The position numbers and the translations under genes were made by a program. This document shows, piece after piece, positions 1-64,000 of a stretch of DNA of 64,000 nucleotides; the first letter of the stretch is position 1, and every line of letters begins with the position of its first letter. The DNA comes from Nostoc sp. NIES-3756 (GTDB taxonomy: Bacteria; Cyanobacteriota; Cyanobacteriia; Cyanobacteriales; Nostocaceae): positions 3,568,501-3,632,500 of the forward strand of contig NZ_AP017295.1 in assembly GCF_001548375.1 (NCBI RefSeq), given 5' to 3'. Below the pieces are notes generated by a model. It searched no databases. It saw only the letters and a program-made list of their open reading frames with translations, and was not told the DNA's origin.

Positions 1-29
1 GGGAGATGATTTATTGTGGAGGTAAGCTG

Positions 30-380
30 ATGTTTGAGCAGAGATTTCTACGCTTGGATGGGTTTACAAAAGCGGATCGGATTCAAATGACTGCTTCTGT
101 GAGTGAGGCGATTAATAAATCAGGCGCTTGGATTACTGACTTTCACCTGTACTCGAATGTTTTAATTTGTATCAATTTTGAAGTAGCGATCGCCAACTTA
201 GATAAACTCTCTCTATCTCTGCAAGAGACAGGTTTGCATTTGAGCCAAGATAGTCTTAAGCAACTCACGCCTGCTCATGACTCCACGCATAAAGAGAGAG
301 AGCTGATAGGGACATTGCAAATTACATTTATACACAACGAAAAAGACTTGCTGCGAGAAATACCTGCTATTCCCGGATAA
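30..380 (+). CDS. Hypothetical protein, about 116 aa
   Basis: I do not recognise a family. I chose the ATG at 30 because a GGAGG lies seven bases upstream; the in-frame ATG at 6 has no such site and adds only eight residues. The product looks soluble and mixed alpha/beta, with no signal peptide, membrane segment or cysteine cluster. A HIP1 octamer (GCGATCGC) lies inside the coding region near 186, as in the neighbouring genes, so base usage is native. It stands alone, convergent with the MgtC-like gene that ends at 433. Genes of this size with a good ribosome site are usually real, but the role is unknown. Confidence 0.6.
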   Translation: MFEQRFLRLDGFTKADRIQMTASVSEAINKSGAWITDFHLYSNVLICINFEVAIANLDKLSLSLQETGLHLSQDSLKQLTPAHDSTHKERELIGTLQITFIHNEKDLLREIPAIPG

Positions 381-432
381 GAACCAAAGCATCTAAATAT
401 TGACGGTTTCGTTCTTTCCTACTGACTTATAT

Positions 433-963
433 TTAATCATCTTCATCAGAGTCAGTGCTAATTGCTTGATTACTGACTTGTTTTGCTTCACCTTTATTCA
501 CTTTCACAGTGCGATTAATACGTTTAACTCCACTTAGCGTTACCAGAGTTAACAGTCCTCCAATTAACCCCATTTGCCATAAGCCACAGCCAATTGCAGC
601 CCCCAATCCCGCCGCAGTCCAAACACAAGCTGCTGTAGTTAGGTTCCGCACTCTAGGAACAGTAGAATTATCAGGGGATTCTTGCAGGATTAAACCTGCA
701 CCAAGAAATCCCACTCCTGTGGTTACACCCTGAATTGTCCGACTCAAAGCATTAGTAGCTGCGTAGGGACTATCTCCCTCAGCTTGTAAGGGAATCATGA
801 CAAACAAGGCTGCCCCCATACTCACCAACATAAAAGTTCTCATACCGGCTGGCCTACCCCCTTTCTGTCGGTTAAATCCAATCAAACAACCAACTCCGAG
901 GGCCATAGTCAGCCTAAATGCTATATGTGGCCAGTCATCAGCAGTCAAATACATTGGCCCCAT
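433..963 (-). CDS. MgtC/SapB family inner-membrane protein
   Basis: The 176-residue protein has the MgtC/SapB membrane-domain pattern: a first helix with GVGCLIGFNRQ, then PAGMRTFMLVSMGAALF, then the hallmark stretch TTGVGFLGAGLIL and further helices, about five in all. The tail is short and polar, without the C-terminal ACT-like domain of Salmonella MgtC, as in the SapB/YhiD subgroup. MgtC proteins act in the inner membrane and are linked to survival at low magnesium and to F-type ATPase modulation; which role applies here is not visible. The start is well supported by AGGAGG eight bases upstream. The upstream spacer is shared with the divergent ssuD gene. Confidence 0.85.
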   Translation of the reverse strand: MGPMYLTADDWPHIAFRLTMALGVGCLIGFNRQKGGRPAGMRTFMLVSMGAALFVMIPLQAEGDSPYAATNALSRTIQGVTTGVGFLGAGLILQESPDNSTVPRVRNLTTAACVWTAAGLGAAIGCGLWQMGLIGGLLTLVTLSGVKRINRTVKVNKGEAKQVSNQAISTDSDEDD

Positions 964-1384
964 TGTCTATTCCTCCTAGATAAAAATTTTCTATCTACTA
1001 TCAGCAGGTTACGAGCTATTGCAGACTACTGAAGCTGAAAAAATACCAACAAAAAAAGATGTGCAAGTTTGATGCACAATGGCTGGTAAATATCTTATGT
1101 ACAGTGGGTTTATAGTTTTACATTAGATTAAATTAAGTTTAACAAAAGGTTATCTTTAAGTAAATTCATATACCTATTTTCCCTATTTTCTATCCCAAAT
1201 ATCCTGAAAGCTTTATTTTTATATCGTTACAGAACGCTTTGTGTACAGTTTAATGTACATTACATTGGTAGGAATACAGTAGTTTTCTCAAAACCTCTTG
1301 CTTGCTCAAGAGGAATGTGTAATACTTGTAAACAACAAATTACGGTATTCCCATCGACTTACCGATATTTTAAGGACGGGACTG
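964..1384. promoter_or_regulatory. Divergent spacer between the mgtC-like gene and ssuD
   Basis: This 420-base AT-rich region must hold both promoters. The clearest element is an inverted repeat, TGTACA-N6-TGTACA at 1242-1259, about 125 bases before the ssuD start, a plausible operator for a dimeric regulator. It is not a good NtcA box, because the GTA and TAC arms are ten rather than eight bases apart. No gene was seen. Confidence 0.4.
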
Positions 1385-2545
1385 ATGCAGCTACTATGGT
1401 TCATCCCCACCCACGGCGATGGACGTTACCTCGGTACGGCCACAGGTGGAAGGGCAGTTAACTTTCAATACTTCCGGCAAATTGCCCAAGCAGTGGATGA
1501 CCTGGGTTACACAGGGGCATTACTTCCCACAGGACGTTCTTGTGAAGATGCCTGGATTGTGGCATCTTCGCTATTACCACTAACTCGTCAAATGCGTTTT
1601 CTAGTGGCAATTCGTCCTGGGTTAACTTCTCCTGCGGTAGCAGCAAGAATGGCGGCAACTTTTGACCGTTTATCTGGTGGCAGGTTATTGATTAACGTAG
1701 TCACAGGTGGCGATCCGGTAGAGTTAGCTGGTGATGGCTTACACCTAAATCACGATCGCCGTTACGAACTAACAGATGAATTTCTCACAGTTTGGCGATC
1801 GCTTGCCAGTGGTGAACAAACCAACTTTCAAGGCGATTATCTCGACATTCGAGATGGGAAGTTATTATTTCCCCCAGTGCAAAAACCCCATCCGCCCTTG
1901 TGGTTCGGCGGTTCTTCCCCCATTGCCCAAGAAATCGCCGCTAAACATGTAGATGTTTACCTAACTTGGGGTGAACCACCCGCACAAGTTGCCGAGAAAA
2001 TATCCACAGTCCGCCGACTAGCCGAAGCGCAAGGGAGAAAACTGAGGTTTGGCATTCGCTTACACGTAATTGTGCGCGAAACCGAAACCGAAGCTTGGGA
2101 TGCAGCCAATCAGTTAATTAAGTACGTTGATGATGATGCGATCGCCAAAGCCCAAAAAGCTTACGCCCGTATGGACTCAGAAGGACAACGCCGCATGAGT
2201 CAACTGCACAAAGGTAGCCGAGAAGCATTAGAAATAAGTCCTAACTTGTGGGCTGGAGTCGGGTTAGTTAGAGGTGGTGCGGGTACTGCCTTAGTTGGTG
2301 ATCCCGATACCGTAGCCGCCAGGATTTTGGAATACACAGAATTGGGAATTGAAACCTTTATTCTCTCCGGCTATCCCCATTTAGAAGAAGCATATCGCGT
2401 TGCCGAGTTACTATTTCCCCGCCTACCTTTAAATAATTTACCTATAGTCGAGCAACAACACGTTCTCAGTCCATTTGGTGAGATTGTTGCTAACGAAGAT
2501 TTCCCGAAACAGCAGCACAAAGAAAAAGCAACCTTTGTGTCTTAA
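1385..2545 (+). CDS. ssuD: FMNH2-dependent alkanesulfonate monooxygenase
   Basis: SsuD of the bacterial luciferase-like flavin monooxygenase superfamily. It uses reduced FMN and oxygen to cleave alkanesulfonates to an aldehyde and sulfite, feeding sulfur assimilation in the cytoplasm. The sequence opens with [16 protein letters not shown] and contains the family stretches [26 protein letters not shown] and [12 protein letters not shown] place the start at the ATG at 1385, preceded by AAGGACGGG, because the N-terminus then matches the family; the upstream in-frame extension of 29 residues looks non-conserved. About 386 residues, normal length. It is followed after 35 bases by ssuE, so the two are very probably one operon. 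No ssuABC transporter genes are in the window. Confidence 0.93.
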
Positions 2546-2580
2546 GACCAACTATAAAATATCATTGGGAGTTTAATCAA

Positions 2581-3147
2581 ATGGCACGTATTCTAGCGAT
2601 CGCTGGTAGCCCTTCTCATCCATCTAGAACCTACGGAATTTTAGAACATACCACCAAACTATTACAACAAGAAGGTTTACACGTAGATATTCTTTCTGTG
2701 CGTGATTTACCAGCCGAAGATTTAGTATTTGGCAAGTATGACAGCCCAGCACTAGAACAACCAAAAGAACTACTAGCAAAAGCAGATGGTGTCATTATTG
2801 CTACCCCTATTTATAAAGCTGCTTACACAGGCGTATTGAAAACATTTCTAGATTTGCTACCACAGAAATCATTAACAGGAAAAGTAGTTCTTCCTCTTGC
2901 CACTGCGGGAACTATTGCTCATTTATTATCTGTAGAATATGCCTTAAAACCCATCTTAGGCGAATTAGGAGCGCGGCATATTTTAGCTACTGTTTACGCC
3001 GTAGATAAACAAATTGAACGTCAAGACGATGGTAGCGTCAAACTCGATGCAGAACTTGACCAAAGACTTAATGATGTTCTCAAAGATTTAGTCAAAGCTG
3101 TGAAAGCGTATGCTACAGCTACTCAAGAATTGGTTAATGCAAATTAA
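2581..3147 (+). CDS. ssuE: NAD(P)H-dependent FMN reductase
   Basis: Flavodoxin-fold reductase (188 residues) that supplies FMNH2 to SsuD. The N-terminal AIAGSPSHPSRTYGIL is the phosphate-binding loop of the NADPH-dependent FMN reductase family, and ATPIYKAAYTGVLKTFLDLLP is the characteristic flavin-site segment. A GGGAG site precedes the ATG. It directly follows ssuD on the same strand, which supports the specific name SsuE over other FMN reductases. Downstream lie heptamer repeats, not a gene. Confidence 0.92.
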   Translation: MARILAIAGSPSHPSRTYGILEHTTKLLQQEGLHVDILSVRDLPAEDLVFGKYDSPALEQPKELLAKADGVIIATPIYKAAYTGVLKTFLDLLPQKSLTGKVVLPLATAGTIAHLLSVEYALKPILGELGARHILATVYAVDKQIERQDDGSVKLDAELDQRLNDVLKDLVKAVKAYATATQELVNAN

Positions 3148-3466
3148 TCTACTTCATTTAGTCCATAGTCCATAGTCAAAAGTCCATAGTAAAAAACCAA
3201 TGACTAATGACTAATGACCAATCAAGTTTATACCTCCGTATGCTGTTAGCAGATGGTAAAATAAAACTCATCTGCTACATTTCTTAAAATTAAAATATTA
3301 CACATATATATTATTTAATTTGTACGAAATTATTGGACTGACGCACCCTACACTTAGTTTAATTAAGACACTTATGTGATAATACACCAGCGTCTTTACC
3401 AATTACCCATTACCAATCACCAATTACCAAGATATGATAAGTATTTAAACACACATGATATAAATC
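3148..3466. repeat. Intergenic repeats: GTCCATA and AATGACT heptamers, dispersed fragment
   Basis: Directly after ssuE there is a short run of GTCCATA heptamers (about 3161-3190), then ATGACTA units (about 3200-3220). At about 3321-3351 there is a copy of a dispersed sequence containing CTGACGCACCCTAC, matching in reverse complement the arm and loop flank of the element at 14111-14233. No gene was seen. The spacer leads into rbsK. Confidence 0.6.
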
Positions 3467-4390
3467 ATGAGTATTATTGTCTTCGGCAGTATCAATATAG
3501 ATTTAGTCGCCACAGCACCCCGTTTACCTGTTGCCGGAGAAACATTATTAGGAGAAAATTTTTTAAAGGTTCCAGGTGGTAAGGGTGCAAACCAAGCTGT
3601 AGCCCTAGCCAAGTTAGGAGTCCCTACGCAGATGGTGGGGCGTGTAGGCGCACATAGTTTTGGTGCAGAACTGGTGCAAAATCTACAAGATGCTGGTGTA
3701 GAGACTGGCAATATTTTTACAGATGAAACTGTCAGTTCTGGAGTTGCTATTATCACCGTGGCACATAATGGTGATAATCAAATAATTGTGATTCCTGGTG
3801 CTAATGGTCAAGTTGATGAGGAAGATGTAGAGCGATTATCACGCATATTAGCAGGCGCTAAAGCATTATTATTACAACTGGAAATTCCTATCAATGCCGT
3901 AGTTGCGGCTGCACAAGCGGCAAAAAATGCCAATATTAAAGTAATTTTAGACCCTGCACCTGCACCAGCAAATTTACCAGCAGAACTCTATCCGTTAATT
4001 GATATTATTACGCCAAATGAAGTGGAAGCGGGGCAATTAGTTGGTTTTCCTGTAGATGGGGAAGCAGCAGCAGTCAAGGCAGCTGGAGTGTTATTGCAAA
4101 GAGGCGTGAAAAGTGCGATCGTTAAACTTGGCGCTAGGGGTGTTGTTTGTGCCACGGAAAAAGAAGTATTTTTTGTCCCTGCATTCACTGTAGAAGCTGT
4201 GGATACTGTAGCGGCTGGTGATGCTTTTAATGGTGGTTTAGCAGCAGGACTTTACACAGGACTATCTTTACATCAAGCAGTTGTTTGGGGTGCGGCTGCG
4301 GGTGCTTTAGCCGCCACAAAATTAGGCGCACAAACTTCGTTACCCGACAGATTTACATTTGATGCTTTCCTCAAAGAACGTTGTAGATAA
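3467..4390 (+). CDS. rbsK: Ribokinase (PfkB family)
   Basis: 307-residue PfkB-family sugar kinase that phosphorylates D-ribose to ribose 5-phosphate. The first signature is GGKGANQAVALAKLG near residues 38-52. The second is DTVAAGDAFNGGLAAGL near residues 244-260, containing the catalytic aspartate of the GAGD motif (here AAGD). The N-terminal strand IIVFGSINIDLVATAPRLP is typical of ribokinases rather than fructokinases. The start lacks a strong ribosome site but matches the family N-terminus. No ribose transporter lies beside it, so the substrate assignment rests on similarity alone. Confidence 0.88.
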   Translation: MSIIVFGSINIDLVATAPRLPVAGETLLGENFLKVPGGKGANQAVALAKLGVPTQMVGRVGAHSFGAELVQNLQDAGVETGNIFTDETVSSGVAIITVAHNGDNQIIVIPGANGQVDEEDVERLSRILAGAKALLLQLEIPINAVVAAAQAAKNANIKVILDPAPAPANLPAELYPLIDIITPNEVEAGQLVGFPVDGEAAAVKAAGVLLQRGVKSAIVKLGARGVVCATEKEVFFVPAFTVEAVDTVAAGDAFNGGLAAGLYTGLSLHQAVVWGAAAGALAATKLGAQTSLPDRFTFDAFLKERCR

Positions 4391-4745
4391 AAGACCCCGA
4401 CAAAATACTCTCAGTCTTATATTTAATGGCTCGATCATCTAAACTATGCTGAATCAACAGGTAGATGGCAACAGATTAAGCAACGCAACTGAAAATTGTC
4501 AAAATTTCTTTAAGTAATTACTCTTCTCATTCTTTGGGTTGATGAAACCATGAAACAAAGGACAAAATTCAATTAATACAACAATTCGCAAACAAGTAAT
4601 TTATAATAACATAATCACAAAAAATAGAGAGGCAAACAAATGCTGCATCTCTCCAATTGCTACTTCACATCATGTACAAAATTCTCTTAAATCTAACTTG
4701 CAACCCCTACATAACTGACTTTTTACTGAATCTAGAAGACCTCTC
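4391..4745. other. Intergenic, no gene seen
   Basis: AT-rich sequence after rbsK with stop codons in all frames by eye. It runs into the CCTCTCC-TATA-GGAGAGG palindrome in which the MITE at 4755 has inserted. Confidence 0.5.
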
Positions 4746-4931
4746 TCCTATAAGGCTACGGTGTACACACAAGTCTGATAACCTAGCCCCAGAGCTTTTT
4801 GATCCCCCCTAACCCCCCTTAAAAAAGGGGGGAAATGGAATCAAAGTCCCCCTTTTGAAGGGGGATTTAGGGGGATCAAGCCACATTTTGCACCTAGCAC
4901 AAAGATGTGTGTACACCGTAGCTCCTATAAG
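4746..4931. mobile_element. MITE of 168 bp with 17-bp terminal inverted repeats and 9-bp target duplication
   Basis: The element spans 4755-4922. Its left end GCTACGGTGTACACACA (4755-4771) is the exact reverse complement of its right end (4906-4922). It is bounded by identical nonamers TCCTATAAG at 4746-4754 and 4923-4931, the signature of transposition with a 9-bp target duplication. Removing the element and one nonamer restores a perfect local palindrome, CCTCTCCTATAAGGAGAGG. Inside, C-rich and G-rich arms (about 4802-4875) can fold into a long hairpin. No transposase is encoded, so movement must have been in trans; the parent insertion sequence is not identified. Confidence 0.88.
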
Positions 4932-5410
4932 GAGAGGGGCTTTAATTTCTCCCCCTTCCCTTGTAGGAAAGGGGGCTGGGGGGTTAGGTCTGACGTTAGC
5001 TTTTCCACATAACGTGAAAAGTCAGCTACATAAAAGTGAAGATAAGCAAGCATTCAATCCTCTATCCTTGAAAGCGAGAGGTACTCTATGAGAAGCCATT
5101 CGCTCTATGAAAAGGAGTTTTAATAATCAGTTGCATATTGCGTTACTTATATCATGATGAATAAAACTTTAACTAATATTTGCCCTTTAAAAAAATCTCC
5201 AAGTTATTAGTCAATTGAGCCTGTAAAACTTAGTTCAATGCCATTGAAAACCTTCTTATTAGCTATCACAAATTTCAACTTAAACATAAAAACATTTTTG
5301 GTATAAGAGTTAAGGAAGAAAGTTTTTTTACTCTTTCCTCCTTTAACTTTTCTCTAGTCCACAACCAATAATGTTGGGTTAGTGGACTACTCATTGGCTA
5401 AGATGTGCTT
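4932..5410. other. Intergenic, no convincing gene
   Basis: Continuation of the GC-rich spacer followed by AT-rich sequence up to the end of the protease gene. A 78-residue open frame overlapping the MITE (4855-5091) is made of repeat sequence and is not credible. Nothing else was recognised. Confidence 0.5.
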
Positions 5411-6559
5411 CTAGAGCATCTGTTCTGCAATTTCTACTCGCAGGAGCGATCGCACATTTTCGATTTGATTGATAATAGTAGCTACTGACGAGCCAGCAAA
5501 CAGCAATCCTACAGCCGCCGGAACGTTATTTACCAAAGTCGCCACCAATGAACCAGAATCACCACCAGCAGAAATATTAGTGGTAATAATTTGATCCTTG
5601 AAACGGGCTATCCTACCGTTACCATAGCCGACATCAACAGTGGCGCTAATCGCTGTAATTCTACCGCTTGTAAAGTTCGTAGTGCGTCCAGTTTTAAACA
5701 CAGGCATTCCCACAGTTACATCCTGCTTGCGTCGCCAGCCTCGCACATAACCCAACCAGTAGATTTCCCGATCAATATCATGGAATGCTGCTTCTGCGAT
5801 CGCTGCATCTACAAGGTTGCGGTGCTGTTCTCTAGGAATTGTTGGTTCAAAGTCAATCGGTACAAATCGGTTCAGACGCGCAATTACATCTGTGGAAGCA
5901 TTTCCGCCATCAAAAGGGCCTGGTTGCAATATAGGATCTCCCACCGCAGCATCGTTGCTATTAGCCAAAACGTGATTATTGCTGAGAATATAGTAACGGG
6001 GTGGAGTACCTACACCATGCACAGGCGGATTAGTAGAACCTCCTGGCAAAATATCGTATACGCAAGTAGCAATAGTCCCTGCGGTAATCTTGTAATGTCC
6101 AACGCTGTAGCCTCCTTCCGCCGGACGAGCGCGTCTAGCCAGCAACTCAACCCCAGTCTCTGGTATCTCCATCCTTTCAGTAACGCGGTAAGTCCCAGTT
6201 GCACCATTAGTAGGTTGTATTAGCTCAGTTCTTACCTGTGTAGGTTTTTGGCGTAATTCACCCACTCCCGCGAAAGGATAACCTATTTCCAAAACATCAG
6301 TTTGCATATCTGCTAATCTCGATGGTACAAGATCAGCCCTACTCAACTCATCTTTTGGTATCTTGTGAGTTACTAATGTCAACAATGCTGGCTCACCCGT
6401 AGGCTGTCCATTCCGCCACTTGACACCTACTCCCAAACCAACAACATTGGGGCGTAGCTGTTGTGGATTCATAAATTCTTCTACGGCGGCTCTGTGAGCT
6501 GTTTGTACCTCTGCTGTGTACTGTTGAGACAGTATCATCTTATTTTCATCTAATTTCAT
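5411..6559 (-). CDS. Trypsin-like serine protease with N-terminal GVG-type module
   Basis: About 382 residues. The C-terminal two thirds is a chymotrypsin-fold protease: the His site is in YYILSNNHVLANSN, a likely Asp in LVDAAIAEA, and the nucleophile Ser in SAGGDSGSLV. Before it lies a module of about 60 residues containing NVVGLGVGVKWRNG and ending TDVLEIG. Very similar modules form almost the whole of the next two upstream genes. No signal peptide is obvious. I place the start at 6559, where AGGAG precedes ATG; the longer frame overlaps the upstream gene. The three genes lie head to tail on the minus strand with gaps of 22 and 36 bases, so they look like one operon transcribed from about 7184 down to 5411. 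The substrate is unknown. Confidence 0.85.
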   Translation of the reverse strand: MKLDENKMILSQQYTAEVQTAHRAAVEEFMNPQQLRPNVVGLGVGVKWRNGQPTGEPALLTLVTHKIPKDELSRADLVPSRLADMQTDVLEIGYPFAGVGELRQKPTQVRTELIQPTNGATGTYRVTERMEIPETGVELLARRARPAEGGYSVGHYKITAGTIATCVYDILPGGSTNPPVHGVGTPPRYYILSNNHVLANSNDAAVGDPILQPGPFDGGNASTDVIARLNRFVPIDFEPTIPREQHRNLVDAAIAEAAFHDIDREIYWLGYVRGWRRKQDVTVGMPVFKTGRTTNFTSGRITAISATVDVGYGNGRIARFKDQIITTNISAGGDSGSLVATLVNNVPAAVGLLFAGSSVATIINQIENVRSLLRVEIAEQML

Positions 6560-6581
6560 ATCAAATCTCCTGTTGATTTGC

Positions 6582-6809
6582 TCAAATTTGTGCTGTGACA
6601 GTACCAATTTCTTCCACGTCGGTTTCACATCCTTCTATGGATTTCGGCACAACTTCATGGGGCTGTAAGCTGGATTCTGGAACTTTTTGGGTGACAAAAA
6701 CCTTAATAACTGTCTTTCCTCTCCTCTCACCAATACCAACGCCTGTAACGTTGGGTAGCCTCATCAGTTGCTCTTCAGAATTTTGTTTGATTGTATTAAC
6801 TTGGTTCAT
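6582..6809 (-). CDS. Small stand-alone GVG-module protein
   Basis: A 75-residue protein consisting almost only of the module seen at the N-terminus of the downstream protease: LPNVTGVGIGERRG, then a basic/hydrophobic strand IKVFVTQKVP, and ETDVEEIG at the end. AGGAG lies six bases before the chosen ATG at 6809; an ATG six bases earlier would sit too close to it. No signal peptide. It has no catalytic motif of its own. By size and position it could be an inhibitor, propeptide-like partner or adaptor of the protease, but that is inference. Confidence 0.75.
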   Translation of the reverse strand: MNQVNTIKQNSEEQLMRLPNVTGVGIGERRGKTVIKVFVTQKVPESSLQPHEVVPKSIEGCETDVEEIGTVTAQI

Positions 6810-6845
6810 CACCATCTCCTATTTACAGAGATAAAATGCTTGTTA

Positions 6846-7184
6846 TTATTGAGGCTGTGCTTGAATAGATCCCGTCACTTGTGTATCTACTTTGAATCCA
6901 TCCAATTGCTTTGGTATTTGCTTTTTTAAATTTAGAGATTCATTTTCTAAATACACTTTGATGCAAGGTTCATTCTCACATTCACTAATTCCCACACCTA
7001 CTACACCATCAATACGCAGTAAATCAGATTCATATTGCTCTTTTACCTGTTCAATAGTTGGGCTAATTGATAAGGAATTTGAAACAAACAAAGACTGTTT
7101 ATTCTGATTCACAGTAAATAATGGTAAAAATAGTAAACTTGCTAATACTATGGCAAGAAAAAGAAATGTTAATTTATTAAGCAT
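6846..7184 (-). CDS. Membrane-anchored or secreted GVG-module protein
   Basis: About 112 residues from the ATG at 7184 (an upstream TTG at 7205 is also possible). The N-terminus has a hydrophobic stretch LTFLFLAIVLASLLFLPLF, either an uncleaved anchor or a signal peptide. The C-terminal half repeats the module of its two downstream neighbours: LLRIDGVVGVGISECENEP, then IKVYLENESL, then FKVDTQVTG. A Cys pair (ECENEPC) sits in the module's hairpin turn, unlike in the other two copies. It is the first gene of the three-gene set with the serine protease and would place a copy of the module outside or on the membrane. Confidence 0.7.
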   Translation of the reverse strand: MLNKLTFLFLAIVLASLLFLPLFTVNQNKQSLFVSNSLSISPTIEQVKEQYESDLLRIDGVVGVGISECENEPCIKVYLENESLNLKKQIPKQLDGFKVDTQVTGSIQAQPQ

Positions 7185-7801
7185 ATATTTTGAATTATTA
7201 ATCAATGCTTAAAATGTCTTACTTTATAAAAAATTTGTGTTATTGGCTTTTCTAAAAACTTCTCTTAATTGATTCACAAGTATTCCTAAATGGTAAAAAA
7301 TAACTAGATTAACTTATCAGGCAATGGATATAGTTTTTGAAAATTTTATTTATTCCAAAAGAGTATTAGAAAGATGAAAACCTATATCCTTAGTAAGAGA
7401 ATACTAGTAATAATTTCAACATCTATTAGGTTTGTCAAAACTGATGAATATAGACAGCATAGCCTCTATGAGAAGACCAAAATTCAGCCCAGCCATTATG
7501 AAGGCGATCGCATCTTTGGAGTTAGAATGCGATCGCCTCTCAAGTTCGGTCAAATACTGTTAATACACTCGACCACAAGCTTTGACCAAGTGTATGACTG
7601 AAATGGTTTAATCGAAACTTTGAGTAATGCAGGTGCTTGAGCAAAAACTTCTTCTAAATGCACCTTGTGGAGAGAAGCATAAGTGCTAATATCTAAAAGC
7701 ACAATGTCTTCGCAAAAATCTACTGAAACAGGTATTCTTGACAGAGTGTCCGCCAAACTTTTCGGTCTACTGATTTTGGCAAAGGTATTGATCCTGCAAC
7801 A
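7185..7801. other. Intergenic, only a doubtful short frame
   Basis: About 600 bases, AT-rich near 7200-7370. HIP1-rich sequence near 7505-7540 carries two GCGATCGC octamers. On the minus strand a frame of 68 codons (7550-7756, TTG start) is open; the peptide matches nothing I recognise and an in-frame stop lies 17 codons upstream. It may be a gene fragment. I do not annotate it as a gene. Confidence 0.4.
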
Positions 7802-8371
7802 CTATTGATGGATATTACCATCAGGCATAATTGCCCCAGTTAAAAAGGCTTCACTCATATCTGTTGCATTTAGATTTGCCCCAGTCAGGTTTGCGTTACT
7901 CAAATTGGCTTCACTTAAATCAGCACCAGTGAGGTCAGCTTCTCTCAAATCAGCTTTCCACATCCTGACCCCGCTCATTTTGGCATCACAGAGGTTCACA
8001 CGCTGCAAGTTAGCTGTACTGAGTAATGCCATATGCAAACTTGCATTACATAAGTCTGCATCACAAAGATATGCACCGCTAAGGTCTGATTCATTCAGGT
8101 TAGCTGTCGATAGAGTAGCTTCACGCAAATTAGCTCCACTAAAAATCACTTCTGATAAATTTGCGTGTTCTAGGTTCGCGCCTTGAAGATTTGCTTGACT
8201 CAAATTAGCACCACTCATGGATGCTTTTGTAAGATTAGCGCCACTTAGGTCTGCTCTTCCAAAGTCTACACCACCCAAGTTAACACCTCTGAGGTCAGCT
8301 TTTGGTAAGGCAATACCATAGAAGTTCCTTTCGCCTGCTGCATATCGATTTAGAAGCTCTTTAACGTCCAT
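7802..8371 (-). CDS. Pentapeptide-repeat protein
   Basis: 189 residues, nearly all tandem pentapeptides of the form A(D/N)LXX from about residue 25 to 180 (ADLRGVNLGGVDFGRADLSG and so on). Such sequences fold as a right-handed quadrilateral beta-helix. The N-terminus, VKELLNRYAAGERNF, is the short lead-in common in cyanobacterial members. There is no signal peptide or extra domain. Cyanobacteria encode many such proteins and most have no known role. Some repeats deviate (AKMSGVRMWKADL), which may mark a binding face or a kink. Confidence 0.9.
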   Translation of the reverse strand: MDVKELLNRYAAGERNFYGIALPKADLRGVNLGGVDFGRADLSGANLTKASMSGANLSQANLQGANLEHANLSEVIFSGANLREATLSTANLNESDLSGAYLCDADLCNASLHMALLSTANLQRVNLCDAKMSGVRMWKADLREADLTGADLSEANLSNANLTGANLNATDMSEAFLTGAIMPDGNIHQ

Positions 8372-8571
8372 AGTCTTAAGTTTTAGTGGAATTTTAGTTT
8401 TCTATTAATGCTGCTGTAGTAACAATCCTTCGTCAATGTCCAATGCTGCTAAGGGATTTTCTATATCTAATGACCAACTTCATCTACCAGAAAAAACTCT
8501 TGCTCAAGACCGATACGACGCTTGACTACATCCATAAACTCCTCCCTCCTACACCTTTACCCCAATCCCAT

Positions 8572-9240
8572 TTACTTGAGATAGTGCGTAAACCATTCAC
8601 TCGCCAGTTGTGCGACTGCGGTTAATGCACCTGGTTCTTCAAATAAGTGGCTAGCATTGGGGATGATCACTAAGCGTTTTGATGTTTGTAATTGCTCTAG
8701 TGCATCTTCATTCATTGCTATTACTGGCAGATCGTACCCACCAACAATCAACAACGTCGGCGCTTTCACCTGGGGCAAGACTAAAGGAGCTAAATCTGGT
8801 CTGCCACCACGAGAAACAATAGCCTGCACTGTTTCCGGGCGTTGTGTGGCTGCTACCAGAGCTGCACCGCAGCCTGTACTAGCACCAAAGTAGCCTACTT
8901 TCAGGTGTTGGGTATCTGGGTGCTGTATTAGCCAATCTGTAGCCCCAACTAATCGTGAGGCTAAAAAAGCAATATCAAAGCGTAAATGTCTTGTCCGTAA
9001 GTCAATTTCTTCTTCTTCGAGTGTGAGCAAATCGATTAACAAAGTTGCCAGTCCCGCCTGTTGTAAAACTTCGGCAACATAGCGGTTGCGGGGACTATGA
9101 CGGCTGCTACCACTACCATGAGCAAATAACACTATGCCTATAGCACCATCAGGAATCACCAAATTACCTTTGAGCTTTACTTCGCCTACTGGCACTGACA
9201 CCGCATATTCTTGGGGTTGGTGTGTTAATGTTCTATCCAT
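8572..9240 (-). CDS. Alpha/beta hydrolase, dienelactone-hydrolase type
   Basis: 222-residue alpha/beta hydrolase. The oxyanion turn is VLFAHGSGSSRHSPRN, the nucleophile elbow is GASTG (Ser121), and the likely acid and base are Asp170 (GGYDLPV) and His198 (NASHLFEEPG). This subgroup is often encoded beside, or fused to, a phosphoribosyltransferase domain; mycobacterial Rv0571c is an example of the fusion. Here the partner gene lies immediately upstream (9249-9545) but is truncated. The two are separated by eight bases on the same strand, so they are co-transcribed. The natural substrate is unknown. Confidence 0.85.
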   Translation of the reverse strand: MDRTLTHQPQEYAVSVPVGEVKLKGNLVIPDGAIGIVLFAHGSGSSRHSPRNRYVAEVLQQAGLATLLIDLLTLEEEEIDLRTRHLRFDIAFLASRLVGATDWLIQHPDTQHLKVGYFGASTGCGAALVAATQRPETVQAIVSRGGRPDLAPLVLPQVKAPTLLIVGGYDLPVIAMNEDALEQLQTSKRLVIIPNASHLFEEPGALTAVAQLASEWFTHYLK

Positions 9241-9248
9241 AACGAGTA

Positions 9249-9545
9249 TTACGAATTACTTGTAGTTAATTTTTGCCTTGCCAAAAGTTCACATACCTCT
9301 GCATCGGTTGTTTGCTCAAAATTCTCGTACCAAATACCGATGCCTGGGGCGGGCAAAGCCAACGCATACAAATCTTCAGGTATCATAACGCATACAACTT
9401 TATCTACTTCTGCTTGTAGTTCTTCACAAGTAGAAGCCGCCGCCACTGGAACTGCAACCACCAGTTCACGGGGTTGTTGTTTTTTTAAGGTTGCGATCGC
9501 TATCCCAGCACTCACCCACACCATAGGGTTTATAACCCTTTTCAT
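9249..9545 (-). pseudogene. Remnant of a phosphoribosyltransferase (C-terminal half only)
   Basis: 98 codons. Residues 25-95, including ELVVAVPVAAASTCEELQ, VVCVMIP and WYENFEQTTDAEVCELL, match the C-terminal half of the phosphoribosyltransferase family paired with dienelactone-hydrolase-like proteins. The N-terminal half, including the PRPP-binding loop (normally VDDGxATGxT), is absent. At the place where that loop should lead into the helix the sequence reads MVWVSAGIAIATLKKQQ, and upstream DNA shows no continuation in any frame I checked. It cannot be a working transferase. It might still be translated as a stub. Confidence 0.7.
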
Positions 9546-10137
9546 CCCTAATACCCCTTAACTCTTGGCAAGATTTTTATGTTGAATAATTTTATACTGG
9601 TTGTTTTTAAGTAACGATTAATTGGTTCTTGCATTGCTTTTATGATGTGGCATTAAAATTGGAGGTTTATAAAAAATCTCCAAACTTTAAAATTCATTCA
9701 TGGTAGGGAACGCAGCCTATAATTAAGTTTTATTTTTTATTCGATTCCATAAAATTAAGCAGAAGAGTCGATTAATTTAACCTTGATAATAATCAAGTTA
9801 TCTAACTGCACCTTAAATAAAACTTTCTAAAGATATACTTTTGGTAAAGATGGATCTGTGCAATGAAGTAGACGTTAAGCCGAGGTCATTGGTAACAACT
9901 TAAAAAGATGGGTTGGGAAGATATTCAGCAATCCCACTTGTGAGTACGGCTACGCACCCAAACGCAAAAAACCCCAGCGAAACTAACCAGGGTTTATGGA
10001 AGAAGCATTTACAAGCTTGTATGTGTCAACCAATCAGTTATGTTCTTGGATGGAATATATTATGAAATATTGACATTTTTTCCATTGAAAACACTACTAT
10101 ATCTAAGTATGTAAACTTTTTTAATGACATTCAATAC
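9546..10137. other. Intergenic, no gene; one terminator-like hairpin
   Basis: About 590 bases. The only structure seen is near 9965-9996: read on the minus strand it is AAACCC, a 15-base loop, GGGGTTTTTT. That fits a rho-independent terminator for the PhnD-like gene ending at 10138. The rest is AT-rich and unrecognised. Confidence 0.45.
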
Positions 10138-11003
10138 CTAAATAGTTTTATTAAATAATTGAACAGGCTGGTTTTGCAATTGAGCCGCAATTGGTTGTAC
10201 TCTTTCAACCACACTAATCATATATTGATAATTGGGAATACGTGCGTTAGGTATATAACCAACTTCTTGAGCTGAAGCAGAAGGGAACTCACTCATAACT
10301 TTACGAATATACTCTTGACGTTTACTTTCTATAGTTGATTGAATTAAAACTACACCGGGTGGTACATAATGAGGATCGGTATAGAAAATGCGAAGTTTAT
10401 TGTCCTGAAATTGAGAGTTATAAAGGTTAAATTCTGCCATAGAAACAGCCCCAGCAATAGCTTTTCCTTCCGCTACCCATTCCATGACAGTTTTTGGTGT
10501 AGGTGCAGATAAAACTTCAGCTAGTGTCAGTCCATAAAGATTATAAAGAGGTAGATAATATCCGGTGGCTGAACCTAATTGCCCCAATGCTACTGTTTTA
10601 CCTTGTAAATCTTGCAAAGTACGAATGGCGCTGTCTTCACGGGTAATAAGGACACAGCGCAAATTAGTTAAACCAACTAATGGAAATATGGGAATATATT
10701 GATAGCGAGAGATTGCGATCGCAGCTAGTCCAGGTGGAGCAAACACTAATGACCAAGCACGAGATTCTAAACGCTCAATGGCTTTATTTTCATTAAAAGT
10801 AGGCTCTAAAATAATCTTTGCTCTTGTTCTTTCTCCTAGATAACGCTTAAATCTAGCGTACTGATTAATTATTTCTGCTCCGCCCTCATAATTAATTACA
10901 CCAATATTTAATAAGCCAGAAGATTCAGGTTGTGATGTACAGGCATTAACTATTAGGAAAATTGATTGTCCAAAAAAAAACGGCGTGAGAATTTCCTTAG
11001 CAT
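10138..11003 (-). pseudogene. PhnD-like phosphate/phosphonate-binding lipoprotein, frameshifted in a homopolymer
   Basis: The C-terminal 202 codons (10138-10746) encode a periplasmic binding protein of the PhnD/TctC-like type: a lobe with FAPPGLAAIAISRYQYIPIF, then DLQGKTVALGQLGSATGYYLP. The frame stays open upstream through NIGVINYEGGAEIINQYARF to ACTSQPESSG. The missing signal peptide is in another frame: MLRKFSRRFF from the ATG at 11003. The switch falls exactly at a run of nine A (10972-10980, T9 on the coding strand). Ten would give one continuous protein with a twin-arginine-like SRRFFF, a hydrophobic stretch and a lipobox ending NAC. As written, the ATG frame stops after 16 codons. It is either a recent mutation, a slippage-switchable gene or a sequencing error. 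It is divergent from a heme-domain sensor. Confidence 0.75.
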
Positions 11004-11104
11004 TATTATTTTTAATAAATATACTATCTTGCTTTTATCAGCTATCTTCGCTACAGTATTTTACTACAATAGTAGATAAGACTTTATCTAAAAAATTTAG
11101 ACTA

Positions 11105-12004
11105 ATGTTAAAAAAATTAAAGATTGGTACAAAATTTAACTTACTATTAACTATAGTTTTTATCATTAGTATTGTTTTAAGCGGCACAGTTCTATCTAGC
11201 ATACTTCAGCAACGAGCGCAAACAGAAGTAGCCTCTAAAGCCCTAGCTCTCTTGAATACAATGACTGCTGTAAGACAATATACACAAAATAAGGTTAGAA
11301 ATTTACTTCTACCTCAGCTAGAAACTGCATCATTGTTTATTCCAGAAACAGTACCGGCTTATTCTGCAACAGAAGTATTTGAAAATTTACGCAAAAATGA
11401 ACAGTATCAAAACTTCTTTTATAAAGAGGCGACGCTGAACCCTACAAATTTACGCGACAAGGCTGATACTTATGAAGCCGCTATTGTGGAGCGCTTTCGC
11501 AAAAATCCTTCACTAACTGAAATTACTAACTTTCGTGATTTGCCCGAAGGTAAAGTATTTTACATTGCTAGACCACTAGCTATTAAAGAGCAAACCTGTT
11601 TGCAATGTCATTCTACACCAGAAAAAGCGCCAAAAAGCCAACTAGTAACCTATGGCTCAGAAAATGGTTTTGGATGGAAACTGAATGAAATTATTGCCGC
11701 TCAAATTATCTCAGTTCCTTCTGAAGAAGTGTTTAGTAATGCACGAAGTACTTGGTTAGGAATTATGGCATCTTTAATTGTTCTGTTTGCCGTAATTATA
11801 TTTATCATTAACTTCCTAATTAAGAAAACTGTAATTCAGCGAATTAGAAAAATCGAAAATATAGCTCAAAGAGTAAGCACCGGAGATATGGCTGTAGAAT
11901 TTGAAGATAATGCTAATGATGAGATTGGTGGCTTGGCAGCAGCATTTAATCGCATGAAATACAGTTTAACCATAGCTATGGATATGCTAAACAAGCAAAA
12001 TTAA
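11105..12004 (+). CDS. Tll0287-like heme domain (DUF3365) and HAMP sensor protein lacking an output domain
   Basis: About 299 residues from the ATG at 11105; the frame is open further upstream but would overlap the divergent gene's signal sequence. Helix 1 (TIVFIISIVLSGTVL) is followed by an extracytoplasmic domain with CLQCH near residues 165-169, a c-type heme attachment site of the Tll0287-like family. Helix 2 (GIMASLIVLFAVIIFIINFL) leads to a HAMP linker (VIQRIRKIENIAQRVSTGDM to LAAAFNRMKYSL). The protein stops about ten residues after HAMP, with no kinase, cyclase or methyl-accepting domain. Its divergent neighbour is a PhnD-like binding protein, a frequent partner of cyanobacterial sensors. 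It may signal through a separately encoded output or be truncated. Confidence 0.8.
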   Translation: MLKKLKIGTKFNLLLTIVFIISIVLSGTVLSSILQQRAQTEVASKALALLNTMTAVRQYTQNKVRNLLLPQLETASLFIPETVPAYSATEVFENLRKNEQYQNFFYKEATLNPTNLRDKADTYEAAIVERFRKNPSLTEITNFRDLPEGKVFYIARPLAIKEQTCLQCHSTPEKAPKSQLVTYGSENGFGWKLNEIIAAQIISVPSEEVFSNARSTWLGIMASLIVLFAVIIFIINFLIKKTVIQRIRKIENIAQRVSTGDMAVEFEDNANDEIGGLAAAFNRMKYSLTIAMDMLNKQN

Positions 12005-12058
12005 TAAAATTATCTGTTGGCGTGCAGCTAATTTAACTTTTATTTTGGCTGTCAACAG

Positions 12059-13441
12059 TTAAGGGAGTAACCGCTTCTGGAATTGCAAAGCTTTTTGAGC
12101 ATCAGGAATTTCCGCCGCTAAGGTTTGAATAAATTCGGCGCGAGAATTTGCTGCGATACCAGATTTTATGACTTTTTGGACTAAAAGTGTAGCAATTGGC
12201 CCAATTAAATTTAGTAACTCTCTTTCACATTCACGCACAAAAGCATCATTTATCTTATTGATATCTGGCTGTGGCTGTTGTGGCTGATTAATAGCAGTAT
12301 TTTCATACTTAGTAGTTGGCTCTTCTAGTAAAGATATTACTTTCTGCTTAAACTCAGTTTGTTGATTTCCTGTTAAATGTGAAGATAAACTATCAATTAA
12401 TTCTTGATAGCTAGATACTGACGCTGCGCGCTGTAACAACGTTCGGCCTATGGGGCCAACAAACTTCATAAGTGTATTTTCCAAATGATTATACTGTTCT
12501 GCGGAAAGGATTAAGCTATTTTGGCTATAACCATCATCTACTGGTTGTTGTGATGTAGTGACCGGAGATGGTTGCATAAATGTTGATGGTGCTACAGTTA
12601 CTTGCGTCTCTACTTGAGGATAAAAATTATTTTGTAGCGCCTCTAAAACCTCATTTGCAGACTGATAACGCAGTTTATTATTAATAAGTACCATCTTTGA
12701 TAACACAGATGCTAACTCATTGCTCACTTTGGCTCTATATTGCCAAAGAAATTCTCCAGTAGCAGGGTCTTCTTCTAGTTGTCTAGGATGTACCCCTGTT
12801 AGCGCTTGGATACAAACCATACCTAAAGAATAGATATCGCTATTAAGTTGTGGTTTACCCCGGAACTGTTCTAAAGGCATATATCCTGGTGTGCCAATAG
12901 CAATTGTCATTTCCGTTTGTCCACTAAGTCCACTTATCTGTGTTTGGACTTGTTTTACAGCTCCAAAATCTATCAGTACCACCTTACCATCCTGTAACCT
13001 TCTGAGCATATTCTCTGGTTTAATATCTCGATGAATCACTTGATGAAAGTGAATAAACTTCAAAATATCTAAGCCTTGCTGCAAAAGCTTGACAACCTTG
13101 TCTTCTGACCAAGGTTGATTAGGTGGCATTTCAACTTTCAGTGAATGCCCTTCAATAAATTCTTGTACCAGGAAAAATTCGTGGTTTTCCTCAAAGTATG
13201 CTAAAAGACGCGGAATTTGGTCATGATGTCCAAGTTTTTCTAGCGTTTCGGCTTCGCTGTTAAACAGCCGTCTGGCAGTTTCCAGAAACTCTGGGTTATG
13301 GGTGACAGGCTGAAAGTGTTTGACTACACATTTGGGCTGACCAGGACGTTGAGTGTCAATTGCGATATAAGTTTTACCAAATCCACCTCCACCCAACATT
13401 TCGCGGATTTGATAACGACCGACTAATACAGTACCTAACAT
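12059..13441 (-). CDS. Ser/Thr protein kinase with duplicated C-terminal module
   Basis: 460 residues. The Hanks-type kinase domain is at about 8-275: glycine loop LGGGGFGKTY, ATP-site Lys41 (VVKHF), catalytic loop HRDIKPEN with Asp139, DFG at 158-160 and GTPGYMPLEQ in the activation segment. All catalytic residues are present. After a proline/glutamine linker come two related segments of about 65 residues each, around 310-375 (LENTLMKFVGPIGRTLLQ) and 395-460 (LLNLIGPIATLLVQKVI). This helical module recurs in cyanobacterial kinases and may mediate partner binding. No membrane segment. It converges with the heme/HAMP sensor, ending 55 bases away; a functional link is only a guess. Confidence 0.92.
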   Translation of the reverse strand: MLGTVLVGRYQIREMLGGGGFGKTYIAIDTQRPGQPKCVVKHFQPVTHNPEFLETARRLFNSEAETLEKLGHHDQIPRLLAYFEENHEFFLVQEFIEGHSLKVEMPPNQPWSEDKVVKLLQQGLDILKFIHFHQVIHRDIKPENMLRRLQDGKVVLIDFGAVKQVQTQISGLSGQTEMTIAIGTPGYMPLEQFRGKPQLNSDIYSLGMVCIQALTGVHPRQLEEDPATGEFLWQYRAKVSNELASVLSKMVLINNKLRYQSANEVLEALQNNFYPQVETQVTVAPSTFMQPSPVTTSQQPVDDGYSQNSLILSAEQYNHLENTLMKFVGPIGRTLLQRAASVSSYQELIDSLSSHLTGNQQTEFKQKVISLLEEPTTKYENTAINQPQQPQPDINKINDAFVRECERELLNLIGPIATLLVQKVIKSGIAANSRAEFIQTLAAEIPDAQKALQFQKRLLP

Positions 13442-14110
13442 TGTATGACTTTAGTTAAGTCTTACATTCATGTTGACATAATTACTAAATGAGCAAATAA
13501 AAGCTATGTGAAAAACACAGGTAACTATTTTAACATATATAGAAATCCAATTTATATATATTAAAACCTTTTGAAGCTTATGCAGTATCTGTAGATTAGA
13601 TAATGCCTCCTAAAACCATAATACGATGGCGAATGCTTACCCTACTTATATTTCAAGAATCAAGTAATAATTCTAGAGAAATTCTATAGTTTTTTTGTGC
13701 CTACTACCCCAAACCCAAAAATTTAGAAATTAAAGGTAATAGTTTACTCACAGCTTCAACTAATGTTGCGGTGACTGATACTTATTTATACCATTTAATG
13801 TAAAGAGCAAATTGAGTAAGTATGTGGACACAATTATTTAGAAGACGCATTTCGACTACTTCGACTACGCTCAGTACAAGTGCGCTCAATGCTCGATCCC
13901 AGAGAAGACGAGGGTTGAGTTTTGACTACGCGGTAATCGAGCGTAGTCGAGATTCAACTTCCGCGCAGTGGTCACTGAGCTTTGTCGTTCGCGGAGCGTC
14001 TCGTAGAGAAGTGTCGAAACCCGGCAACTTCTTTTTTAGTTTAATTTAGTGCTTCTACTTATATCTTGTTTAACTAATATTGATTCGTCGAGGTTTCCAT
14101 TAATTTTATT
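13442..14110. repeat. Intergenic with GC-rich dispersed palindromic repeats
   Basis: About 13850-14035 consists of short overlapping direct and inverted motifs such as TTCGACTACGCTCAGT, GAGCGTAGTCGAGA and GTTCGCGGAGCGTCTCGTAG. The same motifs appear at 36148-36170, 36885-36940, 37000-37095 and 52010-52110. They form hairpins and code for nothing plausible. The rest is AT-rich promoter-like sequence upstream of the PucC-type gene. Confidence 0.6.
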
Positions 14111-14233
14111 AGGACTTACGCAAGTGTCATAATAAAGTTAACTGTAGGGTGCGTCAGCCCCAATAATTTCGTAGACTTTAAAGGATTTTCCACATCTGAC
14201 GCACCCTACTATTGTGCCAGTTGCGCAAGTCCT
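14111..14233. mobile_element. MITE-like element of 123 bp with 24-bp imperfect inverted ends
   Basis: The left end begins AGGACTTACGCAAGTG (14111) and the right end (14210-14233) reads, in reverse complement, AGGACTTGCGCAACTG; about 20 of 24 positions agree. A second, perfect inner inverted repeat, GTAGGGTGCGTCAG / CTGACGCACCCTAC, lies inside, so the whole element folds as nested hairpins. No coding capacity. No clear target duplication could be read in the AT-rich flanks. Part of the inner sequence recurs at 3321-3351. Confidence 0.7.
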
Positions 14234-14373
14234 GTTTATTCTTAATTCCTTATCCTTGAAAGCTCCCCACTGTCTTTTTTGTAAACAGAATGAAAATTAG
14301 CAGACTGGGTATGGGCAGGGTTTATCTTTAGTTATGAAGGCTCAATCCTGTACTATTTCTTTTTAAAGTCGTA

Positions 14374-15813
14374 ATGGCAACTAGCAATTTTTTACCCGAT
14401 CCCGAATCAGGTCAATCAATTCGTCCTGATTCAGTTCCTAGAGTGAATATACCGACTGTGTTCAGACTCGGATTATTTCAAATGGGTCTGAGTATGATGT
14501 CAATTTTGACTCTGGGTGTACTCAACAGAGTCATGATTCAAGAAATAGCCATTCCCGCAACGCTGGTGGCGTTGGTGTTGGCTTTACCAGCGTTTGTCTC
14601 TCCTTCTCGCATCTGGTTTGGTCAGATTTCTGATGCCAAACCTTTATGGGGTTATCATCGCACGGCTTATGTTTGGCTGGGAGCGGCTGTATTTGCGATC
14701 GCCGCTTTTTTAGCTGTACAAGTAATGTGGCAGTTAAATGCTGTCGCCGATAACCCTACTGGTTGGGTGTGGACGACTCAAACTATCGGCTGGACGGCAG
14801 TTCTATCTTTAGTTTTTGCCATATACGGTCTAGCAATTTGTGCTAGTGGTACGGCTTTCGCCGCTTTATTGGTGGATATCTCCGAAGAAGATAACCGTTC
14901 TCAGGTGGTGGGCATAGTCTGGTCGATGTTGATGGTAGGGATTATTGTTGGGGCAATTATCTCTAGCAAGCTCTTACCCTCAGAAGTAACCACAGTAAAT
15001 TTGCAACCAGCAATTAATAGGCTATTTATCATTGTCCCAGCAATTGTATTTGGCTTATCAATTGTCGCCACCTTTAGTGTAGAGAAAAAATACTCTCAGT
15101 ACACCAAGCGTTCCACGTTGGCAAACCGAGAAGATAGTATTACTTTAGGTGCAGCTTGGAAGATTTTGACAGCTAGCCCCCAAACTGGGTTGTTCTTCAC
15201 TTTTTTAGTAGTGATGACCATCAGTTTATTTATGCAAGATGCAGTTTTAGAACCTTATGCCGGTCAGGTGTTTAAAATGCCGTTGGCAGAAAGTACCAGA
15301 CTAAATGTTTTTTATGGTGTAGGTATTTTAATTGCCTATGGTGTAACTGGCTTTTTTGTTGTCCCCCGTTTAGGTAAGCGGCGAACTGCGCGTTTGGGTT
15401 GTGTGCTGGTGGCATTTGCGGCATTATTGCTAGGCGCATCAGGCTTTTCGGCTAATCCTGCTTTTTTGAAGTTGGGTTTGGTGTTGTTTGGTTTAGCTAC
15501 TGGTTTCTTAACTACGGCCGCAATTAGTTTAATGTTGGATTTGACAGTGGCAGAAACCGCAGGCACATTTATCGGTGCTTGGGGACTGGCGCAGTCTTTA
15601 GCTAGAGGACTAGCAGTAGTCATAGGTGGCGCAATCTTGGATGCAGGGAAAAAAACCTTACCAACCTTAGAGTTAGCTTATGGTTTGGTATTTTTGCTGG
15701 AAGCGGTGGGGATGGTGTTATCGATTTGGTTCCTCAACCGCGTGAATGTAACAGAATTTCAAAGTAATACCAAGCAAGCGATCGCTTCTGTACTAGAAAG
15801 TGATTTAGATTAA
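14374..15813 (+). CDS. PucC/LhaA-family membrane carrier (MFS)
   Basis: 479 residues with about twelve membrane segments. The N-terminal part LGLFQMGLSMMSILTLGVLNRVMI and PSRIWFGQISDAKPLWGYHRT are the signature of the PucC/LhaA/BCH2-type subfamily of the major facilitator superfamily. In purple bacteria these proteins aid assembly of bacteriochlorophyll light-harvesting complexes; in cyanobacteria and plants relatives are thought to handle chlorophyll or its delivery to pigment proteins. Length and topology are normal. It is followed after 12 bases by an inositol-monophosphatase-family gene on the same strand, so they are probably co-transcribed. Confidence 0.88.
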   Translation: MATSNFLPDPESGQSIRPDSVPRVNIPTVFRLGLFQMGLSMMSILTLGVLNRVMIQEIAIPATLVALVLALPAFVSPSRIWFGQISDAKPLWGYHRTAYVWLGAAVFAIAAFLAVQVMWQLNAVADNPTGWVWTTQTIGWTAVLSLVFAIYGLAICASGTAFAALLVDISEEDNRSQVVGIVWSMLMVGIIVGAIISSKLLPSEVTTVNLQPAINRLFIIVPAIVFGLSIVATFSVEKKYSQYTKRSTLANREDSITLGAAWKILTASPQTGLFFTFLVVMTISLFMQDAVLEPYAGQVFKMPLAESTRLNVFYGVGILIAYGVTGFFVVPRLGKRRTARLGCVLVAFAALLLGASGFSANPAFLKLGLVLFGLATGFLTTAAISLMLDLTVAETAGTFIGAWGLAQSLARGLAVVIGGAILDAGKKTLPTLELAYGLVFLLEAVGMVLSIWFLNRVNVTEFQSNTKQAIASVLESDLD

Positions 15814-15825
15814 CTAGAAATAAGC

Positions 15826-16683
15826 ATGAGTGATTTTTGGACAACAGTTCTCGAATTTGCGCAAACTACTACCACCAGAGTGGGAGCGCAATTAATGCAG
15901 GATTTTGGGCAAGTGCAGGCTTTGCAAAAAGCTGATGGTAGTTTGGTAACGCAAGCAGATAAATGGGCCGATCAAGAAATTCGTGATGCGATCGCTTCTA
16001 ATTTTGCTGGTTATGGCATATTAGCAGAAGAAAGCGATCGCACCTTTCCGGGAACAGAATGGTGTTGGGTGATTGATCCCTTAGATGGGACAACAAACTT
16101 CACGCGGGGTATTCCCATCTGGTCGATTTCCTTGGGTTTACTTTATCAAGGCACACCAATTTTCGGTTATGTTTATGTACCGCCCCTCAATCAAGCCTTT
16201 CATGGTTTCTATCCAGGTACATCAGGTTTAGCTACCCCATCAGGAGCCTTTCTTAATCATCACCCCATCCATACCAGTAATGATGCTCCCAGTAGCAATC
16301 ACTTCTTTAACTTGTGTTCCCGTAGTCTGTCGGTTGTGCAGAACGGCTTTCCCTGCAAAATTCGCATGTTGGGTGTAGCGAGTTACAACTTCCTGACTGT
16401 GGCGACTGGGGCGACACTAGGAGGTATAGAAGCAACTCCAAAAGTTTGGGATATAGCAGGCGCGTGGGTAATTCTGCAAGCGGCTGGCGGTAGCTGGGTA
16501 TCCCTCAACAGTGAACCCTTTCCTTTAATAGCAGGGGAAGATTATAGCGATCGCTCTTTCCCCACCCTCGTCGTCAGTCGCTCAGAATTACTCCCATATT
16601 TCACACCCTTGATTCAAGATGTAATTCCAGTCAATAGTCAACCCTTCTCCTACGGAGACGCTAACGCGAACGACTTCTCCTAA
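15826..16683 (+). CDS. Inositol-monophosphatase family phosphatase, with repeat-derived C-terminus
   Basis: 285 residues. The metal-binding motifs of the Mg-dependent, Li-sensitive phosphatase superfamily are present: ILAEESD near residue 66, WVIDPLDGTTNFTRG near 82-96, and KVWDIAGAWVILQAAGG near 204-220. The substrate (inositol, histidinol or another sugar phosphate) cannot be told from sequence. The last 14 or so residues (QPFSYGDANANDFS) are encoded by a dispersed repeat (about 16637-16711) whose inverted copy lies at 24644-24720. The original stop has therefore probably been replaced. It lies 12 bases after the PucC-type gene and probably shares its transcript. Confidence 0.87.
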   Translation: MSDFWTTVLEFAQTTTTRVGAQLMQDFGQVQALQKADGSLVTQADKWADQEIRDAIASNFAGYGILAEESDRTFPGTEWCWVIDPLDGTTNFTRGIPIWSISLGLLYQGTPIFGYVYVPPLNQAFHGFYPGTSGLATPSGAFLNHHPIHTSNDAPSSNHFFNLCSRSLSVVQNGFPCKIRMLGVASYNFLTVATGATLGGIEATPKVWDIAGAWVILQAAGGSWVSLNSEPFPLIAGEDYSDRSFPTLVVSRSELLPYFTPLIQDVIPVNSQPFSYGDANANDFS

Positions 16684-16711
16684 GGGAGACGCTGCGCGAA
16701 CGCTCAGGGTA
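16637..16711 (+). repeat. Dispersed repeat copy A, about 75 bp
   Basis: It contains GGAGACGCTAACGCGAACGA followed by a second GGAGACGCTGCGCGAACG. It is almost identical, in reverse complement, to 24644-24720. It overlaps the end and stop codon of the preceding phosphatase gene. Both copies are bordered by AGTCAAC-type heptamers. Confidence 0.85.
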
Positions 16712-17214
16712 AACAGTCAACAGTCATCGGTCAACAGCAGTTCTATTGTCTCCAAAATACAAAGGTGGGCAGCATTGTCCACCCTACTAACTACCTCCTT
16801 TCTACCTCCTGCCTCTTATATTAAAATTTGCAGATAATCTAGACTTGAGCGCCTAGATATGCTCTCTCTGCACAAAAATCATAACTACTGCTGAATTAAG
16901 ATATAGAAATCAACAGGATTGATGGTAAGGAATACCGACGCATCATTCAAAGAGGGTATTTTCTACCAAATTCTGGAGCAATGCCAGTGCGCAATAAGTC
17001 ATCTGAAGGATAGTATTTTTCAGATTGCGAATTAATTGGAAAATGCCAGAAGTTAAGTTATAATTCCTAGAACTCAAGAAGTTTTAGTCAGCAGATGGTG
17101 ACATTCCTAGCAATAGTTGACCATCCGCGCTAGAATATAACTCCAATCTTGAGCTAGAATGTAGCCCTAAGCAACTACCAATTTTACAGGGCAGACTAAT
17201 CAAAGGTTTCTAGC
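16712..17214. other. Intergenic, no gene seen
   Basis: It begins with CAACAGT heptamers and a GGTGG-GCAGCATTGT-CCACC hairpin near 16764-16783, then about 400 bases of AT-rich sequence before the nsiR1 array. No promoter or gene was recognised. Confidence 0.45.
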
Positions 17215-17339
17215 AAAAAGCCCCTGGCTTCTACCAATCAAACAGGGGAGTTAGTTATCCAGGTGCATTGATTAATCATCGGTTAGTATTAACCAAACTA
17301 GGGAGTTAGTTATCCAGGTGCATCTACCAATTAATTGTT
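17215..17339 (-). ncRNA. nsiR1: nsiR1 copy, distal, with internal duplication
   Basis: Promoter motif TCCGGA at 17359-17364, terminator T-run at 17215. The core GATGCACCTGGATAACTAACT occurs twice, so the RNA would be about 125 nt instead of about 70. The -10 region is weak (no TATAGGT). Confidence 0.55.
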
Positions 17340-17404
17340 CTATTTTGAGTTACAGTCTTCCGGATAAATTCATTGAAAGGTCGTCTGTGGTTCAATTCCA
17401 ATAG

Positions 17405-17471
17405 AAAACCCCTAGTGGTGGCAGCCAACTAGGGGAGTTAATTATCAGGGTGCATCTACCAATTAACTGTT
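17405..17471 (-). ncRNA. nsiR1: nsiR1 copy
   Basis: Canonical TCCGGA at 17491-17496. Terminator stem with the TAGTGGTGGCAGCCAACTA variant loop. Only four T at the terminator, so it may read through. Confidence 0.6.
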
Positions 17472-17530
17472 CTACAATTCAACAGGATGTTCCGGATGAA
17501 ATTGTCACAAATGAAGTTGCTTTTTTCCAC

Positions 17531-17600
17531 AAAAAAAGCTCTTAAAGTGGCAGCCACTGGGGAGAGTTATTTATTAGGGTTCGTTCATCAAAGTCATTAG
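17531..17600 (-). pseudogene. nsiR1 relic without promoter
   Basis: A degenerate terminator stem (AAAAAAAGCTCTTAAAGTGG...CCACTGGGGAGAGTTA) and part of the core remain, but the AATTAATTGTT start region and TCCGGA motif are gone. Confidence 0.6.
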
Positions 17601-17666
17601 TTTCTTCATAGGCAATCAGTATATTTCCCAGAATCTAATGATTAATGGAGTTACTGATTGCTAAAC

Positions 17667-17738
17667 AAAAAAAGCCCCCAGTCAGTGTAAGCCAACCAGG
17701 GGAGTTAGTTATCAGGGTGCATCTACCAATTAATTGTT
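17667..17738 (-). ncRNA. nsiR1: nsiR1 copy, first of the homogenised block
   Basis: TCCGGGA at 17757-17763; seven-T terminator; core identical to the following copies. The -10 region differs (GAATAGGT rather than TATAGGT) and the loop has CTGG instead of CTAG. Confidence 0.8.
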
Positions 17739-17783
17739 CTACCTATTCCCTACCTGTCCCGGATGAATTGCTAAAAATAAGGC

Positions 17784-17856
17784 AAAAAAAAGCCCCCAGT
17801 CAGTGTAAGCCAACTAGGGGAGTTAGTTATCAGGGTGCATCTACCAATTAATTGTT
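17784..17856 (-). ncRNA. nsiR1: nsiR1 copy
   Basis: TCCGGGA at 17875-17881, TATAGGT -10, eight-T terminator. Predicted RNA about 73 nt. Confidence 0.85.
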
Positions 17857-17901
17857 CTACCTATAATCCACCTTTCCCGGATGAATTACTAAAAATAAGG
17901 C

Positions 17902-17974
17902 AAAAAAAAGCCCCCAGTCAGTGTAAGCCAACTAGGGGAGTTAGTTATCAGGGTGCATCTACCAATTAATTGTT
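17902..17974 (-). ncRNA. nsiR1: nsiR1 copy
   Basis: TCCGGGA at 17993-17999, TATAGGT -10, eight-T terminator. One base differs in the promoter spacer (GGCGG). Confidence 0.85.
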
Positions 17975-18019
17975 CTACCTATAATCCGCCTTTCCCGGAT
18001 GAATTGCTAAAAATAAGGC

Positions 18020-18092
18020 AAAAAAAAGCCCCCAGTCAGTGTAAGCCAACTAGGGGAGTTAGTTATCAGGGTGCATCTACCAATTAATTGTT
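18020..18092 (-). ncRNA. nsiR1: nsiR1 copy
   Basis: TCCGGGA at 18111-18117, TATAGGT -10, eight-T terminator. Confidence 0.85.
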
Positions 18093-18137
18093 CTACCTAT
18101 AATCCACCTTTCCCGGACGAATTGCTAAAAATAAGGC

Positions 18138-18210
18138 AAAAAAAAGCCCCCAGTCAGTGTAAGCCAACTAGGGGAGTTAGTTATCAGGGTGCATCTACCA
18201 ATTAATTGTT
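18138..18210 (-). ncRNA. nsiR1: nsiR1 copy
   Basis: TCCGGGA at 18229-18235, TATAGGT -10, eight-T terminator. Confidence 0.85.
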
Positions 18211-18255
18211 CTACCTATAATCCACCTTTCCCGGATGAATTTCTAAAAATAAGGC

Positions 18256-18328
18256 AAAAAAAAGCCCCCAGTCAGTGTAAGCCAACTAGGGGAGTTAGTT
18301 ATCAGGGTGCATCTACCAATTAATTGTT
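18256..18328 (-). ncRNA. nsiR1: nsiR1 copy
   Basis: TCCGGGA at 18347-18353, TATAGGT -10, eight-T terminator. Confidence 0.85.
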
Positions 18329-18373
18329 CTACCTATAATCCACCTTTCCCGGACGAATTGCTAAAAATAAGGC

Positions 18374-18446
18374 AAAAAAAAGCCCCCAGTCAGTGTAAGC
18401 CAACTAGGGGAGTTAGTTATCAGGGTGCATCTACCAATTAATTGTT
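18374..18446 (-). ncRNA. nsiR1: nsiR1 copy
   Basis: TCCGGGA at 18465-18471, TATAGGT -10, eight-T terminator. Confidence 0.85.
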
Positions 18447-18491
18447 CTACCTATAATCCACCTTTCCCGGACGAATTGCTAAAAATAAGGC

Positions 18492-18564
18492 AAAAAAAAG
18501 CCCCCAGTCAGTGTAAGCCAACTAGGGGAGTTAGTTATCAGGGTGCATCTACCAATTAATTGTT
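18492..18564 (-). ncRNA. nsiR1: nsiR1 copy
   Basis: TCCGGGA at 18583-18589, TATAGGT -10, eight-T terminator. Confidence 0.85.
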
Positions 18565-18609
18565 CTACCTATAATCCACCTTTCCCGGACGAATTGCTAA
18601 AAATAAGGC

Positions 18610-18682
18610 AAAAAAAAGCCCCCAGTTAGTGTAAGCCAACTAGGGGAGTTAGTTATCAGGGTGCATCTACCAATTAATTGTT
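18610..18682 (-). ncRNA. nsiR1: nsiR1 copy, last of the homogenised block
   Basis: TCCGGGA at 18701-18707 and eight-T terminator. It has one change in the terminator stem (AGTTAGT on the plus strand) and an altered promoter spacer (GGCTG). Confidence 0.85.
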
Positions 18683-18743
18683 CTACCTATAATCAGCCTT
18701 TCCCGGATGAATTTACAGATGATGATTGCTATTTTTTAAACAT

Positions 18744-18813
18744 AAAAAAGCCCCTAGTGGTGGCAGCCAGCTAGGGGAGTTAGTTATCAGGGTGCATCTA
18801 CCAATTAATTGTT
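18744..18813 (-). ncRNA. nsiR1: nsiR1 copy with canonical DIF1 motif
   Basis: TCCGGA at 18833-18838, -10 GATAGGT, six-T terminator. Core unchanged, but the terminator loop is the GGTGGCAGCC variant shared with the distal copy at 17405. Confidence 0.8.
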
Positions 18814-19017
18814 CTACCTATCTCCCACCTGTTCCGGATAATTTTGTCCAAATCATGATGGTATTTGCTGGATTAAAACTTACGTATTAAGTTTGTATAA
18901 GGACATAGGGGTAAAATGTAGATTCTAGATTCTTCCCTTACACCCTCACGCCATCAGGAAATAATGAATTTTCACTGACCAAGACAGTACAATAATCTCA
19001 GTATGTGTTAGTTATAG

Positions 19018-19087
19018 AAAAAACCCCTAGTCGGTACTACCCCACTAGAGGAGTTGAAGATCAAGGTGCATCTACCATCAAAATGTT
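19018..19087 (-). ncRNA. nsiR1: Diverged nsiR1 copy inside the probable hetF leader
   Basis: TCCGGA at 19107-19112 and a six-T terminator hairpin (CCTAGTCGG/CCACTAGAGG type on the plus strand), but the core is changed and no TATAGGT-like -10 is present. It ends about 140 bases before the hetF start codon and is antisense to hetF. If the hetF mRNA starts upstream of it, the leader carries a sequence complementary to NsiR1. Confidence 0.65.
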
Positions 19088-19250
19088 CTGGGCGGATGCC
19101 AACTAATCCGGATAAAGTTGTAAATGTACAAACAAAACCGAGTAATGTAACATTCCTTGGTTTAGTGCATCTCAAGTAACAGAAGAAGTGGCAAATCGAA
19201 TTGAAACTTTGGCGTTTCAAGATAGATTTAGGAGGTAAGCAGGAGAAGTT

Positions 19251-21752
19251 GTGTCCCAGGAATTTCACATTTCTGTAACCCCAGTAGGAAAGGATGACTA
19301 CTTGGTGCGAACTGAGAAAGTCGCGCCTGGGGTTCCTTTGGCGGAAGAACTGGTGACATGGCCTGTGGCTGATTGGTTGGCGGCGGCTGGGCATTTGATG
19401 AATGACCCATTAAAGTCTGTATTACAGGGAGATATGTTTCTCTCTCGTGGGGGAGAAAGTGCGATCGCCAGAAATTCTGTTAACTTAGTAGCACTGGGTC
19501 AACAACTATATAATGCACTGTTTCAAGGCACTCTCAGAGATAGCTGGATTACTGCCCAAGGAATTGCCCAAAATCATCAACAAGTACTACGTTTACGGCT
19601 AGGGCTGAAGGATACTAGGTTAGCACGTTTGCCTTGGGAAGTCATGCACGCAGGCGATCGCCCTTTGGCAACTGGCCCCTACATTGCTTTCTCTCGTTAT
19701 CAAAGCGGCATTTCTCCTGGTTCCCGTTTACCTTCAACCAATAGACTCAAGCTTTCAGATGATGGTGTAGTCAGAGTTTTAATGGTACTCTCATCACCCG
19801 CAGATAAGACGAGTTTGGATTTACTCAAACAAGAATCTATTAGGCTGCAAGCTGAACTCCATCGTCAACTACCCAGAACCATCGAAGGTGGTAGTTATCT
19901 GCCAGAAATTGACCTGACTTTACTTAACCAACCAGGTAGAGAAGAATTAACCCAAGCCCTAGAACAAGGAAGATACCATGTTTTACACTACTCCGGTCAT
20001 AGCAACTTGGGGCCGAATGGTGGGGAAATTTATTTAGTAAGTAGTCGCACTGGTTTAACAGAAACCCTCACTGGCGATGATTTAGCGGGTTTGTTGGTGA
20101 ACAATAATATTCAGATGGCTGTATTTAACTCCTGCTGGGGTGCATACACAGCTACCTTAGATAACAACGACTCAGGTGAACGCAACCTTACAGATAGTTT
20201 AGTGAAGCGCGGTATTCAAAGCGTGTTGGCAATGTCAGAACGTATTCCCGATGAGGTGGCGCTGACTCTAACACAATTGTTTTACCGTAACTTGAGTCAA
20301 GGATACCCGGTGGATTTATGTGTGAGTCGGGTACGCCAAGGATTAATTTCTGCTTACGGTTCACATCAGCTTTATTGGGCATTACCAATCTTATATTTTC
20401 AACCGGGGTTTGATGGTTTCCTTAGTCCCAGAATTGCCAGTGCTACTCATGTAGATTCATTAAACGAATATAGTTCACCTCTGCCAACCAATGCCGCAAC
20501 CACTTACTCTGGTGTGTTAGATGATGCGGATGTGGGTTTGCCTATAGAAGAAATGATTTCCTCTGGGTTGGCGCGTGACTCTGGGTTGGACTGGTTGGGT
20601 GAGGAAACTTGGGGCGATCTCGTAGATGAAATTGAGTACGATGATCCCAGTTATGCCGAAGATTCGGCTTTTGTCTCCGATATATTTCGTCAACTAGATC
20701 AGCAAGGTATCAGGGATGAAGAACCTGATCTACCTCCAGAAGTTGGGCAACCTTTACTAGATAGTCATTTAGAACGGCAGATTTCTCCTGCACCAAGGGA
20801 AGATTACTCAAGTATCGTCCCACCAGCAAATCATCAGACTGCCCAAAACCTGAGTCAAGAGTTAGAAAAATTCCGTCTCCTTGCAGCAAGAGATCGTGTC
20901 CGTCGCAAGCGCTGGCAAATTGCCGGGATAATTGGCGCAGGTGCGATCGCCGCTATACTGATTTTTACTTGGTGGTGGCAAACTCGTCGCATATCAATAG
21001 TCCGTGACTTACCCCCAATTCCTGCCCCATCCGCATCTGTAGAAACGCCAACTCCACCAATGGATCTACGGCAAATGCCTACAGGAATGCTAACAGCTAC
21101 GGCTACCACAAAATTCAATCAAGACGATTTGGAAGGTGGGTTAGCAGCTGTAGAAGAATTACTCAATCGCAACGCCTTAAAACCCGCCCAAGCAGCATTG
21201 AATCTAGTACCATCAGACCAAAATAAGCAAGCAACGGTAAACTTCCTCAGAGGAAGATTGGCTTGGCAGGCTATCCAAACAGGAGATAAACAATACAGTA
21301 TTGATGATGCCCGTCGTTACTGGGAAACTGCGGCGAAAGCTAACCCAAATTCATTCAAATATACCAATGCTTTAGGATTTGCTTATTACGCTGAGGGTAA
21401 TATTAACCGAGCAAATGACACTTGGTTCCAAGCATTAAATTTAGCACTCAAACAAGGAAGTATAACTGCAACAGCAGAAATACCTCCTAGATCCGATGTG
21501 CCGCTAGAGGCTTTACCTGCTTATGCTGGTTTAGCTTTGGGGATGTATAAATCTGCGCGTGATTTACCCCCAGATAAACAAGCACAATATATGAATGAAG
21601 TCCTAAAATTACGCCAAGCCGTCCTAGAAAAAGACCCGGTAAATTATCAGCTAGACGAATTAAGCAAAAATTGGCTCTGGACAGAACCAATTTTAAAAGA
21701 CTGGCGATCGCTCTTACAATATAATGCCAAGCAGAGTAGGCAGTCCCAATGA
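19251..21752 (+). CDS. hetF: Heterocyst differentiation protein HetF (CHAT protease)
   Basis: 833 residues. HetF is a caspase-like CHAT-family cysteine protease needed for heterocyst differentiation; with PatA it controls HetR levels. The start is a GTG preceded by AGGAG; the N-terminus MSQEFHISVTPVG fits. The CHAT domain covers about 100-400: LPWEVM near 128, the histidine in HYSGHSN (His250) and the cysteine in VFNSCWG (Cys295), both intact. A membrane helix (IAGIIGAGAIAAILIFTWWW) lies at about 555-576, and the C-terminal part resembles TPR-like helices (GLAAVEELLNRNALKPAQAA). The nsiR1 array immediately upstream, antisense to the probable leader, implies post-transcriptional control by NsiR1. 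Confidence 0.95.
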   Translation: MSQEFHISVTPVGKDDYLVRTEKVAPGVPLAEELVTWPVADWLAAAGHLMNDPLKSVLQGDMFLSRGGESAIARNSVNLVALGQQLYNALFQGTLRDSWITAQGIAQNHQQVLRLRLGLKDTRLARLPWEVMHAGDRPLATGPYIAFSRYQSGISPGSRLPSTNRLKLSDDGVVRVLMVLSSPADKTSLDLLKQESIRLQAELHRQLPRTIEGGSYLPEIDLTLLNQPGREELTQALEQGRYHVLHYSGHSNLGPNGGEIYLVSSRTGLTETLTGDDLAGLLVNNNIQMAVFNSCWGAYTATLDNNDSGERNLTDSLVKRGIQSVLAMSERIPDEVALTLTQLFYRNLSQGYPVDLCVSRVRQGLISAYGSHQLYWALPILYFQPGFDGFLSPRIASATHVDSLNEYSSPLPTNAATTYSGVLDDADVGLPIEEMISSGLARDSGLDWLGEETWGDLVDEIEYDDPSYAEDSAFVSDIFRQLDQQGIRDEEPDLPPEVGQPLLDSHLERQISPAPREDYSSIVPPANHQTAQNLSQELEKFRLLAARDRVRRKRWQIAGIIGAGAIAAILIFTWWWQTRRISIVRDLPPIPAPSASVETPTPPMDLRQMPTGMLTATATTKFNQDDLEGGLAAVEELLNRNALKPAQAALNLVPSDQNKQATVNFLRGRLAWQAIQTGDKQYSIDDARRYWETAAKANPNSFKYTNALGFAYYAEGNINRANDTWFQALNLALKQGSITATAEIPPRSDVPLEALPAYAGLALGMYKSARDLPPDKQAQYMNEVLKLRQAVLEKDPVNYQLDELSKNWLWTEPILKDWRSLLQYNAKQSRQSQ

Positions 21753-21771
21753 AACTTTTCCAATTCTCCAT

Positions 21772-22332
21772 TTAAGGCCAGCCAAGAGGCGATCGCCGCA
21801 GGAACAATTGAGTAATATAGTAGGTGTTGCCTACTCGCCACACGCCTACACCTGTCTCTGCATAGACGGAACGGAGAATATTTTCTCGGTGTCCTGGGCT
21901 ATTCATCCACCCTTCAATAGCTGATGGTACAGGACGAGGAATATTTGTGCTGGTGTAGAGATTTTCACCCACTACCCAATAAGAAATACCACCAGCCCGG
22001 ACTCTATCTGCTAAGGTGCTACCATCCGCGCCAGTATGACTAAAAAATTTCTTTTCTGCCATTTGTCTGCTGTAATTCCGCGCTACTTGGGCTAGTTGCA
22101 CGTTATTTTTGAGGGGTTGCAGCCCGTTCTTTTGCCTAACTTGGTTGATACCTTGACGCACGGCTGCTTCAATTTGGGCAGTTGTAGCATCGACGGGGAT
22201 TTGTGGTTTTGCTGGCTGATTTGATGGTAATTCGACTACTGGCAGAGGTGGTAAAGATTCGATTATTTGTTCGCAGCCAGTGGATAATAGAGCGAATGCT
22301 CCCCACATTAGCCACATCTTTTTTCGTAACAT
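21772..22332 (-). CDS. CAP/SCP-domain lipoprotein
   Basis: About 187 residues from the ATG at 22332; a GTG at 22359 is a possible earlier start. The signal peptide MLRKKMWLMWGAFALL ends in lipobox LSTGC, so it is probably a membrane-anchored lipoprotein. The CAP domain starts at about residue 50 (IEAAVRQGINQVRQKNGLQP) and keeps the family residues: FFSHTGADG with the first His, VGENLY with Glu, and WMNSPGHRENIL with the second His. Bacterial CAP proteins lack a single agreed role; adhesion, cell-wall and sporulation functions are known. It converges on hetF, ending 20 bases away. Confidence 0.9.
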   Translation of the reverse strand: MLRKKMWLMWGAFALLSTGCEQIIESLPPLPVVELPSNQPAKPQIPVDATTAQIEAAVRQGINQVRQKNGLQPLKNNVQLAQVARNYSRQMAEKKFFSHTGADGSTLADRVRAGGISYWVVGENLYTSTNIPRPVPSAIEGWMNSPGHRENILRSVYAETGVGVWRVGNTYYITQLFLRRSPLGWP

Positions 22333-22657
22333 GTTTCGATAGTTGTAACCTAGATTCACTTTGATTCTCTTACTGATAGAAAAAATTTATTTCTGACTAC
22401 AAATCAACTTCTTGATAGTTAATTTGGTAATTGTTAACAGATTAAACCAGCTAATAGCTGCTAAATTAACAACCTTAATTTAGCTAACTGGCATAATTAT
22501 GAAAGCAGTAAAGACAGATAGTTGACATAAAGCAAACGTTATATATGACAGAGCAATTTACAGCAGATAATCTGTATATTTAACTGCAAAAATGAGGGGA
22601 GTTAACTGCGGAATTGTCGTAATTGTTATTTTTTACCTTGATTTCGCAGAGGGGTTT
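22333..22657. promoter_or_regulatory. Divergent spacer, no gene
   Basis: AT-rich region holding promoters for the CAP-domain gene (minus) and the SnoaL-like gene (plus). An imperfect inverted repeat CCAGCTAATAGCTGCTAA / TTAGCTAACTGG lies at about 22448-22492. Nothing further was recognised. Confidence 0.35.
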
Positions 22658-23455
22658 ATGAGCCAAATTGACATCGAAAAACTTCATCTTTGGGTACAAG
22701 ACAGAGACACTGTGTTAAAATACAGCACTCATGTAGAGTGGCGTTATGGTGAAAAACCAGACTATACCCATTCTAATGAAAAATTTGCCCAAGAAAGTAC
22801 CCGTAATCACCCAGCCAATTCATTGGAAACACTGGTACAAAACTTAGTCCGCACCTTTGATATTGAAGCCAACTTCAAGACAAATCCTAATCAGTGGCTG
22901 TCTGTTGTTCCCGATCAATTCCGCATGAGTACTAACGGTGGTTCTCGCTATACAATCACTGACTTGATCAGCTCAGGTACTTATAAATTGATGATTGGGA
23001 ATACCAAAAACTACAAAGCCAGTGAGGAAAATTTTGTCACTTCAACTAATCTATTTCATACCGCTTTTCCCGATGGTTTCTTGTGGGAAGTGCTAGAAGT
23101 TTATTCTGGGCCACCAAATATTGTTTTTAAATGGCGACACTGGGGACAATTTACAGGCGCATTCAAAGACTACGCACCCACAGGAGAGACTATAGAAGTC
23201 ATTGGTACTAGCTTTGTTCATGTCACAGACGATTTAAAAATCCTTTCTTTGGAACATTATTACGACAACACCAACTTCCTAGCGAAGCTGACATCTGGTG
23301 GTAAATTAGTCAAAACACCAGAAAACCAGCAAAAAAAATCCACTTCTATTTGGCGCAAGTTGTGGAATTTCATCAGCAAACTTTGGCGACGCAAAGAGAA
23401 ATCTACTAGTGCAAATATACAAGCTAGTCGTTGTCCTTTTGCTGTGGTTAAGTGA
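22658..23455 (+). CDS. SnoaL-like / NTF2-fold protein with basic C-terminus
   Basis: 265 residues from the ATG at 22658, which follows AGAGGGGT; the open frame extends 22 codons upstream without support. The central region (FPDGFLWEVLEVYSGPPN, FKWRHWGQFTGAF, IEVIGTSFVHVTDDLKI, LEHYYDNTNFLAKL) has the pattern of SnoaL-like polyketide-cyclase/ester-cyclase folds and of plant pathogen-related proteins of that fold. The C-terminus adds a basic, Trp-rich tail (WRKLWNFISKLWRRKEK) that might bind membranes or nucleic acid. No signal peptide. The function is unknown. Confidence 0.7.
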   Translation: MSQIDIEKLHLWVQDRDTVLKYSTHVEWRYGEKPDYTHSNEKFAQESTRNHPANSLETLVQNLVRTFDIEANFKTNPNQWLSVVPDQFRMSTNGGSRYTITDLISSGTYKLMIGNTKNYKASEENFVTSTNLFHTAFPDGFLWEVLEVYSGPPNIVFKWRHWGQFTGAFKDYAPTGETIEVIGTSFVHVTDDLKILSLEHYYDNTNFLAKLTSGGKLVKTPENQQKKSTSIWRKLWNFISKLWRRKEKSTSANIQASRCPFAVVK

Positions 23456-23486
23456 GGGACTGTTGACTATGGACTAATGACAAAAG

Positions 23487-24584
23487 TCAACAGTTTTTCT
23501 CTTCTCCTATCAAAATATCCCTAAACCACTGCTCCACGCGATCGCCCATTGCTTGTTGTGAATATTCTGTTTGGGCTTGTTGGCGACAAGCATGGCGGTC
23601 AATTTCGTCTAAGCGTTTAATCGCATTAACTAACCCATCCACACTATCTGGTTCTACTAAAAAACCTGTTTGACCATCTTTGACAATTTCCGTTAACCCA
23701 CCACGGCGATAAGCTATCACGGGTACACCGCAGGCTAAAGCTTCAATCGCCACATTCCCAAAGGCTTCTACCCAGCGAGGCGTAACTAGTAGCGCCCGAC
23801 ATTGACCTAATTCCTGTTGTAGTTCTTCTGTTGGTAAGAAACCCCGATAGATAATGGGTGCATCAGGGTATTTTTGCAAAATATCTTGCCAGTATTGTTC
23901 ATTTTGCTTGAAACCGAAAATTTTTAAAGGAATACCTGTAATTTTCGCGGCTGCAACTGCATCTTCTAAAGCTTTTTCCGGGGCTATTCTGCCTACCCAA
24001 GCTAAAAAATCACTCGGCTGGGAGCAAAATTGATATAGGGAGATATCCATACCGTTAGCAAGACAACGACATTTATCTGCAAAGGGAAATGTCTGTGATT
24101 GAGACAAGGTATGTACACCAATAGTTTGAGGAAAATTACTAGCAACTTGCTCAATTATCGAGTCCATTGCATCAGTCAACGAACCCATGCTGATTAAATG
24201 TGCGATCGCAGTACTAAAAAATGGCGTTAAATATAAAGGCAGCCAATCATAGGCAAAATTGACAATCACATCGTAATCTGATTGCACTTGCCGAGCATAA
24301 TCCCACATATTTGCTAACACCGAGTTTTTCGGTAAGATAATCGGTTCACCACGGGTTTGAGTTTGGGCTGGTGTTTGCACTTCACCAGCAATTTCGACGA
24401 CGGGTATACCTTTAACTATCGACCCTTGAGGAGCAACAATCGTCACACTATGCCCACGCCGCACCATTTCCTGGGCAATATTATTGAGCGTGAGTTCAAC
24501 CCCACCCCCAATACCCGAACCAATTGCACCCACAGGCGTAGATAACATCAGCAACTTCAGCAAGTCGCTTTGGTCTGTAATCAC
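23487..24584 (-). CDS. GT4 glycosyltransferase, resembling pteridine glucosyltransferase
   Basis: 365 residues with the GT-B fold. The N-terminal domain opens LMLSTPVGAIGSGIGGGVEL, and the C-terminal domain has the nucleotide-sugar motif EAFGNVAIEALACGVPVIAY (the GT4 E-x7-E pair). The start region resembles the UDP-glucose:tetrahydrobiopterin glucosyltransferase of Synechococcus, which makes glucosylated pteridines. That acceptor is plausible but unproven; lipid or polysaccharide acceptors remain possible. The start is a GTG. Neighbours are a SnoaL-like protein and a methyltransferase, neither decisive. Confidence 0.82.
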   Translation of the reverse strand: MITDQSDLLKLLMLSTPVGAIGSGIGGGVELTLNNIAQEMVRRGHSVTIVAPQGSIVKGIPVVEIAGEVQTPAQTQTRGEPIILPKNSVLANMWDYARQVQSDYDVIVNFAYDWLPLYLTPFFSTAIAHLISMGSLTDAMDSIIEQVASNFPQTIGVHTLSQSQTFPFADKCRCLANGMDISLYQFCSQPSDFLAWVGRIAPEKALEDAVAAAKITGIPLKIFGFKQNEQYWQDILQKYPDAPIIYRGFLPTEELQQELGQCRALLVTPRWVEAFGNVAIEALACGVPVIAYRRGGLTEIVKDGQTGFLVEPDSVDGLVNAIKRLDEIDRHACRQQAQTEYSQQAMGDRVEQWFRDILIGEEKNC

Positions 24585-24643
24585 TTGCTATGCTCCCCGT
24601 TCAAAGTTAAAAATTATAGCAGAGGAGAATAATTGTTAACTAT

Positions 24644-24720
24644 TTACCCTGAGCGTTCGCGCAGCGTCTCCGTTAGGAGAAGTCGTTCGCGTTAGCGTCT
24701 CCGTAGGAGAAGGGTTGACT
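24644..24720 (-). repeat. Dispersed repeat copy B, inverted relative to copy A
   Basis: Reverse complement of 16637-16711 with very few differences, again bordered by AGTCAAC/ACTGTTG heptamers. Here it lies between two genes, not inside one. Confidence 0.85.
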
Positions 24721-24745
24721 GTTGACTGTTGACTAATAACTATCT

Positions 24746-25489
24746 TCAAACCCATTTACGATAACAACGAGCTGTAATGAAGTAGGGGTGAAAAACTTCT
24801 AAAAAATTACTTTGAATTGTCTTGAAAAAAGCGTTGACTACTTCAGGATCATCTATATGAAAAGGATGCTCTTGCTTAAAACCTTTAAAGAAGCACCAGT
24901 TAAGAATTATTTTCCCCTCTGGTTGGAGAATTTGATGGAATTGTAAGACTTGCTGACTAGGATTAGGTAGATGCTCTAAAACATCAAACGAAACAATTGT
25001 ATCAAAACTCTTATTTGGTGGTATTTCCTGAGCAATTACAATTTTCTTGTCCAGTCCTAATTGTTCGGAGCGATAACGCACAAAATCACGACTAACAGGA
25101 TTTATATCACAATAAATAACTTGTTCCACTTGAGGACAAAGGGCAGCCGCAATAGTATGAGTGCCAATACCACCACCAAAATCTAACACCACACCTTGAG
25201 CATGATCAGCAATCAATCGTAGTGTATCTTCAATGTAGTCAGAACTTTCTAAATGCCACGCTCCCAACTCAAATAAATAAAGCTCCCCTACTCTGTCTCG
25301 ATAAAAAGTAGTAGCTTGTTCCCAATCAAAATCTTCTTTACCCAACTGGGTAAGTTGTGTTTGAGCATTTGCTAATTTCATCTCTAGAGTTTCTGCATCT
25401 ATATGCACAAATCCTTGTAAATGCTGTTTTAAATTAAATGAATCATCCAAATAAGGTTTGAGGAAAGATGGGGCTGATATTGTACTCAT
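24746..25489 (-). CDS. Class I SAM-dependent methyltransferase
   Basis: About 247 residues from the ATG at 25489; a longer frame to 25585 has no better start. The Rossmann motifs are clear: motif I VVLDFGGGIGTHTIA (about 105-119), motif II IYCDINP, and motif IV FDTIVSFDVLEHLPNPSQQV. The ubiE/COQ5-like VLEHL sequence points to a small-molecule acceptor. The N-terminal 80 residues (DSFNLKQHLQGFVHIDAETL) are a lid or substrate domain I do not recognise. Confidence 0.8.
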   Translation of the reverse strand: MSTISAPSFLKPYLDDSFNLKQHLQGFVHIDAETLEMKLANAQTQLTQLGKEDFDWEQATTFYRDRVGELYLFELGAWHLESSDYIEDTLRLIADHAQGVVLDFGGGIGTHTIAAALCPQVEQVIYCDINPVSRDFVRYRSEQLGLDKKIVIAQEIPPNKSFDTIVSFDVLEHLPNPSQQVLQFHQILQPEGKIILNWCFFKGFKQEHPFHIDDPEVVNAFFKTIQSNFLEVFHPYFITARCYRKWV

Positions 25490-25837
<348 letters not shown>

Positions 25838-26740
25838 ATGAAATCGGCAATCTTACCTGAACCTCTCAAAAGAGGCGATTTACTGCGAGTTATTGCGCCT
25901 AGCGGTGCTTTGCGAGAATTTGCAGCTTTGCAGCAGAGTGTAGAAATTTGGCGATCGCGCGGTTATCGTGTAGAAATTAGTCCTGATATTGATCAGCGTT
26001 GGGGATATCTAGCTAACAAAGATGAATTGCGCCGCCATCAGCTAGCCTCTGCTTGGCAAGACCCTGAGTGTCGCGGTATTCTCTGCGTTAGAGGCGGTTT
26101 TGGAAGCACGCGCATCTTAGAAAATTGGCATTGGCCAAATACTACGCCAAAATGGTTGATTGGCTTTTCTGATATCACAGCTTTGTTGTGGAGTCTTTAT
26201 AACGCAGGCATATCTGGCGTTCACGCGCCTGTGTTGACTACCTTGGCTGATGAGCCAGAATGGTCAATTGAGCGCCTGTTTGATTTGGTGGAAGGAAGAC
26301 AGGTTGCACCCCTGAAAGGTTGTGGTTGGGGTGGTGGTGTAGCTAGTGGTATTTTGCTTCCAGGTAATTTGACTGTGGCTACCCATCTTTTAAGTACGCC
26401 AATTCTACCTAACTTGGATGGGGTAATTTTAGCTCTAGAAGATGTGACAGAAGCACCATACCGCATCGACAGAATGCTTACACAGTGGCGGTTGAGTGGT
26501 TTGTTAGCAAAAGTCAAAGGTATTGCTTTGGGTGGCTTTACTAGATGCGAACCAGCAGCTAATATTCCTAGTTTTACTGTAGAGGAAGTTTTGCGCGATC
26601 GCTTGGCTGATTTGGGTATTCCCATTGTAGCCGATTTACCATTTGGTCATGACAATCCCAATGCAGCCTTACCTGTTGGTGTAGTAGTAACTTTAGATGC
26701 AGTTCAAGGTACACTCACGGTATTTTCACAAACAGCATAA
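25838..26740 (+). CDS. LD-carboxypeptidase (peptidase family S66)
   Basis: About 300 residues from the ATG at 25838; a TTG 15 bases upstream is also possible. It removes the terminal D-residue from murein tetrapeptides (LdcA) or detoxifies related amides (MccF-like). Family landmarks are RVIAPSGALRE, CVRGGFGSTRIL, the nucleophile in GFSDITALLW (Ser111), and the Glu and His of the triad in ALEDVTEAPYRID and DLPFGHDNPNAALPVG. The absence of a signal peptide fits a cytoplasmic murein-recycling enzyme. The sugar-binding lipoprotein gene follows 28 bases later and may share a transcript. Confidence 0.9.
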   Translation: MKSAILPEPLKRGDLLRVIAPSGALREFAALQQSVEIWRSRGYRVEISPDIDQRWGYLANKDELRRHQLASAWQDPECRGILCVRGGFGSTRILENWHWPNTTPKWLIGFSDITALLWSLYNAGISGVHAPVLTTLADEPEWSIERLFDLVEGRQVAPLKGCGWGGGVASGILLPGNLTVATHLLSTPILPNLDGVILALEDVTEAPYRIDRMLTQWRLSGLLAKVKGIALGGFTRCEPAANIPSFTVEEVLRDRLADLGIPIVADLPFGHDNPNAALPVGVVVTLDAVQGTLTVFSQTA

Positions 26741-26768
26741 ATTTCATGCAGCTACCTAATCACTGGTT

Positions 26769-28088
26769 ATGAGTTTTACCTTTTTGCAATCCCAAATTAA
26801 TAATTTTTCTAGCAACTTGAGAAAATATACGTGGCAGATTTCAATTGTATTAATATTGCTGAGTATATGCTTAATATTTTTATCTGGTTGTCAAGAAACA
26901 GTCACTAAGAATGACAAAATAATTCATTTAAACTTATGGCAGTCAATTAATCCTCCTAGCAATCGAGATGTATTTGACAAACTAGTCAAGAAATTTAACC
27001 AAATACATCCTGATATTCAAGTAGAGTCCATTTTTATAGGTCAACCACAATTACCAAAAATCCTGACAGCAGTTGTAGGAAACGTACCACCAGATATTTT
27101 GGCTTTCGATGCACAAAATACAGGTCAGTTTGCAGAATTAGGCGCGATTCAACCTTTAGATGATTGGCTAGAAGAATTACCATTAAAATCTGAAGTAATT
27201 CCCAATTTATTTGAGGAATTACGTTTGAATAATCATATCTGGTCAATACCTCTATACACTGCTAATCTGGGTATTTTCTACAGACCAAAACTTTTTCAAG
27301 CTGCGGGAATTACAGAAACGCCTAAAACCTGGGACGAATTAAGAGAAGTAGCTAAAAAATTAACTATTGACCGCAATGGTGATAAAAGACCTGAACAGTA
27401 TGGAATGTTACTACCTTTAGGCAAGCAAGAATGGGCTGTTTTTAGTTGGTTCCCTTTCCTACTAAGTACTGGAGGCGATATTGTAAAAGATAATCGACCA
27501 AACTTAATGAATCAAGGGGCAATTGAGGCTTTACAGTTCTGGAAAAACTTGATGAAAGATGGTTCAGCAACTCTTTCTCCTCCAGAACGGGGTTACGAAG
27601 AAGACGCTTTTGTCTCAGGTCGGGTAGCAATGCAAATTACAGGGCCTTGGACTTACATCATGAAGTCTAATGTTGATTATGATGTATTTCCCATGCCAGC
27701 TAAGGTTAAGCAAGCTTCAGTCTCAGCTACGGGAGTTATGTATTTGATGAAAACAACACCTGCTAGAGAAAAAGCCGCACGCAAATTTTTAGAGTATGTT
27801 TTAAGCGAAGAATTTCAAACAGAATGGAGTATCGGAACGGGTTTTTTACCAGTTAATAGAAAATCTCTTGAGAGTGAAGCTTATCAGCAATTTATGAGCA
27901 AGCAACCAGTTTTAAAAGTGTTTATGGAACAGATGTCTGGTGCTGGTTCTCGACCAATTATTGCTGGGTATAGTCGCCTATCTGACAGCCTTGGTCGAGC
28001 AATTGAGGCAACATTGTTAGGTGAGTCACCGGAAAAAGCTCTCAAAGCAGCACAGGAGCGTTTAGAACTAATTTGGGATGGGAATTAG
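26769..28088 (+). CDS. ABC transporter sugar-binding lipoprotein (family 1)
   Basis: 439 residues. The hydrophobic stretch ISIVLILLSICLIFLSGC ends in a lipobox, so this is a periplasmic lipoprotein. The mature part has family-1 extracellular solute-binding features: LNLWQSINPPSNRDVFDKLV, DILAFDAQNTGQFAELGAI, and GRVAMQITGPWTYI near residue 290. Sugars or sugar derivatives such as maltodextrin or glycerol 3-phosphate are usual ligands. No permease or ATPase genes adjoin it, so it must work with components encoded elsewhere. The gene ends directly in a GTCCATA heptamer array. Confidence 0.9.
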   Translation: MSFTFLQSQINNFSSNLRKYTWQISIVLILLSICLIFLSGCQETVTKNDKIIHLNLWQSINPPSNRDVFDKLVKKFNQIHPDIQVESIFIGQPQLPKILTAVVGNVPPDILAFDAQNTGQFAELGAIQPLDDWLEELPLKSEVIPNLFEELRLNNHIWSIPLYTANLGIFYRPKLFQAAGITETPKTWDELREVAKKLTIDRNGDKRPEQYGMLLPLGKQEWAVFSWFPFLLSTGGDIVKDNRPNLMNQGAIEALQFWKNLMKDGSATLSPPERGYEEDAFVSGRVAMQITGPWTYIMKSNVDYDVFPMPAKVKQASVSATGVMYLMKTTPAREKAARKFLEYVLSEEFQTEWSIGTGFLPVNRKSLESEAYQQFMSKQPVLKVFMEQMSGAGSRPIIAGYSRLSDSLGRAIEATLLGESPEKALKAAQERLELIWDGN

Positions 28089-28291
<203 letters not shown>

Positions 28292-28306
<15 letters not shown>

Positions 28307-28849
28307 CCAGTTACTTTCGTTCAACAGTGTTCCTGTATAGTTGGGAACCCAGCCATCTGCTGCGGTGAAATAGCGTACTGCTTTGAAGTTTAAAGATGCG
28401 GTGAGGCTACACCAATGTTCTACCCCGGCGGGTATGTGAAGATAATCTTGGGACTGAACTAAAAGCTGTACTTGGCTACCATCAGGTTTGACAAAACCAA
28501 AGATCATCTCACCAGCCAAAACATACAACGGTTCAGGTGCAGTGTGAGTATGATACTGGCTGTAGGTAGCCATTAAAGTTTGGATGTTAGGCGAACCTGG
28601 ATGCACATTCAGCAAATCACACCAAAGATAGCCGTTCTCCTGTTGGATAAATTCAAAAACACTATTGTGCAAATCCACCATGTGACGCTTCTCTGTGTCT
28701 GTTAAGACATCTTGTGTTAACAGATGAGGGAATAACAGCGCTGTACCTGGATCATAGTGCTTTAAGTGAATACCAAGCGGGGCAAGTTCACGGACTATCT
28801 CATCTAAATTGCTTTCAATTGTGCCGTCGTCCAGTAACAAGGTCGCCAT
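28292..28849 (-). CDS. mtnD: Acireductone dioxygenase
   Basis: 185-residue cupin of the methionine salvage pathway; it oxidises acireductone to 2-oxo-4-methylthiobutanoate and formate (Fe form) or to methylthiopropionate and CO (Ni form). The metal ligands are visible: His100, His102 and Glu106 in YHTHTAPEPLYVLAGE, and His145 in PAGVEHWCS. Length is normal. The other methionine salvage genes (mtnA, mtnB, mtnC) are not in the window. The C-terminal NESNWGMER borders the minisatellite array. Confidence 0.88.
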
Positions 28850-29148
28850 GACAAATAACTAAATAACTGTTAAGAAGAGTATACTTAACTTTAACCCATA
28901 TTAAATTAATAATCCACTTTCTCCGATAGACATAGTGTGGTTATTAGTCATTAGTCAACAGTCCATAGTATTTGCTTTGCTCCTCATTTCCTATTACTCC
29001 TTTACTTCCCACTCAGCACGCGCTAAACGCGCCGCTAACAGCACTCAGCACTCAGCACTCAGCACTTCTAAAAAATTTGTCACCAGAATGATGTTCAATG
29101 GTACTGCTAGAGTTTAAGCTAGTACAAGCGAACTATATAAAGTTACAA
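28850..29148. repeat. Intergenic with ACTCAGC heptamers and CGCGCTAAACGCGCC palindrome
   Basis: At about 29015-29066 the sequence CAGCACGCGCTAAACGCGCCGCTAACAGCACTCAGC is followed by repeated ACTCAGC units. The same piece is found at 59274-59312 and, in-frame, inside recJ near 45470-45545. No gene. Confidence 0.7.
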
Positions 29149-30588
29149 ATGTCTGACTTAGTTTTATTTTGGCATCGCCGCGATTTACGTATTACTGATA
29201 ATATCGGACTGGCTGCGGCTAGAGGGCAGAGTTCTAAGGTAGTGGGTGTATTTTGTTTAGACCCAAATATTTTAGACAGAGATGATGTTGCTCCGGCTAG
29301 AGTGACTTATATGATTGGCAGTTTGCGGGCATTGCAAGAGCGATATCGGGAAGCGGGAAGCCAATTATTAATACTACTCAACGACCCAGTGCAAGCCATC
29401 CCTAATTTAGCCCAGGCACTAAATACTAAAGCTGTGTTTTGGAATTGGGATGTAGAACCATATTCGCAGATACGCGATCGCACTATTATTGATATTCTCA
29501 AAACTAAAGGCATCCAATTCTTAACTCACAACTGGGATCAAATACTCCACGCCCCAGAGGAAATTCGTTCAGGTAGCAATACTCCCTACACTGTCTATAG
29601 CCCCTTTTGGAAAAATTGGAGTAGCAAACCCAAAGCTAAACCAGTGGAAACCCTACAAAACGTTGAGGGGCTGACAGATACTGAGCAAGAAATCGCTCAA
29701 AAAGCTGGAGTCAAACCTTTACCTAGCGCGAAAGATTTAGGATTTTTTTGGGATGCAGACTTGGTAATTGCCCCAGGAGAAGCAGCAGCGCAGGCAAAGT
29801 TAGCAGAATTTACCGCTAAAGCCATCACCGAATATCAAGAACAGCGTAATTTCCCCGCCGTTGACGGCACATCACAACTGAGTGCAGCATTAAAATTTGG
29901 CGTAATTGGCATTCGCACAGTTTGGCAAGCCACTCTAGAAGCGTTAGAAAATAGCCGTAGCGAAGAAACTAGCGCCAGTATTCGTACATGGCAACAAGAA
30001 ATAGCATGGCGGGAATTTTATCAACACGCCATGTATAACTTTCCTGAATTAGCTGATGGGGCTTACCGCGAAGCTTTTAAAAGCTTCCCTTGGGAAACTA
30101 ATGAAGAACATTTTCAGGCTTGGTGTGAGGGCAGAACAGGTTATCCTATAGTTGATGCAGCCATGCGCCAGATGAATGAAAGCGGCTGGATGCACAATCG
30201 TTGCCGAATGATTGTTGCTAGTTTCTTAACTAAAGACTTACTAATTAATCCCCAACTTGGCGAAAAATATTTTATGCAAAAGCTCATTGATGGCGATTTG
30301 TCTGCCAATAATGGCGGCTGGCAATGGAGTGCTTCTAGCGGTATGGATCCTAAACCCGTAAGGATTTTTAACCCTGCCAGCCAATCTCAAAAATTTGACC
30401 CTGATGCCGAGTATATCCGGCGATGGCTGCCCGAATTAAGGTCAATAGATACAGAATATTTAGTAACTGGGAAAATTACACCGCTAGAGCGTCGTGCTGT
30501 TGGTTATCCTGACCCAATTGTTGATCATAAAAAACAGCAACAGCAATTTAAACAACTTTATCAACAGCAAAAAGTTACTAGTATTTAG
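29149..30588 (+). CDS. phrA: Deoxyribodipyrimidine photolyase, class I
   Basis: About 479 residues from the ATG at 29149 (the longer frame adds 17 unlikely residues). It repairs UV-induced cyclobutane dimers using blue light with FAD. The antenna domain starts [15 protein letters not shown]; the FAD/DNA domain has [71 protein letters not shown] and [23 protein letters not shown]. The motif order is that of cyclobutane-dimer photolyases, and cyanobacterial members usually carry 8-hydroxydeazaflavin as antenna. All recognisable FAD-binding residues are present. Confidence 0.93.
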
Positions 30589-31277
30589 GGTTTGCTAGTT
30601 CAAAAATAGGGGTTATACCAATTCGTAATAGCCTGCGGCATCTCTACGAGAACGCAGAGAAGGCTTGCGCCTACGTCATTCGTAATAGCCTACAAGTTCT
30701 CTATGAGATGCTAGTGCTAAAGCGTAGCTTCTCGTAGGGAAGGGCTTTAGAAATAAAAGTTTTATATTGCTTAATTAAGCTTCCCTTCTCCCTTTCTCTT
30801 AACCTTCTGTTTGCTAATTCAATCAGTACTACTGTATTTCTGACTTTTGATAGATAGAGCTATATACAAAAAGGCAGAAAGAAACTTCTATTCATGCAGG
30901 GTATATTACTCCTAACATCGAAATTTTGTTCACCAAGTGGTTAAAAAAGGTTCATATCATATTTATATACCCCGGTTAGAAATCCGGGCTTTTTACTTAA
31001 AGTATTTTTATCTATACAGAATTGAAAAAAGGTTGGCTAACTGCTTACTATTTCGTTTGATTGGTAATGGATTATAGCTAATAGATAATCATATTTTACT
31101 ATTACAAACTACCAATTACCAACCGTTGCAAGATTATGAGTGTTGAAATAGACATGATATAACCTTCAAGTTGTGATAGTTTGATTTACAGATGTTTACT
31201 AAAGCGTTAGCGGCGACTAACTGTTTAGTATAACTTCCTCCGTAATTAATTTTGGCAACTAAGGAGGCCACTATAGC
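30589..31277. other. Intergenic: dispersed repeats and a terminator, no gene
   Basis: At 30617-30750 there are repeat fragments: two ATTCGTAATAGCCT units and a CTACGAGAACGCAGAGAAGG piece. Further on, a terminator-like hairpin is at 30970-30995 and AT-rich promoter-like sequence precedes the response regulator. No coding region was recognised. Confidence 0.5.
30970..30995 (+). terminator. Rho-independent terminator-like hairpin
   Basis: CCCGG (30971-30975), eight-base loop, CCGGG (30984-30988), then CTTTTT. It lies 380 bases after the photolyase gene, so it may instead end an unannotated short transcript. Confidence 0.55.
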
Positions 31278-31742
31278 GTGTCAAATAGCTCGGAAAAACT
31301 GCATTCACAAAACATTACAGATACATATAATTCTTTAGATGGATTGCATATATTAGTAGTAGATGATAATGCCGATAGTCTGTTTTTAACTACCTGCGTT
31401 TTAGAAAGTTATGGTATTCAAGTAACCACGGCAACATCAGCCACAGAAGCACTAGAGACAGTCAAACAATTGAAGTTTGATATGTTAATTTTTGACATTG
31501 CTATGCCGGATATGGATGGATTTACATTAGTTAATCAAATTAGAAATAATATACTTACAGAAAATAGGAATATTCCTGCGATCGCTCTCACTGCACTAGG
31601 CTCAGAAGAAGATTACAACATGGCTTTGAAATCTGGTTTTCAAGGATATGTAAATAAACCATTAGACCCCAATATTCTTACTGAAGAAATCCTCAAACTT
31701 GTAGGAAGTTCTGTAGTAGGAAATGGGGTTAATAGTTATTAG
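31278..31742 (+). CDS. Single-domain response regulator (CheY-like)
   Basis: 154 residues starting at a GTG with AAGGAGG ten bases upstream. A receiver domain covers about 26-148: acidic pair in ILVVDDNADS, phospho-acceptor Asp in MLIFDIAMPDMDG (near residue 74), Thr in ALTALGS and Lys in GYVNKPLDP. There is no output domain, so it acts by protein contact or phosphotransfer. No kinase is adjacent. The C-terminus runs into AGTCAAC/GTCCATA heptamers immediately after the stop. Confidence 0.9.
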   Translation: MSNSSEKLHSQNITDTYNSLDGLHILVVDDNADSLFLTTCVLESYGIQVTTATSATEALETVKQLKFDMLIFDIAMPDMDGFTLVNQIRNNILTENRNIPAIALTALGSEEDYNMALKSGFQGYVNKPLDPNILTEEILKLVGSSVVGNGVNSY

Positions 31743-31858
31743 TCCATAGTCAACAGTCCATAGTCAACAGTCAACAGTCAACAGTTATTCTCCCTCATCT
31801 CCCTCATCTCCCTCATCTCCCTCATCTCCCTCATCTCCCTCATCTCCCTCATCTCACC
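31741..31858. repeat. Heptamers and 9-bp CTCCCTCAT minisatellite between convergent genes
   Basis: GTCCATA and GTCAACA heptamers at 31741-31784, then about seven uninterrupted CTCCCTCAT units (31789-31855). The array fills the whole gap between the response regulator and the DUF1400 hydrolase gene. Confidence 0.9.
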
Positions 31859-31863
31859 CATTT

Positions 31864-33507
31864 CTATTGCTTACTTATGGGAACGGCTCCGGGAGGGATT
31901 TGTGTAACTATGCGGAAGGGGAAGGTGTTGGTTGAGGCTAGTTGAGCGTAGTCTGGGGTGAGGAAGATAGCGTATTTTGAGGCTTCTGGTGTGAGTTGTG
32001 CGGCCATTGCTAATGCGATCGCTTTCATTAATTTACGCACATCGGCGGCTTGTTCACCAACAATTTCGCCACCAGTTAAAGGTGTATTGGGTTTTTTTGC
32101 TTGGTCTAATGTGGCGCTGGGGTCTTTGACACTTAAATGTGTACCACCAATAATGCCTACTAGCCATTTTGGTGAGAGAATTTTACTAAATGGAACGATT
32201 TGTTCTGTTAAAGCTGGGGTAGTTTTATCTGCGGAACTAGCAACAATTAACGTCGGGATTTTCACTTGAGTTAAACCAGTTTCACCAAACATGATTGAAG
32301 CGGTTGGATTTAAAGCCATTACCTGTTTAACTCTGTTATCCTGAAGTTGATAGCTTTTCTCAGGTAATTCTTGAGCAACGCATTGAAGAGTTTCCCCAAA
32401 GCTCGAAATTGCTAATTTATTTTGACAGCGTTCTCTAATACCTGTGATTTGTAACTCGCCTCCAGCCACTGTTAAAGCTGTACCGCCACCAAAAGAGTAG
32501 CCTATAAGCATTGTGTTATTGGTAGCCAATTTCCCTTGTAAGGGATTTCCAGTTGTTTGATTGAGCCTTTCTAATTCATTCAAAACAAAACTGATATCTC
32601 TAGGACGATCTAAAAATTCTTGGGGTTGTAAAAACCGAGTTTTACCTTTGAGAGCTAAATCTGTATGTGTTTGATTACTACCAGGATGTTCTAAAGCGAC
32701 AAATATATATCCGTGGGAAGCCAGATGTTCAGCAATATAACGTAAATCTGTGCGGACTGACCCCATCCCATGAGTATAGACAATGACGGGTTTTTCTTGT
32801 GTTGCAGCAGTTGACCAATATATATCAACTGGAATTTGGCGATCGCGTTTTTGATCATTCAAACTTAAGTTAAGCACTTGTACTTGAGCATTTCCTGGTT
32901 CGCTAGGGTCAAAAGGTAAGGAAATATTAGGTTTTCTGGCATCGAGTTGGGGGTTAATTGCCAGCAAAAATTGTTGCGTACGCCAGAAAGCATTGTTTAA
33001 ACTCCCCGCCACTTGAAAGGCTTGCGGTAAGTTAACTTCTAAAGTTTTGCTGGGATAAGCTGCAATAAAGCTAAGAATAGACAATCCCTGAGGCGCATTA
33101 GCACCCAAAACCAAACTACCTCTTAAAGCTGTTGCGCCTGCTTGGTCTTCGCGTGCCACAGCCGTGGATAGGTCATTGAGAATAGTTGTGCCAATTTGAG
33201 TATTTAGTAACCTACTGATGGTAACTACATTTAAAGGTACTCTTATTCTTAACGCTCTAATGACTGTACGGCGCTGTTGTTCAGATAGTCTCCTAGTGAA
33301 CAAGTCTAAACTTCTCGGAAATTCACCAGTCTCCGCCGCCTTTTTTAAGTCAGTCACAGGAATCGATTCAGCAAACAACCCAAACCTGACTACAACTGTC
33401 TCGGCTGCTTTTACAGGGGTGTTGGTAGCCAAAATCTGTGTGAGGGTAAGTGTAGATAAAAGACCTGTAAAAACTTTTATACTTTTGCCTTTGCCAAAAA
33501 TTCCCAT
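31864..33507 (-). CDS. Secreted alpha/beta hydrolase with DUF1400 N-terminal domain
   Basis: 547 residues. A signal peptide (VFTGLLSTLTLTQILATNTPVKAAE) is followed by the cyanobacterial DUF1400 domain at about 38-160 (VVRFGLFAESIPVTDLKKAA to GTTILNDLSTAV). Then comes an alpha/beta hydrolase domain similar to platelet-activating-factor acetylhydrolase/chlorophyllase types: KPVIVYTHGMGSVRTDLRYI as oxyanion turn, MLIGYSFGGGTAL with the nucleophile Ser, and likely acid and base in ASSADKTTP and GGTHLSVKDP. It is probably periplasmic. The substrate is unknown; lipid or ester substrates are likely. Confidence 0.87.
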   Translation of the reverse strand: MGIFGKGKSIKVFTGLLSTLTLTQILATNTPVKAAETVVVRFGLFAESIPVTDLKKAAETGEFPRSLDLFTRRLSEQQRRTVIRALRIRVPLNVVTISRLLNTQIGTTILNDLSTAVAREDQAGATALRGSLVLGANAPQGLSILSFIAAYPSKTLEVNLPQAFQVAGSLNNAFWRTQQFLLAINPQLDARKPNISLPFDPSEPGNAQVQVLNLSLNDQKRDRQIPVDIYWSTAATQEKPVIVYTHGMGSVRTDLRYIAEHLASHGYIFVALEHPGSNQTHTDLALKGKTRFLQPQEFLDRPRDISFVLNELERLNQTTGNPLQGKLATNNTMLIGYSFGGGTALTVAGGELQITGIRERCQNKLAISSFGETLQCVAQELPEKSYQLQDNRVKQVMALNPTASIMFGETGLTQVKIPTLIVASSADKTTPALTEQIVPFSKILSPKWLVGIIGGTHLSVKDPSATLDQAKKPNTPLTGGEIVGEQAADVRKLMKAIALAMAAQLTPEASKYAIFLTPDYAQLASTNTFPFRIVTQIPPGAVPISKQ

Positions 33508-33807
33508 AAAAATATTTTCTACAGTAGCACTTACGGGAATATAGCTAATATCAGTGTGTTTGGCTACTGTAATCTAAAAAAAGTAAATTTTTCATAATAT
33601 AGTCTGTACAAGAGAGTTCCAAATAGCCATAGGAACCACAATAAAGTAAAAAATTTATCTACAGTTGAGTGTGTAATTGATATTATCTATACTATAATTT
33701 ATATCCTCATCAGCATTGAACGAATGTTAGTGTCGATATTTTAAAGCTAGTGGATAGAGAATAAGCAATAGTAGCTGGGTTAAAAGCTACTATAACTACT
33801 ATCACAA
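33508..33807. other. Intergenic, no gene seen
   Basis: 300 AT-rich bases holding the promoter of the hydrolase gene (minus strand). No repeat or RNA was recognised. Confidence 0.4.
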
Positions 33808-34101
33808 TCAGTCGAGGTCTTCTTTTTTGTTTACAATGTAGTAGTTTTTGTCAAGATATATCTCATATTTTTTACGATCATTACAGATAGCATCGTCAAC
33901 CTTATAGAGATTTGTTTTGAAAACAAAATCAATATCATCAAAGTAAGGACAACCTTGCTTTTTCAAAACCTCTGCTATCTTATTTCGTTCATCAGGGGTA
34001 GCATCCCGATCATTATCAGCCCATGCAACTCCTATCAGGCACGACGAAAGCACAAAGGCTCCAGACAAATACAGGCATCCTAAGTAAATAAACTTTTTCA
34101 T
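33808..34101 (-). CDS. Small secreted hypothetical protein
   Basis: 97 residues. A clear signal peptide, KKFIYLGCLYLSGAFVLSSC, could be cleaved at a lipobox (SSC) or after VAWAD. The mature part is a single domain of about 65 residues, TPDERNKIAEVLKKQGCPY then two strand-like stretches, with two cysteines (GC and IC) that could pair in the periplasm. It resembles in outline small periplasmic PepSY-like proteins, but I cannot assign it. It stands alone. Confidence 0.65.
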   Translation of the reverse strand: MKKFIYLGCLYLSGAFVLSSCLIGVAWADNDRDATPDERNKIAEVLKKQGCPYFDDIDFVFKTNLYKVDDAICNDRKKYEIYLDKNYYIVNKKEDLD

Positions 34102-34377
34102 CTTGTTATGAATAACGCTCTAACACAGTAAACAACAAATGTAGTAATTTTTATAAAGTATTTTTACCTTAATCAAAATAACCTTTAGTTATATTAAGTA
34201 AATCAGTCTTGAGTAGTATGATTTTTATACTATCTTGTGTGAACAGAAAAGTTCTACACTCCCTATAAGCCTGTTCCCAATAGTCAATATTCACGCCGAT
34301 GCCTTGAGTATGTGACCAAGCGTGCCTTTCACTTTTATTCAATGTAGGCTAAGAAGTATTGCATTAAACAGATAAAA
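34102..34377. other. Divergent spacer before ggt, no gene seen
   Basis: AT-rich promoter region for the small secreted protein (minus) and gamma-glutamyltransferase (plus). No strong operator-like palindrome was seen. Confidence 0.35.
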
Positions 34378-36147
34378 ATGCCTACCCTGACCAAAGCCAA
34401 ACAGGTTGTATTTACCGTTTTTTCTCTTGGGGTTCTCTGTTACGGTGAAATAGTCTCTGCCACTATTACCTTACCTCTACGCAGCAAGAGTGGGATGGTA
34501 GTATCTGCCCATCCTTTGGCGAGTCAGGCGGGGGTGGAAATGTTACGCAAAGGTGGAAATGCTGTCGATGCAGCAGTAGCTACAACTTTTGCTATTTCTG
34601 TAGTTGAGCCGTTTTCCGCCGGAATTGGTGGTGGGGGATTTTTGTTGATGCGTTCCCAGAAAACGGGAGAAATTAAGGCGTTGGATTTTCGGGAACGCGC
34701 ACCCCTCAAAGCTACGAGAAAAATGTATTTGGATGCGGAAGGTAAGGTGCGTCCGAATGTAAGTATTAATGGTTATTTGGCGGTAGCTACACCAGGAACG
34801 ATCGCTGGTATGTATGAAGTGCATCGTCGTTATGGTAAGTTACCTTGGAGCGAGGTGGTAAAACCTGCGATCGCACTTGCTAAAGATGGTTTTATTCTCG
34901 GTCAAAGACCAACTTGGCGTTCTATTTCAGTATATGAAACTCGCAAACAAGCAATTCTCAACAACCCAGCCGCCAGGGAAATCTTCACTCGTAACGGCGA
35001 ATTTTATCAGCCAGGGGAAAGGTTAGTACAACGTGATTTAGCACGCACATTAGAAACGATCGCCCAAAATCCCCAAAACTTTTATACTGGTAGTATCGCC
35101 CGTGCGATCGCCGCAGACATGGCAAAAAATGGCGGTTTAATTACCTTAGCCGACCTCAAAGCCTATAAACCTATCTGGCGAAATCCTGTCTGCGGTAATT
35201 TCCGTCAAGCTAAAATCTGCTCAATGCCACCGCCATCATCAGGTGGTGTGCTGCTGATACAGATGTTGAATATTATTGGTGACACAGATTTAAAATCTTG
35301 GGGTTGGCATCACCCAAATGCTTTGCATTTATTAACAGAAGCAATGAAAATTGCTTACAGCGATCGCTCACAATATTTAGGCGACCCCGATTTTGTCAAG
35401 ATTCCCCTGCAAGCGCTGATTAGTCCAGCCTACGGCAAAAAGCGCCGTGCTGAAATCAATACAGATAGAGCCACACCCTCAACGCAAGTCAAACCCATCG
35501 CACCAGAGATTTTACAGAAGTTTGGACAAGCAGAGATTCCCCAAAGGATATATGCACGCTATGAATCTCCCGAAACTAGCCATATCAATGTTGTCGATGA
35601 TGAACGTAATGCAGTCAGCCTCACATTCACCGTTAACTATGGCTTTGGTTCTGGGGTAGTTGCATCGGGAACTGGTATTCTACTCAACGATGAGATGGAT
35701 GATTTTGCTGCTGCGCCGGGAGTTCCCAATGTATTTGGACTAGTGGGTAACGAAGCCAATGCGATCGCACCCCGAAAAACGCCCCTATCAAGCATGACAC
35801 CGACCATCATCACCGAGAACGAACGCCTGCGGATGGTAGTAGGTGCGCCCGGTGGTAGCACCATCATCACTCAAGTTTTGCAAGTAATACTTAATGTTTT
35901 GGAATATAATATGGATGCTGGTGCAGCCGTATCTGTTCCACGCATACATCACCAGTGGCTACCCGATGAATTGCGAGTAGAATCTTGGGGTTTAGATGCA
36001 CTTACCCTGCAAGACTTACGCCGACGCGGACATAACGTCAAAGAAATTAGTCCTTGGGGCAATATTAACGCGATCGTCGTCACCAAAGCAGGCGACTTAG
36101 AAGGCGCAGCCGACCCACGCGGCGAAGGTATTCCCATAGCAAAATGA
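34378..36147 (+). CDS. ggt: Gamma-glutamyltransferase
   Basis: 589 residues, an N-terminal nucleophile hydrolase made as one chain and cut into two subunits. It hydrolyses or transfers the gamma-glutamyl group of glutathione in the periplasm. The signal sequence is VFTVFSLGVLCYGEIVSA. Family stretches are GGNAVDAAVATTFAISVVEP, GIGGGGFLL, and after the cut site ETSHINVVDD with the nucleophile at Thr400. Further on come SGTGILLNDEMDDF, the oxyanion residues in PLSSMTPTI, and VGAPGGSTIITQVLQV. All look intact. Confidence 0.93.
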   Translation: MPTLTKAKQVVFTVFSLGVLCYGEIVSATITLPLRSKSGMVVSAHPLASQAGVEMLRKGGNAVDAAVATTFAISVVEPFSAGIGGGGFLLMRSQKTGEIKALDFRERAPLKATRKMYLDAEGKVRPNVSINGYLAVATPGTIAGMYEVHRRYGKLPWSEVVKPAIALAKDGFILGQRPTWRSISVYETRKQAILNNPAAREIFTRNGEFYQPGERLVQRDLARTLETIAQNPQNFYTGSIARAIAADMAKNGGLITLADLKAYKPIWRNPVCGNFRQAKICSMPPPSSGGVLLIQMLNIIGDTDLKSWGWHHPNALHLLTEAMKIAYSDRSQYLGDPDFVKIPLQALISPAYGKKRRAEINTDRATPSTQVKPIAPEILQKFGQAEIPQRIYARYESPETSHINVVDDERNAVSLTFTVNYGFGSGVVASGTGILLNDEMDDFAAAPGVPNVFGLVGNEANAIAPRKTPLSSMTPTIITENERLRMVVGAPGGSTIITQVLQVILNVLEYNMDAGAAVSVPRIHHQWLPDELRVESWGLDALTLQDLRRRGHNVKEISPWGNINAIVVTKAGDLEGAADPRGEGIPIAK

Positions 36148-36220
36148 CTGATAACACTACGACAAGCTCAGTGCAGCGCTGTTAACTGATAACTGATAAC
36201 TGTTAACTGATAACTGATAA

Positions 36221-36484
36221 TTACTGACCATTAACCATTGACTCTGCATAAACACTGCTGCCAAATTCGTTAGCGCGGGCGCTAGGAACTAGTGTCCAAC
36301 CAGCTTTTAGCAACTTCTGATAGGTCGCCCAACCTTTGGAGCCACCTGGTATCTGATAATCTGGTACTGAAAATTGCGGGAAATGAGTATATGGTCGCCA
36401 CGGCTGGCTGGGTGCAGTTTGCAGATATAAAATTTTGTCGCCATCACCACTAGTTTTAGATATCCAGCACATTTGTCGATACAT
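36221..36484 (-). CDS. Small hypothetical protein, 87 aa
   Basis: I do not recognise a family. It is rich in Trp, Tyr, Pro and Ser (PSQPWRPYTHFPQFSVPDYQ, GSKGWATYQKLLKAGWTLVP). The last 40 residues look like a compact helix-strand unit of the kind seen in small cyanobacterial proteins of unknown function. No signal peptide or membrane segment. Another frame (36307-36489) overlaps it but looks random. Confidence 0.6.
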   Translation of the reverse strand: MYRQMCWISKTSGDGDKILYLQTAPSQPWRPYTHFPQFSVPDYQIPGGSKGWATYQKLLKAGWTLVPSARANEFGSSVYAESMVNGQ

Positions 36485-37121
36485 GGCAAACTCCTTTGCT
36501 TAAGGCATATATTGCATATTGACAGACTTTTGTCAATAGTTGCATCACCCTTGTGGGATAATTTTTGTCCTCTTAGGTTATGTCAACTAATGCACAATTT
36601 AGAACCGCACAATTACTTAAATAAATCGTGGACATTTGAATTACTTATCAAGTTTATAAGCCAAATAAGGCTGTTATACCTGACGTTCATCTGACATTAA
36701 GATTTTTTTAATGGTATATGCGGTTTTCATAAGTATATGTATCAAGAACTACTGTTTGGGGATTAATTTAAGTTTTGTTTCAAAAAAAGAGTTTTGACGG
36801 TAGAGGTAGGCGTAGGGAGTAGGGAGTGGGTAGTCGGGGGAGATGAGGGAGTAAGGGGAGTAGGGGGAGATGTGGTATGGCTAACGCCACGCTCCGCGAA
36901 CGGCTACGCGGTAGTCGAGCGTAGTCGAGACTCACCAACCGGGAGATGAGGGAGATGAGGGAGTAGGGGGAGAAAAACAACTGTCAACACTTCTCTGCGT
37001 TCCCTACGGGACGCTACGCAAACGCGCAAGCGTGTCGTAGACAGACGCTAACGCGTAGCTTGCTTCCACAGAGTGGTACGACAAGCTCAGTGCAACACTG
37101 TCAACTGTCAATTGTCAATTG
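36485..37121. repeat. Intergenic dominated by minisatellite and composite GC-rich elements
   Basis: AT-rich to about 36780. Then come minisatellite units in GGGGGAGATGAGGGAGTA orientation (36822-36868 and 36940-36976) interrupted by the composite element 36870-36943. After that come GC-rich palindromic pieces with CTACGGGACGCTACGC, TAGACAGACGCTAACGCG and TGGTACGACAAGCTCAGTGC (36995-37095) and TGTCAAT heptamers. No gene. Confidence 0.7.
36870..36943 (-). repeat. Composite dispersed element embedded in the minisatellite
   Basis: On the minus strand it reads CCGGTTGGTGAGTCTCGACT, then GTAGCCGTTCGCGGAGCGTGG, ending GCCATACCACATC. A longer relative with an insertion is at 52004-52122 and a short remnant at 25698-25731. 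In all three cases the element sits inside CATCTCCCCCTAC minisatellite. Confidence 0.75.
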
Positions 37122-37700
37122 TCAACTGACAGCCTTAACTTCGTCTACAATCTGCCTGTAGTCAGAGTCAGATAAAACTGGGTGGGAATCTTCTAGGTTG
37201 ATAGGTGCGGTGATATCTATCCAAGATTTGCAGCCGCCGTATTCTGGAAGATAGGGAATTTCTTGGGCTTGGGGTAATTTATAAACCCGTAGGAGGAGAA
37301 TGAATATTGGTTGTTGTGGTTTCCAGTTTAAGCGATCGCTAATAAAGTTCTCATTCCAAATGTGGAAGGGGAATAAAGCTTTGATAATTGCTTCATCATT
37401 GAGGGGTAGAATGTCGGTAATTTGCGCCCAACTGCCAATACGAACGGTTTGGGGATGCCAACCAGATGGTACTGGGTGTACAAGGTTTGCATATTCAGCC
37501 TTGAGTAAAGATGGCTGTTGATGTTCATAGGTGGGATAAAGTAGAACCTGTTCGTGGGCTACTTGAAAGCGTCTGTTCTTTTCTTTAATACCACCTTTGC
37601 GTAGCAGCATAATTGTTTTACCACTTTCCAAGGCGTTGATTGCCACTGCCCATTCTTTAAGGGTATGCACTGTTTGAGTCAATTGTGTCAGCATCGGCAT
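37122..37700 (-). CDS. DUF1802 family protein
   Basis: 192 residues. The N-terminal part TLKEWAVAINALESGKTIMLLRKGGIKE, then FQVAHEQVLLYPTYEHQ and RIGSWAQITDI, match the DUF1802 family, known mainly from cyanobacteria and of unknown function. The lysine/arginine-rich loop KGGIKEKNRRF near residue 35 suggests ligand or nucleic-acid binding, but this is speculation. A second in-frame ATG two codons in is an equally good start. The gene begins 80 bases from the divergent aldo/keto reductase. Confidence 0.8.
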   Translation of the reverse strand: MPMLTQLTQTVHTLKEWAVAINALESGKTIMLLRKGGIKEKNRRFQVAHEQVLLYPTYEHQQPSLLKAEYANLVHPVPSGWHPQTVRIGSWAQITDILPLNDEAIIKALFPFHIWNENFISDRLNWKPQQPIFILLLRVYKLPQAQEIPYLPEYGGCKSWIDITAPINLEDSHPVLSDSDYRQIVDEVKAVS

Positions 37701-37779
37701 CTACTGGAACTCTGATTTAATTTGAAGGTAAGACCGTTAAAGTATAAAACTATCCAGGGAAGTGAATTAAAGAGCCTTT

Positions 37780-38739
37780 ATGCAAAAGCGAACACTAGGC
37801 ACATCCGATGTCAAAATATCACCCATTCTCATGGGAACTTGGCAAGCCGGCAAGAAAATGTGGGTAGGAATTGAAGACGCGGACTCAATTAAAACCATCC
37901 GTGCGGCTGTTGAGGCGGGAATCACAACGATTGACACAGCTGAAGTCTACGGTGATGGACATTCTGAAAGGATTGTAGCTGAAGCTTTATCTGATGTGCG
38001 CGACCAAGTGGAATATGCAACCAAAGTTTTCGCCAACCATCTCAAGTATGACCAAGTAATTGAGGCTTGCGATCGCTCCCTCAAAAATCTGAAGACAGAT
38101 TATATAGACTTATACCAAATTCATTGGCCCTCTGGTGCTTTCAATAGTGAAATCGTGCCAATTAAGGAAACCATGAGCGCTCTCAACCACCTGAAAGAAC
38201 AAGGCAAGATTCGCGCCATTGGTGTTTCCAACTTCTCCCGCGCCCAATTAGCCGAAGCTTCACAATATGGCAGAATTGACAGCCTACAACCACCTTACTC
38301 GTTATTTTGGCGACAAGTAGAAAAGGAAACAGCACCTTACTGTGTAGAAAATCATATCTCCATTTTGGCTTATTCGCCCCTAGCCCAAGGATTGCTAACA
38401 GGTAAGTTTACTCGCGTACAGAAATTTGACCCAGCAGATAACCGCGCTAAGAATAAACTATTCCAAGGCGAAAATTTTGAACGCGCCCAACAAGCGTTAG
38501 ATAAACTACGCCCCATCGCTGAACGCCATCATGCAACTTTGGCGCAGTTAGCATTAGCTTGGTTAATTGCCCAACCCCAAACAAATGCGATCGCTGGCGC
38601 ACGCTATCCTGAACAAGCCAAAGACAACGCCCAAGCTGGCAATATCCAATTATCTACTGAGGAGATTAACGAAATTGATGCGATCGGTCGTATTGTCACC
38701 GACCATCTTGATGATAGTTCTGTTATGTGGAATTGGTAA
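37780..38739 (+). CDS. Aldo/keto reductase
   Basis: 319-residue TIM-barrel NADPH-dependent oxidoreductase. The catalytic tetrad is present: Asp52 and Tyr57 in TIDTAEVYGDG, Lys82 in ATKVF and His115 in QIHWP. The NADPH-binding C-terminal part shows AIAGARYPEQAKDNAQA. It is closest in pattern to the Tas/YajO-like group acting on diverse aldehydes and ketones. The true substrate is unknown. It is followed by TAGTCAT and GTCCATA heptamers. Confidence 0.9.
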   Translation: MQKRTLGTSDVKISPILMGTWQAGKKMWVGIEDADSIKTIRAAVEAGITTIDTAEVYGDGHSERIVAEALSDVRDQVEYATKVFANHLKYDQVIEACDRSLKNLKTDYIDLYQIHWPSGAFNSEIVPIKETMSALNHLKEQGKIRAIGVSNFSRAQLAEASQYGRIDSLQPPYSLFWRQVEKETAPYCVENHISILAYSPLAQGLLTGKFTRVQKFDPADNRAKNKLFQGENFERAQQALDKLRPIAERHHATLAQLALAWLIAQPQTNAIAGARYPEQAKDNAQAGNIQLSTEEINEIDAIGRIVTDHLDDSSVMWNW

Positions 38740-38936
38740 TGTCATTAGTCATTAGTCATTAGTCCATAGTCCATAGTCAAAAGGCAGGAGTCAGAAGTCA
38801 ATAATTATCATCTCCCTCTGCTCCCCTGCTCCCAATCCCCAATTATCAACAAAAGATAGTTGGGGATCAAAGCTTTAAGGCTTTATTGCAAAAATCTACA
38901 AAATATCAACTTTAGTAAACAAACCCTTGCTTACTA
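38740..38936. repeat. Heptamer repeats after the aldo/keto reductase gene
   Basis: Three GTCATTA and two GTCCATA units at 38742-38780, then a short CTCC-rich tract. The remainder to 38936 is AT-rich. Confidence 0.7.
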
Positions 38937-39038
38937 CTAACTAGGTGCTAACTTATATATCAAGACACCAAACAAAACCAAACCTAAAGGGTAAATGACT
39001 CGGTGTCCCCCGTCATCAGCCCAAGCAAATTTCAGCAT
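38937..39038 (-). CDS. Possible single-span membrane micropeptide, 33 aa
   Basis: From the ATG at 39038 the peptide is a short polar head (KFAWADDGGHRV) followed by one hydrophobic helix (IYPLGLVLFGVLIYKLAPS). That is a sensible topology for one of the many small single-span cyanobacterial proteins. The frame is open upstream to 39155 but that part looks random. There is no strong ribosome site. It could equally be chance. Confidence 0.35.
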   Translation of the reverse strand: MLKFAWADDGGHRVIYPLGLVLFGVLIYKLAPS

Positions 39039-39196
39039 ATTTTTATATGATGTGGCAAAAAACCTAAATAGGGCAAAGCCAAATCCCAAAGCGGAAAAAC
39101 GAAGATTGCTGAGTTTGTTAGTTGTTAAGCCCACCCTATTTGTAAACTTTCTCAACTACTCTTTTATTAAATTAACCACTTTGAAATCCTGTGAAT

Positions 39197-39232
39197 TTGA
39201 AAAACCTGGTCTACCTAGATCAGGTTTTTCAA
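39197..39232. terminator. Perfect hairpin, likely bidirectional terminator
   Basis: GAAAAACCTG and CAGGTTTTTC form a ten-base perfect stem around a 12-base loop, with an A-run on one side and a T-run on the other. It would stop transcripts in either direction. No clear gene ends here on the plus strand. Confidence 0.6.
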
Positions 39233-39282
39233 TATTTTAGTGTTTTTCTGATGAAGAAATGATAAAGTATTATAGATAATGC

Positions 39283-39438
39283 AAGGAGTGTCATAATTTA
39301 CGCTTGAGTCTCTAGTGAAAAAACTAGGATAACGCTACCGTTTAAGATGGCGTACTCAAGAAACCGAAATATTTTATTTAGGGTACTTTATGCACTTTAA
39401 ATAATATAGACAAGCCCACTGATGTGGGCTGCTTTTTT
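39283..39438 (+). ncRNA. Candidate structured small RNA with three-way junction and terminator
   Basis: No protein is encoded, but the sequence folds well by eye. An outer stem CTTGAGT (39303-39309) pairs with ACTCAAG (39354-39360). Inside are two hairpins: CTAGT/ACTAG (39312-39327) and ACGCTA/TGGCGT (39332-39353). Downstream, AGCCCAC/GTGGGCT (39413-39430) with six T forms a good rho-independent terminator. A TATTATAGATAAT-like stretch at about 39266-39280 could be a promoter -10. No riboswitch-controlled gene follows, so it would be an independent RNA. The family is not recognised. Confidence 0.45.
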
Positions 39439-39526
39439 ATTACCCTTTATGTGCCAGTAGTCATCCACAGCTTAGTGAATTGATTCGCTCCTATACCTTT
39501 CGCAAGCAAGAGCCGTTTCGTGACAC

Positions 39527-41731
39527 CTACATATTTTCTGCCACCTGGACTATACAGTTTCTACCTTTTGCTTTTGCTTGGTAAAGTCCTTGGTCAGCCG
39601 CAGCAATCAAATTGAGTGGAGATAATTGGCGCTTGGGGATAATAGTAGCTACACCAAAACTTAATGTAATAAACTCACCAATAAAAGAACTAGGATGAGC
39701 AAGTTTTAACGCATTTACACTAGTTTGAATTTCTTTGGCAAGAGCAACAGCTCCTTGCGCATCAATATTTGGCAAAATAATTGCAAACTCTTCTCCACCA
39801 TACCGAGCTACTAAATGACTAGACTCGGTGAGTGTTTTTGAGATAGCATTAGCAACGTATTTAATGACATCATCTCCAGCTAAATGTCCTAATGTATCGT
39901 TATAAAGCTTAAAGTAATCGATATCACACAAAATTAAAGAAATGTAAGCTTGCTCTTGTGCTAATTGCTCCCATTCTACTGTGAGTCTATTATCAAAACC
40001 ACGTCGATTGGCGATTTGAGTTAAACCATCTAACGATGCGAGGCGTTGTAGTTCTTGGTTAGCTTGTTTTAGTTGCTGGTAAAGTTCTGATTGCTGAATA
40101 GCGATCGCAGCTTGCCCCGCCAACTGGTTAAATAGATTAATCTCTGATTGTTGCCATTGTCTAGTGCTGCGGCATTGATGAGCAATTAACAGCCCCCATA
40201 AACGTTCTTTTTGCAAAATGGGTACAACTAAGTTAGCGCGAATTTGCAAACTCCGCAACAAGTCGAGATGACACGTTGTGAGTCCAGCATGTTCGATATC
40301 TTCAGTCGCTTTAGTATGACCTTGTTGATAATAAGTTCCCTGAGTAGCTTGAAAGCATGTATCCATCACCTGAAATCCCAAGATAGATAAGCATCCTTCG
40401 GCTAAAGATTCTACAGCAACAAACCCACTCCAGTCTGGCTTAAACTGATAAATTAAAACCCTGTCTACCTCAAATAATTGTCTTACTTCATCTGCTGTAG
40501 TTTGCAAAATTTCTTCCAAATTTAATGATTGACGAATACGCTGCGTCGCAGCCGCCACAATTTTTTCTGACTCACTTTGGTTTTGGACAAATTGTCGAAC
40601 CTGCTGGTAAGAATGCAAGACTACAGTTGATTTCATTTCCAACTGAGGTGTAGTTGTGACAGGTATAGGACTGGGTTTAGCAATTAAAAACCCTTGTGCA
40701 AAAGTTGCGCCTCGTTCTTGCAGCCAATTCAGTTCCTCAATACACTCAATTCCTTCAGCCACCGTTAGAATATCTAATTTTTGGGCAATTTCTAAAAGTT
40801 TTTCTGTAATTGAAGCTTTATAGGGATCTAGATGGACATTCCTGGTTAACTCCATGTCCAATTTAATCAAATCTGGACGTAACTGATGCAATAAGTTCAG
40901 ACCGGAGTAACCAGAACCAATGTCATCAAGAGCAATGGAAAAGCCTGCATCCCGGTAATATTTAAGAACAGCCTTGAGATGTTCTAAATTTTGCGGACTG
41001 TCTGATTCTACAACTTCAAAGACAACCCGTTCATGAGAAATACCTGCTTTATCAATAGCTTCTACTGTAGAACGTAGACAAGATACGGGGTCATAAAGTG
41101 CTGTAGGTGCAAAATTGATGAAGATTTTTTCACCTAGTTGATAGCGACTGAATTGAGTGATAGTGCTGAGACGAGCAATACGGTCGAATTGGGGTAGAAG
41201 TCCAGCTTCGGTTGCCAATTCTATGATAGAACCTGGCATGATTAAATTGCCCTGTTCGTCTATTCCTCGTAATAGTGCTTCATATCCATAAATTTCCGAT
41301 GTATTTTTCATGGAAACAATGGGTTGGAAATGAGTAGTGAAGCGTTCCTTTGCCATCATTTCTATCAGCCAGTCGGACTCAGTGAATTTAATAAAACGTT
41401 GCAATGAACCAATTTCACTAAAATCCTGGAGTTTAGGTTGAGTATCACCCTTAATGAATAGAACTTGCGTTTCTTTTAGTTCTATCTGTGTCAAAATTTG
41501 AGACAATTTAATAGCAACTTTTTGGGCTTGTCCGGCCTGACAGTACAAACTCAAACCTGGACGCTGATCCATTGATTCATATTTAATAGTTAACTGCTGT
41601 AGATAGTTAGTAACTTTTTTGATGGTGTGTTGAGTAGGGAACCAGAGAAAAAGTTTACCCGCTTGTTGACGCTGACACGAATTAAGATGACGACAAATAC
41701 AAGTTTTAGCGGTTAACGATGCTTCACTCAT
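39527..41731 (-). CDS. EAL - cyanobacteriochrome GAF - GGDEF photoreceptor
   Basis: 734 residues with three signalling domains after an N-terminal region of about 125 residues. EAL phosphodiesterase: about 128-360, with EAL at 151-153, Asp269/Asp270, Lys290 and AEGIE, so probably active. GAF: about 390-550, with DTCF at 457-460 and Cys487-His488. This pair is the signature of DXCF-type cyanobacteriochromes, which bind a bilin through both cysteines and sense blue to green light. GGDEF: about 565-730, with active-site GGEEF at 645-649; no RxxD inhibitory site is seen just before it. It therefore likely makes or breaks cyclic di-GMP depending on light colour. It is transcribed alone. Confidence 0.93.
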   Translation of the reverse strand: MSEASLTAKTCICRHLNSCQRQQAGKLFLWFPTQHTIKKVTNYLQQLTIKYESMDQRPGLSLYCQAGQAQKVAIKLSQILTQIELKETQVLFIKGDTQPKLQDFSEIGSLQRFIKFTESDWLIEMMAKERFTTHFQPIVSMKNTSEIYGYEALLRGIDEQGNLIMPGSIIELATEAGLLPQFDRIARLSTITQFSRYQLGEKIFINFAPTALYDPVSCLRSTVEAIDKAGISHERVVFEVVESDSPQNLEHLKAVLKYYRDAGFSIALDDIGSGYSGLNLLHQLRPDLIKLDMELTRNVHLDPYKASITEKLLEIAQKLDILTVAEGIECIEELNWLQERGATFAQGFLIAKPSPIPVTTTPQLEMKSTVVLHSYQQVRQFVQNQSESEKIVAAATQRIRQSLNLEEILQTTADEVRQLFEVDRVLIYQFKPDWSGFVAVESLAEGCLSILGFQVMDTCFQATQGTYYQQGHTKATEDIEHAGLTTCHLDLLRSLQIRANLVVPILQKERLWGLLIAHQCRSTRQWQQSEINLFNQLAGQAAIAIQQSELYQQLKQANQELQRLASLDGLTQIANRRGFDNRLTVEWEQLAQEQAYISLILCDIDYFKLYNDTLGHLAGDDVIKYVANAISKTLTESSHLVARYGGEEFAIILPNIDAQGAVALAKEIQTSVNALKLAHPSSFIGEFITLSFGVATIIPKRQLSPLNLIAAADQGLYQAKAKGRNCIVQVAENM

Positions 41732-41868
41732 AATTAAATACTTTACTCAACCTGATTTATTTATTATTCCCAAAGTATCTTGTAATCAAAAGACTATCCT
41801 TAAATGAGTGCTATGTATGTCAAAACTCATCTGGGTTATAACTAAGCGATCGCTCCTACAATAAAAGA

Positions 41869-42717
41869 ATGCCGACAACTCACACTCAATTATTACGACT
41901 GTCCCAAGGACATTTGAATTTACTCGAAACCTGTCCGCGTAAATTTCAACACACTTACTTAGAACAACTCAATTCACCACCAAATCCTGAACATGAGGAA
42001 CGACAAACTTTAGGTAGTCGCTTTCACCTGCTTATGCAGCAATGGGAAATGGGTCTACCAATTAATAGTTTTTTACAAGCTGATCCCCAACTCAAAAAAT
42101 GGATGTCTGCTTTTGCGAATGCAGCACCAGAAATTTTGACACCTGCAACTGATAGACCAACTTTCCGTGAGAGCGAACATTATCGCACCCTACAAGTTCA
42201 AGATTATCTATTCACAGTTATTTATGATTTATTAATTGCCGATAATCAACAAGCCCAAATTTTGGACTGGAAAACATATCCCAAACCTCCAGACAAACGC
42301 AAACTATCTAAAAATTGGCAAACACGCTTATATATGTATGTATTGGCTGAAACTAGTGAATACTTACCCGAAAATATTTCTATGACTTATTGGTTTGTAC
42401 AATCTCAAGGTAAACCACAAAGTATTCAGTTTAATTACAGTGATAGCTTACATAAACAAACAGCAAAAAACCTGAACCAACTATTAAATCAATTAACTAT
42501 TTGGCTGAATAATTATCAGCATGGGGAGTTATTTCCCCAAGTACCAGAACATAGTAAGACTTGTGAATATTGCCAGTTTGCTAAAAAGTGCGATGGTCTA
42601 CGACCGACCGTAGGTCATCGCCAACAGCGGGGCGTAGCCCATCATACAGCAATGGTAGAAGAAACAATTAGTAAAGTTCCAGCTAGTCTTGAAGTTATTC
42701 AAGAAGTATCATTGTAG
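41869..42717 (+). CDS. RecB-like PD-(D/E)XK nuclease with four-cysteine cluster
   Basis: 282 residues. The PD-(D/E)XK core is visible: a glycine-histidine start (LGSRFHLLMQQWEMG), the acidic site in QAQILDWKTYPK and the downstream Gln in WQTRLYMYVLAE. Cysteines in ETCPRKF and KTCEYCQFAKKC suggest the iron-sulfur cluster of the RecB/AddB/Cas4-type subgroup. It presumably processes DNA ends. No cas genes are near. The tail after KKCDGLRPT contains GHRQQRGVAHH, encoded by GCGGGGCGTAGCCC, a piece of a dispersed repeat also found at about 59186-59203, so the C-terminus may be repeat-extended. The gene lies 0.8 kb before recJ. Confidence 0.8.
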   Translation: MPTTHTQLLRLSQGHLNLLETCPRKFQHTYLEQLNSPPNPEHEERQTLGSRFHLLMQQWEMGLPINSFLQADPQLKKWMSAFANAAPEILTPATDRPTFRESEHYRTLQVQDYLFTVIYDLLIADNQQAQILDWKTYPKPPDKRKLSKNWQTRLYMYVLAETSEYLPENISMTYWFVQSQGKPQSIQFNYSDSLHKQTAKNLNQLLNQLTIWLNNYQHGELFPQVPEHSKTCEYCQFAKKCDGLRPTVGHRQQRGVAHHTAMVEETISKVPASLEVIQEVSL

Positions 42718-42783
42718 TAATTGAGGCTGAGAAATCAACAGCTATTTTATAAGAAGAAAAATATAGATAGCAATATTATATTT

Positions 42784-43425
42784 ATGACTAACTTTGATGA
42801 AACTGATATTATTTACGTGAGAGAATTAGCAATAGATGATATTGCTCCTGTGTATCATTTAGGAGAAGAATTATTTACCAGTGATTTATATCCTTACCTT
42901 TACCGCACTTGGGACGAGTGGGAAGTAATTGGACTTTATAACACAGACCCAGAATACTGTTTAGTTGCAGAAACAGACGGAGAATTAGCAGGATTTATTC
43001 TAGGGACTATCATTACCAAAGCCTCTTGGACTTATGGCTATATTTTATGGTTAGGAGTGAACCCAAAATTTCAGCGTCAGGGAGTCGCTGATAAATTAGT
43101 CGATAAAGTTGTCGCCCGGATGATTGAAGATGGCGCAAGATTTATGTTAGTAGATACTGACCCCACTAACACACCAGCCGTTAAGTTTTTCAACCGCAAA
43201 GGTTTCGGAAATACCCGCCAACATATCTTTTTATCAATGAATTTAAGCAAACACCCACATTATGGCAGACTAATTGATTACGAACACCAAAAAGCAGAAA
43301 GAGCAGGATATAGACGTTCCCGTCCGGCTATTCGAGCGCGTAAAGCAGATGGCGGCGCTAACGAGGTAGTTATTAATCCTTTAATTAATGAAGCACAAAT
43401 TAATGATGAATCAAGTCCAATGTAA
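42784..43425 (+). CDS. GNAT family N-acetyltransferase
   Basis: 213 residues from the ATG at 42784; the frame is open back to 42721 but those 21 residues look unrelated. The GNAT fold is clear: VRELAIDDIAPVYHLGEELF, CLVAETDGELAGFILG, the acetyl-CoA loop LGVNPKFQRQGVADKLVDKV, and NTPAVKFFNRKGF. The Gln-Arg-Gln-Gly-Val motif is the pyrophosphate-binding site. A tail of about 60 residues (EHQKAERAGYRRSRPAIRAR) is basic and unusual. The substrate is unknown; protein N-termini or small amines are possible. Confidence 0.85.
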   Translation: MTNFDETDIIYVRELAIDDIAPVYHLGEELFTSDLYPYLYRTWDEWEVIGLYNTDPEYCLVAETDGELAGFILGTIITKASWTYGYILWLGVNPKFQRQGVADKLVDKVVARMIEDGARFMLVDTDPTNTPAVKFFNRKGFGNTRQHIFLSMNLSKHPHYGRLIDYEHQKAERAGYRRSRPAIRARKADGGANEVVINPLINEAQINDESSPM

Positions 43426-43534
43426 TTAAGTTAGAGAATTAGTGTTTTTTAACGCAAAGGAACGCAGAGGTTTTTCAAAGATAATTTGCTATGGAGCAAA
43501 ATGTTTAAAAGGTTAGTCAACTTTTAATTAAAAA

Positions 43535-46157
<2,623 letters not shown>

Positions 46158-46166
<9 letters not shown>

Positions 46167-46856
46167 CAAATTCCCTTGACGTTCACACTTAAAACCTCGA
46201 CTCTGCCAAGCTGACATATCAACTTTGCTCAGTTGAATCACATCTTTGCATTGGGGTTGAATAATTTGACTCAAACCTGCCCAAAATAAACTACGACTGA
46301 CATCTAATCCTGTTTTTATCAAAGACTCTCTATTGCCAGGAACACCCTTTTCTTGAACAATCTCAACCTCAACCCAAATACCATGAGCGCCTAAAAGAAT
46401 CTGTGCCATCCACTTGGCTCTGGGTAGGTGAGTAGGTGAAGTTATTAGTCTTACCTTGTGGACTCGCCAACGCTTTAAAATTGGTACTCCATAGTAGAAA
46501 TTCTTAAAAGTCGAACCAGCGCACTTTTCCAGCCAAACGTTATCCAAATCTGCAAACTCACGCTGAAAAATTAACTTGATACATGGGTCTTGAGAACCGT
46601 GTGAAATTAAAATGGGAATTTGTGGATATTGTTTGGCTATTTGGGCAATATAAATTTCTCGCCTAATACTACCCCCAAGGACAAAAAAGGCATCGACAGG
46701 CTCCGAAGATGCAGAAACTAGGGTTATAGTAGTGATGACAAGCCAACTACCAAACACTAGACATAAAACCCACACAAGTTTTTGTAGTAATCGCCACTTT
46801 TTTTTGAGTTTTTTTCCTGTGGGGACTGATAAATTTATAGTAAATTTGCGCCTCAT
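46158..46856 (-). CDS. YdcF/ElyC-like (DUF218) membrane-anchored protein
   Basis: 232 residues. One N-terminal membrane helix (LVWVLCLVFGSWLVITTITLV) precedes a DUF218 domain: VDAFFVLGGSIRREIYIA, PILISHGSQDPC, and RLITSPTHLPRAKWMAQILL. Family members include ElyC and SanA, linked to envelope polymer synthesis in E. coli. The last residues (CERQGNLGR) abut the minisatellite array. It is divergent from ctpA. The precise role is unknown. Confidence 0.82.
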
Positions 46857-47179
46857 GAGACAAGATAAAAAGGCTTTGTTGGTTAAGCTAAAAAAGACCG
46901 CTCATTCTTGGGAAGAAGTGCTATCTTAGAAAATTAATATGGGGTGTAAACATGACAGTAACAAAACTGTCATACCATTGTCACAGTGCTGGATTAGACT
47001 GATTAAGAAAATTGCAAAATGGTAATGATTGTTAATAAAGTAACGTAAAACTTACGCTTAGTTTAAAGGGGATAATTCATGTGGGGAGTGTAGTTAGAAA
47101 TTAAGTATCAAAACTTAAGAATTGTCCGAAAGTCTGATTGCTAAACTGTCAAAATCACAATAGATTCCTGCTGATATAC
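46857..47179. promoter_or_regulatory. Divergent spacer with perfect ATGACAGT inverted repeat
   Basis: ATGACAGT (46952-46959) and ACTGTCAT (46966-46973) form an eight-base perfect palindrome around six bases, about 100 bases before the ElyC-like gene and 210 before the protease gene. It could be an operator for either. No gene. Confidence 0.4.
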
Positions 47180-48517
47180 ATGAACTCATCTGCGAAAAAT
47201 CACTCGCTGCTCCAAATTGCCATGATTGGAGGGGCGATCGCTACAACAGCAACAGTATCCTTATTTGGCCCCGCTTGGACACGCAGCGTTCGCGCCGCCT
47301 TACAAGACAGCCCCAAAGCGGTGGTAGATCAAGTATGGCAATTAGTAAATAGTGAATATGTTGATGGCAAGTTTAATCAACAAGATTGGCTGACAGTCAG
47401 AAAAAATTTATTAAGTAAAGAATATTCATCTAAAGAAGAAGCTTATGTGGCAATTCGGGAAGCTTTACAAAAGCTCAACGATCCATATACAAGATTCTTA
47501 GACCCCCAACAGTTTGAAGCTCTCACAAGTCAAACTTCTGGGGAAGTCTCCGGTATCGGCATCCGCATGGAACTAAATGAAACAACCAAGCGGCTGACTG
47601 TATTGGAAGCTATAGATAATTCTCCCGCATTGAAAGCGGGGATCAAAGCTGGGGATGAAATATTAGCCATTGATGGCAAACCCACCCACCAAATGAAAGT
47701 GGATGATGCCTCTAAATTAATTCGTGGTAAAGAAGGCACTGCCATCACCTTACGTCTGGGACGTACTGGCAACAACACCTTCGATTTAAAACTTACAAGA
47801 GCCAAAATAGAAGTTCCAACCGTCAGCTACAACCTTAAGCAAGAAGGAAACCGTAGGGTTGGTTACATCCGCTTACGGGAATTTAGCGCCCACGCCTCCG
47901 AGCAAATGGAACGCGCTATTCGCAACTTAAACGGACAAAAAGTAGATTCTTATGTCCTAGATTTGCGGGGTAATCCTGGTGGTTTATTGCAAGCCAGTAT
48001 TGAAATTGCGCGGATGTGGTTAAATGATGGCGGCATCGTCCGCACAGTTAACCGTCAAGGAGTTAACGAGAATACCAGAGCTAACCGCACTGCCTTAACA
48101 AAACTTCCCCTAGCAGTATTAGTAGATGGCAATTCGGCAAGCGCCAGTGAAATTCTTACAGGTGCGCTCAAGGATAATAAACGAGCTGTAGTTGTTGGCT
48201 CTCAAACTTTTGGTAAAGCCTTGGTGCAGTCAGTTCATGAACTACCAGACGGTTCTGGTTTAGCAGTTACTATCGCTCACTACTACACCCCCAACGGTAC
48301 AGACATTAACCATAAAGGTATCGCCCCAGATATCAAACTAGAATTAACCGAAGCACAGGAACGTCAACTAGCATCCAATCCCAAACTGATTGCCACTCAG
48401 AACGATCCTCAATATGCTCGGGCGATCGCTGTATTATCTAGCAATACCTTTGCTCGTCCTCCCATCAACCAAACCAATCCATCCATGAGCCTGGGAGCAA
48501 GTGAGTTGAAGTTCTAA
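47180..48517 (+). CDS. Carboxyl-terminal processing protease (S41 family)
   Basis: About 445 residues from the ATG at 47180; a longer frame begins at a TTG upstream. The N-terminal hydrophobic segment (LLQIAMIGGAIATTATVSLF) and Ala-rich cleavage site (SVRAAL) direct it across a membrane. A PDZ domain follows (GEVSGIGIRMELNETTK to AITLRLGR), then the protease domain. The Ser nucleophile is in VDGNSASASEILTGAL, and the Lys base is in VGSQTFGKALVQS. In cyanobacteria CtpA trims the C-terminus of the D1 protein of photosystem II; several paralogues (CtpB, CtpC) exist and I cannot say which this is. All catalytic residues are intact. Confidence 0.9.
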   Translation: MNSSAKNHSLLQIAMIGGAIATTATVSLFGPAWTRSVRAALQDSPKAVVDQVWQLVNSEYVDGKFNQQDWLTVRKNLLSKEYSSKEEAYVAIREALQKLNDPYTRFLDPQQFEALTSQTSGEVSGIGIRMELNETTKRLTVLEAIDNSPALKAGIKAGDEILAIDGKPTHQMKVDDASKLIRGKEGTAITLRLGRTGNNTFDLKLTRAKIEVPTVSYNLKQEGNRRVGYIRLREFSAHASEQMERAIRNLNGQKVDSYVLDLRGNPGGLLQASIEIARMWLNDGGIVRTVNRQGVNENTRANRTALTKLPLAVLVDGNSASASEILTGALKDNKRAVVVGSQTFGKALVQSVHELPDGSGLAVTIAHYYTPNGTDINHKGIAPDIKLELTEAQERQLASNPKLIATQNDPQYARAIAVLSSNTFARPPINQTNPSMSLGASELKF

Positions 48518-48714
48518 ACCTCGCAAGGCGAGTGATTAGTTACCAGGTGTTCATACATCAGTTACGAACTTGATAAGAGAGGTAGAAGGCAGAGAGGGGA
48601 CTTAATCAGTTATCAGTTATCAGTGAACATTACCTGATAACTGATAACTGACACTCCCCACTTACTACCATCGTGTACTAAGTTAGTATTGCCCAAACCA
48701 ATCTCTCAAGTTTT

Positions 48715-49686
48715 ATGAATTATCAGCAAATTGATACAACCACCGCCAACAGCTTTTTGCCTATGGTATCGGTGGTTGTTCCTATTTATAACGGTGAGGC
48801 TGATTTATCAGATTTAATCAAGTGTTTGACATCTCAAACCTATCCGAGAGAACGGGTAGAGTATTTGTTGGTAGATAATAACAGCAGCGATCGCACATAC
48901 ACGCAAATAGAAGAATTTGTCGCTAATTCTCCCATCACCATTCGTCCCCTCAACGAAAATCAAATTCAAAGCTCCTATGCTGCCCGTAACGCCGGAATTA
49001 GGGCGGCTGTGGGTGATATCGTGGTATTTACAGATGCTGATTGCCGACCTCAACCCCAATGGCTTACTGCACTAATAAAGCCTTTTGTCAACACTGAAAT
49101 AGTAATTGTTGTGGGGGAAATTCTGGCCCTACCAGGAAAAAATTTATTAGAAAAACATGCAGACCGTCAAGATACACTCTCTCAAAAGCACACCCTAGCC
49201 CATAAGTTTTATCCCTACGGTCAAACAGCTAACTTAGCAATACGGCGTAGTGTATTTCATCAATCAGGATTATTTCGTCCCTATCTTAATAGTGGTGGTG
49301 ATGCAGATATTTGTTGGCGCATTTTGCAGTCAAATATTGGCAGGCTAGAATTTGCCCCAGAAGCTATCATTCAGCACCGTCACCGTGTCACACTCAAGGA
49401 ATTAGCCAGCCAATGGCGACGCTATGGGCGTTCCAACCGCTATCTGCACGAACTGTATGGCGTAGATTTAATGCGAGATATCAGCCTCAAAGAAGTTGGC
49501 TACCGTTTAGCACGTTGGTTAATTAAAGAGTTACCACAAAATAGTGCCAAAGCGATCGCAGGTAAAGCCGACCTTGTAGATTTGCTCAGTACTCCCATTA
49601 GCCTGTTCAGTGCTAGAGCGCGTACCGAGGGACAAAGAAATGCCAAACTACCAGAAGAAGCTAAGACAATTGAATGGCTGGAATAA
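48715..49686 (+). CDS. GT2 family glycosyltransferase
   Basis: 323 residues, GT-A fold. The nucleotide-binding domain has VSVVVPIYNGEADLSDLI, LLVDNNSSDRTY and the DxD-like motif VFTDADCRPQPQW (about residues 103-115). Acceptor-side motifs include NSGGDADICWRILQS with an ED/DxxW-like element. No membrane helices, so it is soluble or peripheral. It probably adds a sugar to an exopolysaccharide, lipid or protein; the substrate is unknown. Upstream, TTATCAG and CTGATAA repeats surround 48605-48650. Confidence 0.85.
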   Translation: MNYQQIDTTTANSFLPMVSVVVPIYNGEADLSDLIKCLTSQTYPRERVEYLLVDNNSSDRTYTQIEEFVANSPITIRPLNENQIQSSYAARNAGIRAAVGDIVVFTDADCRPQPQWLTALIKPFVNTEIVIVVGEILALPGKNLLEKHADRQDTLSQKHTLAHKFYPYGQTANLAIRRSVFHQSGLFRPYLNSGGDADICWRILQSNIGRLEFAPEAIIQHRHRVTLKELASQWRRYGRSNRYLHELYGVDLMRDISLKEVGYRLARWLIKELPQNSAKAIAGKADLVDLLSTPISLFSARARTEGQRNAKLPEEAKTIEWLE

Positions 49687-49829
49687 GTTTGAATTTTAGC
49701 TTCATCATTCGCTACATTGAAACAAGGTAGTCCCTATGAAACAACTTTCATCACGAAGGATAAAAGTAGTTTCTTACCATACTCCTCACTCCCCACCCCC
49801 ATTACAACTCAGACCAAAGGAAATTTTAG

Positions 49830-50525
49830 ATGTCAGCACAATTGTTACTGGTAGATGATGAACCCGGATTAAGAGAAGCCGTCAAAGACTACTTACAAGA
49901 AAGTGGTTTTAACGTTCAAGTCGCCAGTAATGCCCGTGAAGGTTGGGATTGGATGCAGCAAAATACACCAGACCTAGTAATTTCTGATGTCATGATGCCT
50001 CAGGTAGATGGGTATCAATTTCTGAAGCAATTGCGTGATGACCCCCGTTTTCAGTCCCTACCCGTGGTGTTTTTAACAGCAAAAGGGATGACAAGCGATC
50101 GCATTCAAGGTTATCAAGCTGGCGTTGATGCCTATCTACCTAAACCTTTCGATCCAGATGAGCTGGTAGCCATAGTAGAAAATTTACTTACCCGCCGCAT
50201 TAGCAAGCCGCAAATTAACACAGAAGACGGGGAAACACCGGATATTGCCGAATTAGCCAATCAAATCGCGCAAATCAAAGCTTTATTAACACAAAGAAAT
50301 GCTATTTCTCAATCACCAGCCCCTTTTAAAATTGACCTTACCCCCAGAGAACAGAGCGTTTTAAATTTAGTAGCTGAAGGGTTAATGAACAAAGAAATCG
50401 CCCGTCGTTTAGAAACCAGCGTGCGTAACGTCGAAAAGTATGTCAGCCGTTTGTTCAGTAAAACAGGTACTAATAGTCGTACAGAATTAGTTCGCTTTGC
50501 CTTAGAACACGGACTAGCAAAATAG
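49830..50525 (+). CDS. Response regulator with LuxR-type HTH (Ycf29/Rre1 type)
   Basis: 231 residues. Receiver: acidic pair and Asp in LLVDDEPGLRE and VISDVMMPQVDG (Asp about residue 53), Thr in FLTAKG and Lys in AYLPKPFDP. A linker follows, then a LuxR-type helix-turn-helix (LTPREQSVLNLVAEGLMNKE to RNVEKYVSRLFSKTG). The overall pattern matches the regulator encoded in red algal plastids as Ycf29 and known in cyanobacteria as Rre1, which takes part in stress responses. The start is supported by AAAGGAAA upstream. No cognate kinase is adjacent. Confidence 0.88.
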   Translation: MSAQLLLVDDEPGLREAVKDYLQESGFNVQVASNAREGWDWMQQNTPDLVISDVMMPQVDGYQFLKQLRDDPRFQSLPVVFLTAKGMTSDRIQGYQAGVDAYLPKPFDPDELVAIVENLLTRRISKPQINTEDGETPDIAELANQIAQIKALLTQRNAISQSPAPFKIDLTPREQSVLNLVAEGLMNKEIARRLETSVRNVEKYVSRLFSKTGTNSRTELVRFALEHGLAK

Positions 50526-51063
50526 ACTGCTTATCCCCCCTTATCTGTATGCCTCTGTGGTTAACGGGCTTTTTTACTACAGAGGCACAAAAATACGGTG
50601 GCTTATCAAAAATGCCCCGTGTAGCAGCAAGGCTATGATAGTTATTACATTAATCAACTACACATCTTGAAAAATTAAGCATCTCTGTTTTCAAGATAGA
50701 AAACACTAAAAAATTTGTGACTATTTTTACTAATTAATCTCCGCAAGTCGAAGTAAAACCCTGGTCAGAAAAATCGCTGTTATCAATAAACCTTCTAAAG
50801 CCTTTATTCGCTTAAGAAGCTAGGCATTATAGTGCTAGTAATTACTCAACTATATACGTAAGGTAATTGATGAGAATTACTTTTACAGATGCTTTGTTTA
50901 GCTTTTTGGAGAGTAGGGTAAATTTTAGCTTATTAACAAAAGCATTAAGTTATACAAGCCAACTCATTATTTAGAGCAAATATTTAGGTAGGCTAACTTG
51001 CAAATAATTAAGATTTTCTGCCCAGTATTTGATTTGCCGCTACTCAAATTACAGCTTTTGTAA
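50526..51063. other. Intergenic: terminator hairpin, otherwise nothing
   Basis: GCCTCTGT (50551-50558) and ACAGAGGC (50579-50586) form an eight-base stem whose loop contains six T, a likely terminator for the response regulator. The rest is AT-rich and unrecognised. Confidence 0.5.
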
Positions 51064-51345
51064 CTACAGATTAGTATCAACAGCGTTACGTAAACGCATT
51101 AGTTGACGACGCATTTGGGGTGACGCTTTAAACTCAGAGACTTCTTGTGCTTTTACAGACGCTTGTAGCATCTCTAAAAAGTCATCAGACCCTTCTGTTA
51201 GAGCATCTAACAGCACCTGCATTAGTTGCTCGCGATCGCCCAACAAACTCTTTTCCTCAACTAACCGAAATTTGAGATGTATTTCGCACTCATAGACACC
51301 GACTTCTATATTATTTATCTGCCGTGGTAATGCTTTGGAGTTCAT
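51064..51345 (-). CDS. Hypothetical protein, about 93 aa
   Basis: I take the ATG at 51345; the frame is open to a TTG at 51444, but the extra 33 residues look random. The protein reads as two parts: a beta-rich start (NNIEVGVYECEIHLKFRLVEE) and a helical rest (SLLGDREQLMQVLLDALTEG, MRRQLMRLRNAVDTNL). It is acidic in the middle and basic at the end. No signal or membrane segment. I do not recognise a family. Confidence 0.6.
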   Translation of the reverse strand: MNSKALPRQINNIEVGVYECEIHLKFRLVEEKSLLGDREQLMQVLLDALTEGSDDFLEMLQASVKAQEVSEFKASPQMRRQLMRLRNAVDTNL

Positions 51346-52239
51346 AGTTCGAGGGATTCCTGTATTTGGTGGTATGAGGTTAAGGAGATTAGCTCCTACG
51401 AAATTCTTGATAGTTTTTTGAACCCGTTGTGCCTGAATTAACAATGTTTTTTTTAATTCACAGCATTTATTCTGCCATTGCCCTCTCCTGTGTTTTTTTT
51501 CGATAGACTTTCAGGTTTAAGCTTAAGTCTTCCTGTACTAGTTGTTGTTCAGGTAAGCCATAACTATTATTCAGTTTTTGAGATTATATACAATAAAGTT
51601 TCTGTAAGAAGTTGTTCTAGGTTTTTAAAGCTTTTTACATCAACTTTATTTGACAGCCAATAATAGTTTGAGTTTTTACTGAAAAAATAGTGTTTACACG
51701 TAAGTAAATCCCCCATTTATTTTGCTTTTATTAAAGCTGGACATAGTTAGATGCTACTTCCGTAAAATTACCCAATGTACGTTTTTTTCATCATTAAATT
51801 CAGAAATTTTAGAGAGTAAATTTTATCAAAAATAAAATTTTGATTTTAAACCATAACATAGGCTCTACCCTCAACTAAAGAAAATCCAATCTATGGGGCA
51901 AAAAGAAGATGAGGCAGATAGAGAAAATCAGAGGGAGAAAGCCCGAGTTTAAGTCTGGGTGAGAAAAATAAGAACTTTTCCTGACTCACCCATCTCCCCC
52001 TACTTCCGGTTGGTGAATCTCGACTCTGCTCGATTACCGCGCAGTCGTACCACTCCGTGGTTCGCGGTAGCGTTGCGTAGCAAAGCAGGCTACGCGGAGC
52101 GTGGCGTTTAGCCATACCACATCTCCCCCTACTTCTCTACGCCCCACTCCCCTATTCGCAATTAATTTGAATGCTTTTAAGGCTATATATAACGTCTACA
52201 ATTATTGCAGTGTAATTAACTCGAATCTGACACCCAGCT
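51346..52239. repeat. Intergenic: AT-rich sequence and composite repeat element
   Basis: The first 550 bases are AT-rich with no gene. At 52004-52122 there is the longest copy of the composite element: CCGGTTGGTGAATCTCGACT, a GC-rich middle with GTACCACTCCGTGGTTCGCGG, and an end GGCGTTTAGCCATACCACATC. It is set between CATCTCCCCCTACTTC minisatellite pieces. The ndhM promoter must lie between 52150 and 52239. Confidence 0.6.
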
Positions 52240-52596
52240 ATGGACAACACAATGCTGCTCAAGTCTACAACCCGACACATCCGCATTTTTGCAGCTGAAA
52301 TTGACCGGGATGGCGAACTAGTTCCTAGTAATCAAGTCTTAACCTTGGATATTGACCCAGACAACGAACTAAACTGGAATGAAGATGCTTTACAAAAAAT
52401 TTACCGTAAGTTCGATGAACTAGTGGAAGCTTCCAGTGGTGCAGATTTGACAGACTATAACTTACGCCGCATCGGATCAGACTTGGAACATTATCTGCGA
52501 TCGCTCCTGCAAAAAGGCGAAATCAGCTATAATCTCTCAGCTCGCGTCACTAACTACAGCTTGGGACTTCCTCAAATTGCCGTGGGTGATAAATAA
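52240..52596 (+). CDS. ndhM: NAD(P)H-quinone oxidoreductase subunit M
   Basis: 118 residues, a peripheral subunit of the photosynthetic NDH-1 complex found in cyanobacteria and plants. It serves respiration and cyclic electron flow at the thylakoid membrane. The sequence is nearly all conserved family signature: LLKSTTRHIRIFAAEI, LTLDIDPDNELNWNEDAL, YRKFDELVE, DLTDYNLRRIGSDLEHYL and LLQKGEISYNLSARV. A second ATG four codons in could be the true start. Confidence 0.95.
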   Translation: MDNTMLLKSTTRHIRIFAAEIDRDGELVPSNQVLTLDIDPDNELNWNEDALQKIYRKFDELVEASSGADLTDYNLRRIGSDLEHYLRSLLQKGEISYNLSARVTNYSLGLPQIAVGDK

Positions 52597-53744
52597 GGGA
52601 CTTCCAACTAAAAAATATCCCATCACTGTGTACGCAGGGGGCAGGGAGTGGCTGACAGGTGTAGGTTTAGCTTTCCTACGGAACGCTACCGCGAACCCGC
52701 AGGGTGGGATAAACTATTAACTCCTGCCTCCTGCCTTTTGCTATGGCTGCTATGGTGTACACAGAAGTTAGATTTTGTTGCCAGCATCTGGTATTATCCC
52801 CCTTTGTCCCCTCTTTCCCCGGGCAGGGCTAGGGAGGGGTAATACCAGATTCATTCAGGTTTTGCAAAAATTATTTTTATAAATGTCGCAATTTGCACAG
52901 TAGCAAATCAATTAGACATTTATCATCCAAGAGAACTGTTGAAGCACAGTGGCGGGGTGTTAAGCCAGTACCAAGTAAAAATCCCTAGTTATCTCACTAC
53001 CCATGAGAAAAACATACCGCCTTTTCTTAGGGCTGGTGAAGAATTATGTAGGTGTTAACCTATTCTCCGAGTTCTGCAACAAAGTAGCTGTAGGCTATTA
53101 TGCAGCTTGCAGGATAGCATTAATAATTATTAATTTCCTTGTTGTCTCACTCTTAGTATCTTAATTCTTAATTAAACTTTATGGTTGTTCAGCAACTTAT
53201 AAACTATAGGAATAAGCCCATATCAAAAATTGTACATCCTTATCTTATTGGTTGTTGACAACTGAAACTCAACAACCAATAAACCTGATGAATGACTATG
53301 TAATTTAAAGGCGTAATAGCTTATTGTGTTTTATGTAGTTGCTCATAGGTAATGCAATTAACGTCAACAATCTTGGCAGAATATGTATTAGTAGCTTTAA
53401 TAAACAAAAGCAATAACTAAGTTAGGTAAACATAATTAAAGGTAAAATGCAAAAGTTTCAAACCCTGATAGCAAATGGCTTTTCCCTGATGGCTCCTGCC
53501 TAGCCTGTGGACTGCCGCAGGCTACTGCCTTCTAATTAAATAAAAGCTATGATGAGGCTGTAGGATTGACAAAGGAGTGAATTGTTTGCATAAGTTCAAA
53601 TAAGTATTAACATCTGCTGGTATTGCTAGCTAATAATCATGATCCCCTGCTGGATAAATGTAATTAAGAAAATATGAGCGGTTTGAATTCTTGCCGCTAC
53701 CGTAATGTTGAAACAATTGCCAATCGCTGATCGGTGCGAACACT
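52597..53744. other. Long intergenic region with truncated MITE-like sequences, no gene
   Basis: About 1.15 kb. At 52749-52768 the sequence GCTATGGTGTACACAGAAGT resembles the left end of the MITE at 4755, but no matching right end follows. A separate hairpin begins ATCTGGTATTA at 52786 and closes at 52850. GC-rich repeat with CGGAACGCTACCGCGAACCC lies at about 52680. From 52860 to 53744 the DNA is AT-rich with no credible gene; a small GCCTGTGGACTGCCGCAGGC hairpin is at 53503-53522. Confidence 0.5.
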
Positions 53745-56021
53745 ATGGAAAATGATGCGGCAACGCTCTACTGTCCAAATGAAGTTTGTCAGGCTCCTAA
53801 CCCCCTGACTCACAAGTTTTGCCAGCGATGCTCCACACCCTTACCCAAGCGTTATTTGTGGGTGGTGGGTGATAGTCTGAGTGTTGACAGTGCCGGAACA
53901 ATATTAGGCGATCGCTATTTAATTATCAATAAATCTGTTGTTTTAGATACTAAGCCAGGTTTATTACCCCAAACGCCTGAGTTAGAAAATACCCATCCCA
54001 TCAGACCTTATCTGCGCCTCATTCCTTATCGTTTACATATCCCGCAGGTCTACGGAGTGACATCTGTAACTGATGGCAACCTCCACAGTCAAGTTTTGTT
54101 GTTAGAAAAAGCGCCAGTTTTTGCAGACAATTTAGCTCAACAGGTACATTTATGTAATGAGTTTACTGATGCTTGGCGCTACGCTTCGTCAATGCGCCAA
54201 TTACATTGGCTGTGGCAAATTGCTAACCTTTGGCAACCTTTTAAAAGTGAAGGGGTCGTTTCTAGTTTACTCAACCCCTACCTGTTGCGAGTAGAAGGGC
54301 CATTAGTACGGTTATTAGAACTACAATCTGACTCGGCAACAGCACCAGAATTGCCGCAATTAGGTGAATTTTGGCAGCAGCTACGCCAGGAAGCTAAACC
54401 AGCCATAGCAGAATTTGTTGACCAAATTACTCATAAACTCATTCAAGGTGACATCAGATCATCAGAACTGCTAGTTGCCGTTTTAGACCAAGGGCTAACA
54501 GAATTAACGAAATTCCAAGCTACCACCATCCAAATTGCCACACAAACTGACACTGGCCCCAGTCGGCAACGGAACGAAGATGCTTGTTATCCTCCTAGTG
54601 GCACACTATTAAGTAAACCACCCCAATCAACCGCCTTGGCTATTGTCTGTGATGGAATTGGTGGACATGAGGGCGGAAATGTCGCCTCAAATTTAGCCAT
54701 TGAAACTATCCAACAGCAGGTACAACAACTGACAAATGTACCAGTAGATCATATTGAACCTGCTCTTTTAATAGCTGATTTAGAAAGGGCTGTGGCCATT
54801 GTCAATGACAAAATTAGTCAGCGCAATGACAGCGAAAACCGCCAAGGGCGAAAACGCATGGGTACAACCTTAGTGATGGCGTTACCTATTGCTCACGAAA
54901 TGTATATTACCCACGTTGGTGACAGTCGCGCCTATTGGATTACCCGCCAAGGTTGTTATCAAGTTACTCTTGATGATGATGTAGCATCACGGGAAGTAAG
55001 ATTAGGTTATGCAATTTATCGTGAAGCAGTTCAGCAAGGTGGATCTGGTTCCTTGGTGCAAGCTTTAGGCATGAGTCCTAGCAGTTCGCTACATCCCACA
55101 GCGCAACGATTTATCCTAGATGAAGATGGAGTTTTTCTGTTGACTTCTGACGGTTTGAGCGATTTTGACCGTGTAGAAGATTACTGGGAAACGGAAATTT
55201 TACCTATTCTCACTGGTGAAGAAAATAATATTGTGCATGTGGTGGAGCGATTGGTGAGCATTGCTAACACCAAAAACGGTCATGATAACGTCACCATTGC
55301 TCTAGTTAATTGTCGAGTTAAATATACTGAACCACAGATAAGTCTAAAGGCTGTTGTTCCCGAAAGCACTAATATCAAAACTGTCAATTTGACAGCAAAG
55401 ACACAACAGTCAACATTACTAGAAAATAACTCGGAACAAAAAACCAAAGTAGTTGCTAACAATTTACCCAACAGAATCAGTAAACTACCCCTAAGTTGGC
55501 TCGTACCCTTAATTTTGGTGGCAACTGCTGGTGTCTTCGGTTACTGGGTAATGTTACTACGATCGCAATATGCCATCCCTACGTCCACCCCAACTCAGAT
55601 TATACCCTCAGCCACAAACAATCCCAAAGTAGAGCGATCGCTAGATAATCTGGCCTCTGGATGGATAATTCAAACGACAAGTCCAATCACTGTCAATGAA
55701 CAAAAATTAAATCCTGAAAGTTTTTTAGAAGTTATTGATAAAAAAGCTAATCCAAAACCAGAGTCTGGTGGTTATGACGTGTATCTACGTCTGTGTAACA
55801 ATCCCGTCCCAGCTAGTTCCAACAATCTGGCTACAAAGCCTCCCGCACCTTCAGATCAACCACTCAAAATGGAATTAGCCCAACTTAAAGGGTATGCTGT
55901 CAAAGTTTTACCACCTGATCAAGTTAGTCCTTGCGATAGTGCCACCTCTGCTAAAGATAGCCTACCTTCTACACCAAATCCCGCAAATAATCCGAGTACA
56001 ATTGATTCCAACACTCCATAA
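53745..56021 (+). CDS. Membrane-anchored PP2C-type protein phosphatase with N-terminal zinc ribbon
   Basis: 758 residues. The N-terminus has Cys10, Cys15, Cys26 and Cys29 (YCPNEVCQAP, FCQRCSTPL), a zinc ribbon. A region of about 220 residues follows, which I cannot place but which resembles a degenerate kinase-like part (GDRYLIINKSV). The PP2C domain is at about 262-525: RQRNEDACYPPSG, IVCDGIGGHEGGNVAS, MGTTLVMAL, THVGDSRAYWI, LLTSDGLSDF and GHDNVTIALV, with all metal-binding aspartates. One membrane helix lies at about 582-602 (WLVPLILVATAGVFGYWVML), followed by an extracytoplasmic tail of about 150 residues. It would dephosphorylate Ser/Thr phosphoproteins. The CHAT-FHA protease gene follows on the same strand after 326 bases. 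Confidence 0.9.
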   Translation: MENDAATLYCPNEVCQAPNPLTHKFCQRCSTPLPKRYLWVVGDSLSVDSAGTILGDRYLIINKSVVLDTKPGLLPQTPELENTHPIRPYLRLIPYRLHIPQVYGVTSVTDGNLHSQVLLLEKAPVFADNLAQQVHLCNEFTDAWRYASSMRQLHWLWQIANLWQPFKSEGVVSSLLNPYLLRVEGPLVRLLELQSDSATAPELPQLGEFWQQLRQEAKPAIAEFVDQITHKLIQGDIRSSELLVAVLDQGLTELTKFQATTIQIATQTDTGPSRQRNEDACYPPSGTLLSKPPQSTALAIVCDGIGGHEGGNVASNLAIETIQQQVQQLTNVPVDHIEPALLIADLERAVAIVNDKISQRNDSENRQGRKRMGTTLVMALPIAHEMYITHVGDSRAYWITRQGCYQVTLDDDVASREVRLGYAIYREAVQQGGSGSLVQALGMSPSSSLHPTAQRFILDEDGVFLLTSDGLSDFDRVEDYWETEILPILTGEENNIVHVVERLVSIANTKNGHDNVTIALVNCRVKYTEPQISLKAVVPESTNIKTVNLTAKTQQSTLLENNSEQKTKVVANNLPNRISKLPLSWLVPLILVATAGVFGYWVMLLRSQYAIPTSTPTQIIPSATNNPKVERSLDNLASGWIIQTTSPITVNEQKLNPESFLEVIDKKANPKPESGGYDVYLRLCNNPVPASSNNLATKPPAPSDQPLKMELAQLKGYAVKVLPPDQVSPCDSATSAKDSLPSTPNPANNPSTIDSNTP

Positions 56022-56347
56022 AAATTCCAAGTTCAAAATTACTCAAAAGATTATGCGTGCAGACGTAGGGGTATTAGCATCTTAAATTTAAGATAAACTA
56101 ATAAAAAGCTGAAATAATACAGATAGTAACAAGATGCTATGCACAAGCTAAAAGATTTCCTCAAAGGAATCATACTTGGCAGGTATCACAAAGACTGCTG
56201 AGTTCTTTACTTCCCTATGGGAAGCTAGACCAAAAGTTGCACTTTGGTGTAGAAGAACAAACTCAGTGAGTATATTCTTGAATTTTGTAGGCGTAAGCCT
56301 TGAATTAGGCAATTTTAAATTGTTTGTACCCTGTAGTGACCTAATCC
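56022..56347. other. Spacer between phosphatase and CHAT-FHA genes
   Basis: AT-rich, with no terminator-like hairpin seen, so co-transcription remains possible. Short open frames on both strands look random. Confidence 0.35.
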
Positions 56348-57916
56348 ATGCCATCCCTGAATCTGGCGATCGCCCGTCTCATCAATACTGGCAAAGATAG
56401 TTTCGCCATTTGGGTGGTTAAGGCTCCCTATCCCAGTGGCTATGTTCTGCGTGATTGTGTTTGGCCTGTTGAACTCACCCAAGTTTGGCAAGAGTGGCAG
56501 CAAATGTTTGTTGGCCACAGTGGAATTTACATTTCTTCAGATACTAAACCCCCCTTAACAAACCCAGTACCTTGGAATTTAGTTTCACCCCCCTCTAACC
56601 AAACCACTGGTTATGGTAGTCGCCTCATGCAATATTTGGGGATGAATTTGTGGCGTTGGATTTTCGATGGCTCAATTCTAGGGAGTTTGGAACGTAGTCG
56701 TGGTATCGCTATGGGTCAGCATACACGCCTGCGCTTTCGTTTAGAAATTCGTGACCCAGATTTAATTGCCCTACCTTGGGAAATTATGCAACGGGAACCC
56801 GGTCAGCCGGCAGTCTCTCTTTCCCCAGATGTATTATTTAGCCGGACTACCAGTGAAGTTGAAGCTTTACCATATTTACGCACTGACCAAGCCCTAAAAG
56901 TGCTTTTAGTTCTGGGACATGACCAAAACCTGCAACTGCAAAAGGAAGCCGCTATCCTAGAACAAACTTTGTTACATGGTAGTCATTCCCATAGTTACGC
57001 ACCCTGTAGTGTAAAAACGCTCATCCAGCCCACTCCCCAAGAGCTGATTCAAGAGTTAGAAACCAAAGCATACAATGTCTTTTTTTATGCTGGTCACGGT
57101 TTACCAAATCCTGACGGTGGGTTGCTGTTTTTGCGCCCAGGCATGAGTCTTAATGGTATCGAATTAGCCCAAGTATTAACCCGCAGCGCCTTAAAATTAG
57201 CGGTGTTTAATGCCTGTTGGGGCGCACAACCAGCAGCTATTAATCATCAGGCTATCCCTACTAGTAGTTTGGCAGAAGTATTAATTCGTCACGGTGTGCC
57301 GGCGGTTTTGGCAATGCGAGACGAAATCGCTGACCGTGAAAGCCACAGTTTTATTCAAGCGTTTGCAGAAGCGTTGCGATCGCGCAAAGCCATTGATGAG
57401 GCAGTGGCAGAAGCTAGACAAGAACTGCTAACACTATATAAATACAATCAACCAGCTTGGACTTTACCCGTTCTCTACCTCCATCCCGATTTTGATGGTG
57501 AACTCATCAAAAGTTTTGATGAAAGTGTAACGGAAATGCCAGATACGGTTCTTCCTAATTCTGACACTCCCCGGTTGATTGCTTCGTTGCGATCGCTCTC
57601 TCCCGGAGGTCGCACTTGGTATTTAAGAAGTGGTGTTACTCGTATCGGTCGCACAAAAGATAACGATATCGTTATTCCCGAACCTTCTGTGTCTAAGCGA
57701 CATGCCGAAATTTTATGTCGCAATATTTTTACAAATACGACTCAAGCTTCCTCTTATTATCTCCAAGATTTTTCTACCTACGGCACAACTTGGTTTTTAG
57801 GGGCTAACGGTTGGCAACAACTCCTGCGGGAAGAAGTTCCTTTAAAATCAGGTATGCAGTTAAAATTTGGTAGTTCCAGAGGTGAAATTTGGGAATTTAT
57901 TATAGAAGATGCTTAA
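56348..57916 (+). CDS. CHAT-domain (caspase-like) protease with C-terminal FHA domain, HetF-related
   Basis: 522 residues. The CHAT domain is at about 90-390, with IALPWEIM near 140, histidine in FFYAGHGLPNPDGG (His250) and cysteine in VFNACWGAQ (Cys290). The spacing and flanking sequence resemble HetF (His250/Cys295; LPWEVM), so the two look like paralogous CHAT modules. HetF's membrane helix and TPR-like tail are absent. Instead there is an FHA domain at about 424-515: YLRSGVTRIGRTKDNDIVIP with Gly434-Arg435, and SVSKRHAEI with Ser449/Arg451/His452. FHA domains bind phosphothreonine peptides, so substrate or partner choice may depend on phosphorylation. The PP2C gene upstream and FHA-PrsW gene downstream fit that view. 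Confidence 0.9.
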   Translation: MPSLNLAIARLINTGKDSFAIWVVKAPYPSGYVLRDCVWPVELTQVWQEWQQMFVGHSGIYISSDTKPPLTNPVPWNLVSPPSNQTTGYGSRLMQYLGMNLWRWIFDGSILGSLERSRGIAMGQHTRLRFRLEIRDPDLIALPWEIMQREPGQPAVSLSPDVLFSRTTSEVEALPYLRTDQALKVLLVLGHDQNLQLQKEAAILEQTLLHGSHSHSYAPCSVKTLIQPTPQELIQELETKAYNVFFYAGHGLPNPDGGLLFLRPGMSLNGIELAQVLTRSALKLAVFNACWGAQPAAINHQAIPTSSLAEVLIRHGVPAVLAMRDEIADRESHSFIQAFAEALRSRKAIDEAVAEARQELLTLYKYNQPAWTLPVLYLHPDFDGELIKSFDESVTEMPDTVLPNSDTPRLIASLRSLSPGGRTWYLRSGVTRIGRTKDNDIVIPEPSVSKRHAEILCRNIFTNTTQASSYYLQDFSTYGTTWFLGANGWQQLLREEVPLKSGMQLKFGSSRGEIWEFIIEDA

Positions 57917-58328
57917 AAGGAGGTTAGAGATTAGAGAGAAAAATTTAGTTGTAAGTTTTTAAGTGTAAAGATTTCGCCAAAAGATATTACATGCTTAAGC
58001 ACAATATACATAGTTAATTATCATAATTTTTTCATCTTCCTAATTATGTATTTAGTTTGGAGATTTTATTTATAAAATGTTCACTTATGAGGGAATATTC
58101 TTGTAGCGTTTCTTAGGCAAGATGTTGTTAGCTGCTTGTGTCAAAATTCGTTGTAATCCGCCTAAAAGGGGATTGAAGGTAAAACCATCAACCACAACTT
58201 ATAACTGACACAAGCAGTGCAGTAAAGGGTGAATGTAAAGATTAAAATAACCTATTTTTTTTGCGGAAATCTCAAACTGTCTACTGTAGCTTTCATTGTC
58301 AACAATTTTATTTCACAAGAGGCTATCA
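57917..58328. other. Intergenic with a CRISPR-repeat-like sequence between short inverted repeats
   Basis: CTGCTTGTGTCA (58132-58143) and TGACACAAGCAG (58206-58217) are perfect inverted repeats. Between them, about 58150-58179, GTTGTAATCC...GGGGATTGAAGG resembles the ends of Nostoc CRISPR repeats (GTT...GGGATTGAAAC type). Only one copy exists, so it is not an array. The remainder is AT-rich. Confidence 0.4.
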
Positions 58329-58976
58329 ATGACTCATAGAATTAACGGTTCAGACACTCACCATTCTGTAGTATCTCAAATCGAACTAGATTTATTAGCA
58401 GCGTTACTAGAACCAGAGGATGCAGCTTATCCTTGGAATCCCAATGATGCTGAGTCAGAAGCATATTTTGACGAACTCGAACGGCAATTTGCAGCCCAAG
58501 AGGTTTTAGACGAAGAACTGACAACTAGAGCGCAGGTTTTTTACAACCAACTCGATAACCTTTGGTCTGGAGTCAGCAATGCTTCATGTTACAATGATAA
58601 TACAGAGTTCACAGTTGTAGCTCACCTTCAAGAAAATTTACATACAGCTTTTGCGGCTGGTATTCCTCAAGCTTTGCTAAATGCGATCGCTACTAAAGCA
58701 GCAGAGATTGTTACTTCTGGGCAATCTTTAGGTGAGCAATTAGTAGAGTGTGTACAAAGTGTATTACCCACATGGGGAACAGATGACTTGTTAATCTTCA
58801 CCCGTCCCTATGCTTATGCTATGCGGAGCCGGGAAGACCAAACTCTCACATCTATAGTTGATAAAGTTAATAATCAAGAGTGGTCTGATTTATCAGAAAT
58901 CGAACAGGCAAAGATGAGTGTAGCGATCGCTTATTATGCTATCAAACAGCTAAATGACTCTCAACTCGAAGCCTAA
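58329..58976 (+). CDS. Hypothetical acidic protein, 215 aa
   Basis: The start is the ATG at 58329 with AAGAGG six bases upstream; the frame is open 11 codons further. The protein is acidic and mostly helical (SQIELDLLAALLEPEDAAYP, YFDELERQFAAQEVLDEELT, TWGTDDLLIFTRPYAYAMRS). It has no signal peptide, membrane helix or recognised motif. It lies between the CHAT-FHA protease gene (same strand) and the FHA-PrsW gene (convergent), which makes it worth testing as a partner or substrate, but nothing in the sequence shows this. Confidence 0.7.
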   Translation: MTHRINGSDTHHSVVSQIELDLLAALLEPEDAAYPWNPNDAESEAYFDELERQFAAQEVLDEELTTRAQVFYNQLDNLWSGVSNASCYNDNTEFTVVAHLQENLHTAFAAGIPQALLNAIATKAAEIVTSGQSLGEQLVECVQSVLPTWGTDDLLIFTRPYAYAMRSREDQTLTSIVDKVNNQEWSDLSEIEQAKMSVAIAYYAIKQLNDSQLEA

Positions 58977-59311
58977 ACTATACAGTTCTTTTGTTTATTC
59001 TTATCCTGATTTAACTCCGGTGAACAGTTGTATTGCTCACAGGTAGTATTATTGTGGAAATTTTTAAATCTACAGTATTAGCTTTTACCCATAAAAACCA
59101 CCGTAGTGTAAACATAAGCTGATGAAGAAATTAGCACAATCTACCCTAAGACAGATAATACTAATTCGTAATTCGTAATTCGTAATGGGCTACGCCCCGC
59201 TACGCTAACGTAATGCGTAATGCGTAATTAACCGTACTTTTGACTGCTTTAGTCTAAAGTCCAGATCATCACTCAGCACGCGCTAAACGCGCCGCTACGG
59301 CTAACAGCACT
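58977..59311. repeat. Intergenic with ATTCGTA/ATGCGTA heptamers and dispersed palindromes
   Basis: Three ATTCGTA units at about 59165-59185, then TGGGCTACGCCCCGCTACGC, ATGCGTA units (about 59211-59230) and the CAGCACGCGCTAAACGCGCCGC piece at 59275-59296, which is shared with 29015 and with recJ. No gene. Confidence 0.7.
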
Positions 59312-60649
59312 CTATTTATTATCAAGAAAACGAGTAGCAAAATTTTGCGATCGCGTAGGTGATAATGCCCTAGCCTTCAGAATAGCTGCCATCAAGAAAG
59401 CATAAGACAAGACCCCAACAACGACTAAGAGTAAATTATTGCTGTGTCCTGCGGTATTCCATAAAGCGTGAAGTGCGGCGGCGCTGAGGTAGCCAACGGC
59501 AAGAATTTGTTTAGCATGACGGGGTTTGAGTGCAGCTAACCCGATAAAATAACCCAAATAGCCGCTATAAGCCATATGTCCGGCTGGCAAACCTAATATT
59601 CTGGCAATTAAGACCTGTAAACCAACATCTGTACCCGCTTGTATAGACGCGGCTGGTACATATTGACCGAGAGTTTCTAATAAAGTGAAGCCAACAGCCG
59701 AAGCTGTTCCTAAAAGAATCCCATCCAAAGGTTCCCAAATACCAATCCGCTCCCGCCAAGGTGATGGTAGCCCTAAAGCGATGAGATATGCTGCCAATAT
59801 GGGTAAGGCTTTGAGTAATTCTTCCATTAACCCAGCGCCAAAAAAGTACCCCACAAATAACTCTGTGAGGCTGTTGACTGGTTGATCTACTGCTGGTACA
59901 TCACCAGGAAGAATTACACGAAAAATGTAAATAAATAAATTTAATACCGGACTGAGCAAAATTAACGTTGTCGTCAAAGCTGCACTGACTAACACCCACC
60001 AGGGTTTAGGTTTACCACACAGTTGGTAAATAAAATAGTAAGCAGCTAAAGCGATATAAGTTGCTACTATGACTTGATTGGCTTGTGGCCTGCCTACCGT
60101 GGCAAACATCAGCACTACAAATACTACTGTCAGTATTCCTGGGACAAGGTAAGCTTTACTTGTCAAATCCTTCCCAGTGGAAATGATGGGAAACAGTTGA
60201 GTAAAGCTAACTGAATCTGGCTTGTTTGGGGAATTTTTAGCTGAAGGTAGAGGTGAAGCTTGGTTAGTGATGATTGTAGGTTGGGGTGCAACGGCGTACT
60301 CAAAGAGAAATTCCGGGCCATCCGCGCCTAAGGAAATGCGATCGCCTGCGTGCAATTCCTGACACCCATACAAGCGTTGACCGTTTAAATAAGTGCCATT
60401 AGCACTGTTTAAATCACAAAGTACCCAGCTAAATGTGTTATCTACAGATGAAGCGACGGGACGAACCACAGCATGACGGCGGGACACCATGCGATACATC
60501 ATGGCATCTAAAACAACTTGGCAGCTGGGATCACGTCCAATTACTACCTCTTTACTGGTAAGCGAGTAGCGAGATTCTGATCCAAATGCCGCTCCATTAC
60601 CAGACACTAGCCGCAGAAAAGCATTATGTCTTGCGTTTTTGCCTGTCAT
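59312..60649 (-). CDS. FHA-domain PrsW-type intramembrane metalloprotease
   Basis: 445 residues. An FHA domain is at about 25-118: EVVIGRDPSCQVVLD with Gly38-Arg39, MVSRRHAVV with Ser56/Arg58/His59, and NSANGTYLNG. The rest is a polytopic membrane protein with about eight helices and the PrsW signature: FFGAGLMEELLKALPILAAY (Glu276-Glu277), a third Glu in FTLLETLG (Glu325), His358 in LPAGHMAYSG and His394 in LHALWNTAG. PrsW proteases cut membrane proteins such as anti-sigma factors. The FHA domain on the cytoplasmic N-terminus suggests recruitment by phosphorylated partners. It is convergent with the hypothetical protein gene and near the PP2C and CHAT-FHA genes. Confidence 0.9.
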   Translation of the reverse strand: MTGKNARHNAFLRLVSGNGAAFGSESRYSLTSKEVVIGRDPSCQVVLDAMMYRMVSRRHAVVRPVASSVDNTFSWVLCDLNSANGTYLNGQRLYGCQELHAGDRISLGADGPEFLFEYAVAPQPTIITNQASPLPSAKNSPNKPDSVSFTQLFPIISTGKDLTSKAYLVPGILTVVFVVLMFATVGRPQANQVIVATYIALAAYYFIYQLCGKPKPWWVLVSAALTTTLILLSPVLNLFIYIFRVILPGDVPAVDQPVNSLTELFVGYFFGAGLMEELLKALPILAAYLIALGLPSPWRERIGIWEPLDGILLGTASAVGFTLLETLGQYVPAASIQAGTDVGLQVLIARILGLPAGHMAYSGYLGYFIGLAALKPRHAKQILAVGYLSAAALHALWNTAGHSNNLLLVVVGVLSYAFLMAAILKARALSPTRSQNFATRFLDNK

Positions 60650-61051
60650 CGAGTAGGTTTTTCCAAACTAATTCCTAAAATACCTTGGCATTGGAGGTTA
60701 AATTGGCCGCGCCAATAGCAGCATTGATAAGTACACTATAGCTCTACTCTTTACGAATAAATTTAAAATTCACTCATACAAAATTTAAAATTATTTCTCT
60801 TAATTTTGACAAGTCTTCTTCTTATAAAAAGTATAGTTTGTACCTTATTTATTAGATGGGTCAATTCTAAAAATCCTGTAATTAATAAAAAGTACAGATG
60901 GTGAACAAATTTAGTCATTAGTCAACAGTCCATAGTCAAAAGTCAATGGTTAGTTGTCATTAGTCATTAGTTCATAGTTACTAATTACTTTCTTCTGATT
61001 CCTTGTCTCCCTTGTCTACACCCTCCCTTATCTCTCCCCACTCTCTACTCC
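60650..61051. repeat. Intergenic with heptamers and CT-rich tract
   Basis: AT-rich to 60910, then GTCCATA, GTCATTA and GTCAACA heptamers (60912-60978) and a CT-rich tract related to the minisatellite (61003-61052), which reaches the end of the GntR gene. Confidence 0.65.
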
Positions 61052-61729
61052 CTACTTACAAGCTTTTTGCTGCAAATAAGCCACTAACTGTTCCCCTGCA
61101 TTGTCAATGTGTTGTTTGAGTAAGGGTACAGCTATTTTAATGTCTCGTTTTCGGCAGGCATCTAAAAGTTGATAGTGTTCTTTTTGAGAAAATTCTTGGT
61201 AATCCATTTGCGCCATTTGCACACGAACATAGCGATCGCAATTTATATGTAATGTCTTAATCATCCCTAACAGGCGTGGACGTTCGGCTGTGGCGTAAAG
61301 GGTTGCGTGAAATTCCCAGTTTAATTTGGCTAATTCACCTGCATCGGTGGTTTGGTTGCTGGCTTCCAATATTACAGCCGCTTTTTCTATATCTACTTCC
61401 CTAATTTTGGGGATGGCTAACTGTATCGCTGTTACTTCCAAGGCGCTACGAATTTCACAAATTTCTTGTAATTCCGCCGCCGTCAATACAGAAACGATCG
61501 CACCACGATTAAGATGCAGCGTCACTAAGCCTTCCGCCTCCAACTGTCGCAAGGCTTCCCGTACAGGAATGCGGCTGACACCAAACTGTGTGGCAATTTC
61601 GTCTTGTCTTAGAGATTGTCCTTCCGCAAAAATGCCGCGTAGAATCGCTTCCCGCAAAGCATCGGCAATTAAATCTGGGGTGCTGCGTTGTTGTTGCAGC
61701 ACATTGGCAGCTAGTTGGTTTAAATTCAT
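61052..61729 (-). CDS. GntR family (FadR subfamily) transcriptional regulator
   Basis: 225 residues. The N-terminal winged helix-turn-helix spans about 18-80: [60 protein letters not shown]. The C-terminal FCD ligand domain spans about 85-215, with metal/ligand residues in [34 protein letters not shown] and CDRYVRVQM. FadR-type regulators bind carboxylic acid ligands and palindromes of TTGTATACAA type. Two such sites lie in the 75-base gap to leuA, so it very likely controls itself and leuA. Its effector might be a leucine-pathway acid, but that is inference. Confidence 0.9.
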
Positions 61730-61734
61730 AATTT

Positions 61735-61767
61735 ATATTGTATACAATATATGTTATTGTATACAAT
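61735..61767. promoter_or_regulatory. Two GntR-type operator palindromes between the regulator and leuA
   Basis: ATTGTATACAAT occurs twice, at 61737-61748 and 61756-61767, both perfect 12-base palindromes; the first extends to 16 bases (61735-61750). Centres are 19 bases apart, close to two helical turns, which favours side-by-side dimer binding. They lie 38-68 bases before the leuA start and 8-38 bases before the GntR start codon, consistent with repression or shared control. Confidence 0.85.
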
Positions 61768-61804
61768 ATCCAAAGTAATTCCCTTAATCCTATGGGAGAC
61801 AGTT

Positions 61805-63406
61805 ATGAGTATGGAATCCACAGCAGATAGAGTTATCATCTTCGACACTACCCTGAGAGATGGCGAACAGTCTCCAGGTGCAACTCTGAATGTAGAAGAA
61901 AAGCTTGCGATCGCTCATCAACTTGCTCTCCTGGGTGTAGATGTAATTGAAGCTGGTTTTGCTGTGGCTAGTCCTGGGGATTTTCAAGCGGTGAAAACCA
62001 TTGCTGAACAAGTCGGAACCCCAGATGGGCCAGTGATTTGTAGTTTGGCAAGAGCGGTACGCCAGGATATTCAAACCGCCGCCGAAGCGTTGAAAGGTGC
62101 AGCGCGTTCTCGCATTCACACGATGATTTCCACCTCGGATATTCACTTGCAATATCAGTTGAAAAAATCTCGGAGCGAAGTTTTGGCGATCGCAGAGGAA
62201 ATGGTAGCCTATGCCAAGTCTTTTATAGACGATGTAGAATTTTCGCCGATGGATGCTAGCCGCACCGATCCAGAGTTTTTGTATCAGGTGTTAGAAAAAG
62301 CGATCACCGCAGGTGCAACTACAATCAACATTCCTGACACCGTTGGTTACTGCACACCCAAGGAAATGGGTAATTTAATTGCTGGGATTCGCCAAAACGT
62401 CCCTAATATTAACCAAGTAATTCTGTCAATTCACACACAAAATGATTTGGGTTTAGCAACAGCTAACGCTTTGGCAGCAATTGAAAACGGTGTACGTCAG
62501 GTAGAGTGTACGATTAACGGTATTGGCGAACGAGCCGGAAATGCAGCCTTAGAAGAAATTGTCATGGCTTTACAAGTTCGCAAACATTATTTCAATCCTT
62601 ATTTTGGGCGTGCAGTAAATAGTGATGCACCCTTAACCAATATCAAAACCCAGGAAATTTACAAAACTTCCTCCTTGGTTTCTCAGTTAACAGGAATGCT
62701 GATTCAACCTAACAAAGCGATCGTTGGTGCTAACGCTTTCGCTCATGAGTCTGGTATTCATCAAGATGGGGTGATTAAGCATCGCCAGACTTACGAAATT
62801 ATGGAAGCTGCATCTATCGGCTTGCCAGAAAACAAAATAGTTTTAGGTAAGCACTCTGGTAGAAATGCTTTTCGGACTCGGTTGAAAGAATTAGGCTTTA
62901 AATTGGGTGACGCGGAATTAAACAAAGCCTTCAATCGGTTTAAGGAAGTCGCCGATAAGAAAAAAGAAATGTCTGATTTGGATTTGGAAGCGATAGTTAG
63001 AGATGAAACCCAAATTCAAGTAGACAGTGGTTTCCAAATAGAACATGTGCAAGTAATTTGTGGTGACTGTACTTGTCCGACTGCAACTATCACCATTGTC
63101 ACCCCTGACGGCAAAATTATCACCGATGCCAGTGTGGGTACGGGGCCAGTAGATGCTGTTTACCAAGCCATTAATCGCTTAGTGCAGATTCCCAATCAAT
63201 TGATTGAGTTTTCTGTGCAGTCGGTGACGGGTGGAATTGATGCACTAGGAACAGTGACAATTCGTCTGGAATATCAAGGGCAGATATTCTCTGGACAAGC
63301 ATCTGATACTGATATTGTAGTTGCGGCTGCTTATGCTTATATCAATGCTGTCAATCGTCTTTATCGGTATTTAGAAACGCAAAAGTCGGTTTTGATAACT
63401 TCTTGA
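61805..63406 (+). CDS. leuA: 2-isopropylmalate synthase
   Basis: 533 residues. It condenses acetyl-CoA with 2-oxoisovalerate, the first step specific to leucine synthesis. I place the start at the ATG at 61805 with GGGAGA six bases upstream; the longer frame begins inside the operator. The TIM-barrel catalytic domain has [19 protein letters not shown], the metal ligands in [20 protein letters not shown], and [19 protein letters not shown]. The flexible subdomain has [20 protein letters not shown]. The C-terminal leucine-binding allosteric domain (about 390-525) is present, so feedback inhibition is expected. It is divergent from a GntR regulator with operators in between. Confidence 0.95.
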
Positions 63407-63472
63407 GTCTGCGGTTTAATAAATTATTTTTAACCACAGAGGCACAAAGAACACAGAGAAGAAATAACAAAG

Positions 63473-63509
63473 GGGTTTTATGGATTAGTAGAAATCTTCC
63501 ATAAAACCC
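63473..63509. terminator. Strong hairpin terminator between convergent genes
   Basis: GGGTTTTATGGA (63473-63484) and TCCATAAAACCC (63498-63509) form a 12-base perfect stem with a 13-base loop. It lies between the leuA stop and the end of the converging gene and could stop both transcripts. Confidence 0.65.
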
Positions 63510-63552
63510 TTATTAATTTAATGCTAACTGTTGTTAAAATTTGCAGGTATGA

Positions 63553-64000
63553 CTAAAGTCCCGCTAATTGACTACCTGTTTGTCTTGCGTTCACCAGATA
63601 TAAGTTATCTTGTCCGCGTCTGGGTGTGAATACGAAGGGTTGTTGGTGTGCTGACTGTTGTAAGCGGGGAGGAAGCAGCGCGAAGATATTTTGGAAATCG
63701 ACTGTAATCTTTTGAGTGGTTCCATCAACTATGAAACAAGATTGATTGCCGCTACTTTGATAGCGATCATATAAGGCTTCAAGCGCTTTAGCACTTAAGT
63801 CTTTGGCAGGAGAAACATAGACTAGGTATTGCTTCGCGTCTAATTCCTTAGCTTTGGCGATCGCTTTGTTGGCATCTGTGAAGAATGCAATTTGCGTATC
63901 TTTAATTTGTAGAGGGCATGATAGCGCCGGATCTCCAGCTACGACTGTGTAGAGTTTTTGTCCAGAGGGAGCATTAACGCTAAACAATTCGTTACCTGCT
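63553..64000 (-). CDS. Hypothetical protein, C-terminal part, continues past the window edge
   Basis: The frame is open through the last base of the window (AGNELFSVNAPSGQKLYTVV reading from the edge), so the true start lies beyond 64000. About 149 residues are visible. They contain repeated strand-helix patterns (LYTVVAGDPALSCPLQIKD, TDANKAIAKAKELDAKQYLV) and a Pro/Gln-rich end (LLPPRLQQSAHQQPFVFTPR). I do not recognise a family. No motif suggests catalysis. Confidence 0.6.
   Translation of the reverse strand, partial: AGNELFSVNAPSGQKLYTVVAGDPALSCPLQIKDTQIAFFTDANKAIAKAKELDAKQYLVYVSPAKDLSAKALEALYDRYQSSGNQSCFIVDGTTQKITVDFQNIFALLPPRLQQSAHQQPFVFTPRRGQDNLYLVNARQTGSQLAGL

Follow-up and report, generated by a model that had tools for sequence, protein, structure and literature searches.

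A predicted CHAT-FHA protease and its putative substrate in a conserved gene neighbourhood of Nostoc sp. NIES-3756

Within a neighbourhood of four genes in Nostoc sp. NIES-3756, the real pair consists of CHAT-FHA, a predicted cysteine protease of the HetF/Csx29/separase type, and ORF3, the small protein encoded next to it, which the original prediction had left as unknown. We favour, with moderate confidence, an explanation in which CHAT-FHA cuts ORF3 as its dedicated substrate after Arg166, probably under phospho-control through the FHA domain, while the PrsW-type protease encoded nearby acts separately. The window analyzed comprises 64,000 nt of contig NZ_AP017295.1 (positions 3,568,501–3,632,500), and features are given in window coordinates.

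53745..56021, + strand: PP2C phosphatase, membrane (Pfam PP2C_2, hydrophobic segment, aligned relatives)
56348..57916, + strand: CHAT-FHA protease, 522 aa (Pfam domains, predicted structure, 163-sequence alignment)
57095..57097, + strand: catalytic His250 of CHAT-FHA (163/163 sequences)
57215..57217, + strand: catalytic Cys290 of CHAT-FHA (163/163 sequences)
57530..57532, + strand: Thr395, candidate phosphothreonine for the FHA domain, within linker motif T-x-x-P, in most cases TELP (163-sequence alignment)
57638..57871, + strand: FHA domain of CHAT-FHA (Pfam; Arg435 and Ser449 kept, canonical Asn replaced)
58329..58976, + strand: ORF3, acidic all-helical protein of 215 aa, predicted CHAT-FHA substrate (homologue start, model, co-occurrence)
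58803..58826, + strand: ORF3 segment R159–R166, RPxAxxMR (alignment columns lost mainly in CHAT-less lineages)
58824–58826 (codon), + strand: predicted cleavage point after Arg166 (same columns)
59312..60649, − strand: PrsW-FHA, N-terminal canonical FHA domain and C-terminal PrsW membrane protease (Pfam, aligned relatives)
60833..60851, − strand: weak match (6/19 mismatches) at the position of the published FurA box of alr1728, lying 202 bp upstream of where PrsW-FHA begins

Gene order and the four proteins

The genes are arranged as PP2C > CHAT-FHA > ORF3 < PrsW-FHA. They lie where the original prediction had placed them, and the catalytic residues of all three enzymes, which it had called apparently intact, are conserved. 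PrsW-FHA is on the minus strand, convergent with the other three, and the four genes thus do not form one operon. The arrangement is found again across families, also outside the taxonomic order, with the order and strands of CHAT-FHA and ORF3 repeated in 17 families among the 148 genomes sampled; this recurrence is more than chance. Proximity, whose absence from related genomes had been named as the mark of chance neighbours, is kept within the order and in six genomes outside it, and the complete four-gene block is present in two genomes outside it. Proximity alone proves little, however, because this ancestral block also includes the housekeeping genes ndhM and def, which are kept there about as often (ndhM adjoins PP2C in 15/21 loci, def adjoins PrsW in 16/24).

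In the predicted structure of CHAT-FHA, a two-lobed CHAT fold (residues 1–388) is followed by a low-confidence linker (residues 393–408) and an FHA domain (residues 431–508). The CHAT domain (PF12770) matches at 73.4 bits (cut-off 24), and the FHA domain at 50 bits, above the Pfam cut-off. The phosphatase matches PP2C_2 at 44 bits, also above the cut-off; its single hydrophobic segment (residues 580–607) and its catalytic aspartates (D279, D303, D469 and D514, invariant in 21/21 aligned relatives) bear out the earlier description as a membrane PP2C. Its N-terminus contains a zinc-ribbon-like set of four cysteines, below the Pfam cut-off and invariant in the same 21 relatives. PrsW-FHA combines an FHA match of 65 bits, above the Pfam cut-off, with a PrsW (PF13367) match of 129.5 bits (cut-off 23.5), and E276, E277, E325, H358 and H394 are invariant in 24/24 aligned relatives. 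Identity with the PrsW equivalog NF033739 was rejected (23 bits, cut-off 225). ORF3 is strongly acidic, as previously noted, with a net charge of −24, and is all-helical in the structure model; no Pfam family scores above its cut-off. Its start, here corrected, is more likely at 58329, which matches the nearest homologue, P0001.

The locus probably corresponds to alr1728–all1731 of Anabaena PCC 7120, judging from gene order, strand and a published FurA box, such that PrsW-FHA would be the counterpart of alr1728, ORF3 of all1729, CHAT-FHA of all1730, and the PP2C of PrpJ (all1731). The FurA box of alr1728 was published at 205 bp (PMC4005646). The box matches better in close relatives, upstream of the PrsW gene. 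The PP2C fits the place of PrpJ in being membrane-anchored and in its order and strand; this assignment is by gene order and FurA box, the name all1731 being absent among the 120 matches listed. PrpJ is reportedly a plasma-membrane PP2C for heterocyst maturation, while alr1728 is a Fox gene, needed for aerobic nitrogen fixation. A 2010 list of ten genes common to filamentous cyanobacteria, including HetR, PatU3 and HetZ, contains all1729 in this "filamentous core" set without an assigned function (PMC2821919, Table 4).

CHAT-FHA is coupled to ORF3

The presence of CHAT-FHA is strongly correlated with that of ORF3 (phi 0.84 among 148 genomes, 0.96 among 244). The two genes are kept jointly even where they are unlinked, and in four genomes they decay jointly, with a PrsW-FHA match that is free of stop codons. 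ORF3 outlasts CHAT in a few lineages (it remains at full length without CHAT in f18, f10, f25 and f26), and the reverse is almost never observed, the exception being G336, which has an intact CHAT gene and no ORF3 that could be found. This pattern is the asymmetry of a protease and its substrate. Presence and absence do not support the CHAT–PrsW pair of the original prediction (phi 0.35): CHAT occurs without PrsW in 33 genomes, and PrsW without CHAT in 14. The two genes are near each other in 31 of the 68 genomes having both. The four-gene system as proposed is partly supported, by the conserved proximity and not by the co-occurrence of CHAT and PrsW.

The FHA domains also differ. Among 163 CHAT-linked sequences, R435 is kept in 161, S449 in 163 and H452 in 159, whereas the Asn of the NGT loop is present in only two and replaced by Tyr, Phe or His in 161, so this domain is not a textbook phosphothreonine reader. 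The PrsW FHA is canonical, with N84 kept in 24/24. FHA domains of GarA, MDC1 and DUN1 are among the sequence matches of the CHAT-linked domain. Thr395 of the disordered linker, kept like Pro398 in 162/163 sequences and lying in a stretch of pLDDT below 50, is a candidate phosphosite for the protein's own FHA domain. Thr395 may serve something else, since the domain mostly lacks the Asn and two sequences without the FHA Arg still carry Thr395. The ORF3 alignment contains no conserved Thr for the domain to read. Phospho-gating of CHAT-FHA is plausible.

These data bear on two broader readings. That both proteases are aimed by one phosphopeptide code, erased by PP2C, would suit their common FHA domains, their proximity and the complete blocks outside the order; we consider it quite improbable in view of the weak CHAT–PrsW correlation, the persistence of PrsW where CHAT and ORF3 have decayed, the Asn that only the PrsW domain keeps, and the frequent adjacency of PrsW to def. 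More improbable still is an ancestral gene-order island of unrelated members, co-occurring through lineage and genome size. The positions of ndhM and def agree with it, and among the genomes listed as lacking CHAT as well as ORF3, several measure just 3–4 Mb and some are larger. Such an island adequately explains PP2C and PrsW but fails for CHAT-FHA and ORF3, being contradicted by their unlinked retention, their joint decay and a CHAT-dependent constraint confined to one segment.

The R159–R166 segment and a predicted cut

By column scan and tree, R159–R166 is the one segment of ORF3 lost in CHAT-less lineages. Arg166 was lost four times without CHAT and never with CHAT present; the CHAT history (five losses and one gain) was obtained by parsimony on a gene tree and includes few CHAT-less lineages. 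The site test was made after the motif had been seen to be absent in two sequences, a bias that is reduced, though not eliminated, by the scan and the tree. Retention of Arg166 in G017, G134 and G051 counts against the favoured explanation; G070, without CHAT, retains AYAMR (its assembly is 77% complete), and the ORF3 proteins of G080 and G024 are generally diverged, making the alignment there less sure. Overall, the constraint on this segment depends on CHAT; this, like the co-occurrence, the joint decay and the asymmetry, is a computational finding, while the cut, its effect and the phospho-control are predictions.

CHAT-FHA probably cuts ORF3 after the conserved Arg166. This single cut would remove the last 49 residues and switch ORF3 on or off, and ORF3 would have its own job, persisting where the protease is lost. 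Control would probably be exerted via the FHA domain, whose ligand would most likely be phospho-Thr395 of its own linker, in cis or from a second molecule, or alternatively a phosphorylated partner; the neighbouring PrpJ-type PP2C could reset the mark. PrsW-FHA would be a conserved neighbour acting separately, perhaps in parallel. Initiator caspases are activated by induced dimerisation, and a more detailed version, which we regard as unlikely, would have phospho-Thr395 of one CHAT-FHA caught by the FHA domain of another, leading to activation by dimerisation and to cleavage of ORF3 after Arg166 as part of the development of filaments or heterocysts, with the phosphatase as the off switch.

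The segment could instead be a docking surface, with ORF3 an uncut adaptor, activator or inhibitor and the true substrate elsewhere. Tight co-occurrence and a CHAT-dependent segment suit any direct partner, and Arg166 is at a helix end rather than in an open loop in the model. We find this unlikely, as a pure adaptor should not outlast its protease in the way that ORF3 does. The invariant Arg closing the constrained segment also resembles the P1 site of a clan CD protease with a preference for Arg.

Significance and comparison with known systems

To our knowledge, substrates are known for few caspase-like proteases of bacteria; in the present case, comparative genomics points to a protease together with its probable substrate and predicts one site of cleavage. 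If correct, this would be a second CHAT protease–substrate pair beside HetF–PatU3, flanked, should the locus assignment hold, by a heterocyst-maturation phosphatase and an aerobic nitrogen fixation gene, and would tie together phosphorylation, proteolysis and bacterial multicellularity. CHAT-FHA and ORF3 suggest that multicellular cyanobacteria possess a so far unstudied proteolytic switch, encoded next to genes associated with nitrogen-fixing cells.

HetF, a CHAT protease of cell division and heterocyst development that can cleave PatU3, is a separate gene in the same window (19251–21752). Its CHAT domain is 34% identical to that of CHAT-FHA over 312 columns, with the same His and Cys positions, and its partner PatU3 belongs, like all1729, to the filamentous core set (PMC2821919, Table 4). 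However, HetF is described as having a transmembrane segment and TPRs (PMC8406250) and has neither an FHA match nor a TELP-type motif. CHAT-FHA itself was rejected as HetF (NF045509, 153.6 bits over the CHAT part only, cut-off 1200): it has no hydrophobic segment and, by Pfam search, no TPR match, carrying an FHA domain instead. The CHAT fold is also shared with Csx29 (TPR-CHAT, with Csx30, of the type III-E CRISPR Craspase), which is described as activated by Cas7-11 and target RNA via its TPR domain (PMC10028731). In CHAT-FHA, the fold starts at residue 1, leaving no room for N-terminal TPRs, and an FHA domain is present in place of the activating TPR domain. Separase, 13–18% identical over the aligned part, is a much larger protein and, as far as we know, lacks an FHA domain. 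The PP2C is the probable orthologue of PrpJ, judging from how the neighbouring locus tags are ordered and oriented. In GarA/OdhI and Chk2/MDC1, the FHA domain is bound by a phosphothreonine of the protein's own flexible stretch, in cis or between molecules. The phosphothreonine proposed here would likewise lie in a flexible stretch of the FHA protein itself, but in CHAT-FHA the canonical Asn is replaced and the FHA domain is joined to a protease.

Organization and conservation of the four-gene block

The genome harbouring the window (7.0 Mb) is cyanobacterial and belongs to the Nostoc/Anabaena group, and the nearest named homologues of the window proteins are from Nostoc and Anabaena strains. 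Four genes occupy 53.7–60.6 kb, the last being convergent with the others on the opposite strand:

53745–56021, +, membrane PP2C phosphatase
56348–57916, +, CHAT-FHA, a CHAT protease with an FHA domain
58329–58976, +, ORF3, a small acidic protein
59312–60649, −, PrsW-FHA, a PrsW-type protease with an FHA domain

The PP2C, CHAT, FHA and PrsW domains of the original prediction all score above Pfam cut-offs, and the catalytic residues it described as intact are invariant across aligned relatives of the enzymes. ORF3 has no Pfam family above cut-off; its start is probably 58329, giving 215 residues as in its nearest homologue. The PP2C N-terminus (53745–54500, +) contains four cysteines (C10, C15, C26 and C29) invariant in 21/21, with a zinc ribbon below cut-off, and a long conserved region precedes the phosphatase domain alongside this four-cysteine start. 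HetF, the best-studied cyanobacterial CHAT protease, is encoded at 19251–21752 (+), 35 kb from CHAT-FHA, and its CHAT part is 34% identical.

Gene order was analyzed in 148 Cyanobacteriales genomes, with each gene represented by its highest-scoring match in a genome. Of these genomes, 101 were accepted as having CHAT-FHA (105 were matched; G005, G023, G047 and G080 were rejected as carriers, being matched through HetF-like proteins only), 82 have PrsW-FHA, 144 have PP2C-like proteins (paralogues included) and, at E 1e-6, 107 have ORF3, of which one is a remnant. Genes lie within 5 kb of each other in 45 of 97 genomes with both placed for PP2C-CHAT (orientation identical in 45/45; 13 families), 59/96 for CHAT-ORF3 (17 families; same strand, 55 with CHAT first and 4 with ORF3 first), 43/71 for ORF3-PrsW (convergent in 43/43) and 31/68 for CHAT-PrsW, all of which are lower bounds, since many assemblies are in pieces and the top-scoring PP2C of a genome may not be the one next to CHAT. 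Beyond the order, the whole block occurs in two genomes and PP2C-CHAT-ORF3 in three; a further genome keeps PP2C-CHAT together, its ORF3 lying at another place. Proximity, with recurring order and strands, is thus conserved within the order and in six genomes outside it. However, in 40 loci of 12–20 kb chosen around the four genes, ndhM adjoins PP2C in 15/21 and def (peptide deformylase) adjoins PrsW in 16/24; since these housekeeping genes share the block, the gene order reflects an old island and does not prove a functional module.

The def gene stands beside PrsW-FHA in many families (L061–L080 and others), but no def was detected at this position in L058–L060 of family f1. In one locus outside the order (L186:5115–6110, genome G192), a second ORF of 331 residues directly upstream of PP2C matches the PrsW-FHA model weakly (27 bits).

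Co-occurrence and joint decay of CHAT-FHA and ORF3

After profile searches of the discordant genomes of the order sample, intact CHAT-FHA and full ORF3 occur together in 97 of the 148 genomes, CHAT alone in 1 (G030, 61% complete), ORF3 alone in 10 and neither in 40 (phi 0.84; 0.78 with three broken CHAT copies scored as present, 0.81 with ORF3 remnants also). The corresponding numbers for a phylum sample of 244 genomes are 58, 1 (G336), 3 and 182 (phi 0.96), where the two samples overlap and raw phi ignores relatedness. Concordant differences recur within families f8, f21 and f30. For comparison, CHAT/HetR gives phi 0.63, with HetR above cut-off in 86/148. Both genes are retained even when distant, 93 kb to 2.2 Mb apart in seven genomes and on separate contigs in 30 more, although six of the latter have a match near a contig start and may perhaps represent assembly breaks.

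CHAT-FHA and ORF3 also decay together in four genomes, some of them draft assemblies: CHAT is truncated and ORF3 reduced to a 33-codon remnant (G044); CHAT is split and ORF3 diverged, with an open frame of 197 residues (G123); CHAT is in several pieces and ORF3 matches only positions 8–122 of 204 (G127); or CHAT-FHA is missing and the ORF3 remnant contains a stop (G023). We consider it very probable that the two proteins are direct partners. A stop-free PrsW-FHA match persists in all four genomes. Presence and absence do not support the CHAT-PrsW pairing of the original prediction: both occur in 68 of the 148 genomes, CHAT only in 33, PrsW only in 14 and neither in 33 (phi 0.35), and PrsW is unlikely to act in the same pathway as CHAT-FHA and ORF3.

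ORF3 could be an adaptor or a substrate of the protease. ORF3 persists without CHAT in six f18 genomes and in G080, G024, G051 and G070, while CHAT without ORF3 is seen only in G336 and the incomplete G030; this asymmetry fits an adaptor less well than it fits a protease dependent on its substrate, the substrate in turn having an independent role. Two f18 loci (L065 and L066, from G017 and G102) lack CHAT-FHA between PP2C and ORF3 with the other three genes in place, forming a natural protease-free locus.

A CHAT-dependent segment in ORF3 and the FHA domain of the protease

Absence of a motif (RPxAxxMR, R159–R166) was first noticed in two f18 sequences, and all 21 ORF3 columns conserved at ≥90% were therefore scanned in 76 sequences (64 from CHAT genomes, 10 CHAT-less and 2 with a broken CHAT). 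The columns differing most between CHAT and CHAT-less genomes are M165 (61/64 vs 1/10) and R166 (64/64 vs 4/10), followed by W149, L104 and R159. In 119 further homologues from a protein search, whose CHAT status was unchecked, R166 is found in 119 and M165 in 118. On a FastTree tree of 75 sequences built without columns 160–169, with G123 scored CHAT-less, R166 shows no loss along 51.3 branch-length units where CHAT is present, against 4 losses along 6.6 units where it is absent (p 1.7e-4, becoming about 0.004 when corrected for 21 columns). Corresponding losses are 0 vs 3 for R159, 1 vs 3 for A162 and 2 vs 4 for M165; the remaining 17 columns have no excess of CHAT-less losses, including W149 and L104, whose difference is a single lineage-wide change in f18. 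Against this site, CHAT-less G070 (77% complete) retains AYAMR, Arg166 is retained in G017, G134 and G051, and ORF3 has diverged in G080 and G024. On balance, we lean towards ORF3 being a CHAT-FHA substrate that is cut after Arg166.

An alignment of 163 CHAT-FHA sequences (43 diverse and 120 from a protein search) shows conservation of FHA residues Arg435 (161/163), Ser449 (163/163) and His452 (159/163), with the canonical Asn in only two. The low-confidence linker ahead of the domain is poorly conserved apart from Thr395 and Pro398 (each 162/163). The window HetF has neither an FHA match nor a Thr395-Pro398-type motif. Since Thr395 is nearly invariant and ORF3 has no conserved Thr, Thr395 would be the best candidate if the FHA domain reads a fixed phosphothreonine, and we hypothesize that it is so read. 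However, two sequences without the FHA Arg (L184 and L189) retain Thr395. Phosphothreonine control of CHAT-FHA through its FHA domain is possible but doubtful.

Probable Anabaena counterparts and known CHAT systems

The locus is likely, though not proven, to be equivalent to alr1728–all1731 of Anabaena PCC 7120. Passages of PMC6161253 equate prpJ with all1731 and cite, by title, PrpJ as a plasma-membrane PP2C involved in heterocyst maturation. PMC4005646 lists alr1728 as a Fox gene of unknown function, credited to Lechno-Yossef 2011, and places a FurA box 205 bp ahead of it. In Table 4 of PMC2821919, all1729 is one of the ten genes given as the core set of filamentous species, a set that also contains HetR, PatU3 and HetZ. 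The strand letters alr1728-all1729-(all1730)-all1731 agree with PrsW-ORF3-CHAT-PP2C. The assignment was tested by scanning the upstream regions of PrsW-FHA genes for the alr1728 box. In a free search, the best match lies at 203, 204 and 208 bp in L098, L099 and L154, and at other positions in most loci, including the window. Within a fixed interval of 198–213 bp (82 rows, three of which derive from the window itself), mismatches number 3 in L099, 4 in L098 and in L154, and 6 in L100 and in the window; among 2943 background stretches taken from these upstream regions, none has ≤4. The second FurA box was looked for and not found. An Npun_R1517 family protein (PF18068; 51064–51444, −) adjoins ndhM and, from its position and strand, is perhaps the orthologue of asr1734, described in part of PMC4005646 as a negative regulator of heterocyst differentiation.

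Among the open-licence papers searched, we found none naming all1730, and none of the matches listed, passages of PMC8195603 and PMC3482391 included, showed a description of a CHAT or a PrsW protein with an FHA domain. Another CHAT protein of PCC 7120, all2170, is linked to heterocyst development in a section of PMC10811720, and is a different gene from the one studied here. According to excerpts of PMC12288457 and PMC10028731, HetF is able to cleave PatU3, and Csx30 is cleaved by Csx29. These systems combine a CHAT protease with a dedicated partner, as proposed here for CHAT-FHA and ORF3, which, if true, would add one more such pair. CHAT-FHA differs in carrying an FHA domain where TPRs stand in HetF/Csx29-type proteases.
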